DNA of 64,000 nt, from positions 186,001 through 250,000 of the forward strand of contig NZ_KB903443.1 of NCBI RefSeq assembly GCF_000379765.1. Reading direction: 5' to 3'. Of this stretch, positions 1 to 64,000 are shown in pieces (position 1 is the stretch's first letter; each line of letters begins with the position of its first letter). The position numbers were made by a program, and so were the translations under genes. Source of the stretch: Flexithrix dorotheae DSM 6795. Its GTDB lineage: Bacteria; Bacteroidota; Bacteroidia; Cytophagales; Flammeovirgaceae. The notes below the pieces were generated by a model. It had not been told where the DNA came from, ran no database searches, and saw nothing but the letters and a program-made list of their open reading frames with translations.

Positions 1-894
1 CAATCCCAATCCAAATATTTGTTTGAACTGGATTTCAGAATTTATAACAGAAAGTGAACCATCAGAGTTTTCCACTTCAATATCCACATCTTCATCATAG
101 ATAAGTGTAGTTCCGAAATTGGCAGAAAGCCAGTCATTTATCTTCATCACAACTACCACATCCCAGTTCACATCCACAGAAGTAATTGTTTCATAATTGG
201 CAAATAATTCCAGCTTGGTAAGAAAGTTTACATTTTTTACCACATTATCTTTCTTGTATTGACTTTTCAGATAAGCACCAAATTCAGCCCTTGAGTTCTC
301 TCCAGGATTTACACCAAATGCCCCCTTATCTGCCAACTCCTGATCCAGCACAAAAGTAAATTTCCCTGTGGCTGGGGATAGCATAACAGTAAAGTTATCA
401 TTTGGTTTAAAATCAAAACCTAAAGAAGCTGTGATATAGCCTGGAGACATGAAATCTGATATTTTCTTTCTGGTATCAAACTCAAGTGGTTCATCATAAC
501 CAACACTAAATTGGGATTTGAATCCCACCAAAGCACTGGCATACCAATTTTTCCCTATTCCCTGACCATATTTTGAGGCAAAATTGATCAGGTCATCACT
601 CTTCACAAATTCGTTTTCACCTTGTTTAGTAAGACCATACCCTAAATCCAGTGTATTGTCCCAGGAAGTTTTTCCTTTTTTATGATTTGCGTAAAACAAG
701 CCCAAAACGCTTCCAGAGAGAGAGCTTTGCCCTCCTGCAACCCAGTTTTTATTAAGGGCCACCTGGGAAAAAGTAAAATTAAATCCACCTCCAATTGTCC
801 AATAGTCGGTTGTGTCTCCTGCGGATTGGTCGTCTTGTGCAAATCCTTGATTAAATAAAATTAGACTGAAAAATAATAGTATTAGTTTTCTCAT
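1..894 (-). CDS. DUF3078 family outer-membrane protein (3' end outside window)
   Basis: The frame is open from an ATG at 894 to the window edge (298 codons), so the C-terminus is missing. The protein starts with a signal peptide of about 20 residues ending in FAQ, followed by the NKNWVAGGQ stretch and alternating hydrophobic/polar strands typical of DUF3078, a Bacteroidota family predicted to form an outer-membrane beta-barrel. The function of that family is not established. It is transcribed away from the MscS gene and has about 130 bp of its own leader. The family call rests on the NW..GG motif and overall composition. Confidence 0.8.
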   Translation of the reverse strand, partial: MRKLILLFFSLILFNQGFAQDDQSAGDTTDYWTIGGGFNFTFSQVALNKNWVAGGQSSLSGSVLGLFYANHKKGKTSWDNTLDLGYGLTKQGENEFVKSDDLINFASKYGQGIGKNWYASALVGFKSQFSVGYDEPLEFDTRKKISDFMSPGYITASLGFDFKPNDNFTVMLSPATGKFTFVLDQELADKGAFGVNPGENSRAEFGAYLKSQYKKDNVVKNVNFLTKLELFANYETITSVDVNWDVVVVMKINDWLSANFGTTLIYDEDVDIEVENSDGSLSVINSEIQFKQIFGLGL

Positions 895-1023
895 GGGTTT
901 AGTAAAAAAAATGAAAAGATTAAAATGAAATTTGGTAAGCCGACTAATTGAAGTGCAATAATAAAGATATCCGGATAAAATAGGATATGATTACAGATGA
1001 ATTTTTAAAAAACCTTTGTTAAA

Positions 1024-1923
1024 TTAATTTTCAGTTTTCCCACGATTTTGAGCAGTAATTTTAGAAATTTCCTCGGCATTCTTCAAAACTACAGTTCTGT
1101 ATGGGAATGGAATTTCGATCCCCTCTTTATCAAACCTTTTTTTAATACTGTAATTCAAATCACAATGCATAAAGAATGAAGTGGGATGATCCTTTGCCCA
1201 CACATAAGCCCTCAGGTTTACAGAAGATTCTCCAAAATTAATTAAGCGTATAATTACCTGGGGAACCTTTTTTTGTTTATCTTCTTCATTTCTATTGTCA
1301 ATACAGTCCGGGTGTTTCATGGCTTCATCCCTGATGATATCCATGGCCAGATCGATATCCGAATCATAACTGATACCGAATTCCATAAACCGGCAGATTT
1401 TTTCATCCTGAATGGATGAGTTCACAATAGTAGAGGCACTGATATTGGAATTGGGAATAATAATTCTTCTGTTTTCAAGGCCATTAATCACGGTATGTCT
1501 TAAAGTGATATCCTCCACCTGTCCTGCAGTCTGATCGTCCAGCCTGACAAAATCTCCCACCCGGAAAGGTTTAAAAATTACAATAAAAATACCACTTACA
1601 ATATTAGAAAATGCCTGTTGTGAGGCAAAACCCAAAAAAGCTGCAAAAATACCTGCACCGGCAAACAAACTAACCGCCAGAGTCTTAAAGGTGGGAATTT
1701 CGTATATAATCAGAATTGCGGCCCCCAGATAAATAATGGCCGAAACCGCATTTTTCAAAAAGCGATATTTGGTAGGCTCCACCTTTATCAATTGAGAAGA
1801 CTGCTCAATGTATCGGTTGAGAAAAACATAAATTATCTTTCTTATAATAATAGCAGAGATCAGGATAATAATTGTTCTCCACACATACTTATATTCAAAA
1901 AAAATAGCCTTTAATTCTTCCAT
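1024..1923 (-). CDS. MscS-type small-conductance mechanosensitive channel
   Basis: This 299-residue inner-membrane protein has hydrophobic helices at about 15-35 and 55-80, and a Gly/Ala-rich pore helix at about 85-120. The pore helix runs into FKPFRVGDFV, the hallmark join between MscS TM3 and the beta domain. A soluble beta and alpha/beta domain follows (IIIPNSNI and later). MscS channels open on membrane tension to release solutes during hypo-osmotic shock. The length is close to E. coli MscS (286 residues), so it is a minimal family member without extra sensor domains. It stands alone between the DUF3078 gene and the divergent tRNA. Confidence 0.93.
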   Translation of the reverse strand: MEELKAIFFEYKYVWRTIIILISAIIIRKIIYVFLNRYIEQSSQLIKVEPTKYRFLKNAVSAIIYLGAAILIIYEIPTFKTLAVSLFAGAGIFAAFLGFASQQAFSNIVSGIFIVIFKPFRVGDFVRLDDQTAGQVEDITLRHTVINGLENRRIIIPNSNISASTIVNSSIQDEKICRFMEFGISYDSDIDLAMDIIRDEAMKHPDCIDNRNEEDKQKKVPQVIIRLINFGESSVNLRAYVWAKDHPTSFFMHCDLNYSIKKRFDKEGIEIPFPYRTVVLKNAEEISKITAQNRGKTEN

Positions 1924-1974
1924 AGCGCAAAATATTTAGCTCCAAAATAAACAAGAATAATCTACTACTCCAAT

Positions 1975-2005
1975 TTTGATTTTAACAAATGAAAATCTAC
2001 ATTTG
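1975..2005 (+). promoter_or_regulatory. Consensus Bacteroidota promoter for tRNA-Arg
   Basis: TTTG at 1975-1978 and TACATTTG at 1998-2005 are separated by exactly 19 bp. This matches the -33/-7 consensus (TTTG-N19-TAnnTTTG) of the Bacteroidota primary sigma factor. Transcription would start near 2012, about 30 nt before the mature tRNA. Confidence 0.8.
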
Positions 2006-2042
2006 CATTCCCAAAATATGTAGAAACCAGCAACTACATAAT

Positions 2043-2114
2043 GGCCTCGTAGTTCAATGGATAGAATAGAAGTTTCCTAAACTTTAGATACAGGTTCGAT
2101 TCCTGTCGAGGCTA
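2043..2114 (+). tRNA. tRNA-Arg (anticodon CCT)
   Basis: The sequence folds as a full cloverleaf. The 7-bp acceptor pairs GGCCTCG with CGAGGCT (one G-U). The D stem is GTTC/GAAT, the anticodon stem GAAGT/ACTTT with loop TTCCTAA (anticodon CCT at 2076-2078), and the T arm ACAGG-TTCGATT-CCTGT. The discriminator base is A and CCA is not encoded. It would read AGG codons. A short T run follows directly. Confidence 0.92.
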
Positions 2115-2179
2115 CTTTTTTCACACCCAACATACTGAAAATCAATATTTTACACTTAAAAACCTTAAAAACTATTAAC

Positions 2180-2210
2180 TGACTCGTCCTGAAAAAAGTT
2201 GGCAGTTTTT
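2180..2210 (+). mobile_element. Possible solitary insertion-sequence end (IS3/IS150-like)
   Basis: TGACTCGTCCTGAAAAAAGT followed by TGGCAGTTTTT resembles the general form of IS3-family (IS150 group) terminal repeats, which begin with TGA and contain an A-rich GTTGG(A)CA core. No partner end and no transposase were found, so at most this is a remnant. It lies 65 bp beyond the tRNA. Confidence 0.2.
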
Positions 2211-2224
2211 GATAAAGTTAATTG

Positions 2225-2371
2225 CTAAAAATGAAAACTGAAATTGAAATTACACAAGGCTTTTTCCTAATCTAATCCCCGTTAGATTTGTTCAAGACAC
2301 GAAAAAATTCAGTGGGATTCCCCGGACCCACCTAAATTTGGTCCCTTATTATTGTAAAACGTACTTTATTC
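2225..2371 (+). repeat. Diverged direct repeat, copy 1
   Basis: About 147 bp that align almost end to end with 4371-4518, including the shared blocks CTAAAAATGAAAACTGAAAT, TCTAATCCCC and AAAAAATTCAGTGGG, with scattered substitutions and small gaps. Reading frames are broken in both copies. The two copies bracket three small envelope-protein genes. Confidence 0.75.
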
Positions 2372-2376
2372 ATTTC

Positions 2377-2946
2377 TTATCCCGGATCTTCACTTCTGTA
2401 TTCTAATTTTATAATCAGTTCATTATCGTTATAGTGAAGTTTCAAATAATCAGATTCTCCCGCACCAACTACATAAACTATATTTTCCTCCTGATTTTCG
2501 TAATTCGGAATCTCAAACCTATCCCAGGTTGCGATTTTTTTCTTTATGTCAAAATCAAGGTGATAAGTTTTAGGATCTTCTTGATCACATTCCCAACCAT
2601 CACCATCATTTTTCACTTCTAAAGTAATTATAGAATCAATCACCCCCTTTGCTAAATTATCAAGTTGTCCATCAGTCGACCCATCACACCTATGGTCTTC
2701 GTGATAAACAAATAACCAACCATCATTAAAAAACGAACTCAATTTCTTTCCAGCTTGAAGATTCTTTACAAATCCCGATGCTTTTGAATCAACTTGAGCT
2801 TCAGTCGTTGGCTCATTCACAGTCTTTGAGTCAATGAAGGTTTTACCAATGGTGGCCTTGTTTTCATTCACTTTGTGGTTATTACATGAAATGAAAATAG
2901 TCCCAAAGCAGAGAAGAATATTAATTGTCAAATTACTTTTAATCAT
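2377..2946 (-). CDS. Hypothetical lipoprotein
   Basis: A 189-residue protein from the ATG at 2946. This start puts a clean SPII signal (basic MIKSN, hydrophobic core, FISC lipobox, Cys 21) at the N-terminus, while an upstream in-frame start would bury it. The mature part is acidic, with a Lys/Asp/Glu-rich linker, a Trp-containing beta-rich segment and a C-terminal LKLHYNDNELIIKLEYRSED strand pair. I recognise no family. It lies with two other orphan envelope genes between direct repeats. Confidence 0.7.
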   Translation of the reverse strand: MIKSNLTINILLCFGTIFISCNNHKVNENKATIGKTFIDSKTVNEPTTEAQVDSKASGFVKNLQAGKKLSSFFNDGWLFVYHEDHRCDGSTDGQLDNLAKGVIDSIITLEVKNDGDGWECDQEDPKTYHLDFDIKKKIATWDRFEIPNYENQEENIVYVVGAGESDYLKLHYNDNELIIKLEYRSEDPG

Positions 2947-3003
2947 TTTATAATCATATTGATTAAGCACAGTGTCGCTTTGCAGGTTTTAAAACAACGC
3001 TTT

Positions 3004-3033
3004 ACCTAAACGGCTTTTTAATGTCGTTTAGGT
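3004..3033. terminator. Hairpin between two orphan genes
   Basis: The perfect inverted repeat ACCTAAACG / CGTTTAGGT (3004-3012 and 3025-3033) lies a few bases past the stop of the 80-residue gene. A T run follows on the plus side but not on the minus side, so it may be a processing or weak termination hairpin. Confidence 0.4.
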
Positions 3034-3037
3034 TTTG

Positions 3038-3280
3038 TCAGCTTCCTTTTTTTCTTCTAATTATTAATAAAGTCATTAAGGTTCCGGTCATAATTAACCC
3101 AGAAAGTGCGAGAAAGCCATAAGTTTCCTCTGCCGGTTCAAGATAAACAACACCTTCTTCAGCAGAGAAAAATTTACCTTCAGAATTGTAATCAAGTTTT
3201 ACTCGTTGTACGTAAATCCAAATGAATAGAGCTGTAACCAACCCAATTATTGTCGTCAATATATAAAGCACATACCTCAT
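3038..3280 (-). CDS. Small two-helix membrane protein, unknown
   Basis: This 80-residue protein has a hydrophobic helix at about 4-24, a roughly 30-residue acidic loop (EGKFFSAEEGVVYLEPAEE), a second helix at about 54-73, and a basic IIRRKKGS tail. The charges suggest a periplasmic or external loop with the tail in the cytoplasm. I recognise no family. It sits between two lipoprotein genes on the same strand, but gaps of 50-90 bp make tight coupling unlikely. Confidence 0.6.
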   Translation of the reverse strand: MRYVLYILTTIIGLVTALFIWIYVQRVKLDYNSEGKFFSAEEGVVYLEPAEETYGFLALSGLIMTGTLMTLLIIRRKKGS

Positions 3281-3330
3281 TAATAATTATTTTCTCATTG
3301 CAGCTAACATTGTTGTGGATAGTTTTTTAC

Positions 3331-3993
3331 TTAATAATCATACATTTCTAATTTGTCAAAGTCTTTTATTTCGGACAGTTTGATTAAATTTCCTATTTCA
3401 ATATCACTCCAGGTTTCAGTGAATATCTCATCCCCGCCCTCTGCATTTTCATTGATGTTTTCTTTGATTAGCTTCTTTTTTATCAAAAAGTTAATGCTTG
3501 TTTCTTTATTTGTGATTGGTCCATAATTACTGCTAGAATCAAATCCTATTAATTTAAAATTCGAGTTTTGAAATCTAAAAGTGTATTTCCAATATCCATA
3601 TCTGCCGTGTTCGTAGTGCACGTATAGTTTTTCATTTTTAATCTCAATCCGTAATTCGGGTTGAAAATAAATTCCTCCATCTTCATTTTCGGATGAAAAA
3701 CAGTCATAATTTTTATCGGCTAATCGGTAACCTTTCCCATTTTTAAATAACACAATGATTCCACGCCTATTTCTATCAACTTTATTATTAAATCGATTTG
3801 TAACGATATTTGCTTTATCGGTCTTTTTGATTAACATGACACAATCTTCCTGTCCATCCTGATTTAGGTCTCCAATATATTTTTCAAATCCTGTATATCC
3901 TTTTGGAATAAAATCAGAAGGTTCACTACTATGAGCTTTACAGCCAAGAATTATCAGCAGATAAAAAGGAAATATTTTTAAAATTCTATTCAT
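3331..3993 (-). CDS. Hypothetical lipoprotein with DxNxDG motif
   Basis: A 220-residue protein from the ATG at 3993, chosen because MNRILKIFPFYLLIILGC is a canonical SPII signal with Cys 18. Longer in-frame starts add a charged leader that would hide it. The mature part contains DLNQDGQEDC, a DxNxDG calcium-loop-like element as in FG-GAP-type repeats, then Tyr/Phe-rich strands (HYEHGRYGYWKYTFRF). It may bind a ligand or metal at the cell surface. It is the first of three orphan envelope genes between direct repeats. Confidence 0.65.
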   Translation of the reverse strand: MNRILKIFPFYLLIILGCKAHSSEPSDFIPKGYTGFEKYIGDLNQDGQEDCVMLIKKTDKANIVTNRFNNKVDRNRRGIIVLFKNGKGYRLADKNYDCFSSENEDGGIYFQPELRIEIKNEKLYVHYEHGRYGYWKYTFRFQNSNFKLIGFDSSSNYGPITNKETSINFLIKKKLIKENINENAEGGDEIFTETWSDIEIGNLIKLSEIKDFDKLEMYDY

Positions 3994-4074
3994 TTCGTTT
4001 TCAACTTTCATTTGTTTGATCGAGCGTTGACTAAAAATAGCTCTTTTTTTTGTGGGTGGCTCGTGTGTCGGCAA

Positions 4075-4370
4075 AAAAACAAATATGTTATTTCTGTGGT
4101 TGGCTTTTCAGCTGGCAGAGAACGGTCAATATATGAATTTTAGCTTCGGATTGTGAGTTTGCTTTGCGCGGCTATGAAGCTTACAGAATGGTGAACCAAA
4201 CCTAAAATTGGGTGAAAACTGAAATAATGTTAAGGTGGGGTTTTACCAAACCATATCACATGATGAAAAAATTAATTGCTTAAAGCCCAGAAGCTTATCT
4301 GGTGGTGGAATGTTTTGAAAATTTATAATGAATTGCTAGTCAATCCCGCCAATCTGGACTTTTAGAAACA
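4075..4370. other. Gene-free stretch with no recognisable feature
   Basis: No convincing reading frame, RNA or strong hairpin is visible. Together with the repeat copy that follows, it forms the upstream boundary of the orphan-gene segment. Confidence 0.5.
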
Positions 4371-4518
4371 CTAAAAATGAAAACTGAAATTGAATTTACA
4401 CATGGCTGTTTTCGAATCTAATCCCCCACAGGTTTGTTCAACACAAGAAAAAATTCAGTGGGGTCCCCCAGACCTACATAAATTTGTGTCTCTTATTATC
4501 AGCAGTAGTACTTTTTAT
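4371..4518 (+). repeat. Diverged direct repeat, copy 2
   Basis: Counterpart of 2225-2371 in the same orientation. It ends exactly at the stop codon of the AraC gene, so it could mark the edge of an insertion or duplication of the intervening 2.1 kb. Confidence 0.75.
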
Positions 4519-5427
4519 TTAAAAAAATGACTGCCTAAATTCTATGGGAGAAATATTCGTTTTATTTTTAAATAATTTACTGAACGAAGCAGGATATTCA
4601 AAGCCTAATTCGTAGGCAATTTCGCTTACGCTTTGTTCTGTAGTCGATAATTTTTCTTTGGCTTTTTCTATTAGCTTATTCTGAATGTGTTGTTGTGTAG
4701 TTTGTCCGCTAATTATTTTTAATACACTACTCAGATAATTAGGCGAAAGATTTAAATCATTTGCAATTTGAGTAACAGTTGGAATTCCATTAATAAGTGT
4801 CTCGCTATTGTTAAAATAGTTGTTTAATATTTGTTCCAGTTTTATAAGTATTTGATGATTACTAATTTTTCTTGTAATAAATTGCCTTTCGTAATAACGT
4901 TCAGCATAATTGAGTAGTAACTCAATTTGTGAAATGATAATATTCTGGCTGAATTTGTCAATATTAGATTGATATTCTCTTTGTATATTTTTTAAAAGTT
5001 CCACAATAATATTTTCTTCTTTTTCGGAAAGGAAAAGCGCTTCGTTAACCGCATACCCAAAGAAATCGTAATTTTTAATAGAATTTACTAATGGTGTGTT
5101 CCACAAAAAATCTGGATGGATAAGAAGTAACCACCCAGATGAATTTACTTTTATGTCCTGATTAATTTGAACCGTAAGAATTTGTTTTGGTGCAACAAAG
5201 GAAAAGACACCTTCATTAAAATCATACTTTTGTTGCCCGTAATTAAATTTTTCACTTACATTTCGTTTTAAACCAATAGAATAAAAATTTTGCATCCATT
5301 TAATTTCATTGGAATCTGTAGGATAATTTACTTTACTATAATCAACTAAACTAATTAAGGGATGTTCTGGTTTAGGTAAATTACCATAGCTATGAAACTC
5401 ACTAATAGAATCAAATCGATGTATCAT
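4519..5427 (-). CDS. AraC family transcriptional regulator
   Basis: A 302-residue protein with an N-terminal cupin-like sensory part (about 1-180, including a GVFSFVAPKQ strand) and a C-terminal double helix-turn-helix (about 195-300). The first helix pair contains IANDLNLSPNYLSSVLK and the second ISEIAYELGFEYPASFSKLFK-like residues (seen as VSEIAYELGFEYPASFSKLF), the AraC signature. It is the last gene of an SDR / Atu4866-like / AraC cluster with gaps of 3 and about 20 bp. It probably controls that cluster, and the inducer is unknown. Confidence 0.92.
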   Translation of the reverse strand: MIHRFDSISEFHSYGNLPKPEHPLISLVDYSKVNYPTDSNEIKWMQNFYSIGLKRNVSEKFNYGQQKYDFNEGVFSFVAPKQILTVQINQDIKVNSSGWLLLIHPDFLWNTPLVNSIKNYDFFGYAVNEALFLSEKEENIIVELLKNIQREYQSNIDKFSQNIIISQIELLLNYAERYYERQFITRKISNHQILIKLEQILNNYFNNSETLINGIPTVTQIANDLNLSPNYLSSVLKIISGQTTQQHIQNKLIEKAKEKLSTTEQSVSEIAYELGFEYPASFSKLFKNKTNISPIEFRQSFF

Positions 5428-5448
5428 TTTTATTTTTAAAATTAAGAA

Positions 5449-5697
5449 CTAAATTTCTTTATAAAACACCATTCCTGCGTGATACAGGATGCCATTTCTG
5501 AACTCCCCATCAGCTGTAAATCCGGTATCATCTTTATAATCAATATGATTTCCTGTCACGAAATAATCTCCTTGATATGCACTTATTTTACTTCCTCTTG
5601 CTTCATCATATCGGTTGTTTGGTAGTAATTCGTGACGGATATTTCCATCTTTGGTTACCCACATTCCAATATATGCTTTTGATTCTTCCATTGTCAT
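5449..5697 (-). CDS. Atu4866-domain small protein
   Basis: An 82-residue protein from the ATG at 5697. The only longer form starts at TTG. It contains YIGMWVTKDGNIRHELLPN, RYDEARG and GNHIDYKDDTGFTADGEF, which fit the small Atu4866-type beta-barrel family. Those proteins usually lie beside oxidoreductases and AraC or LysR regulators, as this one does. No enzymatic role is known. It lacks a signal peptide and is probably cytoplasmic. It lies between the SDR and AraC genes in one apparent operon. Confidence 0.75.
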   Translation of the reverse strand: MTMEESKAYIGMWVTKDGNIRHELLPNNRYDEARGSKISAYQGDYFVTGNHIDYKDDTGFTADGEFRNGILYHAGMVFYKEI

Positions 5698-5709
5698 TTG
5701 CTTCAAAAT

Positions 5710-6555
5710 TTAATTTTTAAACGCAGTAGATGTTCCTAGATTTATGTTTTCTTTTAAAGCTTGTTGTATCGTATCTATTTTTAAATTGGCATAATGGTAG
5801 GCATCTTCTCCCATAAAAAAGTGTACTGGCGGATGCTTTTGCTCACTTAAAGTGATTAGTACTTCAGCTCCTTTTTCTGGATCATTGGGTTGATTACCAT
5901 TTATTTCTTTTAAATGTGCTTGTTCCATTTCACGAGCGGTTTTGTAATCATCAATAGGATTAGCTGGTGTTTTAACAGAACCTTGAGATAAAAAATTGGT
6001 TCTAAAATAACCAGGATATACCAAGGTTGTATGTACTCCAAATGGCTTCAACTCTTCAGCTAAGGCTTCAGTAAAACCTGCAACTGCAAACTTTGTAGAG
6101 CAATAAATACCAAACCCTGCAAAATTCCCTGTATAACCACCTATTGAAGCAATATTAAAAATATGTCCTGATTTTTGTTTGCGCAGATGCGGTGAAGCAT
6201 TTCTAATTACGTTTAGCGAGCCAAAAACATTTACTTTAAAATTATTTTCAACTTCCGCTTCGGAAAGTTCTTCCAAAGTTCCAATTTGACTGTACCCTGC
6301 ATTATTAACTAAAACATCAATTCTACCAAAATAATTAATTGTAGTTTCAATGGCCTGTTTAACATTTTGATTGTTTGTTAAATCCATTTCAATTGGTAAA
6401 AAATTCTCATTTTCTTCTCCAATTTCATTAATTAAAGATTGTTTGTCTCTGGAAGTAGAAGCCACATTGTATCCTTCTAAAAGAAGCTTTTTTGTTAAAA
6501 TTAACCCTAAACCTTTTGATGCTCCTGTAATAAACCATACTTTTTTTGTGCTCAT
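5710..6555 (-). CDS. Short-chain dehydrogenase/reductase (classical SDR)
   Basis: A 281-residue protein from the ATG at 6555, which places the first strand and the TGASKGLG nucleotide-binding motif (10-17) at the N-terminus. NNAG is at 84-87, and the catalytic residues are Ser 137, Tyr 151 and Lys 155 (YCSTK). It should be an NAD(P)-dependent cytoplasmic oxidoreductase, substrate unknown. A VYPGYFRT segment after the active site and the long C-terminal part resemble SDRs often annotated as oxidoreductases of small carbonyls. It is the first gene of the cluster with the Atu4866-like and AraC genes. Confidence 0.92.
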   Translation of the reverse strand: MSTKKVWFITGASKGLGLILTKKLLLEGYNVASTSRDKQSLINEIGEENENFLPIEMDLTNNQNVKQAIETTINYFGRIDVLVNNAGYSQIGTLEELSEAEVENNFKVNVFGSLNVIRNASPHLRKQKSGHIFNIASIGGYTGNFAGFGIYCSTKFAVAGFTEALAEELKPFGVHTTLVYPGYFRTNFLSQGSVKTPANPIDDYKTAREMEQAHLKEINGNQPNDPEKGAEVLITLSEQKHPPVHFFMGEDAYHYANLKIDTIQQALKENINLGTSTAFKN

Positions 6556-6806
6556 ATTCTTTAAATTTAGATTATGATACAAAATTGGTTTATTAAAGAG
6601 TTTTTCACTTTTCCAAATCTAAGAAAGGTATAGTCAAATCTATTTTATCCGATGATTTTTGGTCGTATTACTTTTAACGTCTTGGCTATCCACTGGCCCA
6701 AAACTTCAGCCAGGGCTGGTTTGAAAGCCATTGTGTGTGCCTTGAGTGGTGTAAATTGCTCAAGGAATTAAGCGTTCCAATGGGTGAAAGACCAATCACC
6801 CCTACC

Positions 6807-7229
6807 CTATTTCCCCAATTTTTTAATATCACTTTCCGGGCTGTATTGTTCTGGTAATTTTTCGGTGTTTTGCTGGATTACCTTTCTTTCATCCGGAAGA
6901 GGTTCTCCATTGAATAGGATTTTCCGACCTTCATAATCTATCTGGATAAAATTTTCCTCAGTGTGTACTTTTTCCAGAATATAGTTTAGTAGTTTGTTTT
7001 TGCCATGTTTAGCGTAAGCAGATTGCCTGGGCAATTTGAATCTGGTCAAATGGGTCTTTATGGATATCTGGCAATTGCAGGGGACATTTGTATGTTCATG
7101 TTTAATTGAAAGGAGATAAGCGTACCAATGGTTTGTTTCCCTGCCAATGATCACTTCTTCACCGTTAAGAACCTGTTCCACCAATTTGGAAAGGTTGGTT
7201 TTGGCATCTCCAATATTAATGATTTCCAT
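6807..7229 (-). CDS. Phd/YefM-like antitoxin with long C-terminal extension
   Basis: A 140-residue protein from the ATG at 7229. The first 45 residues (MEIINIGDAKTNLSKLVEQV, then GEEVIIGRE) match the DNA-binding fold of Phd/YefM antitoxins, which repress their own operon and neutralise a Doc, RelE or VapC toxin. Typical members are about 80 residues. Here about 90 more follow, ending in an acidic YSPESDIKKLGK tail. No toxin frame is visible on either side. It may be an orphan regulator, or the toxin may have been lost. Confidence 0.7.
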   Translation of the reverse strand: MEIINIGDAKTNLSKLVEQVLNGEEVIIGRETNHWYAYLLSIKHEHTNVPCNCQISIKTHLTRFKLPRQSAYAKHGKNKLLNYILEKVHTEENFIQIDYEGRKILFNGEPLPDERKVIQQNTEKLPEQYSPESDIKKLGK

Positions 7230-7289
7230 AGTTATCAATTTTACTTGGTCAAATTGACCAATTAAACAACAAAAATATTTAATAAGCAA

Positions 7290-7637
7290 TTCTCAGATGG
7301 GATAAAGAAAGAGTGCTGTTTTTATTAACCAAAGCTTAGGATATAGGTCTGTCAATTCTTCTATAGTCCATTCTACACCTGTTGTAGGCTTATCTTGTAG
7401 GGGTTTCAGAACAAATAAATTTGGGATGCAAATTTTAAAGAAACCTTCCCCTACCCTCGGAGGGCCGAACCACTTCCAGAAGGAGAAAATGATTTACAAC
7501 TTAAAATTTTAATATGTTTAATTATAAAACTCAGCTCATTTTTCAAGGTAAAAAACAGACCCAAAGTGACTTTTCCCTTCCGTGGGAGGGATAGGGGGAG
7601 GAAATTGTATTTTCTCACTAATTACATTTTTAAAAAC
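7290..7637. other. Gene-free stretch with no clear feature
   Basis: No supported gene is present. Two G/C-rich purine-pyrimidine blocks (around 7445-7485 and 7575-7605) look related to each other but do not form a clear hairpin. Confidence 0.4.
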
Positions 7638-7658
7638 CCTACAAGATTAGGTTGTAGG
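7638..7658 (-). terminator. Intrinsic terminator of the ABC-F gene
   Basis: On the minus strand, CCTACAA-CCTAATC-TTGTAGG forms a perfect 7-bp stem with a 7-nt loop, followed by GTTTTTAAAAA. It lies about 50 nt past the stop codon at 7706. Confidence 0.65.
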
Positions 7659-7705
7659 AGGAGTTGTCCACCCCCCCAGAATTTAATTCCTTATTATTAG
7701 TTGCC

Positions 7706-9295
7706 CTAACTTTTTAAACTAATTTCGCGTTCAATTTCTATTTGTTCCAAAAAAGTCTCATCGTGAGAAACAACAATCAATGTTCCCTGATATTGGTTAA
7801 GAGCTGCTGTCAGAATTTCCACATTTTGAATATCTAAGTTGTTTGTAGGTTCGTCCAATATGATGGTGTCGGGCGATTTGCGGTTAAGGGTCAAACAACA
7901 AAGCAACAAACGCATTCTTTCACCACCGCTCAATGCACTGCAGGGTTTTTCCCATTCTTCTTTTGAAAATAAAAAGCGATTTAATCTGATTTTGATCTCG
8001 TGATCTTCCAATGAGGAATTATTAAACTGTCCAGCTTGTTCGTAAACATTCAGCTCATTGGCGAGTAAGGAATAATCTTGGTCAATGTAAACTGATTTAT
8101 TTTCTGCACGGTAAATTGTGCCAGTTTTGGGTTCAAGGTCACCTAAAAGGAGTTTTATTAGGGTGGTTTTGCCTGAGCCATTTGGTCCGCTGAAGGAAAT
8201 CCGTTCGCCACTTGATATTTGAAAATTCAAATTTTCTTTCCATATGGGTTGGGTATAACCAAAATTGATATTTTTGGCTGTAAACAGTATTTTCCCCTTA
8301 TGTAAAGTTGAATGGTCAAAGCCAAGTTTGATTTTATCAATATCGGGTCTGGAAGACCGTAGTGCGCTTAATTCCTGAGAAATTCCGTCAATTTTTTCGA
8401 TATGGACACTTTTTAATTTCGAGCTGCTATTCTCGGCATCATTTTTCATTTTGTCCATCATTGCTTTACCCATACCTGCTTTGGTTTGCTTTTTCTTACC
8501 TCTTGCATCCAACTTTTGTTGCCGTTGTATGGTCTCCCGTTCTTTTTCCCTGGCTTTTCTCAATGCTTTTTCTTTGTTCTGGATGTCATGATTCAAAGCA
8601 TCATTTTCAATTTGTTTTTGTTCTTTGTAAAAGTCATAATTACCACCATACACTTTAATTCCGTATTGGCTTAATTCACAAACCATGTTCAGAAGATTCA
8701 ATAACTTTCTGTCGTGGCTTACTACAAGCAAAGTACATTTTATTGATTGGATGAAGCTATATAAAAGTTGTCTGCCTAATATATCTAAATGATTGCCAGG
8801 CTCATCCAACAAGACCAATTCGGGTTGATGAATAAAAATACCTGCAAGAAATACTTTTGTTTTTTGTCCACCACTTAATGCCCCCATTTTTAGCGACAAA
8901 TCCAGGTTATCTAATTGCCAATGTTTTAAGGCTTCTTTGCAGCGATTTTCTATGGTCCAATCATCATTCAGCAGGTTGAAATTTTCTTCGGTGGTAATGC
9001 CGTTTAAAATCTCTTTTAAAGCGTTTAATTTTTGATCAATCCGTAATGCCTGGGCAATGCTCAGATGGTTGTATTGTCCAAAAACCTGTGGCACATAATA
9101 AGCTTCGGAATCAATTGTTAATTGTCCTTCAAAATGTTGCAATTCTCCTGCAATGATTTTCAGCAATGTCGATTTACCTGATCCGTTATTACCGATTAAA
9201 GCTATTTTTTCTTGCTTATTTACGGTCAGGCTGATATTGTTGAAAAGTAATTCTTTGTTGGGATGTATGTATGAGAGTTGTTGTAAGGTCAACAT
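7706..9295 (-). CDS. ABC-F family ATPase
   Basis: A 529-residue soluble protein with two ATP-binding cassettes and no membrane segment, the ABC-F arrangement. Cassette 1 has Walker A GNNGSGKS (35-42), signature LSGGQ and LLDEPGNHLD. A Lys/Arg/Gln-rich linker of about 90 residues follows. Cassette 2 has GPNGSGKT, LSGGER and ILDEPTNNLD. ABC-F proteins act on the ribosome, either in translation control or in protection from antibiotics. The charged linker would reach toward the tRNA sites. The single-gene setting and structured leader are more like a resistance-type member than a housekeeping Ett/Uup, but specificity cannot be read from sequence. Confidence 0.93.
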   Translation of the reverse strand: MLTLQQLSYIHPNKELLFNNISLTVNKQEKIALIGNNGSGKSTLLKIIAGELQHFEGQLTIDSEAYYVPQVFGQYNHLSIAQALRIDQKLNALKEILNGITTEENFNLLNDDWTIENRCKEALKHWQLDNLDLSLKMGALSGGQKTKVFLAGIFIHQPELVLLDEPGNHLDILGRQLLYSFIQSIKCTLLVVSHDRKLLNLLNMVCELSQYGIKVYGGNYDFYKEQKQIENDALNHDIQNKEKALRKAREKERETIQRQQKLDARGKKKQTKAGMGKAMMDKMKNDAENSSSKLKSVHIEKIDGISQELSALRSSRPDIDKIKLGFDHSTLHKGKILFTAKNINFGYTQPIWKENLNFQISSGERISFSGPNGSGKTTLIKLLLGDLEPKTGTIYRAENKSVYIDQDYSLLANELNVYEQAGQFNNSSLEDHEIKIRLNRFLFSKEEWEKPCSALSGGERMRLLLCCLTLNRKSPDTIILDEPTNNLDIQNVEILTAALNQYQGTLIVVSHDETFLEQIEIEREISLKS

Positions 9296-9333
9296 AATTT
9301 CTTTCTTTAAAGGATTAATAATTGCAAAAACCG

Positions 9334-9415
9334 ATTTTTCAGCTTGCTGTCTTTAAATCGTCTGAAAGAAATTAATTCCACATATTCTTTTGTATTTGAT
9401 ATGGTTGCAAATCTA
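9334..9415 (-). promoter_or_regulatory. Promoter and possible attenuator leader of the ABC-F gene
   Basis: On the minus strand, TAGATTTG at 9415-9408 fits the Bacteroidota -7 element (the -33 element is poor). The roughly 110-nt leader then contains a minimal frame ATG-TGG-AAT-TAA at 9383-9372. A hairpin CGATTT...AAATCG (9362-9334) with an inner CAGC/GCTG follows, and then GTTTTTG, as in an attenuator. Other ABC-F resistance genes are known to be controlled by ribosome stalling in the leader. Applying that here is inference. Confidence 0.35.
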
Positions 9416-9896
9416 CGTTTTTCCCGGGAATTTTTTTCTATAGCAGCGTTGAGTTGAACCTGAAAGCATTAAAATTTTATCACGCATATTTTAAAACTTT
9501 TCAGACTATCAATCCCCCCCTTTCATGGCGCCATTCTTCTTACCAATTGAGTTCCTGTGAGGGTTTATTAAACGGGCAGGTTTTCCTAAATCCAACAAAT
9601 TCTTGTATTTTCCAATGACTCCATTTGCTTAGTAAATCCCAGATATTGGAAAATTATTTAGGCCTACAGAATTGAAATTGGCAACACCTCAATTTACCTT
9701 ATTACTGAATGTAGAAACGTAAAAAACTCAGGAAATTGAGGGCTGAAAACGCCATGTTATGGAGTAAAAAAATCCTAAGCAACTCTTATCAGATTATTGA
9801 GCAACTTGCAAAGAGAAGATGGATCAGATATTTTTATTGAAATAATTAGGTGATCAGCCTAGGAATATTTGCTGATTGTTGGTGGTAATTTGAGAA
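9416..9896. other. Gene-free divergent intergenic region
   Basis: No supported gene or strong hairpin is visible. It must hold the promoter of the Crp/Fnr gene. A near-consensus AATATTTG occurs about 35 nt upstream of that start, but without a TTTG at the usual distance. Confidence 0.4.
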
Positions 9897-10472
9897 ATGA
9901 AGACTGAAATCATCGATACGATAAGAAAATTAGCCAATTTAACCGAACCGGAGATCCAGGAATTTATTGACTTATCTAAAGTTAAAAGCTTTCCGGCCAA
10001 ATCTCATTTTATTAGAGCAGGCCAGGTTCCCGCTGAAGTTGGATTCGTTTTAAAGGGTTTATTCCGCTATGTATACATTTCTGAGGAAGGAAAAGAATTT
10101 ACAAAAGCTTTTATGCCTGAAAGGAGCTTTTTAAGCTCATATTCTGCCATGATCTCAAAAACAGCCTCCTATTTTTTCATCCAGGCATTAGAAAATGCAG
10201 AAATCCTATCAATTTCTTATGACAATTGGCTAAAGCTGAAAAAACTGAATCCTAAATGGAATTTATTATTAGTACAATTATTAGAAAAGGGTTATGCTGT
10301 TAAAGAAAAAAGGGAACGGGAATTTTTATTATTAGATGCAGAGTGCAGGTATAGAATATTTTTGGAAGAGTTTCCTTCGCTAGAAAACAGGGTTAAACAA
10401 CATATGGTTGCTTCCTACCTCGGAATAACACCAATTGCCTTAAGCCGAATTAGAAAGAAAATGCGAACATAA
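9897..10472 (+). CDS. Crp/Fnr family transcriptional regulator
   Basis: A 191-residue protein. Residues about 20-120 form a cyclic-nucleotide-binding-type beta roll (HFIRAGQVPAEVGFVLKGLFRYVYISEEGKEFTKAF). A long dimerisation helix follows, then a C-terminal helix-turn-helix (MVASYLGITPIALSRIRKK). It lacks the Cys set of oxygen-sensing Fnr and the canonical cAMP-binding Arg-Ser, like many Bacteroidota members, so the signal is unknown. The gene for a membrane methyltransferase follows 59 bp downstream on the same strand and may be co-transcribed. Confidence 0.9.
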   Translation: MKTEIIDTIRKLANLTEPEIQEFIDLSKVKSFPAKSHFIRAGQVPAEVGFVLKGLFRYVYISEEGKEFTKAFMPERSFLSSYSAMISKTASYFFIQALENAEILSISYDNWLKLKKLNPKWNLLLVQLLEKGYAVKEKREREFLLLDAECRYRIFLEEFPSLENRVKQHMVASYLGITPIALSRIRKKMRT

Positions 10473-10531
10473 ACCTATGTTAATGCAATTAACAAGGAGG
10501 GAAAATACCTTTGAAAAAAAAGTTCTAAGGT

Positions 10532-10975
10532 ATGAAAAATATGATTCCACCACATCTTTTCCTGTTCTGCATCATCGCTATGGTCGGGATTAGAAATCTA
10601 TTTGTCATTAAAATAATAATTCCAGAGCCATTAAATTACAGTGGATTGGTACTGATGATCACAGGAATAATGATGACCATAAAAGTTCGAAAAGAATTTG
10701 AGCAAGTTGAAACAGAAATCCACACATTTAAAAACCCTGGAAAACTTGTAACTAATGGGCTCTTTCGAATTAGCAGAAACCCCATTTACCTAGGTTTTAC
10801 CATTAGCCTTATTGGCGTTTGGATTCTTTTGGGTACCATGCTTCCAATGATAGGATGTGTCCTTTTTATACTCATAGCAAATTACTATTATATTCCATTT
10901 GAGGAAAAAATAATGGAAAACACCTTCGGTAACGAATATCAAGCCTACAAATCAAAAGTTAGGAGGTGGATATAA
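10532..10975 (+). CDS. Isoprenylcysteine carboxyl methyltransferase-like membrane protein
   Basis: A 147-residue polytopic protein with about four hydrophobic segments. The C-terminal half contains LVTNGLFRISRNPIYLGF, then EEKIMENTFGNEYQAYKSKVRRW. These are the RNPxY and E-F-Y-Y-RRW signatures of the ICMT/PEMT-like membrane methyltransferase superfamily, which uses SAM to methylate lipids or lipophilic substrates. Bacterial members usually have no proven substrate. It follows the Crp/Fnr regulator gene, the only close neighbour on the strand. Confidence 0.88.
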   Translation: MKNMIPPHLFLFCIIAMVGIRNLFVIKIIIPEPLNYSGLVLMITGIMMTIKVRKEFEQVETEIHTFKNPGKLVTNGLFRISRNPIYLGFTISLIGVWILLGTMLPMIGCVLFILIANYYYIPFEEKIMENTFGNEYQAYKSKVRRWI

Positions 10976-11185
10976 AAACTACTGTTTTAAGCACCAGTGT
11001 TCCACAAAGGATCCGGATATTTTTCCACATGGACATAATATTGATTAAACACGAATTCAATCAGCCCATGGAAGCTGTTCGACTTTCCTGGTTTTAACAA
11101 TTGGGCAATTTCAAGTTGACTGACTATGATTTCCGGGACTTTTTTCTGTGTGATCTATCATCCCTGGTTAAAAGAACCAATTGGT
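10976..11185. other. Gene-free convergent intergenic region
   Basis: No supported gene is present. The only structured element is the 51-bp terminator repeat that follows. Confidence 0.4.
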
Positions 11186-11236
11186 AAATAAAAAGTAAAC
11201 AACCACCACTAATGGCGGTGATTGTTTACTGATAAA
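11186..11236 (-). terminator. 51-bp terminator repeat, copy 1
   Basis: Identical over 51 bp to 16709-16759. Arms 11195-11207 and 11217-11229 pair with one mismatch (GTAAACAATCACC / GGTGGTTGTTTAC on the minus strand). On the minus strand TTTTTATTT follows, as in an intrinsic terminator. It lies between convergent genes and would end the TonB-receptor operon. Confidence 0.8.
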
Positions 11237-11323
11237 GATAGTTTTCAGAATAATTTCCGACCTAAAATCTTTAAGATTACCAGCAAAAGTGTTTTCAAGC
11301 TGGAGGATTGTCTTCTAACTAAT

Positions 11324-12517
11324 TTAATCAAATATTTCGATGACACTTGGATCTCCCTGAGTAGTTACAACCGGCCCATCACTGGTTGTTCCAGTGGAAA
11401 GGTCATATGTATAAATACCAACTCCTGTTTCTGTTGATAATCCCCACAGTATATTCTTTTCATATTTGGTTAATGAAGCGGAATACCCATTGCAATATGG
11501 CAAGTCCAACTTTGTAATGGTCTGGTTATAGATATCAACTTTAAATGAACCAACAGTACGGTCATTTACATAATCTGGTGGGTTGCTAGCCAAAGCGTAA
11601 ATATTTCCTGCACCGAACAGGGTGCCGTTTTCGTGGTAATAAATGTGCTGAAAATAATCTATTTTATTTCCCGGAATTCCCGAGATATTATAATCAGCTA
11701 CATTGAAAAAGTAGTCAGGATCAAATTCGGTTTCTCCGTTTTTTATACGCAAGAATCCACATTTCTGGCCGGGCATAAAACCGTATGAGGCAACGCAAAA
11801 CATATACAAATCACCCTTTTCATCAAAGAACATGGCATGCATATCGTCTATAGCTCCAGCCCAACTGGTACGGCTATCCGTTACGGAAGTAATGGAATTT
11901 CCATTTTCTAAATCGATTATTAAAACCTGTGCGGGATGTGCACTTGTATACCCATCGGAAGTTTGGGTACAGGTTACATACAACTTGCCATCTCTTAAAA
12001 CCATGTTTGCAGGATCAGGACTGGCATCGCCAATGGCATAGCTGGTTAAATCTATGTACTCAATTAATGTCATGGTGGTAGGGTTAATAACTGCAATTTT
12101 CCCAGTTACCCAAAGTGAAACATAGGCTCTATCCTGACTTTCTACCACCATACTTATGGATATCGAACCCGATGGCAAGCTTAAACTTCCCACTTCATCC
12201 AATAGACCATTGTTCCTTTTATATTTTTTAAGAACATCACCTCTTTGGTTGGGTAAAGCATACACATCATCGCCATCTAAAACTAAAAATGGGGTCTGTG
12301 TGGATTGACGTGCATTTGAAACCTCAAATTCATTTACATTTAAATCCTTTATTGTTCCGATATAAGCCGTAGCCGGACTGGAAGAATTAATGTTTGTGAC
12401 CAGGATTATATCATGATTTTCATCAATAATAGGAGTTTCAGGCTCATCTTCTTCGCAAGCAGTGAAGCAAAAAATTAAAGCAATAAGAGCTATAAGAGTA
12501 ATTTTTGTTTTGTTCAT
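11324..12517 (-). CDS. DUF4374-like surface lipoprotein (beta-propeller)
   Basis: A 397-residue protein with an SPII signal (MNKTKITLIALIALIFCFTAC) and an acidic stretch EEDEPETP after the Cys. The rest is repeated strands with SMVVESQDRAYVSLW, IAVINPTTM and LYVTCTQTSDG, as in YncE/DUF4374-type propellers. In Bacteroides the DUF4374 lipoprotein XusB partners a TonB receptor in xenosiderophore uptake. Here the gene starts 3 bp after a TonB receptor gene, so a receptor-lid or ligand-capture role is likely (inference). A terminator repeat follows. Confidence 0.75.
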   Translation of the reverse strand: MNKTKITLIALIALIFCFTACEEDEPETPIIDENHDIILVTNINSSSPATAYIGTIKDLNVNEFEVSNARQSTQTPFLVLDGDDVYALPNQRGDVLKKYKRNNGLLDEVGSLSLPSGSISISMVVESQDRAYVSLWVTGKIAVINPTTMTLIEYIDLTSYAIGDASPDPANMVLRDGKLYVTCTQTSDGYTSAHPAQVLIIDLENGNSITSVTDSRTSWAGAIDDMHAMFFDEKGDLYMFCVASYGFMPGQKCGFLRIKNGETEFDPDYFFNVADYNISGIPGNKIDYFQHIYYHENGTLFGAGNIYALASNPPDYVNDRTVGSFKVDIYNQTITKLDLPYCNGYSASLTKYEKNILWGLSTETGVGIYTYDLSTGTTSDGPVVTTQGDPSVIEIFD

Positions 12518-12520
12518 TTT

Positions 12521-14881
12521 TTAGTGATTTTGATGTTGATGATTTTGTGTTTTTTTTCCCAATAGCAAACAGCGCAATTTTATTCGGTACGTTCTTCCTG
12601 GTAATGGTTGATTAAAATTATTGATGACCATTTGGTCGCTTAAGTTATTTACTTCCAAAGTGATGGTGTATCTGTCTTTTTGGAAAGATTGTTCAAAAGA
12701 AACGGTATGCGTTAAAAAAGAAGGGATAACAAATTGATCATAGACACTTAAAGCAAAACCATAATTATATTCCTGGGTATAAGCCAGATCATACAAAAAT
12801 CTTGTATTACTGTTATTTAGCAACAAATTATTTTTGTGTAACTCGAGATTAAGATTTGCAAAAAATTGTGGGATATTAGGAATATCTAAACCATATGTTG
12901 GATTTTCCACCTCTTGTGTTCCAGGGATGTATTGGTTGTTATCCACTACTTTTTGGTAGGTAAGATTAAGTCCGGAACACAGCCAGGGTGTAATATCGGT
13001 TTTTAGTTCTAAATCAGTCCCTATGATATAGGCCTTAGCATAATTGACATAGCCCAATGACAAACCGTTTCCTGCTAATTGAATCAAGTTATCCACACTC
13101 ATATAAAAGCCATTCACCTCTGCCTGAATTCTTCTATAGCTGTTCATTATACGATCGTAAACCAGGCCTGCAGTATAGTTATACGCCTCCTCGGGTTGTA
13201 ATTTCAGGGAAGGTGTAATCAGAACACCATCTCCGAAAATTTCCGCATTATTAGGCAAACGTACTGCTCTTTCATGCACCGCTTTTACCAAGAGGTATTC
13301 ATTAATGTTATAGCGAAACCCAAGATTATAGCCCCAATTGTGAGTATTGCTATTTATTCCCTCAGGGGATTCCTGTAAATAAATGTTGGTATTGTAGCCC
13401 TCAGTATGATTAAAATAGTGCTTTATGGCAGCTGAAAACAGGAAGCTTAGGTGCTTATTCTGTTTTTCAAAAGTTAAACTCGAAACACTGTTAAACAAAG
13501 CTCCAGGGTAATTGAACAGGTTTTTACCTGCAAATTCATTAGCAACATCATCTGTTGGGTTAAAATCCCCTTTGCGTATGGTATTGTTGAAATTAAGGTT
13601 TGAGGTTTCGTTAAGCGAATAATTAAGATTTAACCGGTGTCTTAATTCATTTTGCTTTGTGTCAGACAAATTGGGTCCATTGCCCAATTCTCCCCGCCCA
13701 TAAATACTAGGCGTCCTGTTTCCATCCCAGGAGTAGCTATAAGAAGAGGTGTCTACAAATGCAACATCTATTTTACCTTTTATCAGTGTATAGCGAAGTG
13801 ATAATCTGTTATTTAACAAACCCGTTTTCTTTAAGTTCATCACACCCACCAAGGTAGTCCCATGGTTTTCTGCATGTTGAATGTTTCGGGTAATTCCCTG
13901 AATCTCCTTTTGGGTACTCATATAAGCACCTTCCAGTTCAATTTCATCAAACCAAAGTTTAGTAAAGGTTATTCCCCCTCCCACAAGCAAAGAATGGAAT
14001 TTATCGTGATCACGGACAACATTTAAATCTTCCTGAAAAGGCACATCCATACTGTAATTGTTATCGGAATAAGTATTAAATACTCCTACTCCAGCCTCTA
14101 TTCCCTGCCTATCAAAAGACTTTTTTAGAATAAGACCAGCACGTGAGGTATTATAAGATTGCCGAGCCAAATTCACATCAACATAGCTTAAATCTCTATG
14201 GCGGATAACCACATTTACCGCACTCCCCAGACCATCGCCCCCAAGCCAGGCAGGGACTGAGCCTTTATATACTTCTATGCGTTCAATCACTTGAAGCGGT
14301 AAGTCATTTATTCCCAAACTACCATCAGGGGTATTAAGCGGATTTCCATCAATAAAAATCTGAACACGTTTACCCTCCAAACCTCTAATATTTATCCGGG
14401 CCTGACTCCCAAGCCCACCAGTTTGTCTAATTTGGATTCCCGCCTGACGAGCCAGAATTTCATTGAGGTTTCCGGCCCTGCTAATGAGTTCTTTCGATGT
14501 AATCACGGTAACAGAATTAACAGAAGATTTTATACGCTTGGCCTCTGTCTCTTCCTGTGAGAGGTCTATTACATTAATTTCATCAAGCATTTCTGATTTG
14601 TGGCGGAGGACCACCCTGAGATGCTTTTTTGTTATAATTGTCTGATAAGTTTTATAACCTAAAAATCTTACTTCTAGGCTATCACCAACCTGTGCATTTA
14701 TCTCAAAGGTGCCATCTACCTTGGTAACAGTATGTTGCTTGCCACTTCTAATTACGGCACCAACCAGTGTTTCATCTGAGTCATCGTCTAAAACCACACC
14801 CGTTATTTGGGCTTGAGAAATGTGCACAATAAAAAATAGCACACTAACCAATTGAAATTTAAAAAATCGCTTTGTTTTCAC
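12521..14881 (-). CDS. TonB-dependent outer-membrane receptor
   Basis: A 786-residue protein with a signal peptide (to about 24), a CarboxypepD_reg-like domain (ITGVVLDDDSDETLVGAVIRSG), a plug domain at about 115-230 (VTVITSKELISRAGN, IRGLEGKRVQIFIDGNPL, IERIEVYKGSVPAWLGG), and a long beta-barrel. It imports a ligand across the outer membrane using TonB energy. The plug and size resemble siderophore or metal-complex receptors rather than SusC. Unusually, the C-terminus runs past the expected last strand (YRIKLRCLLLG) to a His-rich NHQHQNH tail. It is the second gene of a three-gene operon. Confidence 0.93.
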   Translation of the reverse strand: MKTKRFFKFQLVSVLFFIVHISQAQITGVVLDDDSDETLVGAVIRSGKQHTVTKVDGTFEINAQVGDSLEVRFLGYKTYQTIITKKHLRVVLRHKSEMLDEINVIDLSQEETEAKRIKSSVNSVTVITSKELISRAGNLNEILARQAGIQIRQTGGLGSQARINIRGLEGKRVQIFIDGNPLNTPDGSLGINDLPLQVIERIEVYKGSVPAWLGGDGLGSAVNVVIRHRDLSYVDVNLARQSYNTSRAGLILKKSFDRQGIEAGVGVFNTYSDNNYSMDVPFQEDLNVVRDHDKFHSLLVGGGITFTKLWFDEIELEGAYMSTQKEIQGITRNIQHAENHGTTLVGVMNLKKTGLLNNRLSLRYTLIKGKIDVAFVDTSSYSYSWDGNRTPSIYGRGELGNGPNLSDTKQNELRHRLNLNYSLNETSNLNFNNTIRKGDFNPTDDVANEFAGKNLFNYPGALFNSVSSLTFEKQNKHLSFLFSAAIKHYFNHTEGYNTNIYLQESPEGINSNTHNWGYNLGFRYNINEYLLVKAVHERAVRLPNNAEIFGDGVLITPSLKLQPEEAYNYTAGLVYDRIMNSYRRIQAEVNGFYMSVDNLIQLAGNGLSLGYVNYAKAYIIGTDLELKTDITPWLCSGLNLTYQKVVDNNQYIPGTQEVENPTYGLDIPNIPQFFANLNLELHKNNLLLNNSNTRFLYDLAYTQEYNYGFALSVYDQFVIPSFLTHTVSFEQSFQKDRYTITLEVNNLSDQMVINNFNQPLPGRTYRIKLRCLLLGKKTQNHQHQNH

Positions 14882-14894
14882 TTTATTGATGCGA

Positions 14895-15224
14895 TTAAGC
14901 CGCCTGTTTTATTTTTTTATAGAAATCATTTGTTTCAAGTATTGCTAGACAAACCACATCTTCTGGTAACACATAAGCTTTTAACTTTCCAATTACAATT
15001 GAATCCATCAATTGAGTTAAGCACCTGTTTGGTGTAAATTTGTGCATCAAACCTTCCTTTTTGAACAGTTGGGCTTTGCAATTTCCAGGGTACAAATACA
15101 CCCCAAAAATTCCCCTGCTATCCTCTCCGGAAATAATTCCTGAAACAGTAGTTCTTTGCCCAAAACTGAAACTACAGGCAAGAATAAAAAAGGTTAGAAT
15201 AGTGTATAAAAAACTCATTATCAT
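14895..15224 (-). CDS. Small exported protein, first gene of the TonB-receptor operon
   Basis: A 109-residue protein with a signal peptide (MSFLYTILTFFILACSFSFG if the second Met is used) and a short CarboxypepD_reg-like start (TVSGIISGEDSRGIFGVYLY). No known family fits the rest, which contains three cysteines (GNCKAQ, NRCLTQ, DVVCLA). It ends 13 bp before the TonB receptor gene, so it is probably in the same transcript. Duplicated operator-like repeats lie directly upstream of the start. Confidence 0.65.
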   Translation of the reverse strand: MIMSFLYTILTFFILACSFSFGQRTTVSGIISGEDSRGIFGVYLYPGNCKAQLFKKEGLMHKFTPNRCLTQLMDSIVIGKLKAYVLPEDVVCLAILETNDFYKKIKQAA

Positions 15225-15227
15225 CTA

Positions 15228-15281
15228 AAATGCAATAATGTTGCAAATATAGAACTTAATTTCAAATGCAATAATGTTGCA
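15228..15281. promoter_or_regulatory. Duplicated dyad operator upstream of the TonB-receptor operon
   Basis: The 18-bp sequence AAATGCAATAATGTTGCA occurs twice without change, at 15228-15245 and 15264-15281, 36 bp apart. Each copy has TGCAA-N5-TTGCA dyad symmetry. The position, a few bases upstream of the first gene of a receptor operon, fits a repressor site. A Fur-family metal regulator is a reasonable guess but not shown. Confidence 0.6.
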
Positions 15282-15682
15282 TAAGATAATTTTAACTTTT
15301 AGTTGGAGCTTTATTCAAATGGGGAAATGTAAGATGAGAAATATTGATACCATTAAAAATCCGAAGGATTTATACAGGGAGATCAAAATTTTAATTCGGT
15401 AACCCACCTCTTCCTTCATCTTTATTATATTAGAATTCCTTTTTTGAGGCATGTTTCGGGTTTTCCTGTAAAACTCAATTCGGTTATTTCCAAATGGTAG
15501 GAGATGTTTTCTCTTTCTCCTATTTCTCTCTAAATATTCCGGCCAAGTTGTCTCCACAATTCCCTGAAACCGTTATTTAATTTCTCCGAAAAAAATCAGA
15601 TTGTAACAGAAAATCTACTGAAAATTCAAATTACATTTTCATAAAGTGTTTATCTTTAAAGTAGTTACCTAAAGATTTCATC
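15282..15682. other. Gene-free divergent intergenic region
   Basis: No supported gene is present. A TATCTTTA element near 15650 is one base off the -7 consensus and could serve the ldhA gene. Confidence 0.35.
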
Positions 15683-16681
15683 ATGCAAAAAATAGGAGTT
15701 TATAGTGCCAAACCATACGATAAAAGTTTTCTGGAACAAGCCGGTAAAGACCAGGACTTTGTGTTTCAATTTTTCGAAGACTCAATGACTGAGGAAATGG
15801 CCAGTTTATTAAGTGGGGTTGAGATCGTCTGTTTATTTGTAAATGATGTGATTAACCGTCCTGTTATTGAGAAACTGGCATCACAAAATGTAAAGCTAAT
15901 CGCCCTGAGGTGTGCAGGTTTCAATAATGTAGACCTGAAAGCTGCCGCAGAATTTAATATAAAAGTTGTACGAGTACCGGCTTATTCTCCTTATGCAGTT
16001 GCAGAACATACCCTGGCCATGATTTTAACTTTAAACCGAAAAACCCACAGGGCATTTAACCGGGTACGTGAAAGTAATTTTTCCCTAAACGGCCTAATGG
16101 GTTTCGATTTAAAAGGCAAGACAGTGGGAGTGATAGGCACTGGTAAAATTGGACAAATTTTCTGCAAAATAATGAAGGGGTTAAATTGCCATGTAGTAGC
16201 CTATGACCCATTTCCTAATGAGGAAATGCAGAAGGCTGGCATAAAATACCACTCACTTGAAGAGCTTTTCAGGCAAGCTGATATTGTGTCATTACAATGT
16301 CCCCTGACCGAAGAAACCCGTCATTTGATAAATAGTGAGTCCATAAATAGGATGAAGGATGGTGTCATGCTCATAAATACAAGCAGAGGAGGACTCATTG
16401 ATACTGAAGCACTTATCAAAGGGCTCAAGTCCAAAAAAATTGGTTATTTGGGAATAGATGTCTACGAACAGGAGGAAAATATATTCTTCAATGATCTGAG
16501 TGGGCAAATCATACAAGACGATTTAATTATGCGGCTGATCACCTTTCCAAATGTCCTGATTACGTCACATCAGGCATTTTTTACGGAGGATGCTATGAAA
16601 AATATTGCCGAAACCACTGTGATGAATATCAATCAGTTTTTGAAGGGAGACAAACTTGAAAATGAGGTAAAAGCAGAATAG
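15683..16681 (+). CDS. ldhA: D-lactate dehydrogenase
   Basis: A 332-residue D-2-hydroxyacid dehydrogenase. The nucleotide-binding motif is GVIGTGKIG (149-157). The substrate and catalytic residues are Arg 235 (NTSRGG), Glu 264 (DVYEQEE) and His 296 (TSHQAFF), matching E. coli LdhA in position and local sequence, as does RCAGFNNVD near 76. The expected reaction is pyruvate + NADH to D-lactate, cytoplasmic. It is a single gene with a terminator repeat after it. The LdhA subgroup call is strong, but activity on other 2-oxoacids cannot be excluded. Confidence 0.93.
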   Translation: MQKIGVYSAKPYDKSFLEQAGKDQDFVFQFFEDSMTEEMASLLSGVEIVCLFVNDVINRPVIEKLASQNVKLIALRCAGFNNVDLKAAAEFNIKVVRVPAYSPYAVAEHTLAMILTLNRKTHRAFNRVRESNFSLNGLMGFDLKGKTVGVIGTGKIGQIFCKIMKGLNCHVVAYDPFPNEEMQKAGIKYHSLEELFRQADIVSLQCPLTEETRHLINSESINRMKDGVMLINTSRGGLIDTEALIKGLKSKKIGYLGIDVYEQEENIFFNDLSGQIIQDDLIMRLITFPNVLITSHQAFFTEDAMKNIAETTVMNINQFLKGDKLENEVKAE

Positions 16682-16708
16682 CTTAAAAAATCACATTATC
16701 TCATTTGA

Positions 16709-16759
16709 AAATAAAAAGTAAACAACCACCACTAATGGCGGTGATTGTTTACTGATAAA
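16709..16759 (-). terminator. 51-bp terminator repeat, copy 2
   Basis: Identical to 11186-11236. Arms are 16718-16730 and 16740-16752, with a T-rich tail on the minus strand. It lies between the convergent ldhA and protease genes and would end the protease transcript. Confidence 0.8.
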
Positions 16760-16827
16760 CCCTGGGGTAAGAAAAAGAATTTTCTTTTCCTCCTTCCCGA
16801 AACGTTTAGAATAAATCCTGGAAGGTT

Positions 16828-18372
16828 TTATTTATTAATTTTTAGCTTTAAAGCCTCGAGAACTTCCTGAGTTGGTATACAGAAAGCAACGCCTTCAATA
16901 CCAAAGCCTTTTAGCTTGGAGCTTACCACACCCACAACATTTCCGTCTTTATCCGTAATTACTCCACCACTATTCCCTGAATTAATACTTGCATCTGTCT
17001 GGATAAGGGATGAATTTTCTCCTAATTTCCTAAACCCTGAAATTACTCCTTTAGAAAGCGTTTGTGACAAATCCTCTGCAGAGGGAGTTCCAATGGCGTA
17101 TATATCTGAACCTATTTCAAAATTCTTATTTTCTTCCAATCGAAAGGCGAAATCGTTCTTTTCATCAATTTTCAACAGAGCCAAATCATGGATTTTACTC
17201 ACCCTTAATACTTTAGTAGGCAATTCCATCCCATTATTCAATACAACTTTTAAATTACTTGTATCCGAAACTACATGGTAATTCGTAACAATATGCCCTT
17301 GATTGGTAATAAAAAATCCACTTCCGTGCCCTCTTTTATTTCTAATAGTTACTGAAGCCTTAACTGCGCTGCTTAAATTATCAGCATAGGATTCAGGCCC
17401 GGGCAGAACTTTTGCTTCCAGATTTTTTTCAATTTCTAATTGACTGTTATCCTCAAGTAGTTCAATTACTTTTTTCGAATTCATGAACTCAAAAAAATTG
17501 GCCTCTATGGCATCTTTTATAACTGCACTTAAAACAGTATCCGTATTATTAAAATGATACTGGCCAGATAAGGACTTAATCTCAGAAGAATATATGGGCT
17601 GTTGAAAGTAATCCAAAACTTCCCATTTAATTACCATATCTGCATATATCATTCTATGATTATAATAATTTTTAAGTGCATAAGAATTTGCTACTACTTC
17701 ATTAAAAGTGGCTTTGGTAATAGTTGCATTTACCATCAGGTTATTTAAATAGGCCCCTTTTAATACTCTATTTGTGGTATCTATAAATCCGTTTTTGGCT
17801 AAGGTTTCATTTAGTAATAATGTGAATAATGTATTTTCCAATCGTAAACCAATATTTTCATCCAGGTCAATATTGTACGCTACATCTTTCTTATCTTGAA
17901 ACTGATCATAGGGTTGCCTGGTAACCCTTAAATCTTCAGGTTTTATATCAAGAGCTACCTTATTTAAATGAATATTTTTATAACTTTCTTTTTTCTTAAT
18001 GGAGGGTATCAAACTTGAGTTCGCATCAATTGTCTTGGGATAATTATATGCTTTAGGGAACCTATCAGTAACCATTGGATAAAGTAAAACTCCAAATGGA
18101 ATTACCGAAAATGTGTATAAATAAGATCTTCTATTTTGCATTAATATAAACTTGTCTTCTTTATGACCTTCTTTAACAATGGTCACCTGTTTAGGTTTGG
18201 CATCTCTTCTTATTCGATATTTATTATTTTTTACCTCAGGCTCTTTACCATCAATTAATATTTTATTTCCCGATTCGGTAATTATTGCAACATTCTGATA
18301 TCTTGAATTTAAAATACTGGCACAACTATTCAAAAGTGCTACTAATGATAGTAAAGCTACAACTTTTCTCAT
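16828..18372 (-). CDS. Trypsin-like serine protease lipoprotein
   Basis: A 514-residue protein from the ATG at 18372, which gives the SPII signal MRKVVALLSLVALLNSC. The N-terminal ~320 residues are family-specific. A chymotrypsin/Do-like domain fills the C-terminal ~180, with the His in NYHVV, the Asp in HDLALL and the Ser in GNSGG. No PDZ domain follows, unlike DegP. It should be membrane-anchored and face the periplasm or surface. The N-terminal part has PEGA-like features (EGHKEDKFIL near the start). It is transcribed alone. Confidence 0.88.
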   Translation of the reverse strand: MRKVVALLSLVALLNSCASILNSRYQNVAIITESGNKILIDGKEPEVKNNKYRIRRDAKPKQVTIVKEGHKEDKFILMQNRRSYLYTFSVIPFGVLLYPMVTDRFPKAYNYPKTIDANSSLIPSIKKKESYKNIHLNKVALDIKPEDLRVTRQPYDQFQDKKDVAYNIDLDENIGLRLENTLFTLLLNETLAKNGFIDTTNRVLKGAYLNNLMVNATITKATFNEVVANSYALKNYYNHRMIYADMVIKWEVLDYFQQPIYSSEIKSLSGQYHFNNTDTVLSAVIKDAIEANFFEFMNSKKVIELLEDNSQLEIEKNLEAKVLPGPESYADNLSSAVKASVTIRNKRGHGSGFFITNQGHIVTNYHVVSDTSNLKVVLNNGMELPTKVLRVSKIHDLALLKIDEKNDFAFRLEENKNFEIGSDIYAIGTPSAEDLSQTLSKGVISGFRKLGENSSLIQTDASINSGNSGGVITDKDGNVVGVVSSKLKGFGIEGVAFCIPTQEVLEALKLKINK

Positions 18373-18884
18373 TTTAGATTTTTTTAATTGTTTAGGATTA
18401 GAATATATTGCAAACAACGCAAGTGAATACACGTTGTTGTCTGGTCATTTCCTGTTTTGTCAAAAAAATAACCTAAAATGTTTTCAAAAACGGATTAAAC
18501 ACAATACCAATATCCTAAATCGTGAAAATATATTTCGCCATTCATCCTACTCCTTTGCTTTTATTATTACAAAATTTCCAGATTTGCTCCATTTCAGGTA
18601 GTATGGAAAAAGTAAACCTGGCTATCTCCAGATAGCAGGAAATGATTGTTTTGGCTTATTTAATTAGGATTTGCAGCAGGTTTTCCTCCTTCACTATTTT
18701 CTTTTGATTACGGTTTATACAACTGCCTTTTTGATGCAGATATTTTGTCCCCAACCGAAACTATACACGTTTTTAGATTTGCTTAAAACCTTTCGGAACC
18801 ACTCACCATTCTTAAACCAAAAAAAATTGGCATTTATATCAAAAAGGGATGCCGAACAGGCTATGTTTTCGGAAAATATTTGCC
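18373..18884. other. Gene-free intergenic region
   Basis: An open frame at 18671-18895 on the plus strand lacks a ribosome site, any motif and normal composition, and runs into the terminator. I do not accept it. Nothing else is visible. Confidence 0.4.
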
Positions 18885-18920
18885 AATGCCCCTGAAGGAA
18901 GTTGGTACTTCAGGGGCATT
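18885..18920. terminator. Terminator at the end of Sus-type locus 1
   Basis: A perfect 13-bp stem, AATGCCCCTGAAG / CTTCAGGGGCATT (18885-18897 and 18908-18920), with a 10-nt loop. It lies about 27 bp past the stop of the DUF1593 gene. The tail is only moderately T-rich on either strand. Confidence 0.7.
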
Positions 18921-18946
18921 ATTAATTATTGCATCAGCACAAAGAT

Positions 18947-20434
18947 TTATGGTTTTCCATTTAAAATCACACGCTTATACCTTGCCAATTGCGGAACACC
19001 ATTATCCCTCACTTCGCAAATTATATGAATACTGAATGCAGTATCAATATTTTCAGGTACTTGTAATGTAGCATCCTGAGCATTGGCATTTTCAATATTT
19101 ACAAGGCCTTTAAAGCTGCTTGCCTGATTATCGAACCACCATTTGTAAGTGAGTTGATTTTTATCCGGGTCATAAGTTCCTTTGGCACTTAAATTTATTG
19201 TTGAGCCTGGTTTTGCATCTAAATCCAATTCATGACTGAGCATCACAACTGGTGGATGGTTTGCTTCTTCAAATGATTTCACACACCAATCTGCCCGTGC
19301 TGCAAAGTCATTTTGAAAGGCATCCGCCCATCTGGTGATTGACTTAAAATAGGCATTCATCAAATCCTGATTTTCCGGATACTGATCACGCATATAGGCT
19401 CTTCCCCAGGCAGAATTGGTGTACCACCTCCCTTCGGGGTATTTATAATTTGAAAGCGGTACGGAATCAAGCCAGGTATTTTCACGTACTTTTACATATC
19501 TGCCACCCCATCCTCCATAATCAGGTGATTCCATATTTCTTAATCCTGTTGGTATGGTATGTAGGAATGCAGGAGAATCACCCTCTGAACGGAAAGAACC
19601 TTTTTGTTTAGGGCTTCCAGCTCTCCATCCTTCATTGTCATTGCCACCTTTGTAGGCCTGGTATAGAGAGCAAAGTGGGCCATGCTCATTCAAAATATTC
19701 GATTTCATCCAATCAACATTGAAGTAATCGATTTTATCCCCGGGTAAGATCTTATCCCATTGATAGGCAATTGCAAAAAACTGGTCGCATATAATGGTTA
19801 AAATATTGTATTTGCCCCAATGGGGACGAATATAGGATTGATAGGTCGAATCCTGTTCCCAAATGAAGAAAAACCTAAGTTTGTTGGCTACATATTCCAT
19901 CTTTTCAGGATGTTCTTCCTCAATTGTTTTAAGCGCACGGGCAATTGTATTGGTGCCTCCCCAGGCCTGAACCCAAACCGGATTATCATCAGATTCATCT
20001 AACAAAACCTGAACAATATGCTGAGAACCCGGGGTAATGGAATCCATTTCACCTTCATTTTCCACATTCCCAAGGAAAGTAATAGATTTTAAATAATCCG
20101 GAGTGGGATAGGCCTTATCGTGCAATTTAAGGTTAGGGTAAACTTTTGCATAGGCGTCAAGATATGGGTCAAGCCAATCGTCACCAGCCCATTTATGCCC
20201 ATGCCAATGATATTGGGAACTGGATGTTACGATCCCCTCAACATCCCATTCGTTTGCATACAATAAAAACCTCACCATGGAGCATTCATCATCTATTTCT
20301 CCATCGGAGGTTACAATTACTCTTGGCTTGCTGATTTCTAATGATTGTTTTTTATTACTTGTGCAGGAAAAAGTGGCTATAGCCATTATGGCAACAAGTA
20401 AAAATGTTTTTTTGCTTATTCTATATTTCTTCAC
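18947..20434 (-). CDS. DUF1593 (Sde182-type) nucleoside-hydrolase-like lipoprotein
   Basis: A 495-residue lipoprotein (SPII ...AIATFSC). The N-terminal ~330 residues match DUF1593, a domain with a nucleoside-hydrolase fold, seen in VIVTSDGEIDDECSMVRFLLYANEWDVEGIV. The acidic cluster resembles the DxDxxxDD calcium site of nucleoside hydrolases. The last ~100 residues (KPGSTINLSAKGTYDPDKNQLTYKW) form an Ig/PKD-like domain. The founding protein was reported as cellulose-binding, but the substrate is unknown. As the last gene of a SusCD locus it is the best candidate for its hydrolase. Confidence 0.88.
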   Translation of the reverse strand: MKKYRISKKTFLLVAIMAIATFSCTSNKKQSLEISKPRVIVTSDGEIDDECSMVRFLLYANEWDVEGIVTSSSQYHWHGHKWAGDDWLDPYLDAYAKVYPNLKLHDKAYPTPDYLKSITFLGNVENEGEMDSITPGSQHIVQVLLDESDDNPVWVQAWGGTNTIARALKTIEEEHPEKMEYVANKLRFFFIWEQDSTYQSYIRPHWGKYNILTIICDQFFAIAYQWDKILPGDKIDYFNVDWMKSNILNEHGPLCSLYQAYKGGNDNEGWRAGSPKQKGSFRSEGDSPAFLHTIPTGLRNMESPDYGGWGGRYVKVRENTWLDSVPLSNYKYPEGRWYTNSAWGRAYMRDQYPENQDLMNAYFKSITRWADAFQNDFAARADWCVKSFEEANHPPVVMLSHELDLDAKPGSTINLSAKGTYDPDKNQLTYKWWFDNQASSFKGLVNIENANAQDATLQVPENIDTAFSIHIICEVRDNGVPQLARYKRVILNGKP

Positions 20435-20483
20435 TTCTATTTATGCTAAAATTAAAAAAGGTCTAAAATTTATAAAATCACAT

Positions 20484-20520
20484 TGGGGTGTTGATTAATC
20501 CTTGTAGAGAAAACACCCCA
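20484..20520. terminator. Intercistronic hairpin between FG-GAP and DUF1593 genes
   Basis: A perfect 9-bp stem, TGGGGTGTT / AACACCCCA (20484-20492 and 20512-20520), with a 19-nt loop. The tail on the minus strand is only weakly T-rich, so it may stabilise or process the mRNA rather than stop transcription. Confidence 0.5.
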
Positions 20521-20535
20521 GTTATTGCTTTCTAT

Positions 20536-22116
20536 CTAATTAAATTGATCGAACTGTATTAAAATTATTGTAGGGGAATTGCTAATTAATCGCTTACTGT
20601 ATTCTCCGCTATTATCTCCTTGTATGGCCATACCAGTAAAAGAACCCAGCACCAGTTCTGGGGAATCGTCATTTTCAAAATCCACAGATTCCATAATTAA
20701 CCATCTCCCCGTTGAGGCTTGGTTAATGGATTTAAGTTCAAACAGAATTGAATCTCCTTTACTTATATTTTCCATAAAGACAAATCCTTCTTTAGACGTA
20801 CGAATCAAGTCAGGGAAAAAGGAAATGGTTGCAATATCCAAATCCCCGTCTTTATCAAAATCATCTGCAATTGCTTTATAAGCTCCATTGAGATGCTGAA
20901 AAAAAGCTTCCTGAAATTTATTTGCCCCGTCATTCAGGAAAATATGAACACCGTGGTAAGGTTTTAAAACCATGGAATAGTCCGCATTATCTCCATTTAC
21001 ATAAATGATATCTTCAAACCCGTCCTGATTCCAGTCTAACATTGAAATAAAAACCGATCCGTAAGATGGGGGAAACATCAATAAATTTTCCATCTTAAAA
21101 TTCCCGTCTCCTTGGTTGTAATAAACATCAATTCGTTCATTCCCCTGGCTCATCAGAACAATTATATCCAATAATCCATCCCGATTGATATCCCTGATAA
21201 TGGCTTTAGAAGCTCCGGGATCATTGCTTAGTATTTTTTTTTGGTATTGCCCATTTACCTGTTTAATGAAAAGGCTGAGTTTACCTGTGTGGTTCCCATA
21301 TTCGCAAACAATAATATCATCTAAATTATCCCCATTAATATCTGTATATTCAGTAAAAACAGGCCGTTGAAGATTCTTTATTAAAGAGGTAAATCCTTTG
21401 TATTCACTTTGGCCATTCACTTTGAATATCTTTATGATACTTCCATCGGGGTTGTCCGTTGGCATAAAACCTCCCATCAGTGTAGCCAATATGGTATCAG
21501 CACTAAATTCAATATGCGAAATGGGCGATGGAATCGCCAAAGTACTAATAGAGCTTAAACTTTGGTCTAATATATTGATGGTGCTATAATCAGCTTTTGC
21601 ATCTGCAACAAATAATTGCTTTAATTCAGCCTGGTATTGAATAGCAGTAACCATTGGAGGTGAAATATGAAAATCGGGCGTCTTTACCTTTAAACCTGAT
21701 AAATCTGATTTTAGATCGAGAGATGGAACTGAAAGGCTGTCAGGAGCATTTTTCACATAAAACTCATTAATAAATTCCCATTGTTCTTCATCTAAAATTG
21801 GTTTGTGGGGATAAATATTTTTCCGTTCCACAAGCCTTCCTCCCTGACCTTTCTCTATTAAACTTTGTCTTGAAATATCCCCATAAATGCCCATACGGTA
21901 ACCCATTTGAGGTAGCGTACTATATTTCCAGGTATTTTTATCCAATAGTTCAGGTTCGGGATAAAGATGGCAACTGCCACAATATTGCCTGGAAAGGGTT
22001 TCTCCAATACCATTTATTTCTTCCTCAGAATTTACCTCCTGGATTGTACTATCCTGAGCAGGATTATTACAGGAAACAAGGAGGATAGCAAGGAAGAAAT
22101 AAAGTATAAATTGCAC
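20536..22116 (-). CDS. Cytochrome c / FG-GAP repeat lipoprotein
   Basis: A 526-residue lipoprotein (MQFILYFFLAILLVSC). A single heme-c site CGSCH lies near residue 48 in a short cytochrome-like region (ETLSRQYCGSCHLYPEPELL). The rest is a propeller with FG-GAP/VCBS-type calcium loops: DINGDNLDD, DINRDGLLD, DWNQDGFED, DFDKDGDLD. Such proteins often lie beside SusCD pairs in Bacteroidota, with unproven roles in ligand binding or oxidation. It follows susD in locus 1, but with a strong terminator between them. Confidence 0.85.
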   Translation of the reverse strand: MQFILYFFLAILLVSCNNPAQDSTIQEVNSEEEINGIGETLSRQYCGSCHLYPEPELLDKNTWKYSTLPQMGYRMGIYGDISRQSLIEKGQGGRLVERKNIYPHKPILDEEQWEFINEFYVKNAPDSLSVPSLDLKSDLSGLKVKTPDFHISPPMVTAIQYQAELKQLFVADAKADYSTINILDQSLSSISTLAIPSPISHIEFSADTILATLMGGFMPTDNPDGSIIKIFKVNGQSEYKGFTSLIKNLQRPVFTEYTDINGDNLDDIIVCEYGNHTGKLSLFIKQVNGQYQKKILSNDPGASKAIIRDINRDGLLDIIVLMSQGNERIDVYYNQGDGNFKMENLLMFPPSYGSVFISMLDWNQDGFEDIIYVNGDNADYSMVLKPYHGVHIFLNDGANKFQEAFFQHLNGAYKAIADDFDKDGDLDIATISFFPDLIRTSKEGFVFMENISKGDSILFELKSINQASTGRWLIMESVDFENDDSPELVLGSFTGMAIQGDNSGEYSKRLISNSPTIILIQFDQFN

Positions 22117-22158
22117 GCTAAAATATTTTATTTATAATAGTCATTTAAATTAAAATAA

Positions 22159-22185
22159 AAAGGGGAAACAGTTAATTTCCCCTTT
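22159..22185 (-). terminator. Strong intrinsic terminator between susD and FG-GAP genes
   Basis: The perfect 10-bp stem AAAGGGGAAA / TTTCCCCTTT (22159-22168 and 22176-22185) has a 7-nt loop and TTATTTTAATTT on the minus strand. It sits in the 85-bp gap after susD, so the two downstream genes need read-through or their own promoter. Confidence 0.75.
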
Positions 22186-22201
22186 AAAAATTTTTGATTA
22201 T

Positions 22202-23776
22202 CTAATCAGCCCCTGGATAACCAGGATTTTGTCTCAAATTTGGGTTTTTATCTATGGCATTTTGTGGAATCGGAAAAATAGTATTCCAACTATCCATTTC
22301 ATAAAAAGATAAGTCTGGTTGATAGCGGGCAATTCTATCCAATAAAGCCTGATCCGGGGTAAAAATAGTGCCATCATCCTTATACATTGGAGGAATCGTG
22401 TAAGTCGCATAAGCCGTTTTATTTGTAAAAAGTTTTCCCTGACGGACTAATTCCTCATAATCCTGGCCTTCAAAACAAAGCTCCTTTCTGAACTCCAGAT
22501 AGATGGAATCCCTAAGTTGATCTTGTGAAAGCCCCGATAATTCATCTAGACCGGCTCTTTTTCTTACCCTGTTTACATATTCGTAAGCCAAAGCAGAGGG
22601 ACCTTCCATCTCATTAATAGCTTCTGAGGCAATTAACAAAACATCGGCAAATCTTAACACCTTAATATTGTAAGCCATTCCATCTGAAACCTTGTTTTCA
22701 GGATCTCTGTATTTATTGATATGCGGTACAGGATACGTATTTTCATGCCATTGAACCAGTGTATCGCCACTAACACTAGGGAATTCAGTTAACCATGTAG
22801 CCTCTTTTCTTTTATCTTTTTCTTCGAATTGATTAAACCACCAAAGACTTCCTATGATGGTTCCCCATTGTCCCGGGCCCCAACCATTGCTATTGGGCTC
22901 ATAATTATTTCCAATTTGGTGACCTTGTGGAGATATGCCATTATATTGTACTTCAAAAATACTTTCAATATTATTGTCAACCTCAAAATCTGATTGCCAG
23001 TAATTGTCTTTTGGCTCTGGCATAAGCCCAAGATTACTTGGGGAATTGATCACATTTAAAGCATTTTCTTTTGCCTCAGGCCAACTTTTTCTGTACAGGT
23101 AAACTTTGGCCAATAAACCCTGGGCTGCTTCCTTGGATGCTCTACCCACATCACTTCCAGAATAATCCATGATATTTGGCAGGTCATTTATTGCCTCTGT
23201 CAAGTCTAAAATAATCTGGGCATATGTTTCTTCTTCAGAACTTCTGGCAACCTGAAGGTCCTTTATATTGGAGGTATTTGTTTCATTCAGGATAAGTGGC
23301 ATTCCTCCCCATCTTCTCACCATATTAAAATAAGTCAAAGCTCTTAAAAATTTGGCTTCAGCTAAAACCCTGGCTTTAAGGTTGGCATCCATTTCAATTT
23401 CCGGCACATTGTCAAGCACAGCATTCGCCCGATTTACAGCCTGCCATACTGCAGCCCAGGTAGCATTGTTATACCGGTCACTAGTAAGCATTCCTGCATC
23501 ATTTAACTGAATAATTACCGCCCGGTCAGAGCTGGTGCCCAGCCTGGTAAAACTTCCATCTGCTGCGTGAGCACTAGAGGTATACCAATATCTGGAATAA
23601 TAATCATTTACATTTAAAGCCGCATAGGCTCCATTTACCGCCACTACAGCATCTTCAGCAGTTTTATAAAAATTTACCGGTGACACTGAATCTCTTGGTA
23701 CTTCTTCCAAAAAGTCACTACAAGATGTCCCACTAAACACTATAGCAAACAGAATATAATATATTAAATTCTTCAT
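22202..23776 (-). CDS. SusD/RagB-type nutrient-binding lipoprotein
   Basis: A 524-residue lipoprotein (MKNLIYYILFAIVFSGTSC). It has the family opening SDFLEEVPRDSVSPVNFY, TPR-like helices (LRALTYFNMVRRWGGMPLIL), the RFADVLLIASEA motif, the FRKELCFEGQ(R/D)YEELVR region and the terminal IPQNAIDKNPNLRQNPGY. SusD forms a lid over the SusC barrel and captures glycan or another ligand at the surface. It starts 16 bp after the susC stop, and the pair is clearly one unit. Confidence 0.95.
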   Translation of the reverse strand: MKNLIYYILFAIVFSGTSCSDFLEEVPRDSVSPVNFYKTAEDAVVAVNGAYAALNVNDYYSRYWYTSSAHAADGSFTRLGTSSDRAVIIQLNDAGMLTSDRYNNATWAAVWQAVNRANAVLDNVPEIEMDANLKARVLAEAKFLRALTYFNMVRRWGGMPLILNETNTSNIKDLQVARSSEEETYAQIILDLTEAINDLPNIMDYSGSDVGRASKEAAQGLLAKVYLYRKSWPEAKENALNVINSPSNLGLMPEPKDNYWQSDFEVDNNIESIFEVQYNGISPQGHQIGNNYEPNSNGWGPGQWGTIIGSLWWFNQFEEKDKRKEATWLTEFPSVSGDTLVQWHENTYPVPHINKYRDPENKVSDGMAYNIKVLRFADVLLIASEAINEMEGPSALAYEYVNRVRKRAGLDELSGLSQDQLRDSIYLEFRKELCFEGQDYEELVRQGKLFTNKTAYATYTIPPMYKDDGTIFTPDQALLDRIARYQPDLSFYEMDSWNTIFPIPQNAIDKNPNLRQNPGYPGAD

Positions 23777-23792
23777 TTTATCTTCTTTTAAA

Positions 23793-26700
23793 TTAGAAAT
23801 TAAGCTTCAGGCCTACTAAATATGTTTTGGCCATTGGGTAAGAACTAATATCCCAGCCGAAAGACCCTCTCACATTGGCTCGTCCATTAGTATCAGGGTT
23901 ATAACCTGTATAATCTGTAATTGTAAACAGGTTTTGACCAGTCACATAGATTGATCCGTCCATTTTACCCAAGAAACTTTGAGGGAAAGAGTAGGTCAGG
24001 GTTATTTCCCGCATCCTAAGATAACTTGCATCCTCCAAAAACCAGTCAGATTCGCCCATGCTACCTGTTCCGCCTACCTGAGGAGCATTTTGAAATGGTG
24101 TGGGCCATGGGGCATCAGTATTTTGAGGTGTCCAGTAATCACCTCTTTCTTTTAACACGTTCTGACCTCTGGTTACGGTGGTATTAAAACGCCTCATGGC
24201 ATTATATACCACACCACCACTCTGACCCTGGAAGAAGAACCTTAATTGAAAATCTTTATAAGAAAGGCTGGAGTTAAATCCATACAGAAAATCAGGATGT
24301 GGACTTCCTATTACAGAACGATCATTAACGTCCAGTATGCCATCATTATTGATGTCCTTATATCTTATCATACCAGGTACTACTCCAGGTTGTAATGTCT
24401 GGCCGGCATCAGCTTCGGCCTGACTTCGGTAAAGCCCATCTGTTGTGTATCCTATAAATACTCCTAAAGGTTCTCCTATAGTTACAAATGACCTTGGAGT
24501 GGCCCCTGCAAAAGTGGGTTGGGCAATTTCATAGGACTGATCGCCTTCCCCCACCTTGCTGGAACTCCCAAGAGAAGTGATTTCATTTTTATTTTTTGCA
24601 AAATTAAATCCGAAGTCCCATTTGAAATCATTTTTATCCAGTAAAACACCATCGATGGTAAGCTCCCATCCCCGGTTTTCCATTTGTCCTAAATTCTGAA
24701 CTGATGGATTACGAATGCCAGAAGTTTCAGGCAATTGAACCTCAAGCAGTAAGTCTTCAGTTTCTTTTATATAATAATCGAAAGTTAAATTTAGCCTGTT
24801 CCCAAAAAATGAAGCGTCAAGGCCATAGTTTGACATGGTAGTTATTTCCCAGGTTAAGTCAGGTACTGCTACCCTGAAAGGAGAATAGCCATTAACAATA
24901 GTTCCGTTTCCGAAATTATATGGTGTGGCTTGCAAGAGTGCCAAAGACCGATAGGTGGGTAATTCCTGATTACCAGCCTTTCCCCAGCCAATTCTCAGTT
25001 TTAAGTTATCCATAAAACTGGCTGATTCGGACATAAAATCCTCGTTGGAAATTCTCCAGGCAGCCGCCACTGATGGGAAAGTAGCCCATTGATTACCATC
25101 CGCAAATTTAGAAGAACCATCTCTACGGGCTGTAAAGGTAGCCAGGAACCGGTCATCATAATTGTAATTTACCCTTCCAATAAAAGAGAGAATGCTAAAT
25201 TCAGCAAACCTGGAGTCCACACTTGGCACTACAGATCCTCCGCCAAGGTCATAAGGACCTGTAATATCCGATGCAAAGCCACGGGCAGAAATCGCCCGAT
25301 ATTCTTCCTGCTCCCTTTGTGAGGTAAATCCACCCAGCGCAGTAATATGGTGTTTATTAAAATTCTTATCGTAGGTGAGAATATTTTCATTTAACCAGGA
25401 ATTCCTGTTTAGTCCACTGGCATTTGCGGAATTAAGTGGGTTTTCATTATTGAATTTTGAGCTTCTAAATACGTGCCTGTCCCTGTTTTCCAAATCAGCC
25501 CCTAAACTTACTTTTAATTTTAAATCAGGAATAATCTGATATTCTCCATAAAGAGTGGTTAAAACCCGGGTTACCACCTGTTCATCCGAAAACTCATTGA
25601 TAAAAGCTATAGGATTTAAACTTCCTTGTGCATCCGGAACATTTGCAGGTAAAAACCGGTTGCTGGAATAGGTGCCATCAGGAAGATAAACCGGTAATAT
25701 CGGAGACATTGCCAGGGCGGTATGTGTCATACTATTGGTTGCTTCACCTTCTGTTTCAGAAGCATTATTGATAGACCTTGAAACATTTAAGGAGTTACCT
25801 ATTTTGAACTTTTCACTGGCTTTAATATCTAGGTTTACCCTCATAGAGTACCTTGTAAAATCTGAACCGGTAAGGATTCCCTCCTGATCAAAATAACTTC
25901 CCGAAACCATATATTGAACAGCTTCTGAACCTCCGCTTACACTCAATTGGTAATTTTGTATTGCGGCTTTTCGCATAATCATGTCCTGCCAATTCATATC
26001 ATTGGGAGGATTGTCAGGGAAAACTACGGGGTCTCCACTATTTGCTGCCGATTCATTATAAATATTTTGATACTCCTGGGCATTCATCAATTCAATTTGC
26101 TTGGCTGAAGACTGGACTCCGTAATATCCATTGAAAGACACTTTTGGAGCACCCTTCTTACCCCTTTTTGTAGTAATAAGAATGACACCATTTGCCCCTC
26201 TTACTCCGTAAATTGCGGTGGCTGAAGCATCTTTCAGTACCTCAATGGATTCGATATCGGCTGGGTTTAAAGTAGCAAGTGGATTTTGGTCAACAGTGTA
26301 ATCTGTGCCTGTGCTGCTATCTAATCCTCTTCCCGCATTGGTATTAAATTGTGATTGCCCTGTAACAGGAAATCCATCAATCACATATAAAGGCTCACTG
26401 CCATTCAAAATAGAAGTAGTTCCTCTAATTTTGATACTCACTCCTCCTCCTGGGGCTGAGGAATTGTTGGTAACGTTCACTCCCGCTATTCTTCCCTGTA
26501 GTCCCTGATCCACTGAAGTTACCGGTTGAGAATTAAGGTCTTCACCTGAAAGGGAACCAACCGACCCGGTTAAATCACTTTTTCTCACCGTTCCATACCC
26601 CACTACTATTACTTCCTCCAGTTGTTCTGTATCAGGATTTAAGGAGATATCAATGGTGGACTGGTTTGTTACGGTAAACTCCTGAGTTTCAAAACCAATA

Positions 26701-27266
26701 AAACTAAACAGCAGTACAGACTCGTTGGGAATTTCCAGCTGGAATTTTCCTTCAAAGTCGGTAGTAGTACCATTTTGGGTTCCTTGCACCAATATACTCA
26801 CACCTGGTAAAGGCTCCCCATCCTCGGAAGATCTCACTATTCCAGAGACTTTATGCTGAAAAATATATTCCTCAACCAGCTTAGTTGATTTTCGTTGCTT
26901 ATATATATTTGGGCTTACATGAATGGTTTCATCAATTCTTTTGAATTTAATTTTTAAATCTTTAGACATTTGACGAAGGATATCGCCTAAGGATTCATTT
27001 TCTACATTAAGATTAATCTTTTGCTTTTCATTCACAAATCTCTTATCAAAAGCAAAATAAAGATTGGTCTGCCTTGATATTTCAATGAATGCGTCATTAA
27101 GGGAGGAGTTCTTTATTTCTAAAGATAGTACAATATCCTCTACGCTTTTTTTCTGGGCGTGGCTGTCTTTTGCAAGAATTATACTACAAAACAGGGCCTG
27201 CAGAAATACCCCATATAGACATAGTTTAGACATTTTATTAATTTGTCTTAGTAATTTCAATTTCAT
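23793..27266 (-). CDS. SusC/RagA-type TonB-linked receptor with STN sensor domain
   Basis: A 1157-residue protein from the ATG at 27266. This start is favoured because both susC genes here have TAAAAATATGAAAT around it. Domains in order: signal peptide, STN domain (~45-115, NDAFIEISRQTNLYFAFDK), CarboxypepD_reg domain (~145-220, VSGIVRSSEDGEPLPGVSIL), plug (~225-360, SVDQGLQGRIAGVNVTNN and LYVIDGFPV), then a large barrel. The STN domain marks transducing receptors that signal to FecR. The fecR and sigma genes lie just upstream, so expression is probably induced by its own ligand. Confidence 0.96.
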   Translation of the reverse strand: MKLKLLRQINKMSKLCLYGVFLQALFCSIILAKDSHAQKKSVEDIVLSLEIKNSSLNDAFIEISRQTNLYFAFDKRFVNEKQKINLNVENESLGDILRQMSKDLKIKFKRIDETIHVSPNIYKQRKSTKLVEEYIFQHKVSGIVRSSEDGEPLPGVSILVQGTQNGTTTDFEGKFQLEIPNESVLLFSFIGFETQEFTVTNQSTIDISLNPDTEQLEEVIVVGYGTVRKSDLTGSVGSLSGEDLNSQPVTSVDQGLQGRIAGVNVTNNSSAPGGGVSIKIRGTTSILNGSEPLYVIDGFPVTGQSQFNTNAGRGLDSSTGTDYTVDQNPLATLNPADIESIEVLKDASATAIYGVRGANGVILITTKRGKKGAPKVSFNGYYGVQSSAKQIELMNAQEYQNIYNESAANSGDPVVFPDNPPNDMNWQDMIMRKAAIQNYQLSVSGGSEAVQYMVSGSYFDQEGILTGSDFTRYSMRVNLDIKASEKFKIGNSLNVSRSINNASETEGEATNSMTHTALAMSPILPVYLPDGTYSSNRFLPANVPDAQGSLNPIAFINEFSDEQVVTRVLTTLYGEYQIIPDLKLKVSLGADLENRDRHVFRSSKFNNENPLNSANASGLNRNSWLNENILTYDKNFNKHHITALGGFTSQREQEEYRAISARGFASDITGPYDLGGGSVVPSVDSRFAEFSILSFIGRVNYNYDDRFLATFTARRDGSSKFADGNQWATFPSVAAAWRISNEDFMSESASFMDNLKLRIGWGKAGNQELPTYRSLALLQATPYNFGNGTIVNGYSPFRVAVPDLTWEITTMSNYGLDASFFGNRLNLTFDYYIKETEDLLLEVQLPETSGIRNPSVQNLGQMENRGWELTIDGVLLDKNDFKWDFGFNFAKNKNEITSLGSSSKVGEGDQSYEIAQPTFAGATPRSFVTIGEPLGVFIGYTTDGLYRSQAEADAGQTLQPGVVPGMIRYKDINNDGILDVNDRSVIGSPHPDFLYGFNSSLSYKDFQLRFFFQGQSGGVVYNAMRRFNTTVTRGQNVLKERGDYWTPQNTDAPWPTPFQNAPQVGGTGSMGESDWFLEDASYLRMREITLTYSFPQSFLGKMDGSIYVTGQNLFTITDYTGYNPDTNGRANVRGSFGWDISSYPMAKTYLVGLKLNF

Positions 27267-27313
27267 ATTTTTACACATTATGGTGGAAAATAATTTTTCA
27301 TCACAAAATTCTG

Positions 27314-27357
27314 AAGATTGCGGAATCCTTGTCGCCAAACAGATGATCCGCAATCTT
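27314..27357. promoter_or_regulatory. Hairpin in the susC leader, locus 1
   Basis: A perfect 11-bp stem, AAGATTGCGGA / TCCGCAATCTT (27314-27324 and 27347-27357), with a 22-nt loop. The T run follows on the plus strand, so it could stop antisense RNA. On the sense strand it is a stable leader hairpin about 50 nt upstream of susC. Confidence 0.55.
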
Positions 27358-27412
27358 TTTTTGTGGGATAAGTACACTTCCCGGAAATGTACTTTGAATT
27401 AAATTTTACGCA

Positions 27413-27423
27413 CTAGCTACTGT
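27413..27423 (-). promoter_or_regulatory. Shared 11-mer upstream of susC (locus 1)
   Basis: ACAGTAGCTAG on the minus strand, 147 bp upstream of susC, is identical to the 11-mer 133 bp upstream of the second susC (48867-48877). It may be part of a promoter read by the local ECF sigma factor (inference). Confidence 0.4.
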
Positions 27424-27438
27424 TCATTTTGTTTTTGA

Positions 27439-28497
27439 TTATTCATAAATAAATACCTTTTTATTCTCAATTTTATATTTAAGTCTTGAGGAGTAACATA
27501 TCCCTTCTAGCACCTGAATCAAACTCTGATTGGTATACCTTCCGCTAAATTCCCTTATTTTGTGGTCGCTTACAGCGGTTTCAATTTCCACATTATACCA
27601 TCTTTCCAGTTTATTTACTATGATTTCCAGGGTAGCATCTTCAAAAACTATGGTTTTGTCCTTCCAGGCAATCAAATTGGAAACATCTTTTATTTCCGAT
27701 TTGATACTTCTTGTTTCTTTATCGAATGTTAAAACCTGATTCCTGGTAAGAAATGTAGTATTGTCCTTCCATTCTTTCTCATTGGATCTAACGGCTACTT
27801 TTCCACTCGCAACAGCAACCTGTACTTTGTTACTACACTCATAAGAATTTACATTAAAGGAAGTTCCTAAAACGGAAATTTCTAAATCTCCTGATTTAAT
27901 GATAAATGGTTTTTCCAAATTTTTAGCAATATCAAAAAAAGCTTCACCCTCAAATAAGACTTCCCGGGTATTGCTATTAAATTTTTCCGGAAATGTCAGT
28001 TTACTTTCAGAATTTAGCTTAATAATACTACCGTCACTTAGGGTTAAAGACAATTTCTCCCCTTTTGATGTAGCTTTGACTAACATCTTCACATGCTGTG
28101 CTTCTGAAAATTGAGGTGTAATATCAATTGGCCTGTATTTGTAAATGACGATTGATATCCCCACAAAAAAAAGAAAGACTGCCGCATATTTGATGTATCC
28201 TTTCCAAGAACCCATATTAGCAAATGGGTTAGGGTTTTTAATTTTATGCTCTTTATCCGACTTCAGTATATTCTCCAGGATTTCATGGTATCTGTCTGCT
28301 GAGGGCTGAGGAGAATACTCATAATCAATGGATTGAAATATTTCCTTTGCTTTTAGGATAGTCCCTACTTTCTCCGGATTTCTTTCAATCCAACTTTTCC
28401 AAAAGTGATCTTTTTCTGAAGAGCCTTCTTTTAACCAACTCATAAAAAAGTCATCTTTTAGGAAGTCGTCTAAATTATATTGCTCATATTTTTTCAT
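27439..28497 (-). CDS. FecR-type anti-sigma factor (locus 1)
   Basis: A 352-residue protein from the ATG at 28497. The cytoplasmic N-terminus (MKKYEQYNLDDFLKDDFFMSW) precedes a single helix at about 100-120 (YAAVFLFFVGISIVIYKY). A periplasmic FecR domain follows (LTLSDGSIIKLNSESKLTFP, EVLFEGEAFFDIAKN, VLGTSFNVNSY), then a C-terminal DUF4974/STN-like part (IIVNKLERWYNVEIE). It should hold the adjacent sigma factor and release it when the SusC STN domain signals. It lies between the sigma and susC genes. Confidence 0.93.
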   Translation of the reverse strand: MKKYEQYNLDDFLKDDFFMSWLKEGSSEKDHFWKSWIERNPEKVGTILKAKEIFQSIDYEYSPQPSADRYHEILENILKSDKEHKIKNPNPFANMGSWKGYIKYAAVFLFFVGISIVIYKYRPIDITPQFSEAQHVKMLVKATSKGEKLSLTLSDGSIIKLNSESKLTFPEKFNSNTREVLFEGEAFFDIAKNLEKPFIIKSGDLEISVLGTSFNVNSYECSNKVQVAVASGKVAVRSNEKEWKDNTTFLTRNQVLTFDKETRSIKSEIKDVSNLIAWKDKTIVFEDATLEIIVNKLERWYNVEIETAVSDHKIREFSGRYTNQSLIQVLEGICYSSRLKYKIENKKVFIYE

Positions 28498-28629
28498 TTC
28501 TGCAAGTTGGTTATAACTACATAAGACATAAATCCTAAAAACAACCGTAAGCAAATTAATATTTTTTCAAAAAAAAACAGATAAGGCCTCTGAGGACGAA
28601 TGATGAGGGTATTCGCTTATAAAAAATAA

Positions 28630-29304
28630 TTAATAATGAAAGTACAGCAGGATAAAAGTATAAAACAAATTTGGCTTAAAATCTTTCAATTCTTCTTTTA
28701 ACTTATCTATTGCTCTATATAAAAGGTCTCTGGAATACTTCACTTTTGAAAGGTTCATTATTTCCGAAATTTCCTGATAAGTCAGTTTTTCATAAAAGTA
28801 ATATATGATAATCTCTCTTTGCCGGGGGGTAAGACTATTAAATGAAGCTTTCAGGGCCTGTCTAGTATTATCATCAATTTCGCTGTTAATCAATACCATC
28901 TCCTGATTCAAATTAATTTGGAAGTTATAACCATCCAGCAGATTATCACTAAATTTAAATCTATTTTGTCTGGATAAACTCCTGATTATTTTGCTTCTCA
29001 GGGATTTGTAAAGATAATATTTAATGGAAGTCACCTCTGCGAGATTTTGCCTTTTTGCCCTTAAATCGATAAATAACTCCTGAATACAATCTTCTACTAA
29101 TCCGGAATCCTTTGAAAATTGGTGACCATACCTGAAAAGCAAATTAAAATAGTCCTTATAAATGCAAATGAATGCCTCCTCATTACCCTGTTTAAACTTT
29201 CTCCAAATTTCCAAATCAGATGAGTTGGAAAGGGGCTGTGAATTCCCTTGTCCTTGCTTTGAAATTTTATAAGTTTCAAATGACACATTTTTGTTTGTTT
29301 CCAT
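28630..29304 (-). CDS. ECF sigma factor (locus 1)
   Basis: A 224-residue protein from the ATG at 29304; the longer form would need TTG. Region 2 is in FICIYKDYFNLLFRYGHQF...EDCIQELFIDLRAKR, and region 4 in LTPRQREIIIYYFYEKLTYQEISEIM with a recognition helix. It belongs to the ECF group paired with FecR in Bacteroidota. It is the first gene of the locus, 130 bp before fecR, and probably directs transcription of susC onward. Confidence 0.92.
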   Translation of the reverse strand: METNKNVSFETYKISKQGQGNSQPLSNSSDLEIWRKFKQGNEEAFICIYKDYFNLLFRYGHQFSKDSGLVEDCIQELFIDLRAKRQNLAEVTSIKYYLYKSLRSKIIRSLSRQNRFKFSDNLLDGYNFQINLNQEMVLINSEIDDNTRQALKASFNSLTPRQREIIIYYFYEKLTYQEISEIMNLSKVKYSRDLLYRAIDKLKEELKDFKPNLFYTFILLYFHY

Positions 29305-29514
29305 ATTTACCTGCAAAAAGTAAAGGCAATCACCTTAATAATTAATGGTAGGGGATTGATTTAAACTCCCTCAATAATGAAAGTTACCAAAAATTTACAT
29401 GATTGTAAATAAAATATCGATTTAATAGAGTGCCGGGTCAAACTTTCCAGGATGAAAGATACATTACCAAAATATCCCATAAGCATTGCAGAGTTTACGG
29501 CAAAGATATAAGCA

Positions 29515-29544
29515 AAAATCAAAGACGATAAGGCCTTTGATTTT
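29515..29544. terminator. Second of two tandem terminators
   Basis: A perfect 10-bp stem, AAAATCAAAG / CTTTGATTTT (29515-29524 and 29535-29544), with a 10-nt loop. On the minus strand the stem runs into TTTTTGC. It lies downstream of a stronger hairpin at 29589-29626 and upstream of the sigma gene, insulating the two units. Confidence 0.5.
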
Positions 29545-29588
29545 ACCAATGGTTCAATTTGCGGTCCATTTGATCAAATTCTAATTAA

Positions 29589-29626
29589 AAAAGTGGAATC
29601 TGGCATTGATCCCAAATCCCACTTTT
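29589..29626 (-). terminator. Intrinsic terminator of the fibronectin/solenoid gene
   Basis: A 15-bp stem with two G-U-type mismatches (29589-29603 with 29612-29626, minus strand AAAAGTGGGATTTGG / CCAGATTCCACTTTT), an 8-nt loop and TTTTTTAATT tail, 16 bp past the stop codon. Confidence 0.75.
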
Positions 29627-29641
29627 CAACTTGTCTATCTT

Positions 29642-31522
29642 TTAATTGGAAGCGTAGTTTCCCTTTACATTAGCAGGGTTAGTCAAAATAATTTGACCAT
29701 ATCCGGACTCTGCCAGGTTACCCCATATAATGCTGGAATCTCTCAAATAAACAAATCCACCATCTGCTTCGGCCACATTTCCAGGGAAATTTTCATTACC
29801 AATATTACTATCGTTCAAAATATCAATATTACCATGGCCATTTTCTGTTATATTGGCTATCACATTGCTTCCTGATATCCTGATATAGCCAGAACCTTGT
29901 TCGCCTAATTTTGCCCCTTTATCGGTGAGAATCAAAAAACTGCTATAACCATGATGAATCGAACTATTTTCAATAATAATATTTCCCGTGGATTGCTCCC
30001 CTATATTATTCCCAGAAACCTGGCTATTTTCAATGGTAAGATCTCCATCATCCTGTTCGCTAATATCACCCAAAATATCACTCTCGTAAAGCACATTGAT
30101 ATCTCCTTTATTCTTTTCGCCTATATGTGCGACAACCTTACTGTTTTCAATCCTGATATTTCCCAGCCCATCTTCATTTACCACATATGTGGACGAAGTA
30201 ATTATACCAGGAAATTCCTCTCCGATTTCGCTGTTATTTATTATACTAATGTCACCCGTTCCAAACTCCTCTAAATTACCCTGTAACTGGCTTCCATCAA
30301 TAACAATAGACCCAGCTTCAAGTTCTATAATATTTCCCTTTATATAAGATTGGGAACCTTCCAAGTCCGAATCCCTAAATATTTCAATATTACCTTCTCC
30401 ATGTTGGGTTACATTTCCGGTAATATTACAGTTTATCAACCGAAGTGTTCCATTAGCTACAGACAGGTTTCCATAAATGGTCACATTTGTCAATTCACAA
30501 CCCTCTATAAAAGCAAAGCTTTGGCTATGTATAGAACCACTTTCCAGACAGGTGTTTAAAAATGTAGTGGCATTTACAATTTGAGAAAACGAAGACTGTA
30601 CGCTACCTTTTTCGGCAAATAACCTGTAATAGTACAATGTTTCCTCCTCCAGGTTGGAATCGGTAAAAGTCATGTTGTGAGAACCAACTGTTCCTGCCCT
30701 TTGCCATGAGTTACCATCCAAACTTCGCTCAATTATTATCATTATATCTTCTTCAGTATTGTAGTCCCAGTTCAATTTAACTTTGGAAGGGCCTAACCCT
30801 TCGGCACTTACATTAATTGGGGTTCCTATATTGGTGGTTCCCTCTGCCACATTGGAAGGATTGGATTTGAGTAAAATTTTATTTTCAAAAGCATATGCAA
30901 AAACCCGGTAATAATACTTGGTGGCAGCTTTTAATCCATGGTCCTGATATGAAGTGATATTGGTTCTCACCCTTTTAATTTCCTTCCAGGAGTTGCCATC
31001 AGGGCTCCTTTCTATGATAAACCCAGTTTCATTAAATGAATTATCCTGCCAGCTAAGGTCCATTTTATCGGATGATGAAGGTACCGAATTATCTACCAGA
31101 TTTGATGGAGCATTAGGTTTTCTTGATTTTGGAAATAAAAAAGCAGTTCTGGAATAAATAGCATTGGCATCTGAGTCAAGTATTTTTATTCTGTAGAAAA
31201 AAATAGAATCTCCCTGAATTTCAGTATCCTTGAATGAAGTGGCATTTTTATTCAATTGGGCTATTTCCGACCAGGAAGTACTATCTCCCAAACTCCGTTC
31301 TACTATAAGTTCCTGTCCACTTTTCAATTCCCTTTGCCAGTTTAGTTCTACAGCTAATTTGTCATCTTTTCCCTCTTGAGGAAGAATGGTTTTAGCCTCC
31401 AGACCGAATGATAAAGCTGGTATTTTGGTTTTATGATCTGGAAGAATCTCTTCTTCTGGCTCACAAGCTACCATTAAACAAAGAGCGAATAAAATCAAGA
31501 TGATAATTTGATTAGTTTTCAT
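29642..31522 (-). CDS. Surface lipoprotein with fibronectin III domains and a C-terminal solenoid
   Basis: A 626-residue lipoprotein (SPII ...ALCLMVAC, followed by acidic EPEEEILPD). Three fibronectin-III-like domains follow (~50-125, 135-230, 235-320), seen in the repeated IERSPDGNSWKEI...YYYRVFA pattern. From about 330 to the end there are about a dozen repeats of roughly 20 residues with the form G-N-I-x-E-x-G-x-G-x-I-x-I-x-x-S-x-I, predicted to stack as a beta-solenoid. It has no catalytic motif. An adhesin or surface-binding role is likely. It stands alone behind two terminators. Confidence 0.75.
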   Translation of the reverse strand: MKTNQIIILILFALCLMVACEPEEEILPDHKTKIPALSFGLEAKTILPQEGKDDKLAVELNWQRELKSGQELIVERSLGDSTSWSEIAQLNKNATSFKDTEIQGDSIFFYRIKILDSDANAIYSRTAFLFPKSRKPNAPSNLVDNSVPSSSDKMDLSWQDNSFNETGFIIERSPDGNSWKEIKRVRTNITSYQDHGLKAATKYYYRVFAYAFENKILLKSNPSNVAEGTTNIGTPINVSAEGLGPSKVKLNWDYNTEEDIMIIIERSLDGNSWQRAGTVGSHNMTFTDSNLEEETLYYYRLFAEKGSVQSSFSQIVNATTFLNTCLESGSIHSQSFAFIEGCELTNVTIYGNLSVANGTLRLINCNITGNVTQHGEGNIEIFRDSDLEGSQSYIKGNIIELEAGSIVIDGSQLQGNLEEFGTGDISIINNSEIGEEFPGIITSSTYVVNEDGLGNIRIENSKVVAHIGEKNKGDINVLYESDILGDISEQDDGDLTIENSQVSGNNIGEQSTGNIIIENSSIHHGYSSFLILTDKGAKLGEQGSGYIRISGSNVIANITENGHGNIDILNDSNIGNENFPGNVAEADGGFVYLRDSSIIWGNLAESGYGQIILTNPANVKGNYASN

Positions 31523-31560
31523 GTTTTAAATAGGTTTGGTTAAAAAATATTTATTAGATA

Positions 31561-31607
31561 AAAGGCATGATCATTCCAGTTAGCATGTTGGTGTGACATG
31601 CCCTTTT
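31561..31607. terminator. Bidirectional terminator-like hairpin
   Basis: AAAGGCATG at 31561-31569 pairs with CATGCCCTTT at 31597-31606 (one bulge), with T runs on both sides. It lies downstream of the methyltransferase gene on the minus strand. Confidence 0.5.
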
Positions 31608-31688
31608 TGTTACTGTTTCTGCTGTTCCAATTAACGTACGGCTTGTTTTTAAGTGGAGAATTCTTTATTGATTTAAAGTTATTTCATC

Positions 31689-32417
31689 TTATTTTGGCTT
31701 TGAAACCACCATCAAATCACTCTCCATCATGAAGGTTTTATAGGCTATTCTTATTTCAAATCCCACTTCTTTTGCAACTTCACAAAATTCCTTATGGGAA
31801 TGAGTCCAGAATGTTCCGTTTTTTTGCTTTTCACGAATTTTCAGGTTTTGCCTGATCATATCTCTTCCTTCATTTAAGACCTCAATGGTTTGGAAAAAGC
31901 TATAATTTTGTAAAAGATATTTACTTATGGCCAGTTGCCAGCCTACTACACTAATTGTCCTGCCATGATTTACTAATACAGCCTGAGCTTCCGGTTTTAG
32001 CCAATCATAAATCTGTTTCATGATTTGTTTTGGTTGAGAAAAAGCATAAAGGGCGTGAACGCTTATCAATCCCGCTACAGAATTAGGTTCCGATTCAAAT
32101 TGCTCTACACATTCATTTATGATTAAATGATTTTTCAAGCCAATTCTATCCCTTTTTAATTTTGCTTCTGTATTCATATCCCCATCCTTATCTATATGAT
32201 AAATATTAGCTTTGGGAAATTTTACAGCCAGTGGAATGGAGAAATTTCCCGTACCGGCACCCAGGTCAAGTATAGTTTCATTTTCGGAAATCGTCCAATG
32301 ATTGGTATGATCCAATACTGCTTTCTTAAGTTTCAGATAATACGGATGATACATCATAAGCATATCATATTGCTGAGAATAATTTTTATAGCTTACCTGC
32401 TTTTTTTCAGCAATCAT
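31689..32417 (-). CDS. Class I SAM-dependent methyltransferase
   Basis: A 242-residue cytoplasmic protein. The SAM-binding motif I is ILDLGAGTGNFSIPLA (~49-64), with the acidic residue after strand 2 in IYHIDKDGDMN and a motif IV region in LISVHALYAFSQP. The arrangement fits methyltransferase families 11/25. Substrate is unknown. The C-terminal helical part (MMESDLMVVSKPK at the end) is typical. No operon partner; the next gene is 150 bp away. Confidence 0.88.
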   Translation of the reverse strand: MIAEKKQVSYKNYSQQYDMLMMYHPYYLKLKKAVLDHTNHWTISENETILDLGAGTGNFSIPLAVKFPKANIYHIDKDGDMNTEAKLKRDRIGLKNHLIINECVEQFESEPNSVAGLISVHALYAFSQPKQIMKQIYDWLKPEAQAVLVNHGRTISVVGWQLAISKYLLQNYSFFQTIEVLNEGRDMIRQNLKIREKQKNGTFWTHSHKEFCEVAKEVGFEIRIAYKTFMMESDLMVVSKPK

Positions 32418-32572
32418 TATTTCTTAATTTTTGATGAATGTAATTAATAGTTATCGATAGTTTTAGGCTACATGGGGAGCTTTGTTACTCAGCACATCTT
32501 TGACCATTTTCCCATGTGTAGGAGGCATTCCCTATTTCAATGTGGTCACCATTTAAAAGGACGCCTAAGCGA

Positions 32573-33079
32573 TTATTTTCTAAGGGTAATATTCCCGCTC
32601 CAAATATGATCAGTCTGTTGTGTTTCATTTTTCACATAACTATCCGTAGTTAGTGTTCCTGTAGCTCCTTCAAACTGACCTGTTCCTCCAATAATTGTAA
32701 AGGTATCCTGAAACTCAAGGTCATAATCAGGATGGTCACTCGGCTTTACCTGACCACTTCCCTGAAAAAATATTGTCTCCCCCGTTTCAGAAACAAAGCT
32801 TCCTTCTCCATTAATATATTCGAATGTATTGATATCAACACAGAAAGATATTTTTGTTGTGAAATTTCCAAGCCCTGTGGCTGAACCTTCTCCTTCCTGA
32901 ATATTTAAATAATTTTTTGACCCGGAACAAGGAGCTCCATCCTCTACAAACCCTTTTAAAACGGTAAAAAAATTAGCTTCAAATTCCATAGTTTCTAAAG
33001 CTGGGTCGCAATTAGTGCAACTAAATGCCAATACTGAAATGACACTTATTATGATTAGGCTATTTTTAAATTGTTTCAT
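32573..33079 (-). CDS. Hypothetical small lipoprotein, AOC-barrel-like
   Basis: A 168-residue lipoprotein (SPII ...ISVLAFSC). Beta-rich, with YINGEGSFVSETGETIFFQG and FTIIGGTGQFEGATGTL near the C-terminus. The GGTGxFEGATG motif recurs in small barrel proteins related to allene-oxide-cyclase-like or dirigent folds. No enzymatic residues can be assigned. Its upstream region holds a perfect 25-bp palindrome and three copies of TGCAACAT, so it is probably tightly regulated. Confidence 0.65.
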   Translation of the reverse strand: MKQFKNSLIIISVISVLAFSCTNCDPALETMEFEANFFTVLKGFVEDGAPCSGSKNYLNIQEGEGSATGLGNFTTKISFCVDINTFEYINGEGSFVSETGETIFFQGSGQVKPSDHPDYDLEFQDTFTIIGGTGQFEGATGTLTTDSYVKNETQQTDHIWSGNITLRK

Positions 33080-33177
33080 TTTTTTTGAGATTAAATGATA
33101 TAAATAAATTTTTCACAAGAATCTCTTAAAAAGAAGGTGGCCACTATTCCTTGAAAGGTTTATACAAATATGCGGGG

Positions 33178-33202
33178 AATTTCAGTATAATATACTGAAA
33201 TT
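33178..33202. promoter_or_regulatory. Perfect 25-bp palindrome (operator candidate)
   Basis: AATTTCAGTATA at 33178-33189 is mirrored by TATACTGAAATT at 33191-33202 around one central A. The one-base spacer suits a dimeric protein site better than an RNA hairpin. It lies about 100 bp upstream of the small lipoprotein gene. Confidence 0.6.
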
Positions 33203-33261
33203 ATGTTGCAAATAACTGTAATTTTTTGACTATAAATGTTGCAACCTGAACTTATGTTGCA
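33203..33261. repeat. Three ATGTTGCA repeats next to the palindrome
   Basis: ATGTTGCA occurs at 33203-33210, 33236-33243 and 33254-33261. The first and third share the longer form TTATGTTGCA. The same 8-mer forms half of the duplicated operator at 15228-15281, so one regulator could read both. Confidence 0.45.
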
Positions 33262-33304
33262 GAATTTAATATTTGAGTGGAAAAAAAGATTAATTTTAAA
33301 AAGA

Positions 33305-35269
33305 TTAGTCAGCCCATGGATGATGCGCTAAAGGAAGGTTCATTTTTTTTAGCAGGTTAACAAACCTGGGGTCCTCCCTCAAAAAATCGAAAATTGGGTC
33401 TATCCCAATATAAGGCATATTCGGATCATGAGCTATAAAAGCTTTTTCCAAATAAAATAAAGCTTTTTCGATATTTCCAGCCCTGGTATAAAGCGTAGCA
33501 ATCTGCCAGGGTGTAACATAGGTAGTTTCGGACCGGAGGATGAGTTCCTCTGCCAGACTTTCCAAAGCCCCTGTATAACCATTTTCCTGCTCTCCTCTGA
33601 GCAATGCTTCAATTGCCTTCTCATCTTCTTTTGCAGCATAGGAGGTCTTCCAAATTTCAAGCGCCTCAGGATACATTCCCTTCATATGATAAGCTGTTCT
33701 AAGGGTAGATAAGGCAACCGGATCAGTTGGTGCTGTTTGTAAGGTTTTCCCCAATTGATCAATAGCCTTATCGAATTCTCTGGTATGCATCAAAGTCATC
33801 CCATCCAGAGCCTGGAATAAAGGATTAAATGGATCCAAATCCAGTGCTGTTTTTGATTGTTCAACTGCTTCCTCTGGTTTATGAAGAATATTCAAAACAT
33901 GAGATAAATAAGCCCTTGCCGCAGAAAAACTAGGATTTATCGCAATGGTTTTCTTTAATTCAATTTCAGCTTCCTGATAATTCCATTTCTGCCAACAGTT
34001 TAAAACACCCATTACATAGTGAATTTCTGCCGGAGGGTTTTCAATTTCCTGGGCTCTAACCTTTAGCTCCTCTATTTTCATATGCGCTCCACCTTCAAAA
34101 TAAGAGGTAAGTCCTTGTTGCATCCTGCCTCCCCACACATAGCATTTCCCTGCATAGGCCAAAGAATAATCAGGCTCTATTTCCAGGGCCAAATCAAAAT
34201 AGTTCATGGCCGTATTCAAATCCTTTTCTGTCAGTTTTTCCCAATGATACATCCCTTTGAGGTAGGCTTTATAAGCATCAGGGTTAATGGTTTTTGCATT
34301 GGCCAGATTATTATTCTCCTCCTCTGTAAGGCTAACATGGATCTCGTTGGTAATGCTTTTCACTATCTCACTTTGCAAAATCATTATTTTTCCAAAATCC
34401 TGATCAAAAACTTTTGACCATAATTGCATCTCCTCCGGGAAGTTGCCAATTAACTGAAGTTGAATTTTCACCTGGTCCTCATTTCCAACAACTGAACCTT
34501 CCAAAATGGTATTTACCTTTAATTCTTCCGCAATTTCTGTCAAAGTTTTTTTTTGGTTTTTGTATTGGGAAGTTGAAGTTCTCGAAATTACCCTTAGTCC
34601 GGAAACCTGCCCTAAGGAATTGATTAAAGAGGTATGCATACCATTGACAAAATAATCCTGCTCGGGATCATTGGTGAAATTTTTTAGTGGGAGGACTGCA
34701 ATGGAGTTTTGTGCTTTATCCTTATAATTCAGAAAATACTTAATGCTCCAAAAGATAAAAACAATAACCAGAAGCAATAGCAATAGATTCCATATTGTTA
34801 TTTTAGGTTTTTTAAGCTTATTTCCAGTTTGTTTTTCCGATGCTTCAAATGAGGTCTTGTTTGAACTAAAACTAACATTTTGTCTCAAATCAGATTCATC
34901 AGAAGTAGCTGCAATTCTTTCTTTTACCGGATTGTTTACTTCTCCTGGAGGATGCCCGTATTTTTTATTAAAACATTTATGAAAGTAGGTGGAACTATTA
35001 AACCCCACCAAATAAGCTATTTCGGAAGTTGTAGCTACATTTTCTTTTAACATTTTCATAGCTTCCTCCAACCTCACATCTCTTATAAACTGACTTATAG
35101 ATTTTCCTTCAATTCCTTTGAGCTTTCTGTGCAGATTCGATCTGCTCATACCCACTTCCCCGGCTAACTCTTCCACCCCAAATTGCTCATTTGCCAAATT
35201 TGCCAAAACAGTTTCCTTTAGTTTTTGTAAAAGAATTTTGTTTTGATTTAAACCATTAGAAGATTTCAT
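33305..35269 (-). CDS. Membrane-anchored AraC-type regulator with TolB-like and TPR domains
   Basis: A 654-residue protein. The N-terminal AraC helix-turn-helix (~15-115: FGVEELAGEVGMSRSNLHRKLKG and EIAYLVGFNSSTYFHKCFNKKYG) is cytoplasmic. One transmembrane helix at ~153-175 (LLLLLLVIVFIFWSIKYFL) follows. Then comes a TolB-N/FlgO-like domain (~185-320, SIAVLPLKNFTNDPEQDYFVNG) and several TPRs to the end, apparently periplasmic. This reads as a one-component regulator that senses outside the membrane. The signal and targets are unknown; the small lipoprotein gene lies just downstream. Confidence 0.87.
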   Translation of the reverse strand: MKSSNGLNQNKILLQKLKETVLANLANEQFGVEELAGEVGMSRSNLHRKLKGIEGKSISQFIRDVRLEEAMKMLKENVATTSEIAYLVGFNSSTYFHKCFNKKYGHPPGEVNNPVKERIAATSDESDLRQNVSFSSNKTSFEASEKQTGNKLKKPKITIWNLLLLLLVIVFIFWSIKYFLNYKDKAQNSIAVLPLKNFTNDPEQDYFVNGMHTSLINSLGQVSGLRVISRTSTSQYKNQKKTLTEIAEELKVNTILEGSVVGNEDQVKIQLQLIGNFPEEMQLWSKVFDQDFGKIMILQSEIVKSITNEIHVSLTEEENNNLANAKTINPDAYKAYLKGMYHWEKLTEKDLNTAMNYFDLALEIEPDYSLAYAGKCYVWGGRMQQGLTSYFEGGAHMKIEELKVRAQEIENPPAEIHYVMGVLNCWQKWNYQEAEIELKKTIAINPSFSAARAYLSHVLNILHKPEEAVEQSKTALDLDPFNPLFQALDGMTLMHTREFDKAIDQLGKTLQTAPTDPVALSTLRTAYHMKGMYPEALEIWKTSYAAKEDEKAIEALLRGEQENGYTGALESLAEELILRSETTYVTPWQIATLYTRAGNIEKALFYLEKAFIAHDPNMPYIGIDPIFDFLREDPRFVNLLKKMNLPLAHHPWAD

Positions 35270-35601
35270 TTGAAGGGGAAAATTAAAATTGATTTTACCT
35301 ATACAAATTAATCATTAAACCTTAAAGTATCAACCACAAAAGGTTGCGAACCAGGGATTTGAAATTTGGGTAATCAATGTTGTTTCTTCCAGGTGAAATA
35401 ATGGGTAGATTATGACTTAAGTATACCGGCAAAATAAAAAATTGATTCCTGGCGATTTGGCAATTTGTGTAGGTATTCGGGAAAGTCCATTACTGATTTC
35501 CCGAACAAAAAAATACATGTGAACAGCAAGCACAATCCCAATGCATAATAATGCAATTTCAATTTCCCCGCAATTCAGGCTATACAAGGCATTTCCCAAA
35601 A
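35270..35601. other. Gene-free stretch
   Basis: A 60-codon frame at 35417-35599 on the minus strand has no signal, motif or plausible start context and I reject it. Nothing else is visible. Confidence 0.4.
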
Positions 35602-35949
35602 TTAAGCAATCGCAGATTTCCTATGCTCCACACCCCAGTCAACCATGGCATCAAGTACTTTCAGAATATCCTTGCCAGATGCTGTTAGTGAATATTCTAT
35701 GCGAACAGGTGTAGTATCATAAACCTTCCTAATGACTACTCCATTTAGCTCTAATTCCTTTAATTCTTTGGATAACATTCGCGGAGTGATGTTTTCAATA
35801 TTTCCCTGAATTTCTTTGTACCTTTTTTTACCATAAAGCAAAGAGGCAATTATGGGCAACTTCCATTTCCCACTTAAAACATTTAAGGTATCATTGATTG
35901 CCAATACAAATTGTCTCGGGCATTGTTTTATTTCTGATAAATCCTTCAT
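35602..35949 (-). CDS. HxlR family transcriptional regulator
   Basis: A 115-residue protein from the ATG at 35949 (a longer version needs TTG). It has the family order CPRQFVLAINDTLNVLSGKWKLPIIASLLYGKKRYKEI, ITPRMLSKELKELE and a wing with VRIEYSLTASG. The conserved Cys near the N-terminus is the thiol used by several HxlR members to sense reactive electrophiles or oxidants. It is divergent from the QorB-like gene, with two palindromes in between that suit autoregulation and control of the neighbours. Confidence 0.92.
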   Translation of the reverse strand: MKDLSEIKQCPRQFVLAINDTLNVLSGKWKLPIIASLLYGKKRYKEIQGNIENITPRMLSKELKELELNGVVIRKVYDTTPVRIEYSLTASGKDILKVLDAMVDWGVEHRKSAIA

Positions 35950-35971
35950 AATGTGCAATTTAAAAAGTAGA

Positions 35972-36020
35972 TATACTAAAGTATAGTAATATTAATTTAC
36001 AACCAGGTATACTTTGTATA
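35972..36020. promoter_or_regulatory. Paired TATAC palindromes, likely HxlR operators
   Basis: TATACTAAAGTATA (35972-35985) and TATACTTTGTATA (36008-36020) are both TATAC-N-GTATA dyads with 3-4 bp spacers, centred about 36 bp apart in the divergent promoter region of hxlR and the QorB-like gene. That HxlR binds them is inference. Confidence 0.6.
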
Positions 36021-36065
36021 GCAAATCTAGTAATTTCGTCCTATTATTAATAAAACCCATAAAAA

Positions 36066-36932
36066 ATGATTTTAGTAACAGGAGCAACAGGAGAATTCGG
36101 AAGCAAGGTCATACAATTCTTATTGGACAAAGGTATTACACCATCGGAAATTGCAGCATTTGTAAGGAATAAGGAAAAAGCAGCAGATTTAGAGGCAAAA
36201 GGCATTGAACTGAGAATTGGTAACTATTCTGAATATAACTCTCTGGTAAAGGGATTTGCGGGAATTGATAAATTGCTTTTTGTATCTGGTAGTGAAATAG
36301 AAACAAGAGAAGCACAACACAAAAATGTAGTAAAAGCAGCTAAGGAGGCTGGTGCAAAACAAATAATTTATACTTCTTTTATCCGAAACACTGAGGTAGA
36401 AAATTCTGCCATTAAATTCTTGCAGGAAACCCATTTTAAAACAGAAAACTGGATAAAAGAAAGTGGCATTCCATATACCATTTTACAGAATGCTTTATAT
36501 CTTGATCTACTACCGATGTTTGCCGGAGAAGTAGCTAAAAATGGAGTTATTGTTCAACCCGCAGAAAATGGAAAGTCAAATGCCGTTCTAAGGACAGAAT
36601 TGGCTGAAGCTGCGGCAAATGTCCTCACATCGGAAGGACACCAAAACAAAACTTACCCATTGGTGAACCACAAAGCCCACTCCTATGATGATGTCGCTAA
36701 AGATATCTCTGAAGTGATAGGGAAACCTGTAAACTATCAATCTCCTCAACCCGAAAAATTTCAGGCATCCTTAAAGGAGGCAAATGTTCCTGAGGAATAT
36801 ATTGGAATATTTACCGCTTTTTCTGTGGCACAGGCAAAGGGAGAACTCACATTGGAAGATGATTCTTTAGAAAAATTATTGGGTAGAAAGCCCACTACCG
36901 CTAAAGAATTTATTGGCCAAATCTATCACTAA
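36066..36932 (+). CDS. NAD(P)H-binding atypical SDR (QorB/YtfG-like quinone reductase)
   Basis: A 288-residue protein with the N-terminal NADP motif VTGATGEFGS (4-13), then VRNKEKAADLEAKGIELRIGNY, YTSFIRN and the ETHFKTENWIKESGIPYTIL segment shared by NmrA-like and QorB-type proteins. It lacks the classical YxxxK active site, as expected. E. coli QorB reduces quinones with NADPH. The divergent HxlR gene and the following YgiD-like gene (overlap of one base, TAATG) suggest a module for quinone or catechol-type stress. Confidence 0.88.
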   Translation: MILVTGATGEFGSKVIQFLLDKGITPSEIAAFVRNKEKAADLEAKGIELRIGNYSEYNSLVKGFAGIDKLLFVSGSEIETREAQHKNVVKAAKEAGAKQIIYTSFIRNTEVENSAIKFLQETHFKTENWIKESGIPYTILQNALYLDLLPMFAGEVAKNGVIVQPAENGKSNAVLRTELAEAAANVLTSEGHQNKTYPLVNHKAHSYDDVAKDISEVIGKPVNYQSPQPEKFQASLKEANVPEEYIGIFTAFSVAQAKGELTLEDDSLEKLLGRKPTTAKEFIGQIYH

Positions 36933-37819
36933 TGACTCGAAAAGAATTTATAAAAACCGCTGGATTAGGCATAATTTCAATTCCTATGATTACTTCTTTA
37001 AAATCCCTTGAAAAACTTACAAATTCTCTTCCAGATACGGAGAAAATGCCTGCCCTTTTTATGGGGCATGGCTCTCCTATGAATGGCATAGAAGACAATG
37101 AATTTGTAAGAGAAATGATAGCTCAGGGTAAAAAATTAAACAAGCCAGAAGCCATATTGGTGATTTCTGCACATTGGGAAACGAATGGAACTTATGTAAC
37201 AGCAATGGAAAACCCCAGAACCATCCATGATTTCGGTGGATTCCCACAAGAATTGTATGCACAGCAATATCCGGCACCAGGACATCCCGTTCTTGCAGAG
37301 GAGATTTCAAAATTAGTCCAGCCAGAAAATACAGTGCATTTGGACGATAAATGGGGCCTAGATCACGGTGCATGGACTGTAGTTAAACATCTATTCCCAA
37401 AAGCTGATGTTCCGGTAATCCAGTTGAGTATAGATTATACCAAAGACCCAACTTACCATTATCAATTAGCCAATCAATTAAAAAAACTGAGGAAAAAGGG
37501 CGTATTAATTGTGGGCAGTGGAAATATCGTGCACAACCTCGGTAAAATTGCCTGGGGTAAATTAAACCAAAATTACGGTTATGACTGGGCTATTGAAATG
37601 AATGAAAAAGTTAAAAAATGGATTTTGGAGGGGAGTCACCATCAATTAATCGATTTTAATAAACAGGGCGTAGCATTTAACCTTTCCATCCCCACACCTG
37701 AACATTTTTTACCTTTAATCTATACCCTGGGTGTTAAGGATGAAAGTGAATCTATTGCTTTATTTAATGACCAGTACCTTGGCGGGTCTATAGCGATGAC
37801 CTCCGTAAAATTTGGATAA
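36932..37819 (+). CDS. ygiD: 4,5-DOPA-extradiol-dioxygenase-like protein (YgiD family)
   Basis: A 295-residue protein. After a leader (MTRKEFIKTAGLGIISIPM, Tat-like but with RK instead of RR) the LigB-type metalloenzyme begins: PALFMGHGSPM, ISAHWET, GLDHGAWTVVKHLFP. The three His in these motifs fit the metal site of class III extradiol dioxygenases. E. coli YgiD cleaves L-DOPA in vitro. Translation is coupled to the QorB-like gene by a one-base overlap. Whether the leader directs export is unclear. Confidence 0.88.
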   Translation: MTRKEFIKTAGLGIISIPMITSLKSLEKLTNSLPDTEKMPALFMGHGSPMNGIEDNEFVREMIAQGKKLNKPEAILVISAHWETNGTYVTAMENPRTIHDFGGFPQELYAQQYPAPGHPVLAEEISKLVQPENTVHLDDKWGLDHGAWTVVKHLFPKADVPVIQLSIDYTKDPTYHYQLANQLKKLRKKGVLIVGSGNIVHNLGKIAWGKLNQNYGYDWAIEMNEKVKKWILEGSHHQLIDFNKQGVAFNLSIPTPEHFLPLIYTLGVKDESESIALFNDQYLGGSIAMTSVKFG

Positions 37820-37911
37820 TTACCTTATACTGGCAAAACTCACTTTAATTTGAAGGTTAAATCCCAAAAAATTAACCAGTAGCATCTTCATGAGAAAATC
37901 CTGAAAATAAA

Positions 37912-37944
37912 TTTGGAATAAACATTCCAATCATTTTATATTTG
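37912..37944 (+). promoter_or_regulatory. Promoter with embedded TetR operator
   Basis: TTTG at 37912-37915 and TATATTTG at 37937-37944 match the Bacteroidota promoter with a 21-bp spacer. The spacer contains the palindrome TTGGAAT-AAAC-ATTCCAA (37913-37930). The TetR start codon GTG lies only 4 bp past the -7 element, so the mRNA would be leaderless or nearly so. Confidence 0.7.
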
Positions 37945-37948
37945 CATC

Positions 37949-38500
37949 GTGAATAAAAAAGATGCCATCATATCAGCTGCCCTCGAACTTCTGGCGGAAA
38001 AAGGAGTTCATAATACCCCGATGTCTGCAATTGCAAAAGTTGCTGGTACCGGAATGGGAACTATATACAACTATTTCCCCAACAAGGATTTATTGATTAA
38101 TGATATTTATGTTAGCATCAAGAAAAAAGAAAAGTCCGCCTTTTTAGACTTTGAGTCATCAAAGCCAATTAAAACACAATTTGAGCATTATTTCCTCTCC
38201 ATTATTAACTTTTTCATCAATAATCCTTCATATTTCAGGTTTATGGAGCAATTGCAGGCCTCTCCTATTATCACTCAGGAAAGCAGAGAAGAAGGGGGGA
38301 AATCTGTAGAACCTGTATTCCTTTTATTGAAAAAAGGACAACAGGAAAGAATAATTAAAAATATTGAAATTGAAGAATTACTGATGTTTATCGGTGGGGC
38401 TGTTTTATCCTACCTGAGATGGTATTTCAGCCAAACCAAATCGACACAAACCTCCCTTAAAAACCAGGTACAAATGGTTTGGGATGCAATTAAAGAATAA
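37949..38500 (+). CDS. TetR/AcrR family repressor
   Basis: A 183-residue protein starting at GTG 37949. The next Met is residue 25, inside the DNA-binding domain, so GTG must be the start. The N-terminal helix-turn-helix reads AIISAALELLAEKG...MSAIAKVAGTGMGTIYNYFPNKDLLI. The C-terminal helical domain binds an unknown small molecule. It is followed 51 bp later by an SDR and a DoxX-like gene, and palindromes related to each other lie before both the tetR and SDR genes. Confidence 0.92.
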   Translation: MNKKDAIISAALELLAEKGVHNTPMSAIAKVAGTGMGTIYNYFPNKDLLINDIYVSIKKKEKSAFLDFESSKPIKTQFEHYFLSIINFFINNPSYFRFMEQLQASPIITQESREEGGKSVEPVFLLLKKGQQERIIKNIEIEELLMFIGGAVLSYLRWYFSQTKSTQTSLKNQVQMVWDAIKE

Positions 38501-38517
38501 ATTTTTTTCTCTTGAAA

Positions 38518-38537
38518 TGGAATGAACATTCATTCCA
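38518..38537. promoter_or_regulatory. Second TetR operator upstream of the SDR gene
   Basis: TGGAATGAA-CA-TTCATTCCA is a perfect dyad with 9-bp arms, sharing GGAAT/ATTCC with the palindrome upstream of tetR. It sits 15 bp before the chosen SDR start, so a start within it is unlikely. Confidence 0.7.
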
Positions 38538-38551
38538 ATAAAATTATACTT

Positions 38552-39412
38552 ATGAATAAAAATGTTTTAATTACAGGAACTTCAACAGGTGTAGGATATG
38601 AAAGTGCAATTCTATTGGCCAAAAACGGGTATAAAGTATATGCCTCTATGCGGAATACAGCCAAAGCAAATGCCTTAAAAGAAGCTATTGAAAAAGACAA
38701 TTTAGATATCGAAATTCTGGAACTGGATGTCACAGACCTTAACTCTATTCAATCGGCTGTAAAAATTATTATTGAAAAGGAAGGAAAAATAGATGTTTTA
38801 ATCAACAATGCAGGAGCGGGATTCGCCAAAACTACCGAACTGGCATCTGAGGAAGAAATCAGATGGGTTACTGAAGTAAATTACCATGGAGTGGTATTTT
38901 GTACCCAGGTTGTTTTGCCCTACATGAGAAAACAAAAATCAGGTCAGATAATCAATATTACTTCTGTTGGAGGATTAGTTGGTCAGCCTTTTAATGAATT
39001 GTATTGTGGGGCTAAATTTGCTGTAGAAGGCTTTATGGAAGGTCTTGCCACCTACGTAGGCGATGCTTTCAACATCAAAATTACCAATATTGAGCCGGGA
39101 GGTATAGCCACAGAATTTATGACATCTGCCATTGGAAAAACCGCTGTAGATGGAAAACTGGCCACAGGTGAATATGAGCCTGTCTTTGAAAAGTACATGG
39201 CAGGAATCCAGAAAAGAGCAAATGAAAGCCAGGAACAAGTTTATCAGACAGGGATAGAAGTAGCTGAAGTGGTTCTTCAGGTGGCAAAAAATGAAAATCC
39301 ACCCTTGCGTGTCCGTACTTCTAAATGGGCTGAAGATTTTTGTGGGCTAAAAACGCAAGCCGACCCCGATGGAACAAAATTGGTACAACAAATTAAGGAT
39401 AGCTTTTTATAA
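38552..39412 (+). CDS. Short-chain dehydrogenase/reductase controlled by TetR
   Basis: A 286-residue classical SDR from the ATG at 38552; an upstream in-frame ATG lies inside the operator. The nucleotide motif is TGTSTGVG (8-15), NNAG at 85-88, and the catalytic residues are Ser 138, Tyr 151 and Lys 155 (YCGAK). It is NAD(P)-dependent with an unknown substrate. It resembles the SDR at 5710-6555 in architecture but is clearly diverged. The following DoxX-like gene starts 5 bp later, so the two are one operon under TetR. Confidence 0.92.
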   Translation: MNKNVLITGTSTGVGYESAILLAKNGYKVYASMRNTAKANALKEAIEKDNLDIEILELDVTDLNSIQSAVKIIIEKEGKIDVLINNAGAGFAKTTELASEEEIRWVTEVNYHGVVFCTQVVLPYMRKQKSGQIINITSVGGLVGQPFNELYCGAKFAVEGFMEGLATYVGDAFNIKITNIEPGGIATEFMTSAIGKTAVDGKLATGEYEPVFEKYMAGIQKRANESQEQVYQTGIEVAEVVLQVAKNENPPLRVRTSKWAEDFCGLKTQADPDGTKLVQQIKDSFL

Positions 39413-39417
39413 AAATA

Positions 39418-39771
39418 ATGAAAATCTTATATTGGATTTCCACGGGAATAACAGCTGCTTTTCTTTTTTGGAGTGCCTATACTTACCTGTTTAGTAAAAA
39501 CACGATAGCGGGTATAAAAGCATTGGGTTTTCCGGATTTTTTCAGAGTAGAATTAGCGGTATTAAAACTTCTCGCAGCAGGAATTTTACTTATACCATTG
39601 GCATCCCCTCAAGTAAAAGAATGGGCTTATGCCGGGGTGGGGTTATTCCTATTAACCGCTTTTATTGCCCATTTAAATCATAAGGATTCTATCTTCATCC
39701 TCGTATTTCTTTTAATTTTAATTGGGATATTGATCGTTTCCAATCTTTTAATGAATCAGATAATGAAATAG
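39418..39771 (+). CDS. DoxX-like membrane protein
   Basis: A 117-residue protein with four hydrophobic segments (about 3-22, 43-62, 68-88, 94-113). The middle pair carries FPDFFRVELAVLKLLAAGILLIP, the DoxX-like pattern. Such small membrane proteins often follow oxidoreductases under TetR or HxlR control and may pass electrons to quinones, but their function is unproven. It is the last gene of the operon, with a terminator directly after. Confidence 0.85.
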   Translation: MKILYWISTGITAAFLFWSAYTYLFSKNTIAGIKALGFPDFFRVELAVLKLLAAGILLIPLASPQVKEWAYAGVGLFLLTAFIAHLNHKDSIFILVFLLILIGILIVSNLLMNQIMK

Positions 39772-39791
39772 AGGCTATCCTTAAAATCAGC

Positions 39792-39827
39792 AGCCACAAC
39801 CTAAGTCAAATCACTATGGTTGTGGTT
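39792..39827 (+). terminator. Terminator of the TetR-SDR-DoxX operon
   Basis: AGCCACAACC (39792-39801) pairs with GGTTGTGGTT (39818-39827), one G-U, followed by CTCCTTTTTTC. It lies 20 bp past the DoxX stop. Confidence 0.75.
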
Positions 39828-40155
39828 CTCCTTTTTTCAATGGTACAACAAGGCATACCTTTCATTTATCCGGAATTGCATCCCAGCTCCTCTGCTATTT
39901 TATTCGGCTAAATTCCTTAAAGCATTTAGACTTACACAGCACGTCATCCTCCTCTTATGAATGGATCTGATCAGGAGCCTGTATCCTTCTATTCCGGCAA
40001 TAGCTATAATCTTTTAAAAATTTTCATCAAGCCAAAGGAATCGTTCATCAATTATATTGGGGCACTCACATTTTACCCTCCTAACTCAATTGTAACTAAT
40101 TTCATTCCTTTCTACATTGGTATCAAATTTTGACAAAATTACTAACTAAAAACAA
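39828..40155. other. Gene-free stretch
   Basis: No supported gene, RNA or hairpin is visible. A TACATTGG near 40115 is close to the -7 consensus and could start transcription toward the barrel gene. Confidence 0.35.
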
Positions 40156-40248
40156 ATGAAAATGAATAATAAAATCAAATCCTTCCTCCAGCAAAATCCA
40201 TTTTTCAACCCCTATAATCCATTCTATTTGCAAATTGTTATAGGTTAA
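40156..40248 (+). CDS. Possible 30-residue leader peptide
   Basis: A short frame with a good start (AAACAAATG) encodes a basic and aromatic peptide (MKMNNKIKSFLQQNPFFNPY, then NPFYLQIVIG). It ends 35 bp before the outer-membrane barrel gene. It might be a small protein or a leader, or chance. There are no homologues I recognise. Confidence 0.25.
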   Translation: MKMNNKIKSFLQQNPFFNPYNPFYLQIVIG

Positions 40249-40283
40249 CCCTCCTTTTTAATTTCTTATCACTCAAAACAAAA

Positions 40284-41441
40284 ATGCTTATGCGAAACTT
40301 TACTATTTTCACCTTATTTTTCCTTGCAACGTTTCATTTCCATGAAGGAAATGCCCAGGGTTGCGTAGCCATACGGGGTGCATCCTCCTGTGGTGTTGGT
40401 TTGGGCGAATACTATAATAGTACCCTAACCAAGGGGGAATTTATTGCAGGGACAGGATTCCGGTATTTTAAATCATTTCGCCATTTTAGGGGCCATGAAG
40501 AAGAAGTAAATAGGGTTGAAGATGGCACTGAGGTGATTAACCATTCTTATTTTTTAGACCTGTTTTTAAACTACGGAATTTCCGACCGGTTTTATGGAAA
40601 TCTTGTAGTCCCTTTTGTTTACCATAATAGATCTTCTATGTATGAGCATGGAGGAAATCCGCCAAGAGGATTGGGAGAACGTCACGAAACTTCTTCCCAC
40701 GGTTTGTCAGATATTCGACTGGGGGTTGGTTATTGGTTGTTTAACCCTAAGAAAGTAATTAACTACAACTATGCAATTGGTTTGGGAGTGAAATTACCAA
40801 CCGGGAAATATGATTATACCGATCTTTTTTATAATCAGGGACCTGAAAGAAATGAAGATAGAATTGCAGTAGTAGATCAGTCTATTCAACCCGGAGATGG
40901 AGGCACTGGTATTACCCTTGATATGCAGGGTTATCATGTATTATCTCATTCTCTGACTATGAGTGTAAATTTATTCTATCTAATGAATTTTCAGGAGACG
41001 AATGGCATACTGACCAGAAATGGCAGAAGTGAGTTTTCCTGTCCGGACCAATATGCCTTGCGCCTGGGAACCTTTTATAATACCAAAATGGAAGGACTTA
41101 GCGCTTATCTTGGAGGCCGGTTAGAAGGTATCCCTTCTAGTGATTTGGTGGGAGGAAGTGCAGGTTACCGAAGGCCGGGATATGTACTTTCCGTAGAACC
41201 GGGGATCACTTATGCCAAACAAAAATTTACTGTTAACCTGAGTGTACCCCTTGCCGTTTCCAGGAACCGTACACAAAGTTATCAGGACAAAGAACTTACA
41301 GAAAGCACCGGGGTGTATGTGCATGGAGATGCTGCATTTGCTGATTACCTCATCAATTTTAATTTCTTTTTCAGGTTTGGAGGTAAACACAATATGCCAA
41401 ATGAAAAGATTAATCACTTGAAAAACCTGAATGATCTCTAA
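40284..41441 (+). CDS. Outer-membrane beta-barrel, phenol-degradation MetA-like
   Basis: A 385-residue protein with a signal peptide ending near GNAQG. Many amphipathic strands (FIAGTGFRYFKSFRHF, YGNLVVPFVYHNRSSMYEHG, LGVGYWLFNP, IGLGVKLPTGKYDY) and a terminal aromatic strand (FNFFFRFGGKH) fit a transporter-type barrel of the Phenol_MetA_deg group. The N-terminus has two cysteines (GCVAIRGASSCG). It lies just before the haloperoxidase on the same strand and might export or import a related compound (inference). Confidence 0.75.
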   Translation: MLMRNFTIFTLFFLATFHFHEGNAQGCVAIRGASSCGVGLGEYYNSTLTKGEFIAGTGFRYFKSFRHFRGHEEEVNRVEDGTEVINHSYFLDLFLNYGISDRFYGNLVVPFVYHNRSSMYEHGGNPPRGLGERHETSSHGLSDIRLGVGYWLFNPKKVINYNYAIGLGVKLPTGKYDYTDLFYNQGPERNEDRIAVVDQSIQPGDGGTGITLDMQGYHVLSHSLTMSVNLFYLMNFQETNGILTRNGRSEFSCPDQYALRLGTFYNTKMEGLSAYLGGRLEGIPSSDLVGGSAGYRRPGYVLSVEPGITYAKQKFTVNLSVPLAVSRNRTQSYQDKELTESTGVYVHGDAAFADYLINFNFFFRFGGKHNMPNEKINHLKNLNDL

Positions 41442-41702
41442 TAAGTAGTAAGTAGCTGAGCAGAATTAAATATATCCAATTTGCGCCACAACTTTTTGAT
41501 AATGAGATGAGAATGCTCATTATAAAATAGTACTAGTACTTAATTCAAAATTAATCGTGTATGATTTTGCCATAAAAGACTGATAGAGAAATTACTTTTT
41601 CTCGGAAATATATAGTACGCGATGTGGAGCACTGGTGCTGAATTAAAGTTGTATCACGGACAAAAAATAACGGAAAAATATCGTCTAACTAAAATTAAAA
41701 AA

Positions 41703-43163
41703 ATGAAAAAAAGTATTTTAGTATTTTTAATAACTTCAATTTTAATTGGCTGTAACCTGAACAGCAATAAAAAGGGACAAGCACCTCCCGAACCAAAAGG
41801 GGTGGAAAATGTGGCTTACAAATGGGGAGCAATGGTGATCAAAGCTACTGCAAATGATACTGATAAATTTAGGCCAAGACCTACCATTACCTCCCGATTT
41901 ATTGCTTTAATATTCGTTTCGGTTTTCGATGCCTGGTCCAGGTATGATGAAAAAGCAACACCTGTATATATGGATGGAGTTGCAAGGAGACCCGCTGAAG
42001 AGCATTCCTTAAAAAACAAGGAGATAGCCATAAGTTATGCGGCATTTAGAGCAATGAATGAATATTATTATTCAGACAAGGAAATGTTTTCCAATTTTAT
42101 GAAAGAATTGGGCCTCGATCCAAATAATGAATCCATGGATCCCACAACTCCTGAAGGTATTGGAAATCTGGCAGCCAAAGCTGTAATTGAGGCAAGAAAA
42201 GGTGATGGTTCAAATCAATATGGAGAAGAAAAAGGCTCAAACGGAAAGCCTTATTTTAATTATGTGGGTTATGAACCTGTAAATTCACCAGATCAAAACG
42301 TAGATCCAAACCGTTGGCAACCTAAATATTTTTCTGATGGCAAAGGGGGAAAGTTTGCCCCGGGCTGCCTGACTCCCTTTTGGGATAAAGTAAAACCGGT
42401 TTCCCTGAAATCCGGAGACCAGTTTCGCCCTGGACCTCCGCCAAAAATAGGTTCTGAGCAATTAGAAAAAGAAGTTCAGGAAGTAATTGAACTTCAAGCC
42501 AATCTGACTGATTACCAAAAGGCCCTGGTTGAATTTATGCGGGATGGTCCACAATCGGTTCAGCAGGCTGGCCACTGGTTGAAATTTGCGCAGGATGTGT
42601 CTGTAAGGGATAATCATACCCTTGACCAGGATGTGAAAATGTATTTTTATAATCAGGTAGTAGCAATGGATGCCTTTATTGCTTCATGGGATTCAAAAAT
42701 GTATTATGATTATGCCAGGCCTTATGCTTTGGTACACAAGTATTATGAAGATCAAAAAATAAAAGCATGGGGCGGTGAAGGAAAAGGTATGATAGAAATG
42801 GATGGTACACAGTGGAGACCGTATTCACCTGAAACATTCTTATGTCCTCCATTTCCAAGTTATACTTCAGGTCATAGTACTATCAGTGGTGGTTGTGCAG
42901 AAGCATTAAAAATCTGGACAGGAAGCGACACCTTTGGCTCAGAAGCTACTCTGGTAGCAGGTGCCATGACTGAGCCTGATAATTTAGGTGATACGATTAC
43001 ATTAAAATTCCCAACCTTTACTGAAACCGCTGAAATGGCAGGTATTTCCAGAGTATTGGGCGGTTACCATATCCAATCAGATAATATAGCCGGATTGGAA
43101 TTGGGCAGAGATGTAGCCAGAGAAGCCTGGAAATTTTACAAAAAACATTTAGGTGAAGAATAA
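41703..43163 (+). CDS. Vanadium-dependent haloperoxidase family lipoprotein
   Basis: A 486-residue protein from the ATG at 41703, which gives SPII signal MKKSILVFLITSILIGC. The C-terminal half has all three vanadate-site motifs: KMYYDYARP (KX6RP), PSYTSGHS (PSGH type, catalytic His) and SRVLGGYH (SRX5H). Members use H2O2 to oxidise halides, or act as phosphatases. The halide specificity cannot be read here. Its SPII signal puts it at the cell surface or periplasm. An outer-membrane barrel gene precedes it and a 115-nt hairpin element follows. Confidence 0.92.
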   Translation: MKKSILVFLITSILIGCNLNSNKKGQAPPEPKGVENVAYKWGAMVIKATANDTDKFRPRPTITSRFIALIFVSVFDAWSRYDEKATPVYMDGVARRPAEEHSLKNKEIAISYAAFRAMNEYYYSDKEMFSNFMKELGLDPNNESMDPTTPEGIGNLAAKAVIEARKGDGSNQYGEEKGSNGKPYFNYVGYEPVNSPDQNVDPNRWQPKYFSDGKGGKFAPGCLTPFWDKVKPVSLKSGDQFRPGPPPKIGSEQLEKEVQEVIELQANLTDYQKALVEFMRDGPQSVQQAGHWLKFAQDVSVRDNHTLDQDVKMYFYNQVVAMDAFIASWDSKMYYDYARPYALVHKYYEDQKIKAWGGEGKGMIEMDGTQWRPYSPETFLCPPFPSYTSGHSTISGGCAEALKIWTGSDTFGSEATLVAGAMTEPDNLGDTITLKFPTFTETAEMAGISRVLGGYHIQSDNIAGLELGRDVAREAWKFYKKHLGEE

Positions 43164-43169
43164 TCACCA

Positions 43170-43284
43170 GCACTCCAAACCGGGATTTCTTTTTGAGTGA
43201 ATAATGCCTAATCTTAGGATAAAAAAGGCCTAAAAGATTTGGCAAAAGCTTAAAAAGTATAGTTCGCCATCCGGTTTGGAGTGC
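43170..43284. repeat. 115-nt imperfect hairpin element after the haloperoxidase
   Basis: Outer arms GCACTCCAAACCGG / CCGGTTTGGAGTGC (43170-43183 and 43271-43284) are perfect. Inside, CTTTTTGAG (43189) pairs with CTTAAAAAG (43249) with one wobble, and TGCCTAATCTT (43205) with AAGATTTGGCA (43234) with one mismatch. The whole folds as one long stem with small bulges. ATTATTTTTTC follows on the plus strand, so it could terminate the haloperoxidase mRNA. A MITE or small RNA is also possible. Confidence 0.65.
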
Positions 43285-43675
43285 AATTATTTTTTCAATT
43301 CATATGTCCCAATCTGTTTACATTCAAATTTAGGTCAGGTATCAATTAATCCAATTATCAACTCACTTTTCAAACCATCTGTCTTCTAATTTTTAGGTAT
43401 TCGAAATGTAGAAACTTCTCCCCCCTACACCATTCGGAACAAGGGTTTTCAAAGCTTTAGGGTCCAAAAAATGTTTTGACATGGTCCTTCTCAAAAATGG
43501 ATCATGATACTGGCCGGACAAAATCACCTTCAATTCCTTAGTGGGGTTTTGGTGGAGAAAAATTCCCAAATTCGAATGCCAGTGAACCGTCATTATGGGT
43601 GGACTGCGGGCAAGATAATTATGCCGAATTCTAAAACTTTGCAGGAATACCTCATTGAATTAAAGTATAAAAAAA
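43285..43675. other. Gene-free stretch
   Basis: Short open frames on both strands (43504-43692 plus, 43393-43593 minus) overlap each other and have no start context or motif. I accept neither. Confidence 0.4.
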
Positions 43676-43711
43676 TGGAGTTACCATTATAAATAATATA
43701 AGGTAACCCCA
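43676..43711 (-). terminator. Terminator of Sus-type locus 2
   Basis: TGGAGTTACC (43676-43685) pairs with GGTAACCCCA (43702-43711), one wobble. On the minus strand TTTTTTTATAC follows. It lies 46 bp past the susD stop. Confidence 0.75.
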
Positions 43712-43756
43712 TTAAAACTGCCCTAAAACATGTATACTATTTTCTTGCCTTACCTT

Positions 43757-45457
43757 TTAATACCCTGGGTTTTGTCCATAATCATTTGACGTTCGAATAA
43801 GCTGATTAGCAGGAATTGGCCTCAAAGTGTGAAACTCCTGAATATTGGGTGCAGCATCAGGATTAAATGCTTTTACACGGTCTAATAGTTTTCCAGTTCT
43901 GGTCAAATCCAGCCATCTTTTTTGTTCCGCATATAATTCACGAGATCTTTCATCCAGGATAAAATCCAGTGTAATGTCGGATGCGGTTACTTCCATGGCT
44001 GCTTCCATGCCCTCATATGCTGCTCTTCTACGAACAGCATTAATGTATGGCACAGCAGCACTTCCATCTCCATCCCTTCCTAAAAGAGCTTCAGCCGCAA
44101 TCAAATAGGTTTCGGCTAATCGATATACAATATGATCCCGCGAACCATTTGTATAATTTAAGGAAGGCCTGAGGTTATCATCTACTTTCACAGGTGATGG
44201 AAAAATATTGATGTTATCGGGTAATGACCATGACCATGGTTCATCAATATCATTACTGTGTAATCCAAAAAGGGCTACTCCGGGAAGGCGGTTGGTAATG
44301 GCATCTACCTCTTGTTGGGTAAGGTCATTTGTATTGATCCAAATGGCTGTATCACCCACCTGTGCACCTTCAGGGATGTCCCGATCCGTGTTGTAAAGCC
44401 AAACTGTCTGGAAAGTTTTTTCAAACCTGGAATCAACATTCAAAGGACGAAAATTATCCATAGCCCACTGAGTTGGACGAAATCTAATCCATGGCCTGCC
44501 ATAGCCATGGCCAAGTGCACGATCTAAACCATTATTGTAAACTTCATACCATGGTCGGAAATAAAGGTGATTTCTGTTTCCCTCTCCATTTGTAAGAGGA
44601 TCTTCACTATATTGCACAGAGAATATCACTTCTGAATTCTGTTCATTAGTATGGCTTAAATTCCCATTGGCATCTGCCATATTAAACACATTTAGAAAAT
44701 CATCCAATAAAGCCCGATCTGAACTATTAATTATATCAATGGCCAAAGTAGCAGCCTGATTAAAGTCATCCGATTCGGCAAAGCTGGTATAAGCTCTCGT
44801 TAAATAAACCATGGAAAGCATATGTTGGGCAGCCCATTTGGTGGCTCTCCCAAATTCTGACTGAGATTCTGGTAACATGCTTATCGCATAATTGAGATCT
44901 TCAATAATGGCCGAATAAACTTCATTTTCAGGAGTACGGGTAGCCTCAGTCTCAACCCCAGTCGTTTCTTCCAAAGTAAGGGTTACAGGGCCAAAATACC
45001 GAACAAGTAAAAAATAATAGTGAGCCCTTAAAAAACGTACTTCTGCTATCATCGCATCTTTTTCTTCTTGTGGAAGATCTACTTCAGGTCCACGGGTAAT
45101 TACCGCATTACATGCATTGATGGCCTGGTAAAATTTATTCCAGGGATCCCAGAAGGTATTGGATTCAGCATTTAATCCCGCCCGGTATTGATTGACATCA
45201 TGAGCCCCTCCATGACCTCCATTGGTAAACTCATCAGTACCAAAAATGGAAATTTCGCAGCCATCTTCATCCCCATAATAATCACGTAGAGGTTTATAAG
45301 AAGCATTAACCCCAGCTATAAATCCTTCCGGAGTATTCAAATATTCAGCGGTAACACCAGAGATTATGGTTTCATCCAGTACGGATTCGCAACCAGTTGT
45401 ACTTAAAAATAAAACCAGTACAACAAGATATATATGTTTTAAAAATTTCATTTTCAT
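43757..45457 (-). CDS. SusD/RagB-type lipoprotein (locus 2)
   Basis: A 566-residue lipoprotein (SPII ...LVLFLSTTGC). It opens with ESVLDETIISGVTAEYLNTPEGF, as is usual in the family, followed by RFLRAHYYFLLVRYFGPVTL, a YRLAETYLIAAEALLG helix, ERSRELYAEQKRWLDLTRTG and the terminal LRPIPANQLIRTSNDYGQNPGY. It should capture the ligand for the SusC partner encoded 16 bp upstream. It shares the general plan but little close sequence with the susD of locus 1, so the ligand is probably different. Confidence 0.95.
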   Translation of the reverse strand: MKMKFLKHIYLVVLVLFLSTTGCESVLDETIISGVTAEYLNTPEGFIAGVNASYKPLRDYYGDEDGCEISIFGTDEFTNGGHGGAHDVNQYRAGLNAESNTFWDPWNKFYQAINACNAVITRGPEVDLPQEEKDAMIAEVRFLRAHYYFLLVRYFGPVTLTLEETTGVETEATRTPENEVYSAIIEDLNYAISMLPESQSEFGRATKWAAQHMLSMVYLTRAYTSFAESDDFNQAATLAIDIINSSDRALLDDFLNVFNMADANGNLSHTNEQNSEVIFSVQYSEDPLTNGEGNRNHLYFRPWYEVYNNGLDRALGHGYGRPWIRFRPTQWAMDNFRPLNVDSRFEKTFQTVWLYNTDRDIPEGAQVGDTAIWINTNDLTQQEVDAITNRLPGVALFGLHSNDIDEPWSWSLPDNINIFPSPVKVDDNLRPSLNYTNGSRDHIVYRLAETYLIAAEALLGRDGDGSAAVPYINAVRRRAAYEGMEAAMEVTASDITLDFILDERSRELYAEQKRWLDLTRTGKLLDRVKAFNPDAAPNIQEFHTLRPIPANQLIRTSNDYGQNPGY

Positions 45458-45473
45458 TTTGTCCTTTATTTTT

Positions 45474-48400
45474 TTAAAAATCTACATTAACACCCAGGGA
45501 GTACATTTTGGTACTTGGCTCAAACCCTTCAACCTCCCCATCGTACACTTCCGGATCCAGGTTGTTTTCAAGTCTCGACCATATTACCGGGGTATTAGCA
45601 TTCAAATACACTCTCAACCGATTAATTCCAATTTTAGCTGTCAGGTCTTGTGGTAGCGTATATCCCAATTGAAGGTTTTTAATTTTAACAAAATTTCCTT
45701 TATAATATCCTCTGGAGGAAGCGTAAATTGGACTTTCTCTGCTGCCATCTGGTTTTGGATGATTATTAGTAGGATTGTCCTCAGTCCAAAAGTCGATATT
45801 CAAATTATTGTAACGACCTTGTAAAGTAGCATTACCCACTTCAAAATTATTATAGATGGTATGTCCCATTACACCCAACACAAGCCAGGAAAAATCAACC
45901 CCTTTGAATTCAAATCTACTTGACCATCCCAGGGTTACCGTTGGAATATTTGATCCTAAAATTACACGGTCATCCTGGTTAATTATCCCATCCTCATTTT
46001 GATCTTTTACCTTGATCTGTCCGGGTACCTGTTTATACACATCAGCTGCATCACTTTCTTCAGTTTGCCAAATTCCCAGCTTTTCATAGTCATACCAAAC
46101 GGTTAATGGATGGCCGATGAACCATTGATTACCAATATCATCCACACCAGTGCCATATAAATCTATAATCTCTTCTTTGTTCCCAAAAAGATTAAGAGTG
46201 GTAGACCATAAAAAATCTTTTAAACCTGCATTTTGATAAGTTAAAGCAACCTCCCAACCTTTGTTTTTTGTTTCTCCAACATTTTCCAATACTGAATTAA
46301 AACCACTGGTTATGGGGATTTGTCTTTCCAATAATAAATCTGTGGTACTGGTTTGGTAATATTCCAAGCTACCCGATAAACGGTCTCCAAAAATTCCAAA
46401 ATCAAGGCCTATATTAAATGTAGCAGAAGATTCCCATCTTAAATCGGGATTCGATATTGCCCCTGGAGAATATCCGTATGCTGAATTAGACCCAAATGAA
46501 TAGGTTGTACGACTCAGGGATCCACGAGTTTGGTAAGGATCTATCCCGGTGTTTCCTACAATTCCATAGCTACTCCTTAGACGCAAATCATTAAATAATC
46601 CCTGATTGGCCATAAACCCTTCATCTTTAATACGCCACATTAGGGCTGCAGAAGGAAAGAATCCCCATTTGTTCCCTTCCGCCAGTCTGGATGATCCATC
46701 CCACCGACCGGTTAAAGTCAATAAATACCTGTTTTTGAGACCATAATTAACCCTTGCCATCACAGAGGTGATTCCCCACTCTCTCAAGTCGCTATCGTAG
46801 TTCTGGATAGCTTCAGCCGTGCCAATATTGTGGTATTTCTGGTGTTCATACGGGATGAGGTTGGCATCTACAATAGTCTCCTCAAAATTTGACTCCTGAA
46901 TGGAATAAAGACCTGTAAATTTCAAATCATGGATATTACTAAACTTTTTGCTATAGGTCAGGATATTTTCAAAGGTATAGACATATTCACGTTCGTGTTC
47001 CTTATATACCCTGGCATCGCCTCCTTGGCGGGCAGAAGAGTTTGTCCCCTGAAATAGCCCTCTGCGATATTCTCTCAAATCAGTTCCAAAATTCATACGA
47101 TAGTTGAGGCCTTTCACAAATTCGTACTCTCCAAAAATATTACTAAAAAGCCGAAGTGTTTTTCTGTTGTCTTCCACATTTTTAGGGTCAAAATCGGCTA
47201 AGGGATTCCATAATAATGGATCGGCACCCGGCCGATAGATCAATTCCCCATTGGCATCATAAGGTTCAGCAAGAGGCGAAATATTGAGCGCCCCTCCATA
47301 CGGATTGGAAGGCAAATTCTGTATTTCATTGGAAATTTGTGTAGAGGTACCGATTTTCAGCTTTTTCGAAACTTGATGATCCAGATTTACCCTGAATGTA
47401 TAGCGGTCGTAATTCTGAATGCTAAGCACTCCCTGCTCATTAAAGTAATTGGCTGAAACTGCAAATCCGGTTTTAGTACTTCCCCCAATCACACTAAGCT
47501 GGTGGTTTTGTTGATGACCATCATCAACTACTAGATCCAGCCAGTCTGTGGAAACCCCTCTGTCAATGGCCTCTAATTCAGCGGCAGTAAATGCCCGTCC
47601 ACCCACTTCCTTCAATCGGGTATACTGGGGGCCGTTCATCATATCTGGTAAACCAATAACAGAAACCACCCCATAGTGGGCATTGTAAGATACCGTAGTA
47701 TTCATTTCCCCCCCACGATTGGTAGTAACCAGGATCACACCGTTGGCACCCCGCGAACCGTAAATCGCTGTGGCAGAGGCATCTTTTAAAATTTCCATGG
47801 ATTTAATGTCCTTGGGATTAATGGAATTTATATTGCCCTGAAAGGGAATTCCATCAACCACAAACAGAGGTTCGTTAGTCGCAGTGAGCGATCTTCTTCC
47901 CCTAATTCTGATGGTTACACCATCTCCCGGCCTGTTTCCATTGGATAAAGCCACAACCCCTGTCGCTCTTCCCTGGAGAGCTTGACCGGCATTGGTAACA
48001 GGTAATTCCTGAATATCTTTAGTGGAAACTGAAGAAATGGCACCAGTAATATCCCCCTTTCTGACAGTTCCATACCCAACCACTACTATTTCTTCTAATT
48101 GTTCAAGGTCCAAATCCAGAGACACATCAATAACTGTCTGGTTAATAATTTCCACCTCATGGGATTTATATCCTATGAAACTAAATTGTAAATGATCACC
48201 CTTGTTTACATTTAAGGAGAACTCACCATCAATATTGGTGTTCGTTCCTTTTGTTGTGCCTTTGATGAGTATACTCACCCCTGGCAATGGTTCACCATCT
48301 TCTGAAGATACCACCTTTCCGGAAACTATGTGCTGATTTGGTTGTACAATTTCAATTAATCCAGCGCTTTTCCGCTTACGTTTTTTGGTGACATTGATGT

Positions 48401-48734
48401 TTTGATTGATTCTTTTAAAAGCAAATTTTGTATTTTCAGAAACGTATCTTAGGATATCCCCTAAAGAACCGTTTGTAAAGGAAATACTTAGCGTGTTTTT
48501 TTCTATTTCAGCTTCCTGATAGGTAAACTTGAAATCAGTCTTTTCTTCAATCACTGCAAAAATTTCTTTAACTTCTGCGGATTTTAAATTGATAGAAAGA
48601 TAAACCTCATCAAGGGTTTTTTGAGCATGGGACGGTTCTGCTAACAATATGCTGCATAATAATGCCTGCACAAATATTCCAAATAATGCATATTTTGACA
48701 TACTGATAATTTGTGGTAATAAATTCCATTTCAT
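45474..48734 (-). CDS. SusC/RagA-type TonB-linked receptor with STN domain (locus 2)
   Basis: A 1086-residue protein. Its leader (MKWNLLPQIISMSKYALFGI, FVQALLCSILL) closely resembles that of the first SusC. Domains: STN (~40-110, VKEIFAVIEEKTDFKFTYQE), CarboxypepD_reg (~128-205, VSGKVVSSEDGEPLPGVSIL), plug (~210-340, VTNAGQALQGRATGVVALSN, LFVVDGIPFQG, ILKDASATAIYGSRGANG) and barrel to ..KMYSLGVNVDF. The STN domain pairs with the adjacent FecR and sigma factor. It is about 70 residues shorter than SusC of locus 1, mostly in the barrel. Confidence 0.96.
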   Translation of the reverse strand: MKWNLLPQIISMSKYALFGIFVQALLCSILLAEPSHAQKTLDEVYLSINLKSAEVKEIFAVIEEKTDFKFTYQEAEIEKNTLSISFTNGSLGDILRYVSENTKFAFKRINQNINVTKKRKRKSAGLIEIVQPNQHIVSGKVVSSEDGEPLPGVSILIKGTTKGTNTNIDGEFSLNVNKGDHLQFSFIGYKSHEVEIINQTVIDVSLDLDLEQLEEIVVVGYGTVRKGDITGAISSVSTKDIQELPVTNAGQALQGRATGVVALSNGNRPGDGVTIRIRGRRSLTATNEPLFVVDGIPFQGNINSINPKDIKSMEILKDASATAIYGSRGANGVILVTTNRGGEMNTTVSYNAHYGVVSVIGLPDMMNGPQYTRLKEVGGRAFTAAELEAIDRGVSTDWLDLVVDDGHQQNHQLSVIGGSTKTGFAVSANYFNEQGVLSIQNYDRYTFRVNLDHQVSKKLKIGTSTQISNEIQNLPSNPYGGALNISPLAEPYDANGELIYRPGADPLLWNPLADFDPKNVEDNRKTLRLFSNIFGEYEFVKGLNYRMNFGTDLREYRRGLFQGTNSSARQGGDARVYKEHEREYVYTFENILTYSKKFSNIHDLKFTGLYSIQESNFEETIVDANLIPYEHQKYHNIGTAEAIQNYDSDLREWGITSVMARVNYGLKNRYLLTLTGRWDGSSRLAEGNKWGFFPSAALMWRIKDEGFMANQGLFNDLRLRSSYGIVGNTGIDPYQTRGSLSRTTYSFGSNSAYGYSPGAISNPDLRWESSATFNIGLDFGIFGDRLSGSLEYYQTSTTDLLLERQIPITSGFNSVLENVGETKNKGWEVALTYQNAGLKDFLWSTTLNLFGNKEEIIDLYGTGVDDIGNQWFIGHPLTVWYDYEKLGIWQTEESDAADVYKQVPGQIKVKDQNEDGIINQDDRVILGSNIPTVTLGWSSRFEFKGVDFSWLVLGVMGHTIYNNFEVGNATLQGRYNNLNIDFWTEDNPTNNHPKPDGSRESPIYASSRGYYKGNFVKIKNLQLGYTLPQDLTAKIGINRLRVYLNANTPVIWSRLENNLDPEVYDGEVEGFEPSTKMYSLGVNVDF

Positions 48735-48780
48735 ATTTTTACATTGCTTTTAGTGAATAATAATTGATTCCTGATGGCGT

Positions 48781-48847
48781 GTAACTCTCTCTTTTGATGT
48801 GGGGGGGTCTCTACCAAAGTCCAAAGCCACATCAAAAGGCTAGTTAC
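48781..48847. promoter_or_regulatory. Long hairpin in the susC leader, locus 2
   Basis: A perfect 12-bp stem CTTTTGATGTGG / CCACATCAAAAG (48791-48802 and 48827-48838), extended by GTAACT / AGTTAC at 48781-48786 and 48842-48847. It lies about 50 nt upstream of susC, in the same place as the hairpin of locus 1. There is no T tail on the sense strand. Confidence 0.6.
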
Positions 48848-48866
48848 AATTAATTTTCTTGCATTT

Positions 48867-48877
48867 CTAGCTACTGT
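48867..48877 (-). promoter_or_regulatory. Shared 11-mer upstream of susC (locus 2)
   Basis: ACAGTAGCTAG, identical to 27413-27423, lies between the fecR stop and the leader hairpin. It is a candidate element for the FecR-linked sigma factors. Confidence 0.4.
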
Positions 48878-48929
48878 CTTCGCGTATCATTTTTTCGTTA
48901 GTTTATAATTACATGTTAAATTTATTCTC

Positions 48930-49961
48930 TTAATAAATGACCACCTTATTTTTGGTGATTCTATATTTGAACCCACCTGAATAGGATAAGCTTTCCAATA
49001 CGTTTTTGATATTCTCTCTCTTGAAATTTCCTGAAATTCCTTTTTCAAAAACCACATTTCTTTTCACCACAAACTTTAACCCATACCATCGCTCCAGGAC
49101 CTCAACCATCTCCTCAAACCCCACCTTATTGAAAAATATAATATCATCCTTCCATGCAAAATCGCCCTCTTCTATTTCCCTTTTAATAAATTCTCCTGAT
49201 TCCTTCAAAAAAATCCCTTTCTCTCCTTCAATTAATGTAATCTTATGGGTTTCGCCTGCTTTTTCTGTATTAGAAACCTCCACAATTCCCTCTTCAACAG
49301 CTACTTCTATATAATTTTGATCCTGATAAGAGGAAATATTAAAGGAAGTACCCACTACTAAAGTTTCTACCTTTCCGGTTTTGATTATAAATGGTCGTCT
49401 TTTATTTTCGGTAACCTTAAAAAATGCTTCTCCTTCCAGACTAACCACCCGCTGAGTCCCTTCAAATCTCTCCGGGATCAAAAGTGTACTTGCAGAATTA
49501 ACCTTCACTGAACTGCCATCCGCAAGTTTTAGGGTAATTTTCTGGCCATTTGGGACATTCTTTTCAATAAGACTTCTAACCGCAAGATTATCACTAATAA
49601 TCTCGTTTGCTGGCTTGTAATTGAAGTATAATATTAAAGTTGAAAGTAACAATATGGAAACTGCTGCGGCATACTTTACCCAGGTTTGAGAAAACATAGA
49701 AACGCCTCTGGATTTGGCATTTTTCACTTTGTTATAATCTCTTTTATTTTCTCCCTCTACTCCTTTTTTTATAGTATCCCAAACCCTGTCTTTAACTTCG
49801 TTATGCCGATAATGATTTTTCCTCCAATAACCCGAAATGGTATTATAAATCTGTGAATTTTTCTCAGACAAATTTTTCCAGTCCTCTAATTCAATTAATT
49901 CTTCAGGATTTAACTCTTTTCCGGAAAGGTATTTTGATATGATATTTTCTATTCGATTCAT
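48930..49961 (-). CDS. FecR-type anti-sigma factor (locus 2)
   Basis: A 343-residue protein. Cytoplasmic N-terminus with SGKELNPEELIELEDWKNLSE (the usual FecR-N start), a helix at ~98-115 (YAAAVSILLLSTLILYF), the FecR domain (ITLKLADGSSVKVNSASTLL, VVSLEGEAFFKVTENKRRPF, VVGTSFNISSYQD) and the C-terminal DUF4974 part (FEEMVEVLERWYGLKF). It should regulate the sigma factor encoded 70 bp upstream in response to the SusC STN domain. Confidence 0.94.
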   Translation of the reverse strand: MNRIENIISKYLSGKELNPEELIELEDWKNLSEKNSQIYNTISGYWRKNHYRHNEVKDRVWDTIKKGVEGENKRDYNKVKNAKSRGVSMFSQTWVKYAAAVSILLLSTLILYFNYKPANEIISDNLAVRSLIEKNVPNGQKITLKLADGSSVKVNSASTLLIPERFEGTQRVVSLEGEAFFKVTENKRRPFIIKTGKVETLVVGTSFNISSYQDQNYIEVAVEEGIVEVSNTEKAGETHKITLIEGEKGIFLKESGEFIKREIEEGDFAWKDDIIFFNKVGFEEMVEVLERWYGLKFVVKRNVVFEKGISGNFKRENIKNVLESLSYSGGFKYRITKNKVVIY

Positions 49962-50031
49962 TGAATTTTTTAGGCTTTCAATTATATAGACTACCTAAAA
50001 ATCCAAATCCTCACCTCAGGTTTAAAATAAT

Positions 50032-50667
50032 TTAAAATTTTTGGAGCATTACGGTCATGAGGATAAAAGAAGCTAATTTTATAATTTTTACTTTCCCCTT
50101 TTTATCCTTGTTTTTCTCAAGATAATCATCCAAAACCTCTATCAATAGTTTAGTGGCTCTTGCTACATTTTTTTCAACGCCACTCACGGAAATATCTAAA
50201 ATACGGGCCACTTCTTTATAAGACAGTTGATCTTGTCGAATCAAATGAAAAGATTGTCTGGTTTTAATGGGGAGAGATTCTATGGCTTCATCCAAAATTT
50301 TATATAGTTCGGTAAGCAATACTTCATATTCCGGTGTGTAATTTTCAACTGCAAAATCCAAATTACTGAACTCATCTATAGAATCAGTATTTCTATTCCT
50401 TAAGGATAACCTGATTTTGGTTAGCGATTGATGCTTAATGGAAGTATATAAATAGGCTTTGATATTTTTGATCTCCAAAAGTTGAATTCTATTTTGCCAA
50501 ATTTTAATAAAAACGTCCGAAACAATTTCTTCTGCGACTACAGATTCTTTGACATAAGAAAGTGCAAATTGAAATAATTCATCAAAATAAAAATCATAAA
50601 AAAAATGAAATGCTTTTGAATCATTTTTTTTCGAAATCTGGAAAATTAAATCTTGGGAAATCTTCAT
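50032..50667 (-). CDS. ECF sigma factor (locus 2)
   Basis: A 211-residue protein. Region 2 is FHFFYDFYFDELFQFALSYV...VSDVFIKIWQNR, and region 4 is LPIKTRQSFHLIRQDQLSYKEVARILDISVSGVEKNVARA, the usual form for the FecI-like group. A basic tail and a hydrophobic end (KLASFILMTVML) follow region 4, which is unusual and might contact the membrane. It is the first gene of locus 2. Confidence 0.93.
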   Translation of the reverse strand: MKISQDLIFQISKKNDSKAFHFFYDFYFDELFQFALSYVKESVVAEEIVSDVFIKIWQNRIQLLEIKNIKAYLYTSIKHQSLTKIRLSLRNRNTDSIDEFSNLDFAVENYTPEYEVLLTELYKILDEAIESLPIKTRQSFHLIRQDQLSYKEVARILDISVSGVEKNVARATKLLIEVLDDYLEKNKDKKGKVKIIKLASFILMTVMLQKF

Positions 50668-51028
50668 ATTTACACAATTAGGAAATTAAATATACTAAAA
50701 AGGGAGATATAATCTAAATCATTGGGAAATTTTGTAGGAAAGCGGTTTGCACTCTCTAGTATTACAAAAATTGTAAACTACTCTAATAAAAAGCAAAAAG
50801 CCCCCCTTGTTCCTTTCCTCTTTTTAAAACAGATTCTTTCCTGAATTCAGCACAATTCAACAAACCCGAAGGTGCAACCAGAGAAAGGTGGGGTTCATAG
50901 CAAATAGCCACTTCAAAATGCTTCTGGGTGCTGTAGCTACCTAACTTTTAATTGTTTACCTTGTAGATTTTCCTAATACCCTCCCTTTAAAGTCCAGTTA
51001 AAAAATTCAACCTGTTTCTGGAAATGCC
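50668..51028. other. Intergenic region upstream of the sigma gene
   Basis: No gene is supported. A CTGTAGCTACC at 50936 contains the core GTAGCTA of the 11-mer found before both susC genes, but matches it only in part. No clear terminator of the GH43 gene is visible. Confidence 0.35.
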
Positions 51029-51982
51029 TTATTTATCTCCAAGTTGCTTCAGTAGTTTTTTATACTCCTTCTTTTTCACCTTAAATACAGTGCCATGCCG
51101 GGTGCCTTCCGGAAAGTGAATTTTTTCAGTGATTTCTTCCCAGTTTTTTAAATCCGATGAAGTGATAGCTCCCATTCTGTGTTTGGTATACTTATCGAAA
51201 TACACCACCCAATTACCCCCAACTTTTGTAACTGTTGGACCTTCTACCCAGTCCGGACTGATAGCTGTAGAAGCTTCAGAATAATTTTGATTAAAATATC
51301 GGCTGGTGGCTATTCGAATGTTCTTTTCTGGTTTAGGGGATAAAGTCTCATTCTTCAAAAACATAATATAGTTAGAGCCTTCTTTAACAATGGTAGCATC
51401 AATTACATTGAATCCCTTTTCATACAAAAGTGCTGCTTTCGTAAATTCCTTAAAATCTTTGGTGAGGGTATAATACATTCTGTGGTTGTATTTGGTATCT
51501 CCCAGCGAGTCCGTTTCAGGAAATCTACCGGGAATGGTAGTAGCCCAATATATCATGTATTGCGCAGACGCTTCATCATAAAAAAGTTCAGGAGCCCAAC
51601 AATTTCTGGCTCCGGATTCATGCTCCATTACCGGGATATATTGCTGTTCGGACCAGTTAATTAAATCCTCAGAGTTAGCATAACCAATTCCTTTTTCATT
51701 CCAGCTGACAGTCCATACCATATGGAATTTTCCATCCGCTCCACGAATAATACACGGATCACGCATTAATTTATCTCCACCAACCAAAGGGGTTAATAAC
51801 GATTCATTATGATTAAGGGCTTTCCAATTATAGCCATCTTCACTAGCTGCCAGATGTAATCCATCTTCGCCATTTCCCTTAAAAAAAGAAAACAAAAAGA
51901 TTTCCTTTTCCTGGCCATATGCGCAAAAACCAGATGTAATTAATAAGATAAGGAGTAGGTAGTTTTTTATTCTTTTTTGCAT
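51029..51982 (-). CDS. Glycoside hydrolase family 43-like exported enzyme
   Basis: A 317-residue protein with a signal peptide (ending CAYGQ). The five-bladed-propeller pattern of GH43/GH117-type enzymes is seen, with the base Asp in LMRDPCIIRG, WAPELFYDE (acid Glu region) and NVIDATIVKEG (third acidic residue), and later DWVEGPTVTKVGG. Substrates of such families are arabinose-, xylose- or galactose-containing glycans. It lies upstream of the sigma gene of locus 2 on the same strand, so it is plausibly functionally linked. Confidence 0.82.
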   Translation of the reverse strand: MQKRIKNYLLLILLITSGFCAYGQEKEIFLFSFFKGNGEDGLHLAASEDGYNWKALNHNESLLTPLVGGDKLMRDPCIIRGADGKFHMVWTVSWNEKGIGYANSEDLINWSEQQYIPVMEHESGARNCWAPELFYDEASAQYMIYWATTIPGRFPETDSLGDTKYNHRMYYTLTKDFKEFTKAALLYEKGFNVIDATIVKEGSNYIMFLKNETLSPKPEKNIRIATSRYFNQNYSEASTAISPDWVEGPTVTKVGGNWVVYFDKYTKHRMGAITSSDLKNWEEITEKIHFPEGTRHGTVFKVKKKEYKKLLKQLGDK

Positions 51983-52458
51983 TTCAGTCTCTTCATAGTT
52001 TTTTAAAACTCCAATTTAACCCGGGAAAATTATTCACCCAAAATGAAGGCTCAATTTTAAATAAAGGTAAAATCTTTATTCCCTTTCTGAACATAATCTC
52101 AATTTCCCTATATTTTTTCCTCTGATTTGAGTGTGGGATCAATCACAATGATAACAGAGTTTAAACAAGATTTAACAAATGTAACTAAACCTTATTTATC
52201 ATTAGAAAAATCCTAGAAATTTTAAAATTCATCACATTTTAATGCTTAAACTTTCCATAATTCTGAATTCTTACTCCAGCTCAGGCCCTGTACAAAAAGG
52301 ATGAAAAGCTCAATTATTCCAGAAAATTTGATTGAAAAACCGCCATATTAAGAAAGTATTAACGCTTATTGAATCACATTAACTAAATCCATAGGCCGGA
52401 AAATATATAAATAAAATCACACTTTCCGTTAAATCCTTACATCAGAAATAAAACCGCT
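51983..52458. other. Divergent intergenic region
   Basis: About 475 bp separate the divergent GH43-like and T9SS genes. No consensus promoter, palindrome or small frame stands out. Confidence 0.4.
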
Positions 52459-53712
52459 ATGAAAAAAAGAATACTATCCAGAATAATTATTAGCCTGTCT
52501 TTATTTTGTGGAGTTGCCTTCAACCTCTTTGGGCAATTTACTTCCTCTCAAACTGGTGATTGGGAAGATTGCGAAACCTGGGGCTTTGGAGGAGGATGTA
52601 CATCAACCATTGGAGTCACTTTTCCAGACTCCTTGGATAATGTAACTATTTCTGCAGGACATACAGTTACAATTAATACACATTACTCTACCAAGCCAAA
52701 GGATTATGGAGTCAGTACCAATGTAAATGGAAATAACAGTAACACCTATTTACATACTGGAAATATTACTGTAAATGGAAGCTTAACTACAGATAATTTA
52801 GCCGCAATGATTACCGGAACAGTAATCGTTTCAGGGGATTTAAATATTGATGGAGATTTTTTTACTACCGGGATCTTAAACATTGAATCATCGGCTACCA
52901 ATTTTTCTGTATCGGATGATTTTATACTTTCCGGATCAAGTGAAACCAATATTGATATGGATGCCGAGACAGCAGATGATATTTACCTGGATGGCCCGAA
53001 CTCACTACTTTGCGGGTCGGATACTTTAGATTTACAGAATGGGAATAGTTCAAAAATTCAGGAATTTAACGGAGCAGACAGAGATAACCAGATTTGTTCG
53101 ACCATTGTTATAACGGGATGTGACATTTGTCCTTTTTCCGGTTCAGGAATATTTGTGCTCCCTATAGAATTGCTGTACTTCAAAGGATTTAAGAATAAGG
53201 ATAATATTGAAATTGAGTGGGCTACTACCCAGGAAATTAATAATGATTATTTTACTATAGAAAGGTCTTTTGATGGAAAAAACTGGGAGACTTTAAATAT
53301 GGTAGCAGGAAAAGGGAATAGCCACGAATTAGTAAAATACAATGTAATTGATGCAAATCCGGGCAGTCCTTTAAACTATTACAGACTAAAACACACTGAT
53401 TTGGATGGGGGAACATTTTTCTCAGAAATCATATGTGTACATTTTAACCAAAGTATTTTATCCACCCTTTTGGTATATCCCAACCCTACCAATGGTGAAA
53501 TTAATTTAACTGGCTTACCCTCAGCGGAAAATGTTTTATCGATTCAATTAACAAAACTTTCCGGAGAAGTAGTATTCGCCACAAATCCCAATCAATTATC
53601 TGGTAGCATCTTTAAATTAGATTTAAATAATTTTAATTTGAGAAAAGGAATCTACCTCATTAACATCATTACCAAACAGGAAATATTAAAAGAGAAAATT
53701 ATATATGAATAA
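52459..53712 (+). CDS. Exported protein with T9SS type A sorting domain
   Basis: A 417-residue protein: signal peptide (to about 25, LFGQ), a beta-rich N-terminal domain of G8/solenoid look (TSSQTGDWEDCETWGFGGGC, VTISAGHTVTIN, repeated NITVNGSLTTDN and SGDLNIDGDF), and a linker. The C-terminal ~75 residues carry VYPNPTNGEINLTG...RKGIYLINI...EKIIYE, the type A signal for secretion and attachment by the type IX system. It should be at the surface, perhaps binding a glycan. A terminator follows. Confidence 0.88.
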   Translation: MKKRILSRIIISLSLFCGVAFNLFGQFTSSQTGDWEDCETWGFGGGCTSTIGVTFPDSLDNVTISAGHTVTINTHYSTKPKDYGVSTNVNGNNSNTYLHTGNITVNGSLTTDNLAAMITGTVIVSGDLNIDGDFFTTGILNIESSATNFSVSDDFILSGSSETNIDMDAETADDIYLDGPNSLLCGSDTLDLQNGNSSKIQEFNGADRDNQICSTIVITGCDICPFSGSGIFVLPIELLYFKGFKNKDNIEIEWATTQEINNDYFTIERSFDGKNWETLNMVAGKGNSHELVKYNVIDANPGSPLNYYRLKHTDLDGGTFFSEIICVHFNQSILSTLLVYPNPTNGEINLTGLPSAENVLSIQLTKLSGEVVFATNPNQLSGSIFKLDLNNFNLRKGIYLINIITKQEILKEKIIYE

Positions 53713-53733
53713 TCCAATAAATAAACAGGAAGC

Positions 53734-53776
53734 ACAGGTATTGGCAGAAAACTTCACCTTTTTTGTCAATACCTGT
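53734..53776 (+). terminator. Terminator of the T9SS cargo gene
   Basis: A 13-bp stem with one wobble (ACAGGTATTGGCA / TGTCAATACCTGT, 53734-53746 and 53764-53776) with TTTTTC following on the plus strand, 22 bp past the stop codon. Confidence 0.8.
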
Positions 53777-53886
53777 TTTTTCTTCAGATAAACCTTTTGA
53801 TATCCCTTATTTTCCAGGATTTTAATATCAATCTCCAAGTAATTTTTAGTCACCGGAAATAATCTCCCTCCTCCATAGAAACAACA

Positions 53887-55335
53887 TTAATTATCCTGGG
53901 AAACTCTTTTATACTTCACCCAATCCGTTTTCACCTTCAGTGTACCTTCGGGCTCAGGAAGTTTGTCCCAGTGATATCCTTTGCTTTGGATTTCCTTTAG
54001 CTTTTCGTTTACTACCTGTTTGTAAAAAGCTGAATTTGGGTGGGATGAAATGATATTTTGATCTTGTCCCTGATCATTGGCTAGATCATATAATTCATAA
54101 TCAAGTAATTCCATTTCCTTAATATATGCCATATCAGGTTTGGAAAAGCGATGAGCTTTTGGAATAGTATCCTGATCTTTACCAAGCACCATTACCTGAT
54201 CCATTCTTACAGCAATTTCCGGGGAGGTTCTGTAAAAATACCAAAATAAGGGATTCTCCCGCTCGAACGCTTTTCCATTCAGCAAACCTAAAATACTTGT
54301 GCCGTCCAGCTCTCCATCTTCAAAAGGTGAGATTTGTAAAATATCGCAAAGAGTGGGCATTATATCCACAAAGCCAGCGGCTTCACTAATCAAACCTTTA
54401 GCCGAAAAGCCCGACCAGTGAAAAATTCCGGGAACCCGTATTCCGCCATCATAAACATAACTTTTTACCGCTCTCAAGTCTCCATTAGAGGCTTGCCTGT
54501 AAGAACCATTATCAGAACTAAATATCACGATGGTATTTTCAAGCAACTGGTGATCAGTAAGATAGCTTATTACCCTACCCACAGCCAAATCCAGATTTTC
54601 AATATTTGCCAGGTATTCTGCATCTTTTTGAGGGAAATCCCCATATTTTTCTACCAATTCCGGAGGTGAAGCAACTTTCGCATGTGGTTCATGAAAGGCC
54701 AGGTACATAAAAAAAGGATCTTCGTCTTTTCGATAATTTTCAAACCAACTTACAGCCTCATCGGCTAATATCTGACAGGAATACCCTTGCTGTTCAGGAA
54801 GCCTTTCCCCATTGCGTACAAAATTTACCGGATTGAGATGAGAGGGTTGTGCATTATTTTCAGTTCCTAAAGAATAATCAAAACCCTGATCTATAGGTTG
54901 CGGATGATTTAATAAAGTATCCTGAGGCAAACATCCCAAATGCCATTTTCCAATATGAGCTGTGCGATATCCCTGATTTTTCAACACTTCAGCTATGGTA
55001 ACTTCCTCATCTCTTAAATGAATAGGATGGCCTGGCGGACGGTAATTGTACATCCCTACAATTGCAGGACTTTTCCCCGTAAGCAAACCCGTTCTGGAAG
55101 GAGAACAATTTGGAGCAGCTGCATAAAAATCAGTAAATTGAATACCATTTTTTGCCAGTTTATTGAGGTTAGGGGTGTTGGAAAAACCTTCGTAACATCC
55201 CAAATCACCATATCCCATATCATCAGCCACTATTAATAAAATATTGGGTTTTACTTTAACCTGTTCGGCAGTCTCCCTTGCACAACTTATTAAAAGAGAG
55301 GCCAGCAGTAAAAAGGCATAAAAATTTAAGTGCAT
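53887..55335 (-). CDS. Sulfatase (S1-type, formylglycine) lipoprotein
   Basis: A 482-residue protein from the ATG at 55335, giving SPII signal MHLNFYAFLLLASLLISC. It has metal ligands in ADDMGYGDLGCY, the formylglycine motif C-S-P-S-R at Cys 77 (NCSPSRTGLLTG), the GKWHLG motif, and the second metal pair in SSDNGSYR. The Cys type needs a formylglycine-generating enzyme (not in this window). It removes sulfate esters from glycans or other compounds. It starts 32 bp after a small hypothetical gene on the same strand, so they may be co-transcribed. Confidence 0.94.
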   Translation of the reverse strand: MHLNFYAFLLLASLLISCARETAEQVKVKPNILLIVADDMGYGDLGCYEGFSNTPNLNKLAKNGIQFTDFYAAAPNCSPSRTGLLTGKSPAIVGMYNYRPPGHPIHLRDEEVTIAEVLKNQGYRTAHIGKWHLGCLPQDTLLNHPQPIDQGFDYSLGTENNAQPSHLNPVNFVRNGERLPEQQGYSCQILADEAVSWFENYRKDEDPFFMYLAFHEPHAKVASPPELVEKYGDFPQKDAEYLANIENLDLAVGRVISYLTDHQLLENTIVIFSSDNGSYRQASNGDLRAVKSYVYDGGIRVPGIFHWSGFSAKGLISEAAGFVDIMPTLCDILQISPFEDGELDGTSILGLLNGKAFERENPLFWYFYRTSPEIAVRMDQVMVLGKDQDTIPKAHRFSKPDMAYIKEMELLDYELYDLANDQGQDQNIISSHPNSAFYKQVVNEKLKEIQSKGYHWDKLPEPEGTLKVKTDWVKYKRVSQDN

Positions 55336-55367
55336 TAGCAGTTCGATTGAGTTTAGTAATTTCAAGT

Positions 55368-55853
55368 TTAAGTTTGGTAATTCACGGACTCCACAGAGCC
55401 ATCTTTAAAAGTAATGGAAATAGTCGCATTTCTATCAGGAGGGTCGATGGAAACAGAAGTACCATCAGGTAAATCTATTCTAAAATCAAGCACTTCTTTG
55501 GCTTTCTGTTTAGGCCTCATTTTGGAGACCATCCACTTTACAAATTCTGTAGCAGATTCTTCAATTACTTTTTCGGCAAATTTTTCTGCAATAAATTTAA
55601 TCCCGGGAACAATGACATAATTAAAAGTAGCTGAACCCGCAATTCCAAGCAAAATTTCCACATATTCATATGGACTAGTATCATCAGTAGTGCCCCAATC
55701 CGAAACTTTTACATTATTTTCGTTATCCAAAACTTCATGTAAAGCCTTTTTCCTTTTCAGGTGCAATGCCAGTTCTTTTTCGCCATCATTACCGGTTGGA
55801 ACCAGGTCCGTATCAAACCTTCTGTAAACGCCAATTCGAAATGTATTTTCCAT
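55368..55853 (-). CDS. Unknown 161-residue protein upstream of the sulfatase
   Basis: Cytoplasmic by composition, with no signal peptide. A charged N-terminal part (MENTFRIGVYRRFDTDLVPT) leads to a hydrophobic and amphipathic helix stretch at about 62-110 (YVEILLGIAGSATFNYVIVP, then a Lys/Glu helix). A short terminal beta part follows (DLPDGTSVSIDPPDRNATIS). I recognise no family. The helix stretch might insert into or lie on a membrane. It stops 32 bp before the sulfatase start. Confidence 0.6.
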   Translation of the reverse strand: MENTFRIGVYRRFDTDLVPTGNDGEKELALHLKRKKALHEVLDNENNVKVSDWGTTDDTSPYEYVEILLGIAGSATFNYVIVPGIKFIAEKFAEKVIEESATEFVKWMVSKMRPKQKAKEVLDFRIDLPDGTSVSIDPPDRNATISITFKDGSVESVNYQT

Positions 55854-56105
55854 TGTTTTAATTCAGGTAAATTATCTTAAAGCTAAAACAAATATTCAAG
55901 ATGTGAAAGCAGGCAAGTGGTTAGCCGGAAATAACAATCTTATAATTTGTCACCTAGAGTAGAACTTTGGTACTTATTGTAGGATTTTAGTAGACCCGAG
56001 ATTAATCCAAAAGAAAAAAGCTATCACTATCAAAGGTACTTACCTATAATAATATTTGTAAAAACAAGATATTACCCTTATCTTATTTCAAAAAAAAAAG
56101 AAAGC

Positions 56106-56741
56106 ATGAAATCACCATTCATTTTTATTCTAAGCCTTTGGTTAACAATTTCTTGTAAAGATGGTAATCAAGCGCCTGTTCATACTTCCTTCGATCTTAA
56201 ATTTGAAGCAGATACTTTAATGATTCGTTTGCTCTCTACAGATTTTACAGATTGTAATAAGCTGAATTCAGAATTGGAGCAGGTGTATCAAAGAGATCAA
56301 TATTATAGGGGTAAATTGCATTCCGGGTTAAAATTAACTGCACAACAAAAGGATTTTTACAGAAAAAAAATGAGTAAAAATGATCCTTATAATGAAAAAA
56401 TAATTTCCTATATCCTACAGGAAGTAGGATGGAATAATAGCTGTAATTTAAGTAAAAAATCTCATGAAGCGATTTGGCTAGTAATCGATCACAGCTCTAA
56501 CCTGAAGTTTAAGGCATTCAGTCTTCCATTTATACATTCTGCCTTTAAAGATCAACTTATTTCCCCGGAAATTTATGCCTTTCTGATTGATGAAATTTAT
56601 GTGCGTATTGGAAGAAAACAGCAATATGGAATGCATCCGGTTAATTATCCGGATGGTAGAAAAATTTATCCTGAAAGAATAAGCCTGAGTATTGAGGAAA
56701 TAAATCATAACCGAAGCTCCATTGGGCTTTCAAAATTGTAA
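56106..56741 (+). CDS. DUF6624-type lipoprotein
   Basis: A 211-residue lipoprotein (SPII ...LWLTISC). The C-terminal ~100 residues carry EVGWNNSCNLSKKSHEAIWLVIDHSS...FIHSAF...AFLIDEIYVRIGRKQQYGM, the G-W / H / D-R / Q-YG pattern of DUF6624. The function of this family is unknown. In canonical members the last motif ends GTQ; here it is QQYGMHP. It is transcribed alone and followed by a hairpin. Confidence 0.7.
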   Translation: MKSPFIFILSLWLTISCKDGNQAPVHTSFDLKFEADTLMIRLLSTDFTDCNKLNSELEQVYQRDQYYRGKLHSGLKLTAQQKDFYRKKMSKNDPYNEKIISYILQEVGWNNSCNLSKKSHEAIWLVIDHSSNLKFKAFSLPFIHSAFKDQLISPEIYAFLIDEIYVRIGRKQQYGMHPVNYPDGRKIYPERISLSIEEINHNRSSIGLSKL

Positions 56742-56792
56742 ATCTAAATTCTCCTTCCATAGTTCTCCCCTTTCCATAATTTCACTATTTTT

Positions 56793-56837
56793 AACCATCA
56801 TTCATTTTCCTCTATTTTTTTAGAGGGATTGATGGTT
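56793..56837 (+). terminator. Terminator overlapping the next promoter
   Basis: AACCATCA (56793-56800) pairs with TGATGGTT (56830-56837), and inside CCTCT pairs with AGAGG. TTATTTTTG follows on the plus strand. It would end the DUF6624 transcript. Confidence 0.6.
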
Positions 56838-56838
56838 T

Positions 56839-56846
56839 TATTTTTG
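56839..56846 (+). promoter_or_regulatory. -7 element of the cyclase-AraC gene
   Basis: TATTTTTG fits TAnnTTTG and lies 31 bp before the ATG; the -33 position reads TTTT instead of TTTG. It is also the T-rich tail of the preceding terminator. Confidence 0.45.
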
Positions 56847-56877
56847 AAAAAAAGAAACGCTTTGTTGCCTAAAAGCT

Positions 56878-59217
56878 ATGGAAGATAAAAAAACGCGTCA
56901 ACTTGCAGCTGTAATGTTTACCGATATTGTGGGATATACGGCCATTATGCAGCAGGATGAATCCAGAGCTCTAAGGGTGCGGAAAAAACACCGGTCAGTC
57001 TTCCAAAAACAACATGAATTACACCATGGAAAAATCATTCAGTATTATGGAGATGGTACTTTAAGTGTATTTAAAAGTGCCATTGAAGCTACAAATTGCG
57101 CCATTGCCATTCAGCAGTTATTGCAGGCCGATGATATTAATGGTATTCCCTTGCGAATAGGACTACACCTAGGAGACATTATTTACAGCGAAACTGAAGT
57201 TTATGGGGACGGGGTAAATGTTGCTTCACGAATTGAAAGTATGGGTATTTCTGGCTCCATACTTATTTCAGGAAAAGTAAACGAAGAACTAAAAAATCAG
57301 CCTTCAATTACTACCATTGCTCTGGGAAATTTCGAATTCAAAAATGTATCTGCCCCAATAGAAGTTTTCGCCATTAGCAATGATGGCATAAAAATCCCCA
57401 AAAATTCCCAGCTAAAAGGGAAGCAGCAACAAAGTGGAAAAACCATTGCCGTTTTGCCCTTTGCCAATATGAGTGCCAGTCAGGAAAATGAATTTTTCTG
57501 TGACGGCATTACCGAAGAAATTATCAATGCACTGGCAAAAATTAAGCAACTGAAAGTTACTTCTCGTACCTCCTCTTTCTTTTTTAAAAACAAGAATTTT
57601 CCCATTACCCAGATTGGCAAGGAACTGAATGTATCCACCATTTTGGAAGGAAGTGTGCGAATTGCAGGAAAGATGATCAGGATTACCGCCCAATTGATTC
57701 AGGCGGAAGATGATTTCCACTTCTGGTCGGAAACATGGGACAGGAAACTGGAAAATATTTTTGAAATTCAGGATGAAATAAGCCTTGCCATTGCCGATAA
57801 ACTTCGGGAACAATTCGGCCATTTTGAGATTCAGAACCATCTGGTTGAAAAACAGACGGAAAATTTTGACGCATACGAATTATCCCTAAAAGCCAAATTT
57901 CATTTTAATAAATGGAATGCTGAAGATGTACAAATCGCCATTCCACTTTATGAAAAAGCGCTGGAACTAGACCCCAACCATACCGCCTCATTGGTAGGCG
58001 CTGCCGATTGTTACAGTTTTATGGCTACTACTGGTTTTTTACCTCTTGAAGAAGCCTGGAGCAAATCCTATGACCTTACCAACAGGGCTTTGAATATAAA
58101 TCCGGAATTACCCGGTGGATTGTATCAGTTGGCTAATTATTCCTTTTTTATTTTATGTGATTATGCCGCCGCTTTAAAACTGACTTTACAAGTTTTGGAA
58201 TTAAAATCCAATTATGTGGATGCCCGTCAGTTTCTTTCATTTTTATACATTATTGCAGGGAAAAAGGACGCAGCAGAAAAACAGCTGGAAATTGCGCTGG
58301 GTATTGACCCTCTATCCCCAGAGACCCTATTTTTTAATGCCTATTTTCATTACATGACAGAAGATTATGAAAAATCCCTGGAACTTTTGGATAAATGTCT
58401 GGCTCAGAATGAAAAAAATATTCCTGCACATTCCATAAAATGTTATTGTTTATTAAAGCTTGGTCAATACGATGAAGCACTTCATTATTATGAAAAAGTG
58501 CCTGAGGAAATCGTTGTTCAGGGAGATAAATTAGGAATAACGGCATTGGCTTATGCTTTTAAAAAAGACGCAGCAAATACAAAAAAATACCTTGAAATAT
58601 TATTGCAAAAAGCAGCAAAGCCAGAAGGCTTTAGGGAACAATCCTTTTTATTTCTAATGTATGGGATTACCAGCAATTTTGACAAGGCTTTTGAATGGAT
58701 TAAAGAGGCTTTGGAAAATAAGGCTTCCTTTCTTCTTTTTCATTTTGCAGACCCGATGGTCGATCCCATAAAAAATGATCCGAGGTATCAACACTTCCAG
58801 GGTCTGATTTTTGGTGAAAACTTCCCCAGGGAAAAAAAAGGAACCAAAAAACCTTTACTGGATAAGAGAACCACTCATGAATATTCCGAACGGTTAATTT
58901 CACATATCAAAGAGCATGAACCCTACCTTGATCCTAATTTGTCATTACGAAGTTTAGCACGGCAAATTAATCTCCATCCAAACCAACTCTCATGGTTGCT
59001 CAATGAAAGCCTGGGTAAAAACTTTAGTGAATTTATTAATTATTATCGGGTGGAAAAATTTAAGGCATTGTCTCAGGACCCGGAAAAAAACCACATCACA
59101 CTGATTGGACTGGCCTACGAAAGCGGTTTCAATTCCAAAACTGTTTTCAATACCTATTTCAAAAAAGAAACCGGGCTAACTCCTAAACAATATCTAAAGC
59201 TTCAAGAGAAAAAATAA
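56878..59217 (+). CDS. Class III nucleotide cyclase fused to TolB-like, TPR and AraC domains
   Basis: A 779-residue protein. The cyclase domain (1-~170) keeps metal Asp 16 (FTDIVGYT) and Asp 59 (YYGDGT), Lys 52, and the transition-state Asn 114 / Arg 118 (NVASRIE), so it should be active. A TolB-N/FlgO-like domain (~188-320, TIAVLPFANMSASQENEFFC) and TPRs (~330-630) follow. The C-terminus is an AraC double helix-turn-helix (~675-775, LSLRSLARQINLHPNQLSWLL and ITLIGLAYESGFNSKTVF). No membrane helix is seen, unlike the related regulator at 33305-35269. It appears to couple cAMP/cGMP synthesis to direct DNA binding. Confidence 0.9.
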   Translation: MEDKKTRQLAAVMFTDIVGYTAIMQQDESRALRVRKKHRSVFQKQHELHHGKIIQYYGDGTLSVFKSAIEATNCAIAIQQLLQADDINGIPLRIGLHLGDIIYSETEVYGDGVNVASRIESMGISGSILISGKVNEELKNQPSITTIALGNFEFKNVSAPIEVFAISNDGIKIPKNSQLKGKQQQSGKTIAVLPFANMSASQENEFFCDGITEEIINALAKIKQLKVTSRTSSFFFKNKNFPITQIGKELNVSTILEGSVRIAGKMIRITAQLIQAEDDFHFWSETWDRKLENIFEIQDEISLAIADKLREQFGHFEIQNHLVEKQTENFDAYELSLKAKFHFNKWNAEDVQIAIPLYEKALELDPNHTASLVGAADCYSFMATTGFLPLEEAWSKSYDLTNRALNINPELPGGLYQLANYSFFILCDYAAALKLTLQVLELKSNYVDARQFLSFLYIIAGKKDAAEKQLEIALGIDPLSPETLFFNAYFHYMTEDYEKSLELLDKCLAQNEKNIPAHSIKCYCLLKLGQYDEALHYYEKVPEEIVVQGDKLGITALAYAFKKDAANTKKYLEILLQKAAKPEGFREQSFLFLMYGITSNFDKAFEWIKEALENKASFLLFHFADPMVDPIKNDPRYQHFQGLIFGENFPREKKGTKKPLLDKRTTHEYSERLISHIKEHEPYLDPNLSLRSLARQINLHPNQLSWLLNESLGKNFSEFINYYRVEKFKALSQDPEKNHITLIGLAYESGFNSKTVFNTYFKKETGLTPKQYLKLQEKK

Positions 59218-59533
59218 TCTGTTTTTTAATTCAATATTCATTATCCTTGTTTATAACATGGATGGGTAAAATAGGCGATTGTAATGCCAGCCTTGCAGAA
59301 AATCACAAAATTTCCTTTATGGTGATTCTAAAATTCAGATAAAGTTAAGTCTCTGTAGAGTCTGCATTTTCGCAAACCTGCGTCTTTGAAGCTTGATTGA
59401 CGCAAAGTCTCTGAGGAAGACCTTGCTGAGACAAATACGGCTCAACTTTTAAAACCTTTCCCTTTCTTCCTATTCGTCCATTCTCAATTTGTTCGGATTT
59501 ATAATCGCGAACGCTTTACCCCTTTGTCCCTCC
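59218..59533. other. Gene-free stretch
   Basis: No supported gene or hairpin is visible. Some short partial repeats (GTCTCTG, GCAAA/GCGTC) occur around 59350-59420 with no clear structure. Confidence 0.35.
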
Positions 59534-59541
59534 TACCTTTG
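59534..59541 (+). promoter_or_regulatory. -7 element of the MDR/DUF4386 pair
   Basis: TACCTTTG matches TAnnTTTG and lies 31 bp before the ATG at 59573. There is no TTTG at the expected -33 position. Confidence 0.45.
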
Positions 59542-59572
59542 AATCATATTAGTATCACAACCAAAGGAAAAT

Positions 59573-60577
59573 ATGACAAACTATAAAGGTTTAAAAATGA
59601 AATCAGTTTTTTGCTCAAAATATGGTTCCCCTCATGTTCTTCAGCTCAGAGAAGTAAATAAACCAGTTCCCAAGCCCAATGAAATCCTGGTTAAAGTGCA
59701 TGCTGCTTCGGTCACTGCTGCAGATACAATGATCCGGAAAGGAAGTCCATATTTTGGCAGGTTATTCCTTGGATTAATGAAACCCAAAAACCCAGTACCA
59801 GGAACAGGATTTTCCGGGGTGGTAGAATCACTGGGAGAGGATGTTAAACAATTTCTGGAAGGAGATGAAGTATTTGGAGAGATAGTTTTAAGTGTAGGTA
59901 CAAATGCAGAATACGTATGTATACCCGAAGATGGACTTGTGGCCAGGAAACCTAAAAACATATCCCACAAGGAAGCCGCACCAGTCTGTGATGGGGCTTT
60001 AACTTCGATTAATTTTCTAAAAGAACTGGCTAAAATTGAAAAAGGTCAACATGTATTGATCATTGGCGCCTCTGGAAGTTTGGGAACTGCTGCTGTACAA
60101 TTGGCTAAACATTTTGGAGCAAAAGTTACCGGAGTTTGCAGCACTTCTAATAAGGCTTTAGTGAAGGCACTGGGCGCAGATCAGGTAATTGATTACACCA
60201 AAGAAGATTATACAAAATCCAATCAGCAATACGATATTGTTTACGATACAGTAGGAAAAAGTTCATTTCCGAATTGTAAAAACATACTGAACAACGATGG
60301 TATTTATATTTCACCGGTACTCAACCTTCAATTGCTTTTCCAAATGCTGGTCAGCCCCAAAAAGGGCAAAAAAGCAAAGTTTGATGCCACAGGATTAAAA
60401 TCAATTCCGGAATTAAAAATCATGTTATCAGAACTGCAGAAGCTTTTGGAAAACGGAAAACTAACTACGGTAATTGACAAATCATATTCTTTAGAGGAAA
60501 TTGTTTCGGCCCATGAATATGTGGACACCGGCCGTAAAAAAGGCAACATCGTACTTGATATCCATTCCCAAAATTAA
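59573..60577 (+). CDS. NAD(P)-dependent medium-chain (MDR) alcohol dehydrogenase/quinone oxidoreductase
   Basis: A 334-residue protein. N-terminal GroES-like domain (VLQLREVNKPVPKPNEILVKVHAASVTAADTM...VPGTGFSGVVESLG), then the NADP-binding Rossmann motif GASGSLGTAAVQLAKHFGAKVTGVCST. The catalytic zinc ligands of alcohol dehydrogenases (Cys/His pairs) are not in place, so the zinc-independent quinone-oxidoreductase branch is more likely. An ATG 24 bp downstream (MKSVFCSKYG) follows AAAGG and could be the true start. The next gene starts 20 bp later. Confidence 0.9.
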   Translation: MTNYKGLKMKSVFCSKYGSPHVLQLREVNKPVPKPNEILVKVHAASVTAADTMIRKGSPYFGRLFLGLMKPKNPVPGTGFSGVVESLGEDVKQFLEGDEVFGEIVLSVGTNAEYVCIPEDGLVARKPKNISHKEAAPVCDGALTSINFLKELAKIEKGQHVLIIGASGSLGTAAVQLAKHFGAKVTGVCSTSNKALVKALGADQVIDYTKEDYTKSNQQYDIVYDTVGKSSFPNCKNILNNDGIYISPVLNLQLLFQMLVSPKKGKKAKFDATGLKSIPELKIMLSELQKLLENGKLTTVIDKSYSLEEIVSAHEYVDTGRKKGNIVLDIHSQN

Positions 60578-60597
60578 CCAACCTTAAATCCATAAAA

Positions 60598-61299
60598 ATG
60601 AATTTTTCCACAATTCCCAAGCAGATGGACTCCAGAATTGCCGGAGTTCTCTATTTGCTAATTGCGATATTTAGCGGCTTTAGTATGGGATATCTTCCTA
60701 ATCTCATTATCGCTACCGGAGATGCAGTAACTACTGCACAAAATCTACAGACCTATTCCGGAATTTTCAGAGTGGGTTTTGCAGCCGATATTCTGGTGAT
60801 TTTACTGGAAATCATGCTTACCGTCATCCTTTATTTCATATTAAAAAAAGTTCACCCAAAAATAGCCCTTATGGCACTTTTAAGCAGGTTTGCTATGGCT
60901 GTAATTATGGGTGTCAATTTGCTTAATTACCTCATTCCAATGGCTCTATTAGACAACCCGACCTATTTAGAGGTTTTTCATTCAGATCAATTGCAGGCTC
61001 TGGCTTTGTTATTTTTGGAAGCTCATCAATTTGTAGTTTTAATCTGGGGTTTATTTTTTGGAATTCACTTGGCTCTCCTTGGATTTTTGGTTTTTAAATC
61101 CGGGTTTTACCCCAAAATTTTAGGTATTTTATTAATCATCGGAAGCTTCGGATATACCACTGAAAGCATAGGAAAATTCACCTTGCCCGGAAACGAAATT
61201 TTTGAAATGCTAGCCATGGTATTGTTAGGATTTGCCGTTATCGGAGAATTGTCATTTGCCTTCTGGTTGTTGATAAAGGGGGCGAAGCAAGCGGTATGA
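60598..61299 (+). CDS. DUF4386 membrane protein
   Basis: A 233-residue protein with about six transmembrane helices (first at ~14-34, last at ~205-228). It opens with RIAGVLYLLIAIFSGFSMGYLP and has GLFFGIHLALLGFLVFKSGFYPKILGILLIIGSFGY, typical of DUF4386, whose function is unknown. In this order, 20 bp after the MDR gene, it probably shares the same transcript. Repeat element A follows 15 bp past the stop. Confidence 0.9.
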   Translation: MNFSTIPKQMDSRIAGVLYLLIAIFSGFSMGYLPNLIIATGDAVTTAQNLQTYSGIFRVGFAADILVILLEIMLTVILYFILKKVHPKIALMALLSRFAMAVIMGVNLLNYLIPMALLDNPTYLEVFHSDQLQALALLFLEAHQFVVLIWGLFFGIHLALLGFLVFKSGFYPKILGILLIIGSFGYTTESIGKFTLPGNEIFEMLAMVLLGFAVIGELSFAFWLLIKGAKQAV

Positions 61300-61314
61300 A
61301 TAATACCTTTCCCT

Positions 61315-61418
61315 ATTCGACTGTTGTAAAGTCGAATCATTATCGCAGGATTTGTAAATCCGATTACAAAAGTCGGATTATAAATCCTGCGATAGAACTT
61401 CGGGATTGCAAATCCCGA
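61315..61418. repeat. Triple-hairpin repeat A
   Basis: Three hairpins in a row: ATTCGACT/AGTCGAAT (61315-61337); ATCGCAGGATTT / AAATCCTGCGAT (61342-61353 and 61382-61393) enclosing AATCCGA/TCGGATT; and TCGGGATT-GCA-AATCCCGA (61400-61418). Element B (62395-62483) has the same order and related sequence. They resemble REP/BIME-type extragenic palindromes. Confidence 0.8.
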
Positions 61419-61440
61419 TAAGCCTGCCAAATTTTAAATT

Positions 61441-62295
61441 TTACCTCACCACCAAAATATTCGCCACACTTCTTTCCCCCTGGTGGTCGAATTTTTTATT
61501 GTCTGAAGGTTTATTCACTACTCCTGAAGATGCTGAGGAAACCCACATGGTGGTAGAGCCTCCACCATCCAGATTGATGGCTTCTTTACATCCCAATGAA
61601 TTTAAAAGGGCAGTTAATTCAGGCAATGACATTCCTGCGGCTTCTTCAGCCCGACCATCCACTGTAATCAGCAAAACTTTATGCTTGTTGACAATACCCA
61701 GACAAGTTCTGGGATGTCTGTTATTTGAAAAGGCATTTTCCGGAAGAATAGCATTTTCCCCATTTTCCATCAACAAACACCCTGTTACCAATACATCATC
61801 CATTTTGGGATTGGAAGTATAGGACTCGTAATTTCCGATTTTACTCACATCCACCTTTCCATTTTTCATGATGAATAATGCACCATTTAAAATTTCAGAT
61901 TTTTTCCATTTGGTAGAATCAGTGGACGGTAATTTTCCATCAATTTTCAGGTAACCTACTGCACCACCGTTTTTGATATCGAAAAACCCTGCATTTATTG
62001 CAGCCAATGCATTTGACTTTGAGGCCAATTCGCTTGTCGGTTGGTTTTTAGTAGGGTCATATACCACGGTCAATTCCCTTTTATTAAGGTTTATTTCTAA
62101 AATATTAATATTTTGCGGAGCATTAAAAACGGTAGTATGAGCCTGTTTCCAGACAAGTCCGTTGGCTACGGTTTTAGTATTCCAGGAAACAGCATCTAAT
62201 GATATTTCCTGCGCCAAAAGCACGTTTGAAGCTAATAATAGGAAAAGAAATGGAAGTGTAATTTTAAATTTTAATGAAGTTGTTTGTAATTGCAT
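61441..62295 (-). CDS. Phosphodiester glycosidase (NAGPA domain) family protein
   Basis: A 284-residue exported protein (signal ending LLAQ). The NAGPA domain fills the rest: AAINAGFFDIKNGGAVGYLKIDG, RHPRTCLGIVNKHKVLLITVDGR and INLDGGGSTTMWV (the conserved DGGGSTT motif). Human NAGPA removes GlcNAc from phosphodiester-linked GlcNAc-phosphate-mannose; bacterial members are thought to cleave phosphodiester glycosides of surface polymers. It stands alone, bracketed by the two hairpin repeats. Confidence 0.9.
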   Translation of the reverse strand: MQLQTTSLKFKITLPFLFLLLASNVLLAQEISLDAVSWNTKTVANGLVWKQAHTTVFNAPQNINILEINLNKRELTVVYDPTKNQPTSELASKSNALAAINAGFFDIKNGGAVGYLKIDGKLPSTDSTKWKKSEILNGALFIMKNGKVDVSKIGNYESYTSNPKMDDVLVTGCLLMENGENAILPENAFSNNRHPRTCLGIVNKHKVLLITVDGRAEEAAGMSLPELTALLNSLGCKEAINLDGGGSTTMWVSSASSGVVNKPSDNKKFDHQGERSVANILVVR

Positions 62296-62394
62296 ACTTT
62301 GAATTTTTATGAGTGTTGTTATTGAAATTCAAAGGTAATGAAATTGGGAAATGAATAGAGCTTATCACTTACCTTACTTTATATAAATGCTATG

Positions 62395-62483
62395 CGACTT
62401 TTGCAAAGTCGAATCACCATCATAGGATTTGCAATCCGAATTAAAAATCCTACGATAGAACTTCGGGATTTGCAATCCCGAAG
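62395..62483. repeat. Triple-hairpin repeat B
   Basis: Same layout as element A: CGACTT/AAGTCG (62395-62411); ATCATAGGATTT / AAATCCTACGAT with one mismatch (62419-62430 and 62445-62456); CTTCGGGATT-TGC-AATCCCGAAG (62461-62483). It is shorter than A because the inner hairpin is reduced. Confidence 0.8.
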
Positions 62484-62498
62484 AGCAAACCAGAAAAG

Positions 62499-62675
62499 TC
62501 AATTAAAAAAACTATAACAAGCTCCTGACCCTATTAACAAGTACACTGTTCCCCAAATTAAATACACTTTTACTCCTTTCTCTTTATTTAGAAACCTGTC
62601 CCAACTTAAATATAGTAAAATCAGCCCTGGACTATAAAAAATCAAAATGCCTATAAGTATTAATTCATATGCCAT
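62499..62675 (-). CDS. Small two-helix membrane protein, paralogue of the next
   Basis: A 58-residue protein from the ATG at 62675 (longer forms begin at TTG). Helices at ~3-23 and ~40-56, with a basic linker (SWDRFLNKEKGVKVYLIW). It is clearly paralogous to the 63-residue protein just upstream: YSPG(L/I)ILL, then W-R-(L/F), K-(V)-K-VY and (G)-YxL-(I)G-GxC-S occur in the same order. Unknown function; likely part of the radical SAM operon. Confidence 0.72.
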   Translation of the reverse strand: MAYELILIGILIFYSPGLILLYLSWDRFLNKEKGVKVYLIWGTVYLLIGSGACYSFFN

Positions 62676-62697
62676 AATCCCAAATAAATCCAATTCT

Positions 62698-62889
62698 CTA
62701 CAACGAAAAACAAATCCCTATGCCAACCAAAAAATATAAAGCACCTAAAATAAAATAGACTTTTGCATCTTTTTTCTTCTTCACCAACCTTCTCCAACCG
62801 ATGAGGAGTAATATAATTCCCGGACTGTACATCACTACCAGGGCAAAAATTATCATTGGCAGCAGCCCGTCCATTTCAAGTAGTATCAT
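62698..62889 (-). CDS. Small two-helix membrane protein coupled to a radical SAM gene
   Basis: A 63-residue protein with helices at ~10-30 and ~45-62, a basic linker (GWRRLVKKKKDAKVYFILG) and no signal-peptide cleavage site. It is a tandem paralogue of the 58-residue gene that follows. Its ATG overlaps the stop of the radical SAM gene by four bases (ATGA), a sign of translational coupling. It may anchor or supply the membrane substrate of the enzyme (inference). Confidence 0.75.
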   Translation of the reverse strand: MILLEMDGLLPMIIFALVVMYSPGIILLLIGWRRLVKKKKDAKVYFILGALYFLVGIGICFSL

Positions 62890-64000
62890 AGATTTTCCTC
62901 CTGTAATTTTTTTAAATATTCCTTTTTATCGTCCCGGTAAAACAAATTCATGGTTTCAAATGGAATGATTTTATTGTCTTTGTTCACAATATGCACACAG
63001 GATTTTTTAATTGCCCTTACATCAAAATTATAGGCATCCACAAATTGCATGATGATTATCCTGAATAAATTCTCATAACCTAAGGTAGGGGCTTTTACAA
63101 AAGGCAGGCAACACAAAATCTGATGCAGATTTTTGCTGGCCACTTCCACTGAATTTCCTGTACTAAATAAATCCAGCATTTTCCCATGCAAAGCCTCATC
63201 CTGTTCATAAACTATTGTATTTTTTCCATTATCCAGTAAATCTGCAGGGTTTACGTATCTGGTTAAAGGCACCACCTTTCCTCCCAATTTTAACGCATAA
63301 CCCATCACAAGAGCGTCCGGATTACAGGGTACAGGGATCAGGTCATCTTCATTAAAAATATCGGTTTGTTCCAGTATTTTCCTACGGACTTCTGTAAGCG
63401 TAATTCTGTCTGTCTGGCTATTAAAATTATCCAGTCTTCCGGCAATTTGGGTAGGTTGCAGTGTAACTCCACGAACACATTTCTGTTTTAATGCAAAGTC
63501 AATGGTTTGCCCAATTTCATCGTCATTCAGATGTTTTTGCAGGGTAACTACCAGCGTGGTAGATAAATTTAATTTATTTAAATGCGCCAAAGCTTTTTCT
63601 CTAATTCCAAGTAAGTTCGCTCCACGCATGGTTTCCAAAACATCTTTTTTAAAGGAATCAAATTGCAAATAGATTTCAAAATCAGGGGAATAGGCAGCAA
63701 GTTTTTTTGCATATTCAAAATCCCGGGCAATCTTTATCCCATTGGTATTGAGCATGATATGCTTTATGGGTAAAGACTTCGCATAGTCTAAAATTTCAAA
63801 AAGCTGTGGATGTAAGGTGGGTTCTCCCCCACTGATTTGTACCACATCGGGCTCTTTCTCATTTTCAACCACTACATCCAGCATTTGCTTTACTTCCTCT
63901 AAAGTTCTGTGCCGGCCGTAGGATGGAGATGAACCTGCATAACAGGTTGGGCAGGTCAGGTTGCATCGGTCTGTGATTTCCACCACTGTGAGGCAGGAAT
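62886..64000 (-). CDS. Radical SAM enzyme, MJ0619/Tes-like (N-terminus outside window)
   Basis: The frame is open to the window edge, so the N-terminal part is missing; a GTG at 63986 is not a credible start because SCLTV precedes it in frame. It has the iron-sulfur motif CNLTCPTC (CX3CX2C), ISGGEPTLHP and LNTNGIKIARDFEYAKKLAA. Later, IYLQFDSFKKDVLETMRG, CVRGVTLQPTQIAGRLD and DLIPVPCNPDALVMGYALK have the order seen in archaeal MJ0619/Tes-type enzymes. Tes joins lipid tails in tetraether synthesis; bacterial homologues are mostly uncharacterised. It is followed by two small membrane proteins. Confidence 0.82.
   Translation of the reverse strand, partial: SCLTVVEITDRCNLTCPTCYAGSSPSYGRHRTLEEVKQMLDVVVENEKEPDVVQISGGEPTLHPQLFEILDYAKSLPIKHIMLNTNGIKIARDFEYAKKLAAYSPDFEIYLQFDSFKKDVLETMRGANLLGIREKALAHLNKLNLSTTLVVTLQKHLNDDEIGQTIDFALKQKCVRGVTLQPTQIAGRLDNFNSQTDRITLTEVRRKILEQTDIFNEDDLIPVPCNPDALVMGYALKLGGKVVPLTRYVNPADLLDNGKNTIVYEQDEALHGKMLDLFSTGNSVEVASKNLHQILCCLPFVKAPTLGYENLFRIIIMQFVDAYNFDVRAIKKSCVHIVNKDNKIIPFETMNLFYRDDKKEYLKKLQEENL

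Follow-up and report, generated by a model that had tools for sequence, protein, structure and literature searches.

The uninterrupted reading frame described here lies in a window of 64,000 nucleotides from Flexithrix dorotheae DSM 6795 (the whole stretch of DNA that was analysed). It probably encodes a one-component regulator of transcription that resides in the cytoplasm and carries an optional enzymatic head, the predicted target being the neighbouring MDR-DUF4386 operon. The comparison of homologous loci shows that a predicted regulator made of a TolB-like domain, a TPR region and an AraC-type domain is conserved near an MDR gene, with a promoter-proximal repeat in common, in most of the Bacteroidota loci examined. 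In one clade a putative class III cyclase is fused to the N-terminus of this regulator; the alignments show invariant metal and transition-state residues, and a Gln with an acidic partner in the columns predicted to specify the base. The repeat, a candidate operator, persists in most loci irrespective of the cyclase and was not found beside the AraC-less cyclase-TolB-TPR proteins examined. The features are listed in Table 1.

Table 1. Features of the regulator gene and of its predicted target operon (window positions).
Feature	Position	Strand	Evidence
779-aa regulator (cyclase domain, TolB-like domain, TPR, AraC HTH)	56878..59217	+	ORF, Pfam, AlphaFold2 model
Class III nucleotidyl cyclase domain, residues 6-169	56893..57384	+	Pfam, PDB alignments, fold, column comparison
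Gln55 codon, canonical purine-binding Lys column	57040..57042	+	Alignment; Q in 50/50 rows
Glu107 codon, canonical base-specifying Asp column	57196..57198	+	Alignment to Ma1120; column comparison
TolB N-terminal-like domain, about residues 186-320	57433..57837	+	Fold; FlgO profile under cut-off
TPR superhelix, about residues 330-648	57865..58821	+	Pfam, AlphaFold2 model, fold
AraC-type DNA-binding domain, residues 693-774	58954..59199	+	HTH_18
22-bp inverted-repeat operator candidate GTTCGGATTTATAATCGCGAAC	59491..59512	+	Intergenic comparison, motif searches
TACCTTTG, fits TAnnTTTG	59534..59541	+	Sequence; 21 nt after inverted repeat
MDR-superfamily quinone/enone-oxidoreductase-like protein, predicted target	59573..60577	+	Pfam; NCBIfam (below cut-offs); PDB relatives; synteny
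DUF4386 membrane protein	60598..61299	+	ORF, Pfam, synteny; 20 nt past MDR gene

The frame 56878-59217 of the forward strand is a single ORF of 779 codons, in which the profiles Guanylate_cyc and HTH_18 are both matched; a cyclase and an AraC domain in one chain, as proposed in the preliminary description, are therefore borne out. Guanylate_cyc (PF00211) covers the residues 6-156 (E-value 5.6e-14, 52.6 bits for a cut-off of 21.9), and the residues 6-169 of the AlphaFold2 model superimpose on the Ma1120 structure 5d0e (with GTP) with a Z-score of 24.4 and an rmsd of 1.8 Å over 163 residues. Family profile and fold both place the domain among the class III cyclases. The second domain, which the preliminary description did not mention, displays the TolB N-terminal fold: modelled alone (mean pLDDT 87), it aligns with TolB 2hqs over 119 residues (Z 13.3, rmsd 2.5 Å). 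TolB is outranked by FlgT (Z 14.9) and by a flagellar ring structure (Z 13.6), both with an rmsd over 5 Å, and the FlgO profile (PF17680) matches the residues 179-278 with 14.1 bits, below its curated cut-off of 22.6. The TPRs already suspected are detected by Pfam at about residues 350-543. A Rap-like match of this region (Z 21.1, rmsd 4.2 Å, 310 residues) was set aside as a sign of peptide sensing and given no weight, because TPR superhelices resemble one another. HTH_18 is found at residues 693-774 (E-value 8.3e-14, 52.1 bits for a cut-off of 33.6) and covers the positions 1-79 of the 80 of the profile, so that the AraC domain is indeed full, with the double HTH of the AraC/XylS regulators. 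The AlphaFold2 model of the 779 residues was obtained from a 64-sequence alignment (mean pLDDT 89), and Foldseek with the whole model returned the same families as the other fold search. Two presumed membrane proteins encoded in the window reach a 19-residue Kyte-Doolittle mean of 2.6, and the best such mean in the regulator is 1.45; this low peak, with no typical membrane span, is consistent with the soluble chain expected from the first inspection. Among 22 cyclase-bearing proteins, the TolB-like domain is the best conserved region (mean identity of 76%), followed by the cyclase (68%), the AraC region (residues 665-775, 63%) and the TPR (38%). The last, being the most variable, looks like a variable sensing surface.

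A homologue search of genome contigs yielded 79 loci, with titles naming Bacteroidota taxa or plain "bacterium". L107 (a copy of L009), L088 and L004 (both equal to the window) and L005 (the partner of L089) were dropped before the counts. The reading frames of L056 and L051 are seemingly interrupted near the N-terminus, and their separate open pieces were used. Homologues preserve the domain architecture. The architecture survey that had been called for, run on 395 sampled Bacteroidota genomes, recovered the full domain order in at least six, including the genome of the window; two candidates were scored per genome, so that these counts are lower bounds, and the rows were sorted by query range. 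Among the 66 rows listed, six have the full order, 39 are cyclase-TolB-TPR proteins without AraC (the commonest type), 16 are TolB-TPR-AraC proteins without cyclase and five are of other types. Two other domain orders were encountered, AraC-cyclase-TolB-TPR (L029) and GNAT-TolB-TPR-AraC (L079).

The metal-binding residues Asp16 and Asp59 and the transition-state residues Asn114 and Arg118 are invariant in the 24 cyclase rows (the window and 23 homologues). The earlier statement that all visible catalytic residues are kept, Lys52 among them, holds for these four and fails for the base-specifying pair. Lys52 itself lies in a variable column (K in just 8 of 24 rows, E, N, D or R in the rest), which rules it out as the substrate lysine. 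In the PDB alignment it is Gln55 that stands opposite K101 of Ma1120, and Glu107 opposite D157; according to the available part of PMC4215837, K101 and D157 are the substrate residues of Ma1120 and were mutated to shift its preference between ATP and GTP. Neither the canonical Lys and Asp pair of adenylyl cyclases nor the canonical guanylyl cyclase pair is present, Gln55 and Glu107 occupying those columns instead. The guanylyl cyclase pair consists of a Glu and a residue of Cys or Gly type. As judged from the alignments, the catalytic core is intact except for the base-specifying pair, and the conservation of Asp16, Asp59, Asn114 and Arg118 makes catalysis plausible, with a non-canonical Q-E base pocket. 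The dN/dS ratio of the cyclase domain is 0.077 between the window and its 86%-identical homologue L009, and 0.075 between L050 and L019, which indicates that the domain is held by purifying selection where it is present. With this ratio and the invariant catalytic columns, a pseudo-cyclase produced by decay was rejected for the 779-residue protein. The idea that one protein might make a second messenger and bind DNA consequently keeps, at the level of residues and motifs, a predicted catalytic core (bar the base-specifying pair) and gains a candidate operator and a predicted downstream target operon, two elements absent from the preliminary description; it loses Lys52 and has to accommodate the unusual pocket.

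The column of Gln55 is occupied by Gln in all 50 cyclase domains compared. Gln alone is not rare at this position, since it is also found in four of the six alignable other cyclases of the same genome (L002, L005, L007 and L008; K in L003, E in L001; L006 was left out). In column 107, the 27 C-terminal AraC fusions have E (25) or D (2), whereas the 22 cyclases without AraC have G (20), A (1) or T (1). These 22 are Bacteroidota cyclase-TolB-TPR proteins (L136-L156 and L109), alike in their three N-terminal modules and all with Gln in the Gln55 column. The single cyclase with an N-terminal AraC domain has G. A quick tree, left unrooted, has the 27 C-terminal AraC fusions on one side of a branch with a support of 100, and the change of residue 107 and the fusion may thus be a single historical event; because they are one clade, the Fisher test of acidic residue against AraC (27/27 versus 0/21) is not independent evidence. 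We infer that ATP is favoured over GTP as substrate, because the amide of Gln can take the role of Lys towards N1, and Glu that of Asp as acceptor of the N6 hydrogen. Substrate selection in class III cyclases becomes testable through this invariant Gln, whose partner is acidic in the AraC-fused clade and mostly Gly in the AraC-less proteins.

Downstream of the regulator, the order is the inverted repeat, the promoter-like TAnnTTTG box, the MDR start at 59573 and then DUF4386; the MDR and DUF4386 genes are probably in the same operon. TAnnTTTG is the -7 box of Bacteroidota promoters. Among loci with at least 1300 nt downstream, the window being left out, 11 of 19 with a cyclase and 39 of 55 without one have an MDR gene on the same strand within 4.2 kb downstream of the regulator; DUF4386 lies within 4.2 kb in 5 of 19 and 17 of 55, respectively. 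Only one of 74 loci has an MDR gene within six genes upstream of the regulator, and 8 of the 19 cyclase-bearing loci with enough sequence have none within six genes downstream. The cyclase-less TolB-TPR-AraC regulators of Bacteroidota (main-clade members 42-63% identical, the cyclase head missing) mostly have the same regulator core, together with the candidate operator and a neighbouring MDR gene. As the association between regulator, MDR gene and candidate operator is kept in these homologues, the cyclase is not needed for it.

The 22-bp repeat is matched at 15 or more of its 22 positions in 39 of 41 regulator-MDR regions (including the window). A weight matrix built from these regions detected, at a threshold of 17 bits, 82 sites in 80 loci (904,507 bases); the reversed sequence gave one site and three Markov resamples gave 0, 0 and 1. 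A site is found at most 250 nt upstream of 47 of 55 MDR genes versus 34 of 662 other ORFs. Within 500 nt past the regulator, it is present in 60 of 74 main-clade loci (16 of 22 with cyclase, 44 of 52 without; no site there in the six remaining cyclase-bearing loci) and in none of the seven loci of a diverged paralogue clade. Many of the loci counted here also served to derive the matrix, which makes these counts partly circular; the independent tests described below therefore matter most. The distance from the site to TAnnTTTG is 21 nt for 16 of the 82 sites, 41-42 nt for 34 and 19 nt for one, while 31 have no such box within 60 nt. Where the MDR gene is divergent or separated from the regulator by several genes (L052, L044, L045, L032 and L081), the repeat accompanies the former and not the latter; this favours an operator and argues against an mRNA 3' element. 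In some species, additional sites are located before serine-hydrolase/beta-lactamase-like, esterase, NAD-binding and TonB-receptor-like genes.

Outside the motif building, the AraC-bearing loci of a separate search have a site of at least 17 bits in 8 of 8 cases (the weakest with 17.2 bits), and the cyclase-TolB-TPR loci without AraC (L136-L156) have one in 0 of 21, with a best score of 9.2 bits. In the 395 genomes, a site with at most two mismatches is present in 5 of 9 genomes having an AraC-bearing match of at least 40% identity versus 7 of 386 others (Fisher test 1.2e-6, ignoring kinship), these nine "main-clade" genomes being picked by identity and not from the tree; the pattern read in reverse gave 0. 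For all 21 genomes with any AraC-bearing match, the proportions are 5 of 21 versus 7 of 374. These seven genomes weigh against the proposed regulation, as do the cyclase-bearing loci that have no site past the regulator or no MDR gene downstream. The genome of the window (9.5 Mb) has a single site with at most three mismatches, at 59491-59512, and the pattern read backwards also has one match in this genome at the same tolerance. Autoregulation through the 22-bp site is unsupported in this genome because of this single occurrence; elsewhere, a site lies just upstream of the regulator in 2 of 75 main-clade anchors. Proteins of the AraC family usually bind direct repeats, which makes a near-palindrome unusual, and another factor could bind it. 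In these motif comparisons the conserved promoter site goes along with the AraC domain, which may be the part that recognises the 22-bp repeat upstream of the MDR gene.

In the mechanism that we propose, the AraC domains of a dimer would bind the inverted repeat just upstream of the TAnnTTTG box, and the bound regulator would activate the MDR-DUF4386 operon, a location immediately before the -7 box region being suited to an activator. The TPR and TolB-like domains may sense a ligand or a partner, probably linked to the reactive substrate of the MDR enzyme. This enzyme resembles quinone and enone reductases (NCBIfam matches below cut-offs, PDB relatives), and our guess for the signal is hence an electrophile or a redox cue. 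The cyclase, which would need the dimer for its composite active sites, may produce a cyclic nucleotide, with cAMP likelier than cGMP, which would either be a second output or report the state sensed by the TPR and TolB-like domains. Possible receivers are encoded in the genome (38 cNMP_binding matches, 35 of them over the family cut-off). Class III cyclases act as dimers and the inverted repeat hints at a dimer, so that the cyclase and DNA-binding functions could be coupled. A speculative extension, which we regard as rather unlikely, is that the operator (or the sensed ligand) pairs two chains and so closes the two-chain active site of the cyclase. If this were true, the cyclic nucleotide would be made only while the protein sits on the MDR promoter, or the DNA would be released upon turnover, and one molecule would be both a transcription factor and an occupancy-dependent source of second messenger. 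Normally, a second messenger and a transcription factor belong to distinct molecules. The family unites cyclase and regulator in many Bacteroidota, with a short candidate operator and, in the genome of the window, one predicted target operon; as its natural versions with and without cyclase have the operator in common, they offer a ready-made comparison of what the cyclase contributes.

The proposed mechanism competes with other readings of the cyclase domain. It could be a nucleotide sensor, in which an NTP held in the Q-E pocket switches the AraC domain by its binding or slow turnover, the product being irrelevant. The two non-canonical base-specifying columns would suit a sensor, as would the absence of the head from many homologues that keep operator and target, which is expected of an optional input domain, and its replacement by a GNAT domain in L079. 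However, the invariance of the metal Asp pair, Asn114 and Arg118 in 24 of 24 rows goes beyond the needs of a pure sensor, and PMC4452763 describes Rv0386, a cyclase-LuxR protein, as enzymatically active; we consider this reading unlikely, although it is the likeliest of the alternatives. It is improbable that the cyclase is the main output, merely placed or fed back upon by the AraC domain. The AraC-less cyclase-TolB-TPR relatives would then be complete signalling proteins, and they are the commonest match type (39 among the 66 rows listed), but within the AraC-bearing family the cyclase comes and goes, and what persists is the regulator with the candidate operator and the MDR gene.

We hold it for very improbable that the inverted repeat is an RNA element, a terminator or processing hairpin at the 3' end of the regulator mRNA. 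Its letters could pair in RNA and it is often situated a few tens of nucleotides past the stop codon of the regulator; yet it follows the MDR gene when this is divergent or distant, lies, for 50 of 82 sites, at a fixed spacing of 21 or 41-42 nt from TAnnTTTG, and is found before non-MDR genes too. The least probable of these readings is a cyclic pyrimidine nucleotide as product, as made by the Pycsar cyclases. The base pocket is unlike that of standard adenylyl and guanylyl cyclases, and two PycC profiles are matched, though weakly (E-values of 4.5e-4 and 8.1e-4). The class III cyclase structure 3mr7 gives a far better match (1.7e-22); 7r65, a PycC structure, came at 0.034 in a profile search (among the best 60 of 70 matches). 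Two neighbours scanned gave no clear match to defence families. The base residues given for PycC clades in the available part of PMC11224242 (Y50/D94/R97, F100/R142/Q144 and F60/K104/F109) include no evident Q-E pair, as judged without alignment.

The domain combination can be compared to known systems. HilA/CadC-type regulators likewise couple a DNA-binding domain to a TolB-like/TPR sensory part (NCBIfam PRK12370 below cut-off; CadC 3ly7, Z 9.9), without a cyclase. Their HTH is of the winged-helix type. In the class III cyclase Rv0386 of Mycobacterium tuberculosis, the substrate residues are a non-standard Q/N pair, and the Q-E pocket, if confirmed, would be a further solution of base recognition next to K-D, E-C and Q/N. 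Rv0386, Rv1358 and Rv2488c are the Mclx proteins, in which a cyclase domain is joined to a LuxR-type HTH (PMC4452763 and PMC3466318). For Rv0386, PMC4452763 describes adenylyl cyclase activity, with a guanylyl side activity of about 20%. The likeness is that one soluble chain combines a class III cyclase domain with an HTH for DNA binding; the 779-residue regulator differs by its AraC-type HTH, its TolB-like and TPR middle, its phylum and its Q-E pair, and by the candidate operator and target gene proposed for it. Ma1120 of Mycobacterium avium (5d0e, 4wp9) and 3mr7 of Silicibacter pomeroyi share the cyclase fold (Z of 24.4 and 22.5) and the metal Asp pair, but they have K/D in the base-specifying columns versus Q/E here, Ma1120 has an Ala at the position of Asn114 (PMC4215837, available part), and the crystallised domains are without a DNA-binding domain. 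No cyclase-AraC fusion was described in the titles and abstract openings of the open-access literature searched, nor in the available parts of PMC1183210 and PMC4886424. Fusions of a cyclase to an HTH are already known (CHD and LuxR, in the available parts of PMC3466318 and PMC4452763), and the AraC fusion would be a new variation on them.

The history of the cyclase head was followed on a quick tree of the common TolB-TPR-AraC part (84 rows, 23 with cyclase), from which 24 matches were excluded (fragments, AraC-only or TolB-only matches, L109 and L029|0). The cyclase label requires 11 changes on this tree, eight of them forced by well-supported branches. The single clade of cyclases and the scattered labels on the regulator tree point to one fusion followed by repeated loss, plus some exchange of heads, as far as such trees can tell. 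Thus the head of L051 groups with L078 (support of 91) and its body with one L037 paralogue (100), and the two nearby L037 paralogues share 93% identity in the cyclase, 84% in TolB, 21% in the TPR and 51% in the AraC domain. When the 1200 nt preceding homologues without cyclase were inspected, remnants of the domain were detected in only 1 of 61 cases (L023; 58 had at least 500 nt upstream), which contradicts slow decay of the head in these homologues and argues for clean loss or head exchange. The head, being often absent, is dispensable, and from the distribution of the domains the predicted cyclase is an optional add-on to the MDR-locus regulator. Among four neighbours scanned in the cyclase-less paralogue clade, no separate cyclase gene occurs near L110 and L117, and one lies near L089 (L005) and near L054.

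The TolB-TPR part of the 779-residue regulator is found in several other domain combinations (see table). Within the window, a second protein of swapped domain order, with an N-terminal AraC domain, shares about 26% identity with the regulator across TolB-TPR. Among the homologous loci, a GNAT acetyltransferase domain replaces the cyclase in L079, where the candidate operator and the MDR gene are present downstream. In L029, the cyclase retains Gln55, and column 107, the second base-specifying column, is occupied by Gly. The two neighbouring paralogues of L037 have cyclase heads that are 93% identical and TPR regions that are only 21% identical, a disparity suggestive of head exchange or gene conversion.

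Coordinates of the features in the window and in homologous loci
Feature	Locus	Position	Strand	Domain order
Relative of the regulator	window	33305-35269	-	AraC, membrane span, TolB-like, TPR
Spacer from regulator stop to candidate operator	window	59218-59490
GNAT fusion	L079	5569-7854		GNAT, TolB-like, TPR, AraC
Rearranged homologue	L029	1432-4044		AraC, cyclase, TolB-like, TPR
First paralogue	L037	1700-4105
Second paralogue	L037	5947-8319

The genome of F. dorotheae itself encodes nine Guanylate_cyc domains, and Gln occupies the lysine column in four of the six other cyclases aligned. A separate gene of about 374 codons, containing a cyclase domain, adjoins a cyclase-less TolB-TPR-AraC paralogue in L005/L089 (contig C69 of the same genome) and in L054. 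The two genes are divergent in L089 and co-directional in L054; no such gene lies beside the cyclase-less paralogues of L110 and L117.

The spacer between the regulator and the candidate operator measures 273 nt in the window versus 22 nt in L009. Pieces of this spacer match at least 20 other sites of the genome with 70-90% identity, so it appears to have received insertions of short non-coding repeats that are dispersed in the genome. By eye, a third half-site resembling ATTCCGAAC was detected about 10 bp past the inverted repeat in L024, L022, L053, L054 and others. On visual comparison of the sequences, it seems to accompany the longer spacing to the -7 box (41-42 nt), which corresponds to two helical turns beyond 21 nt.
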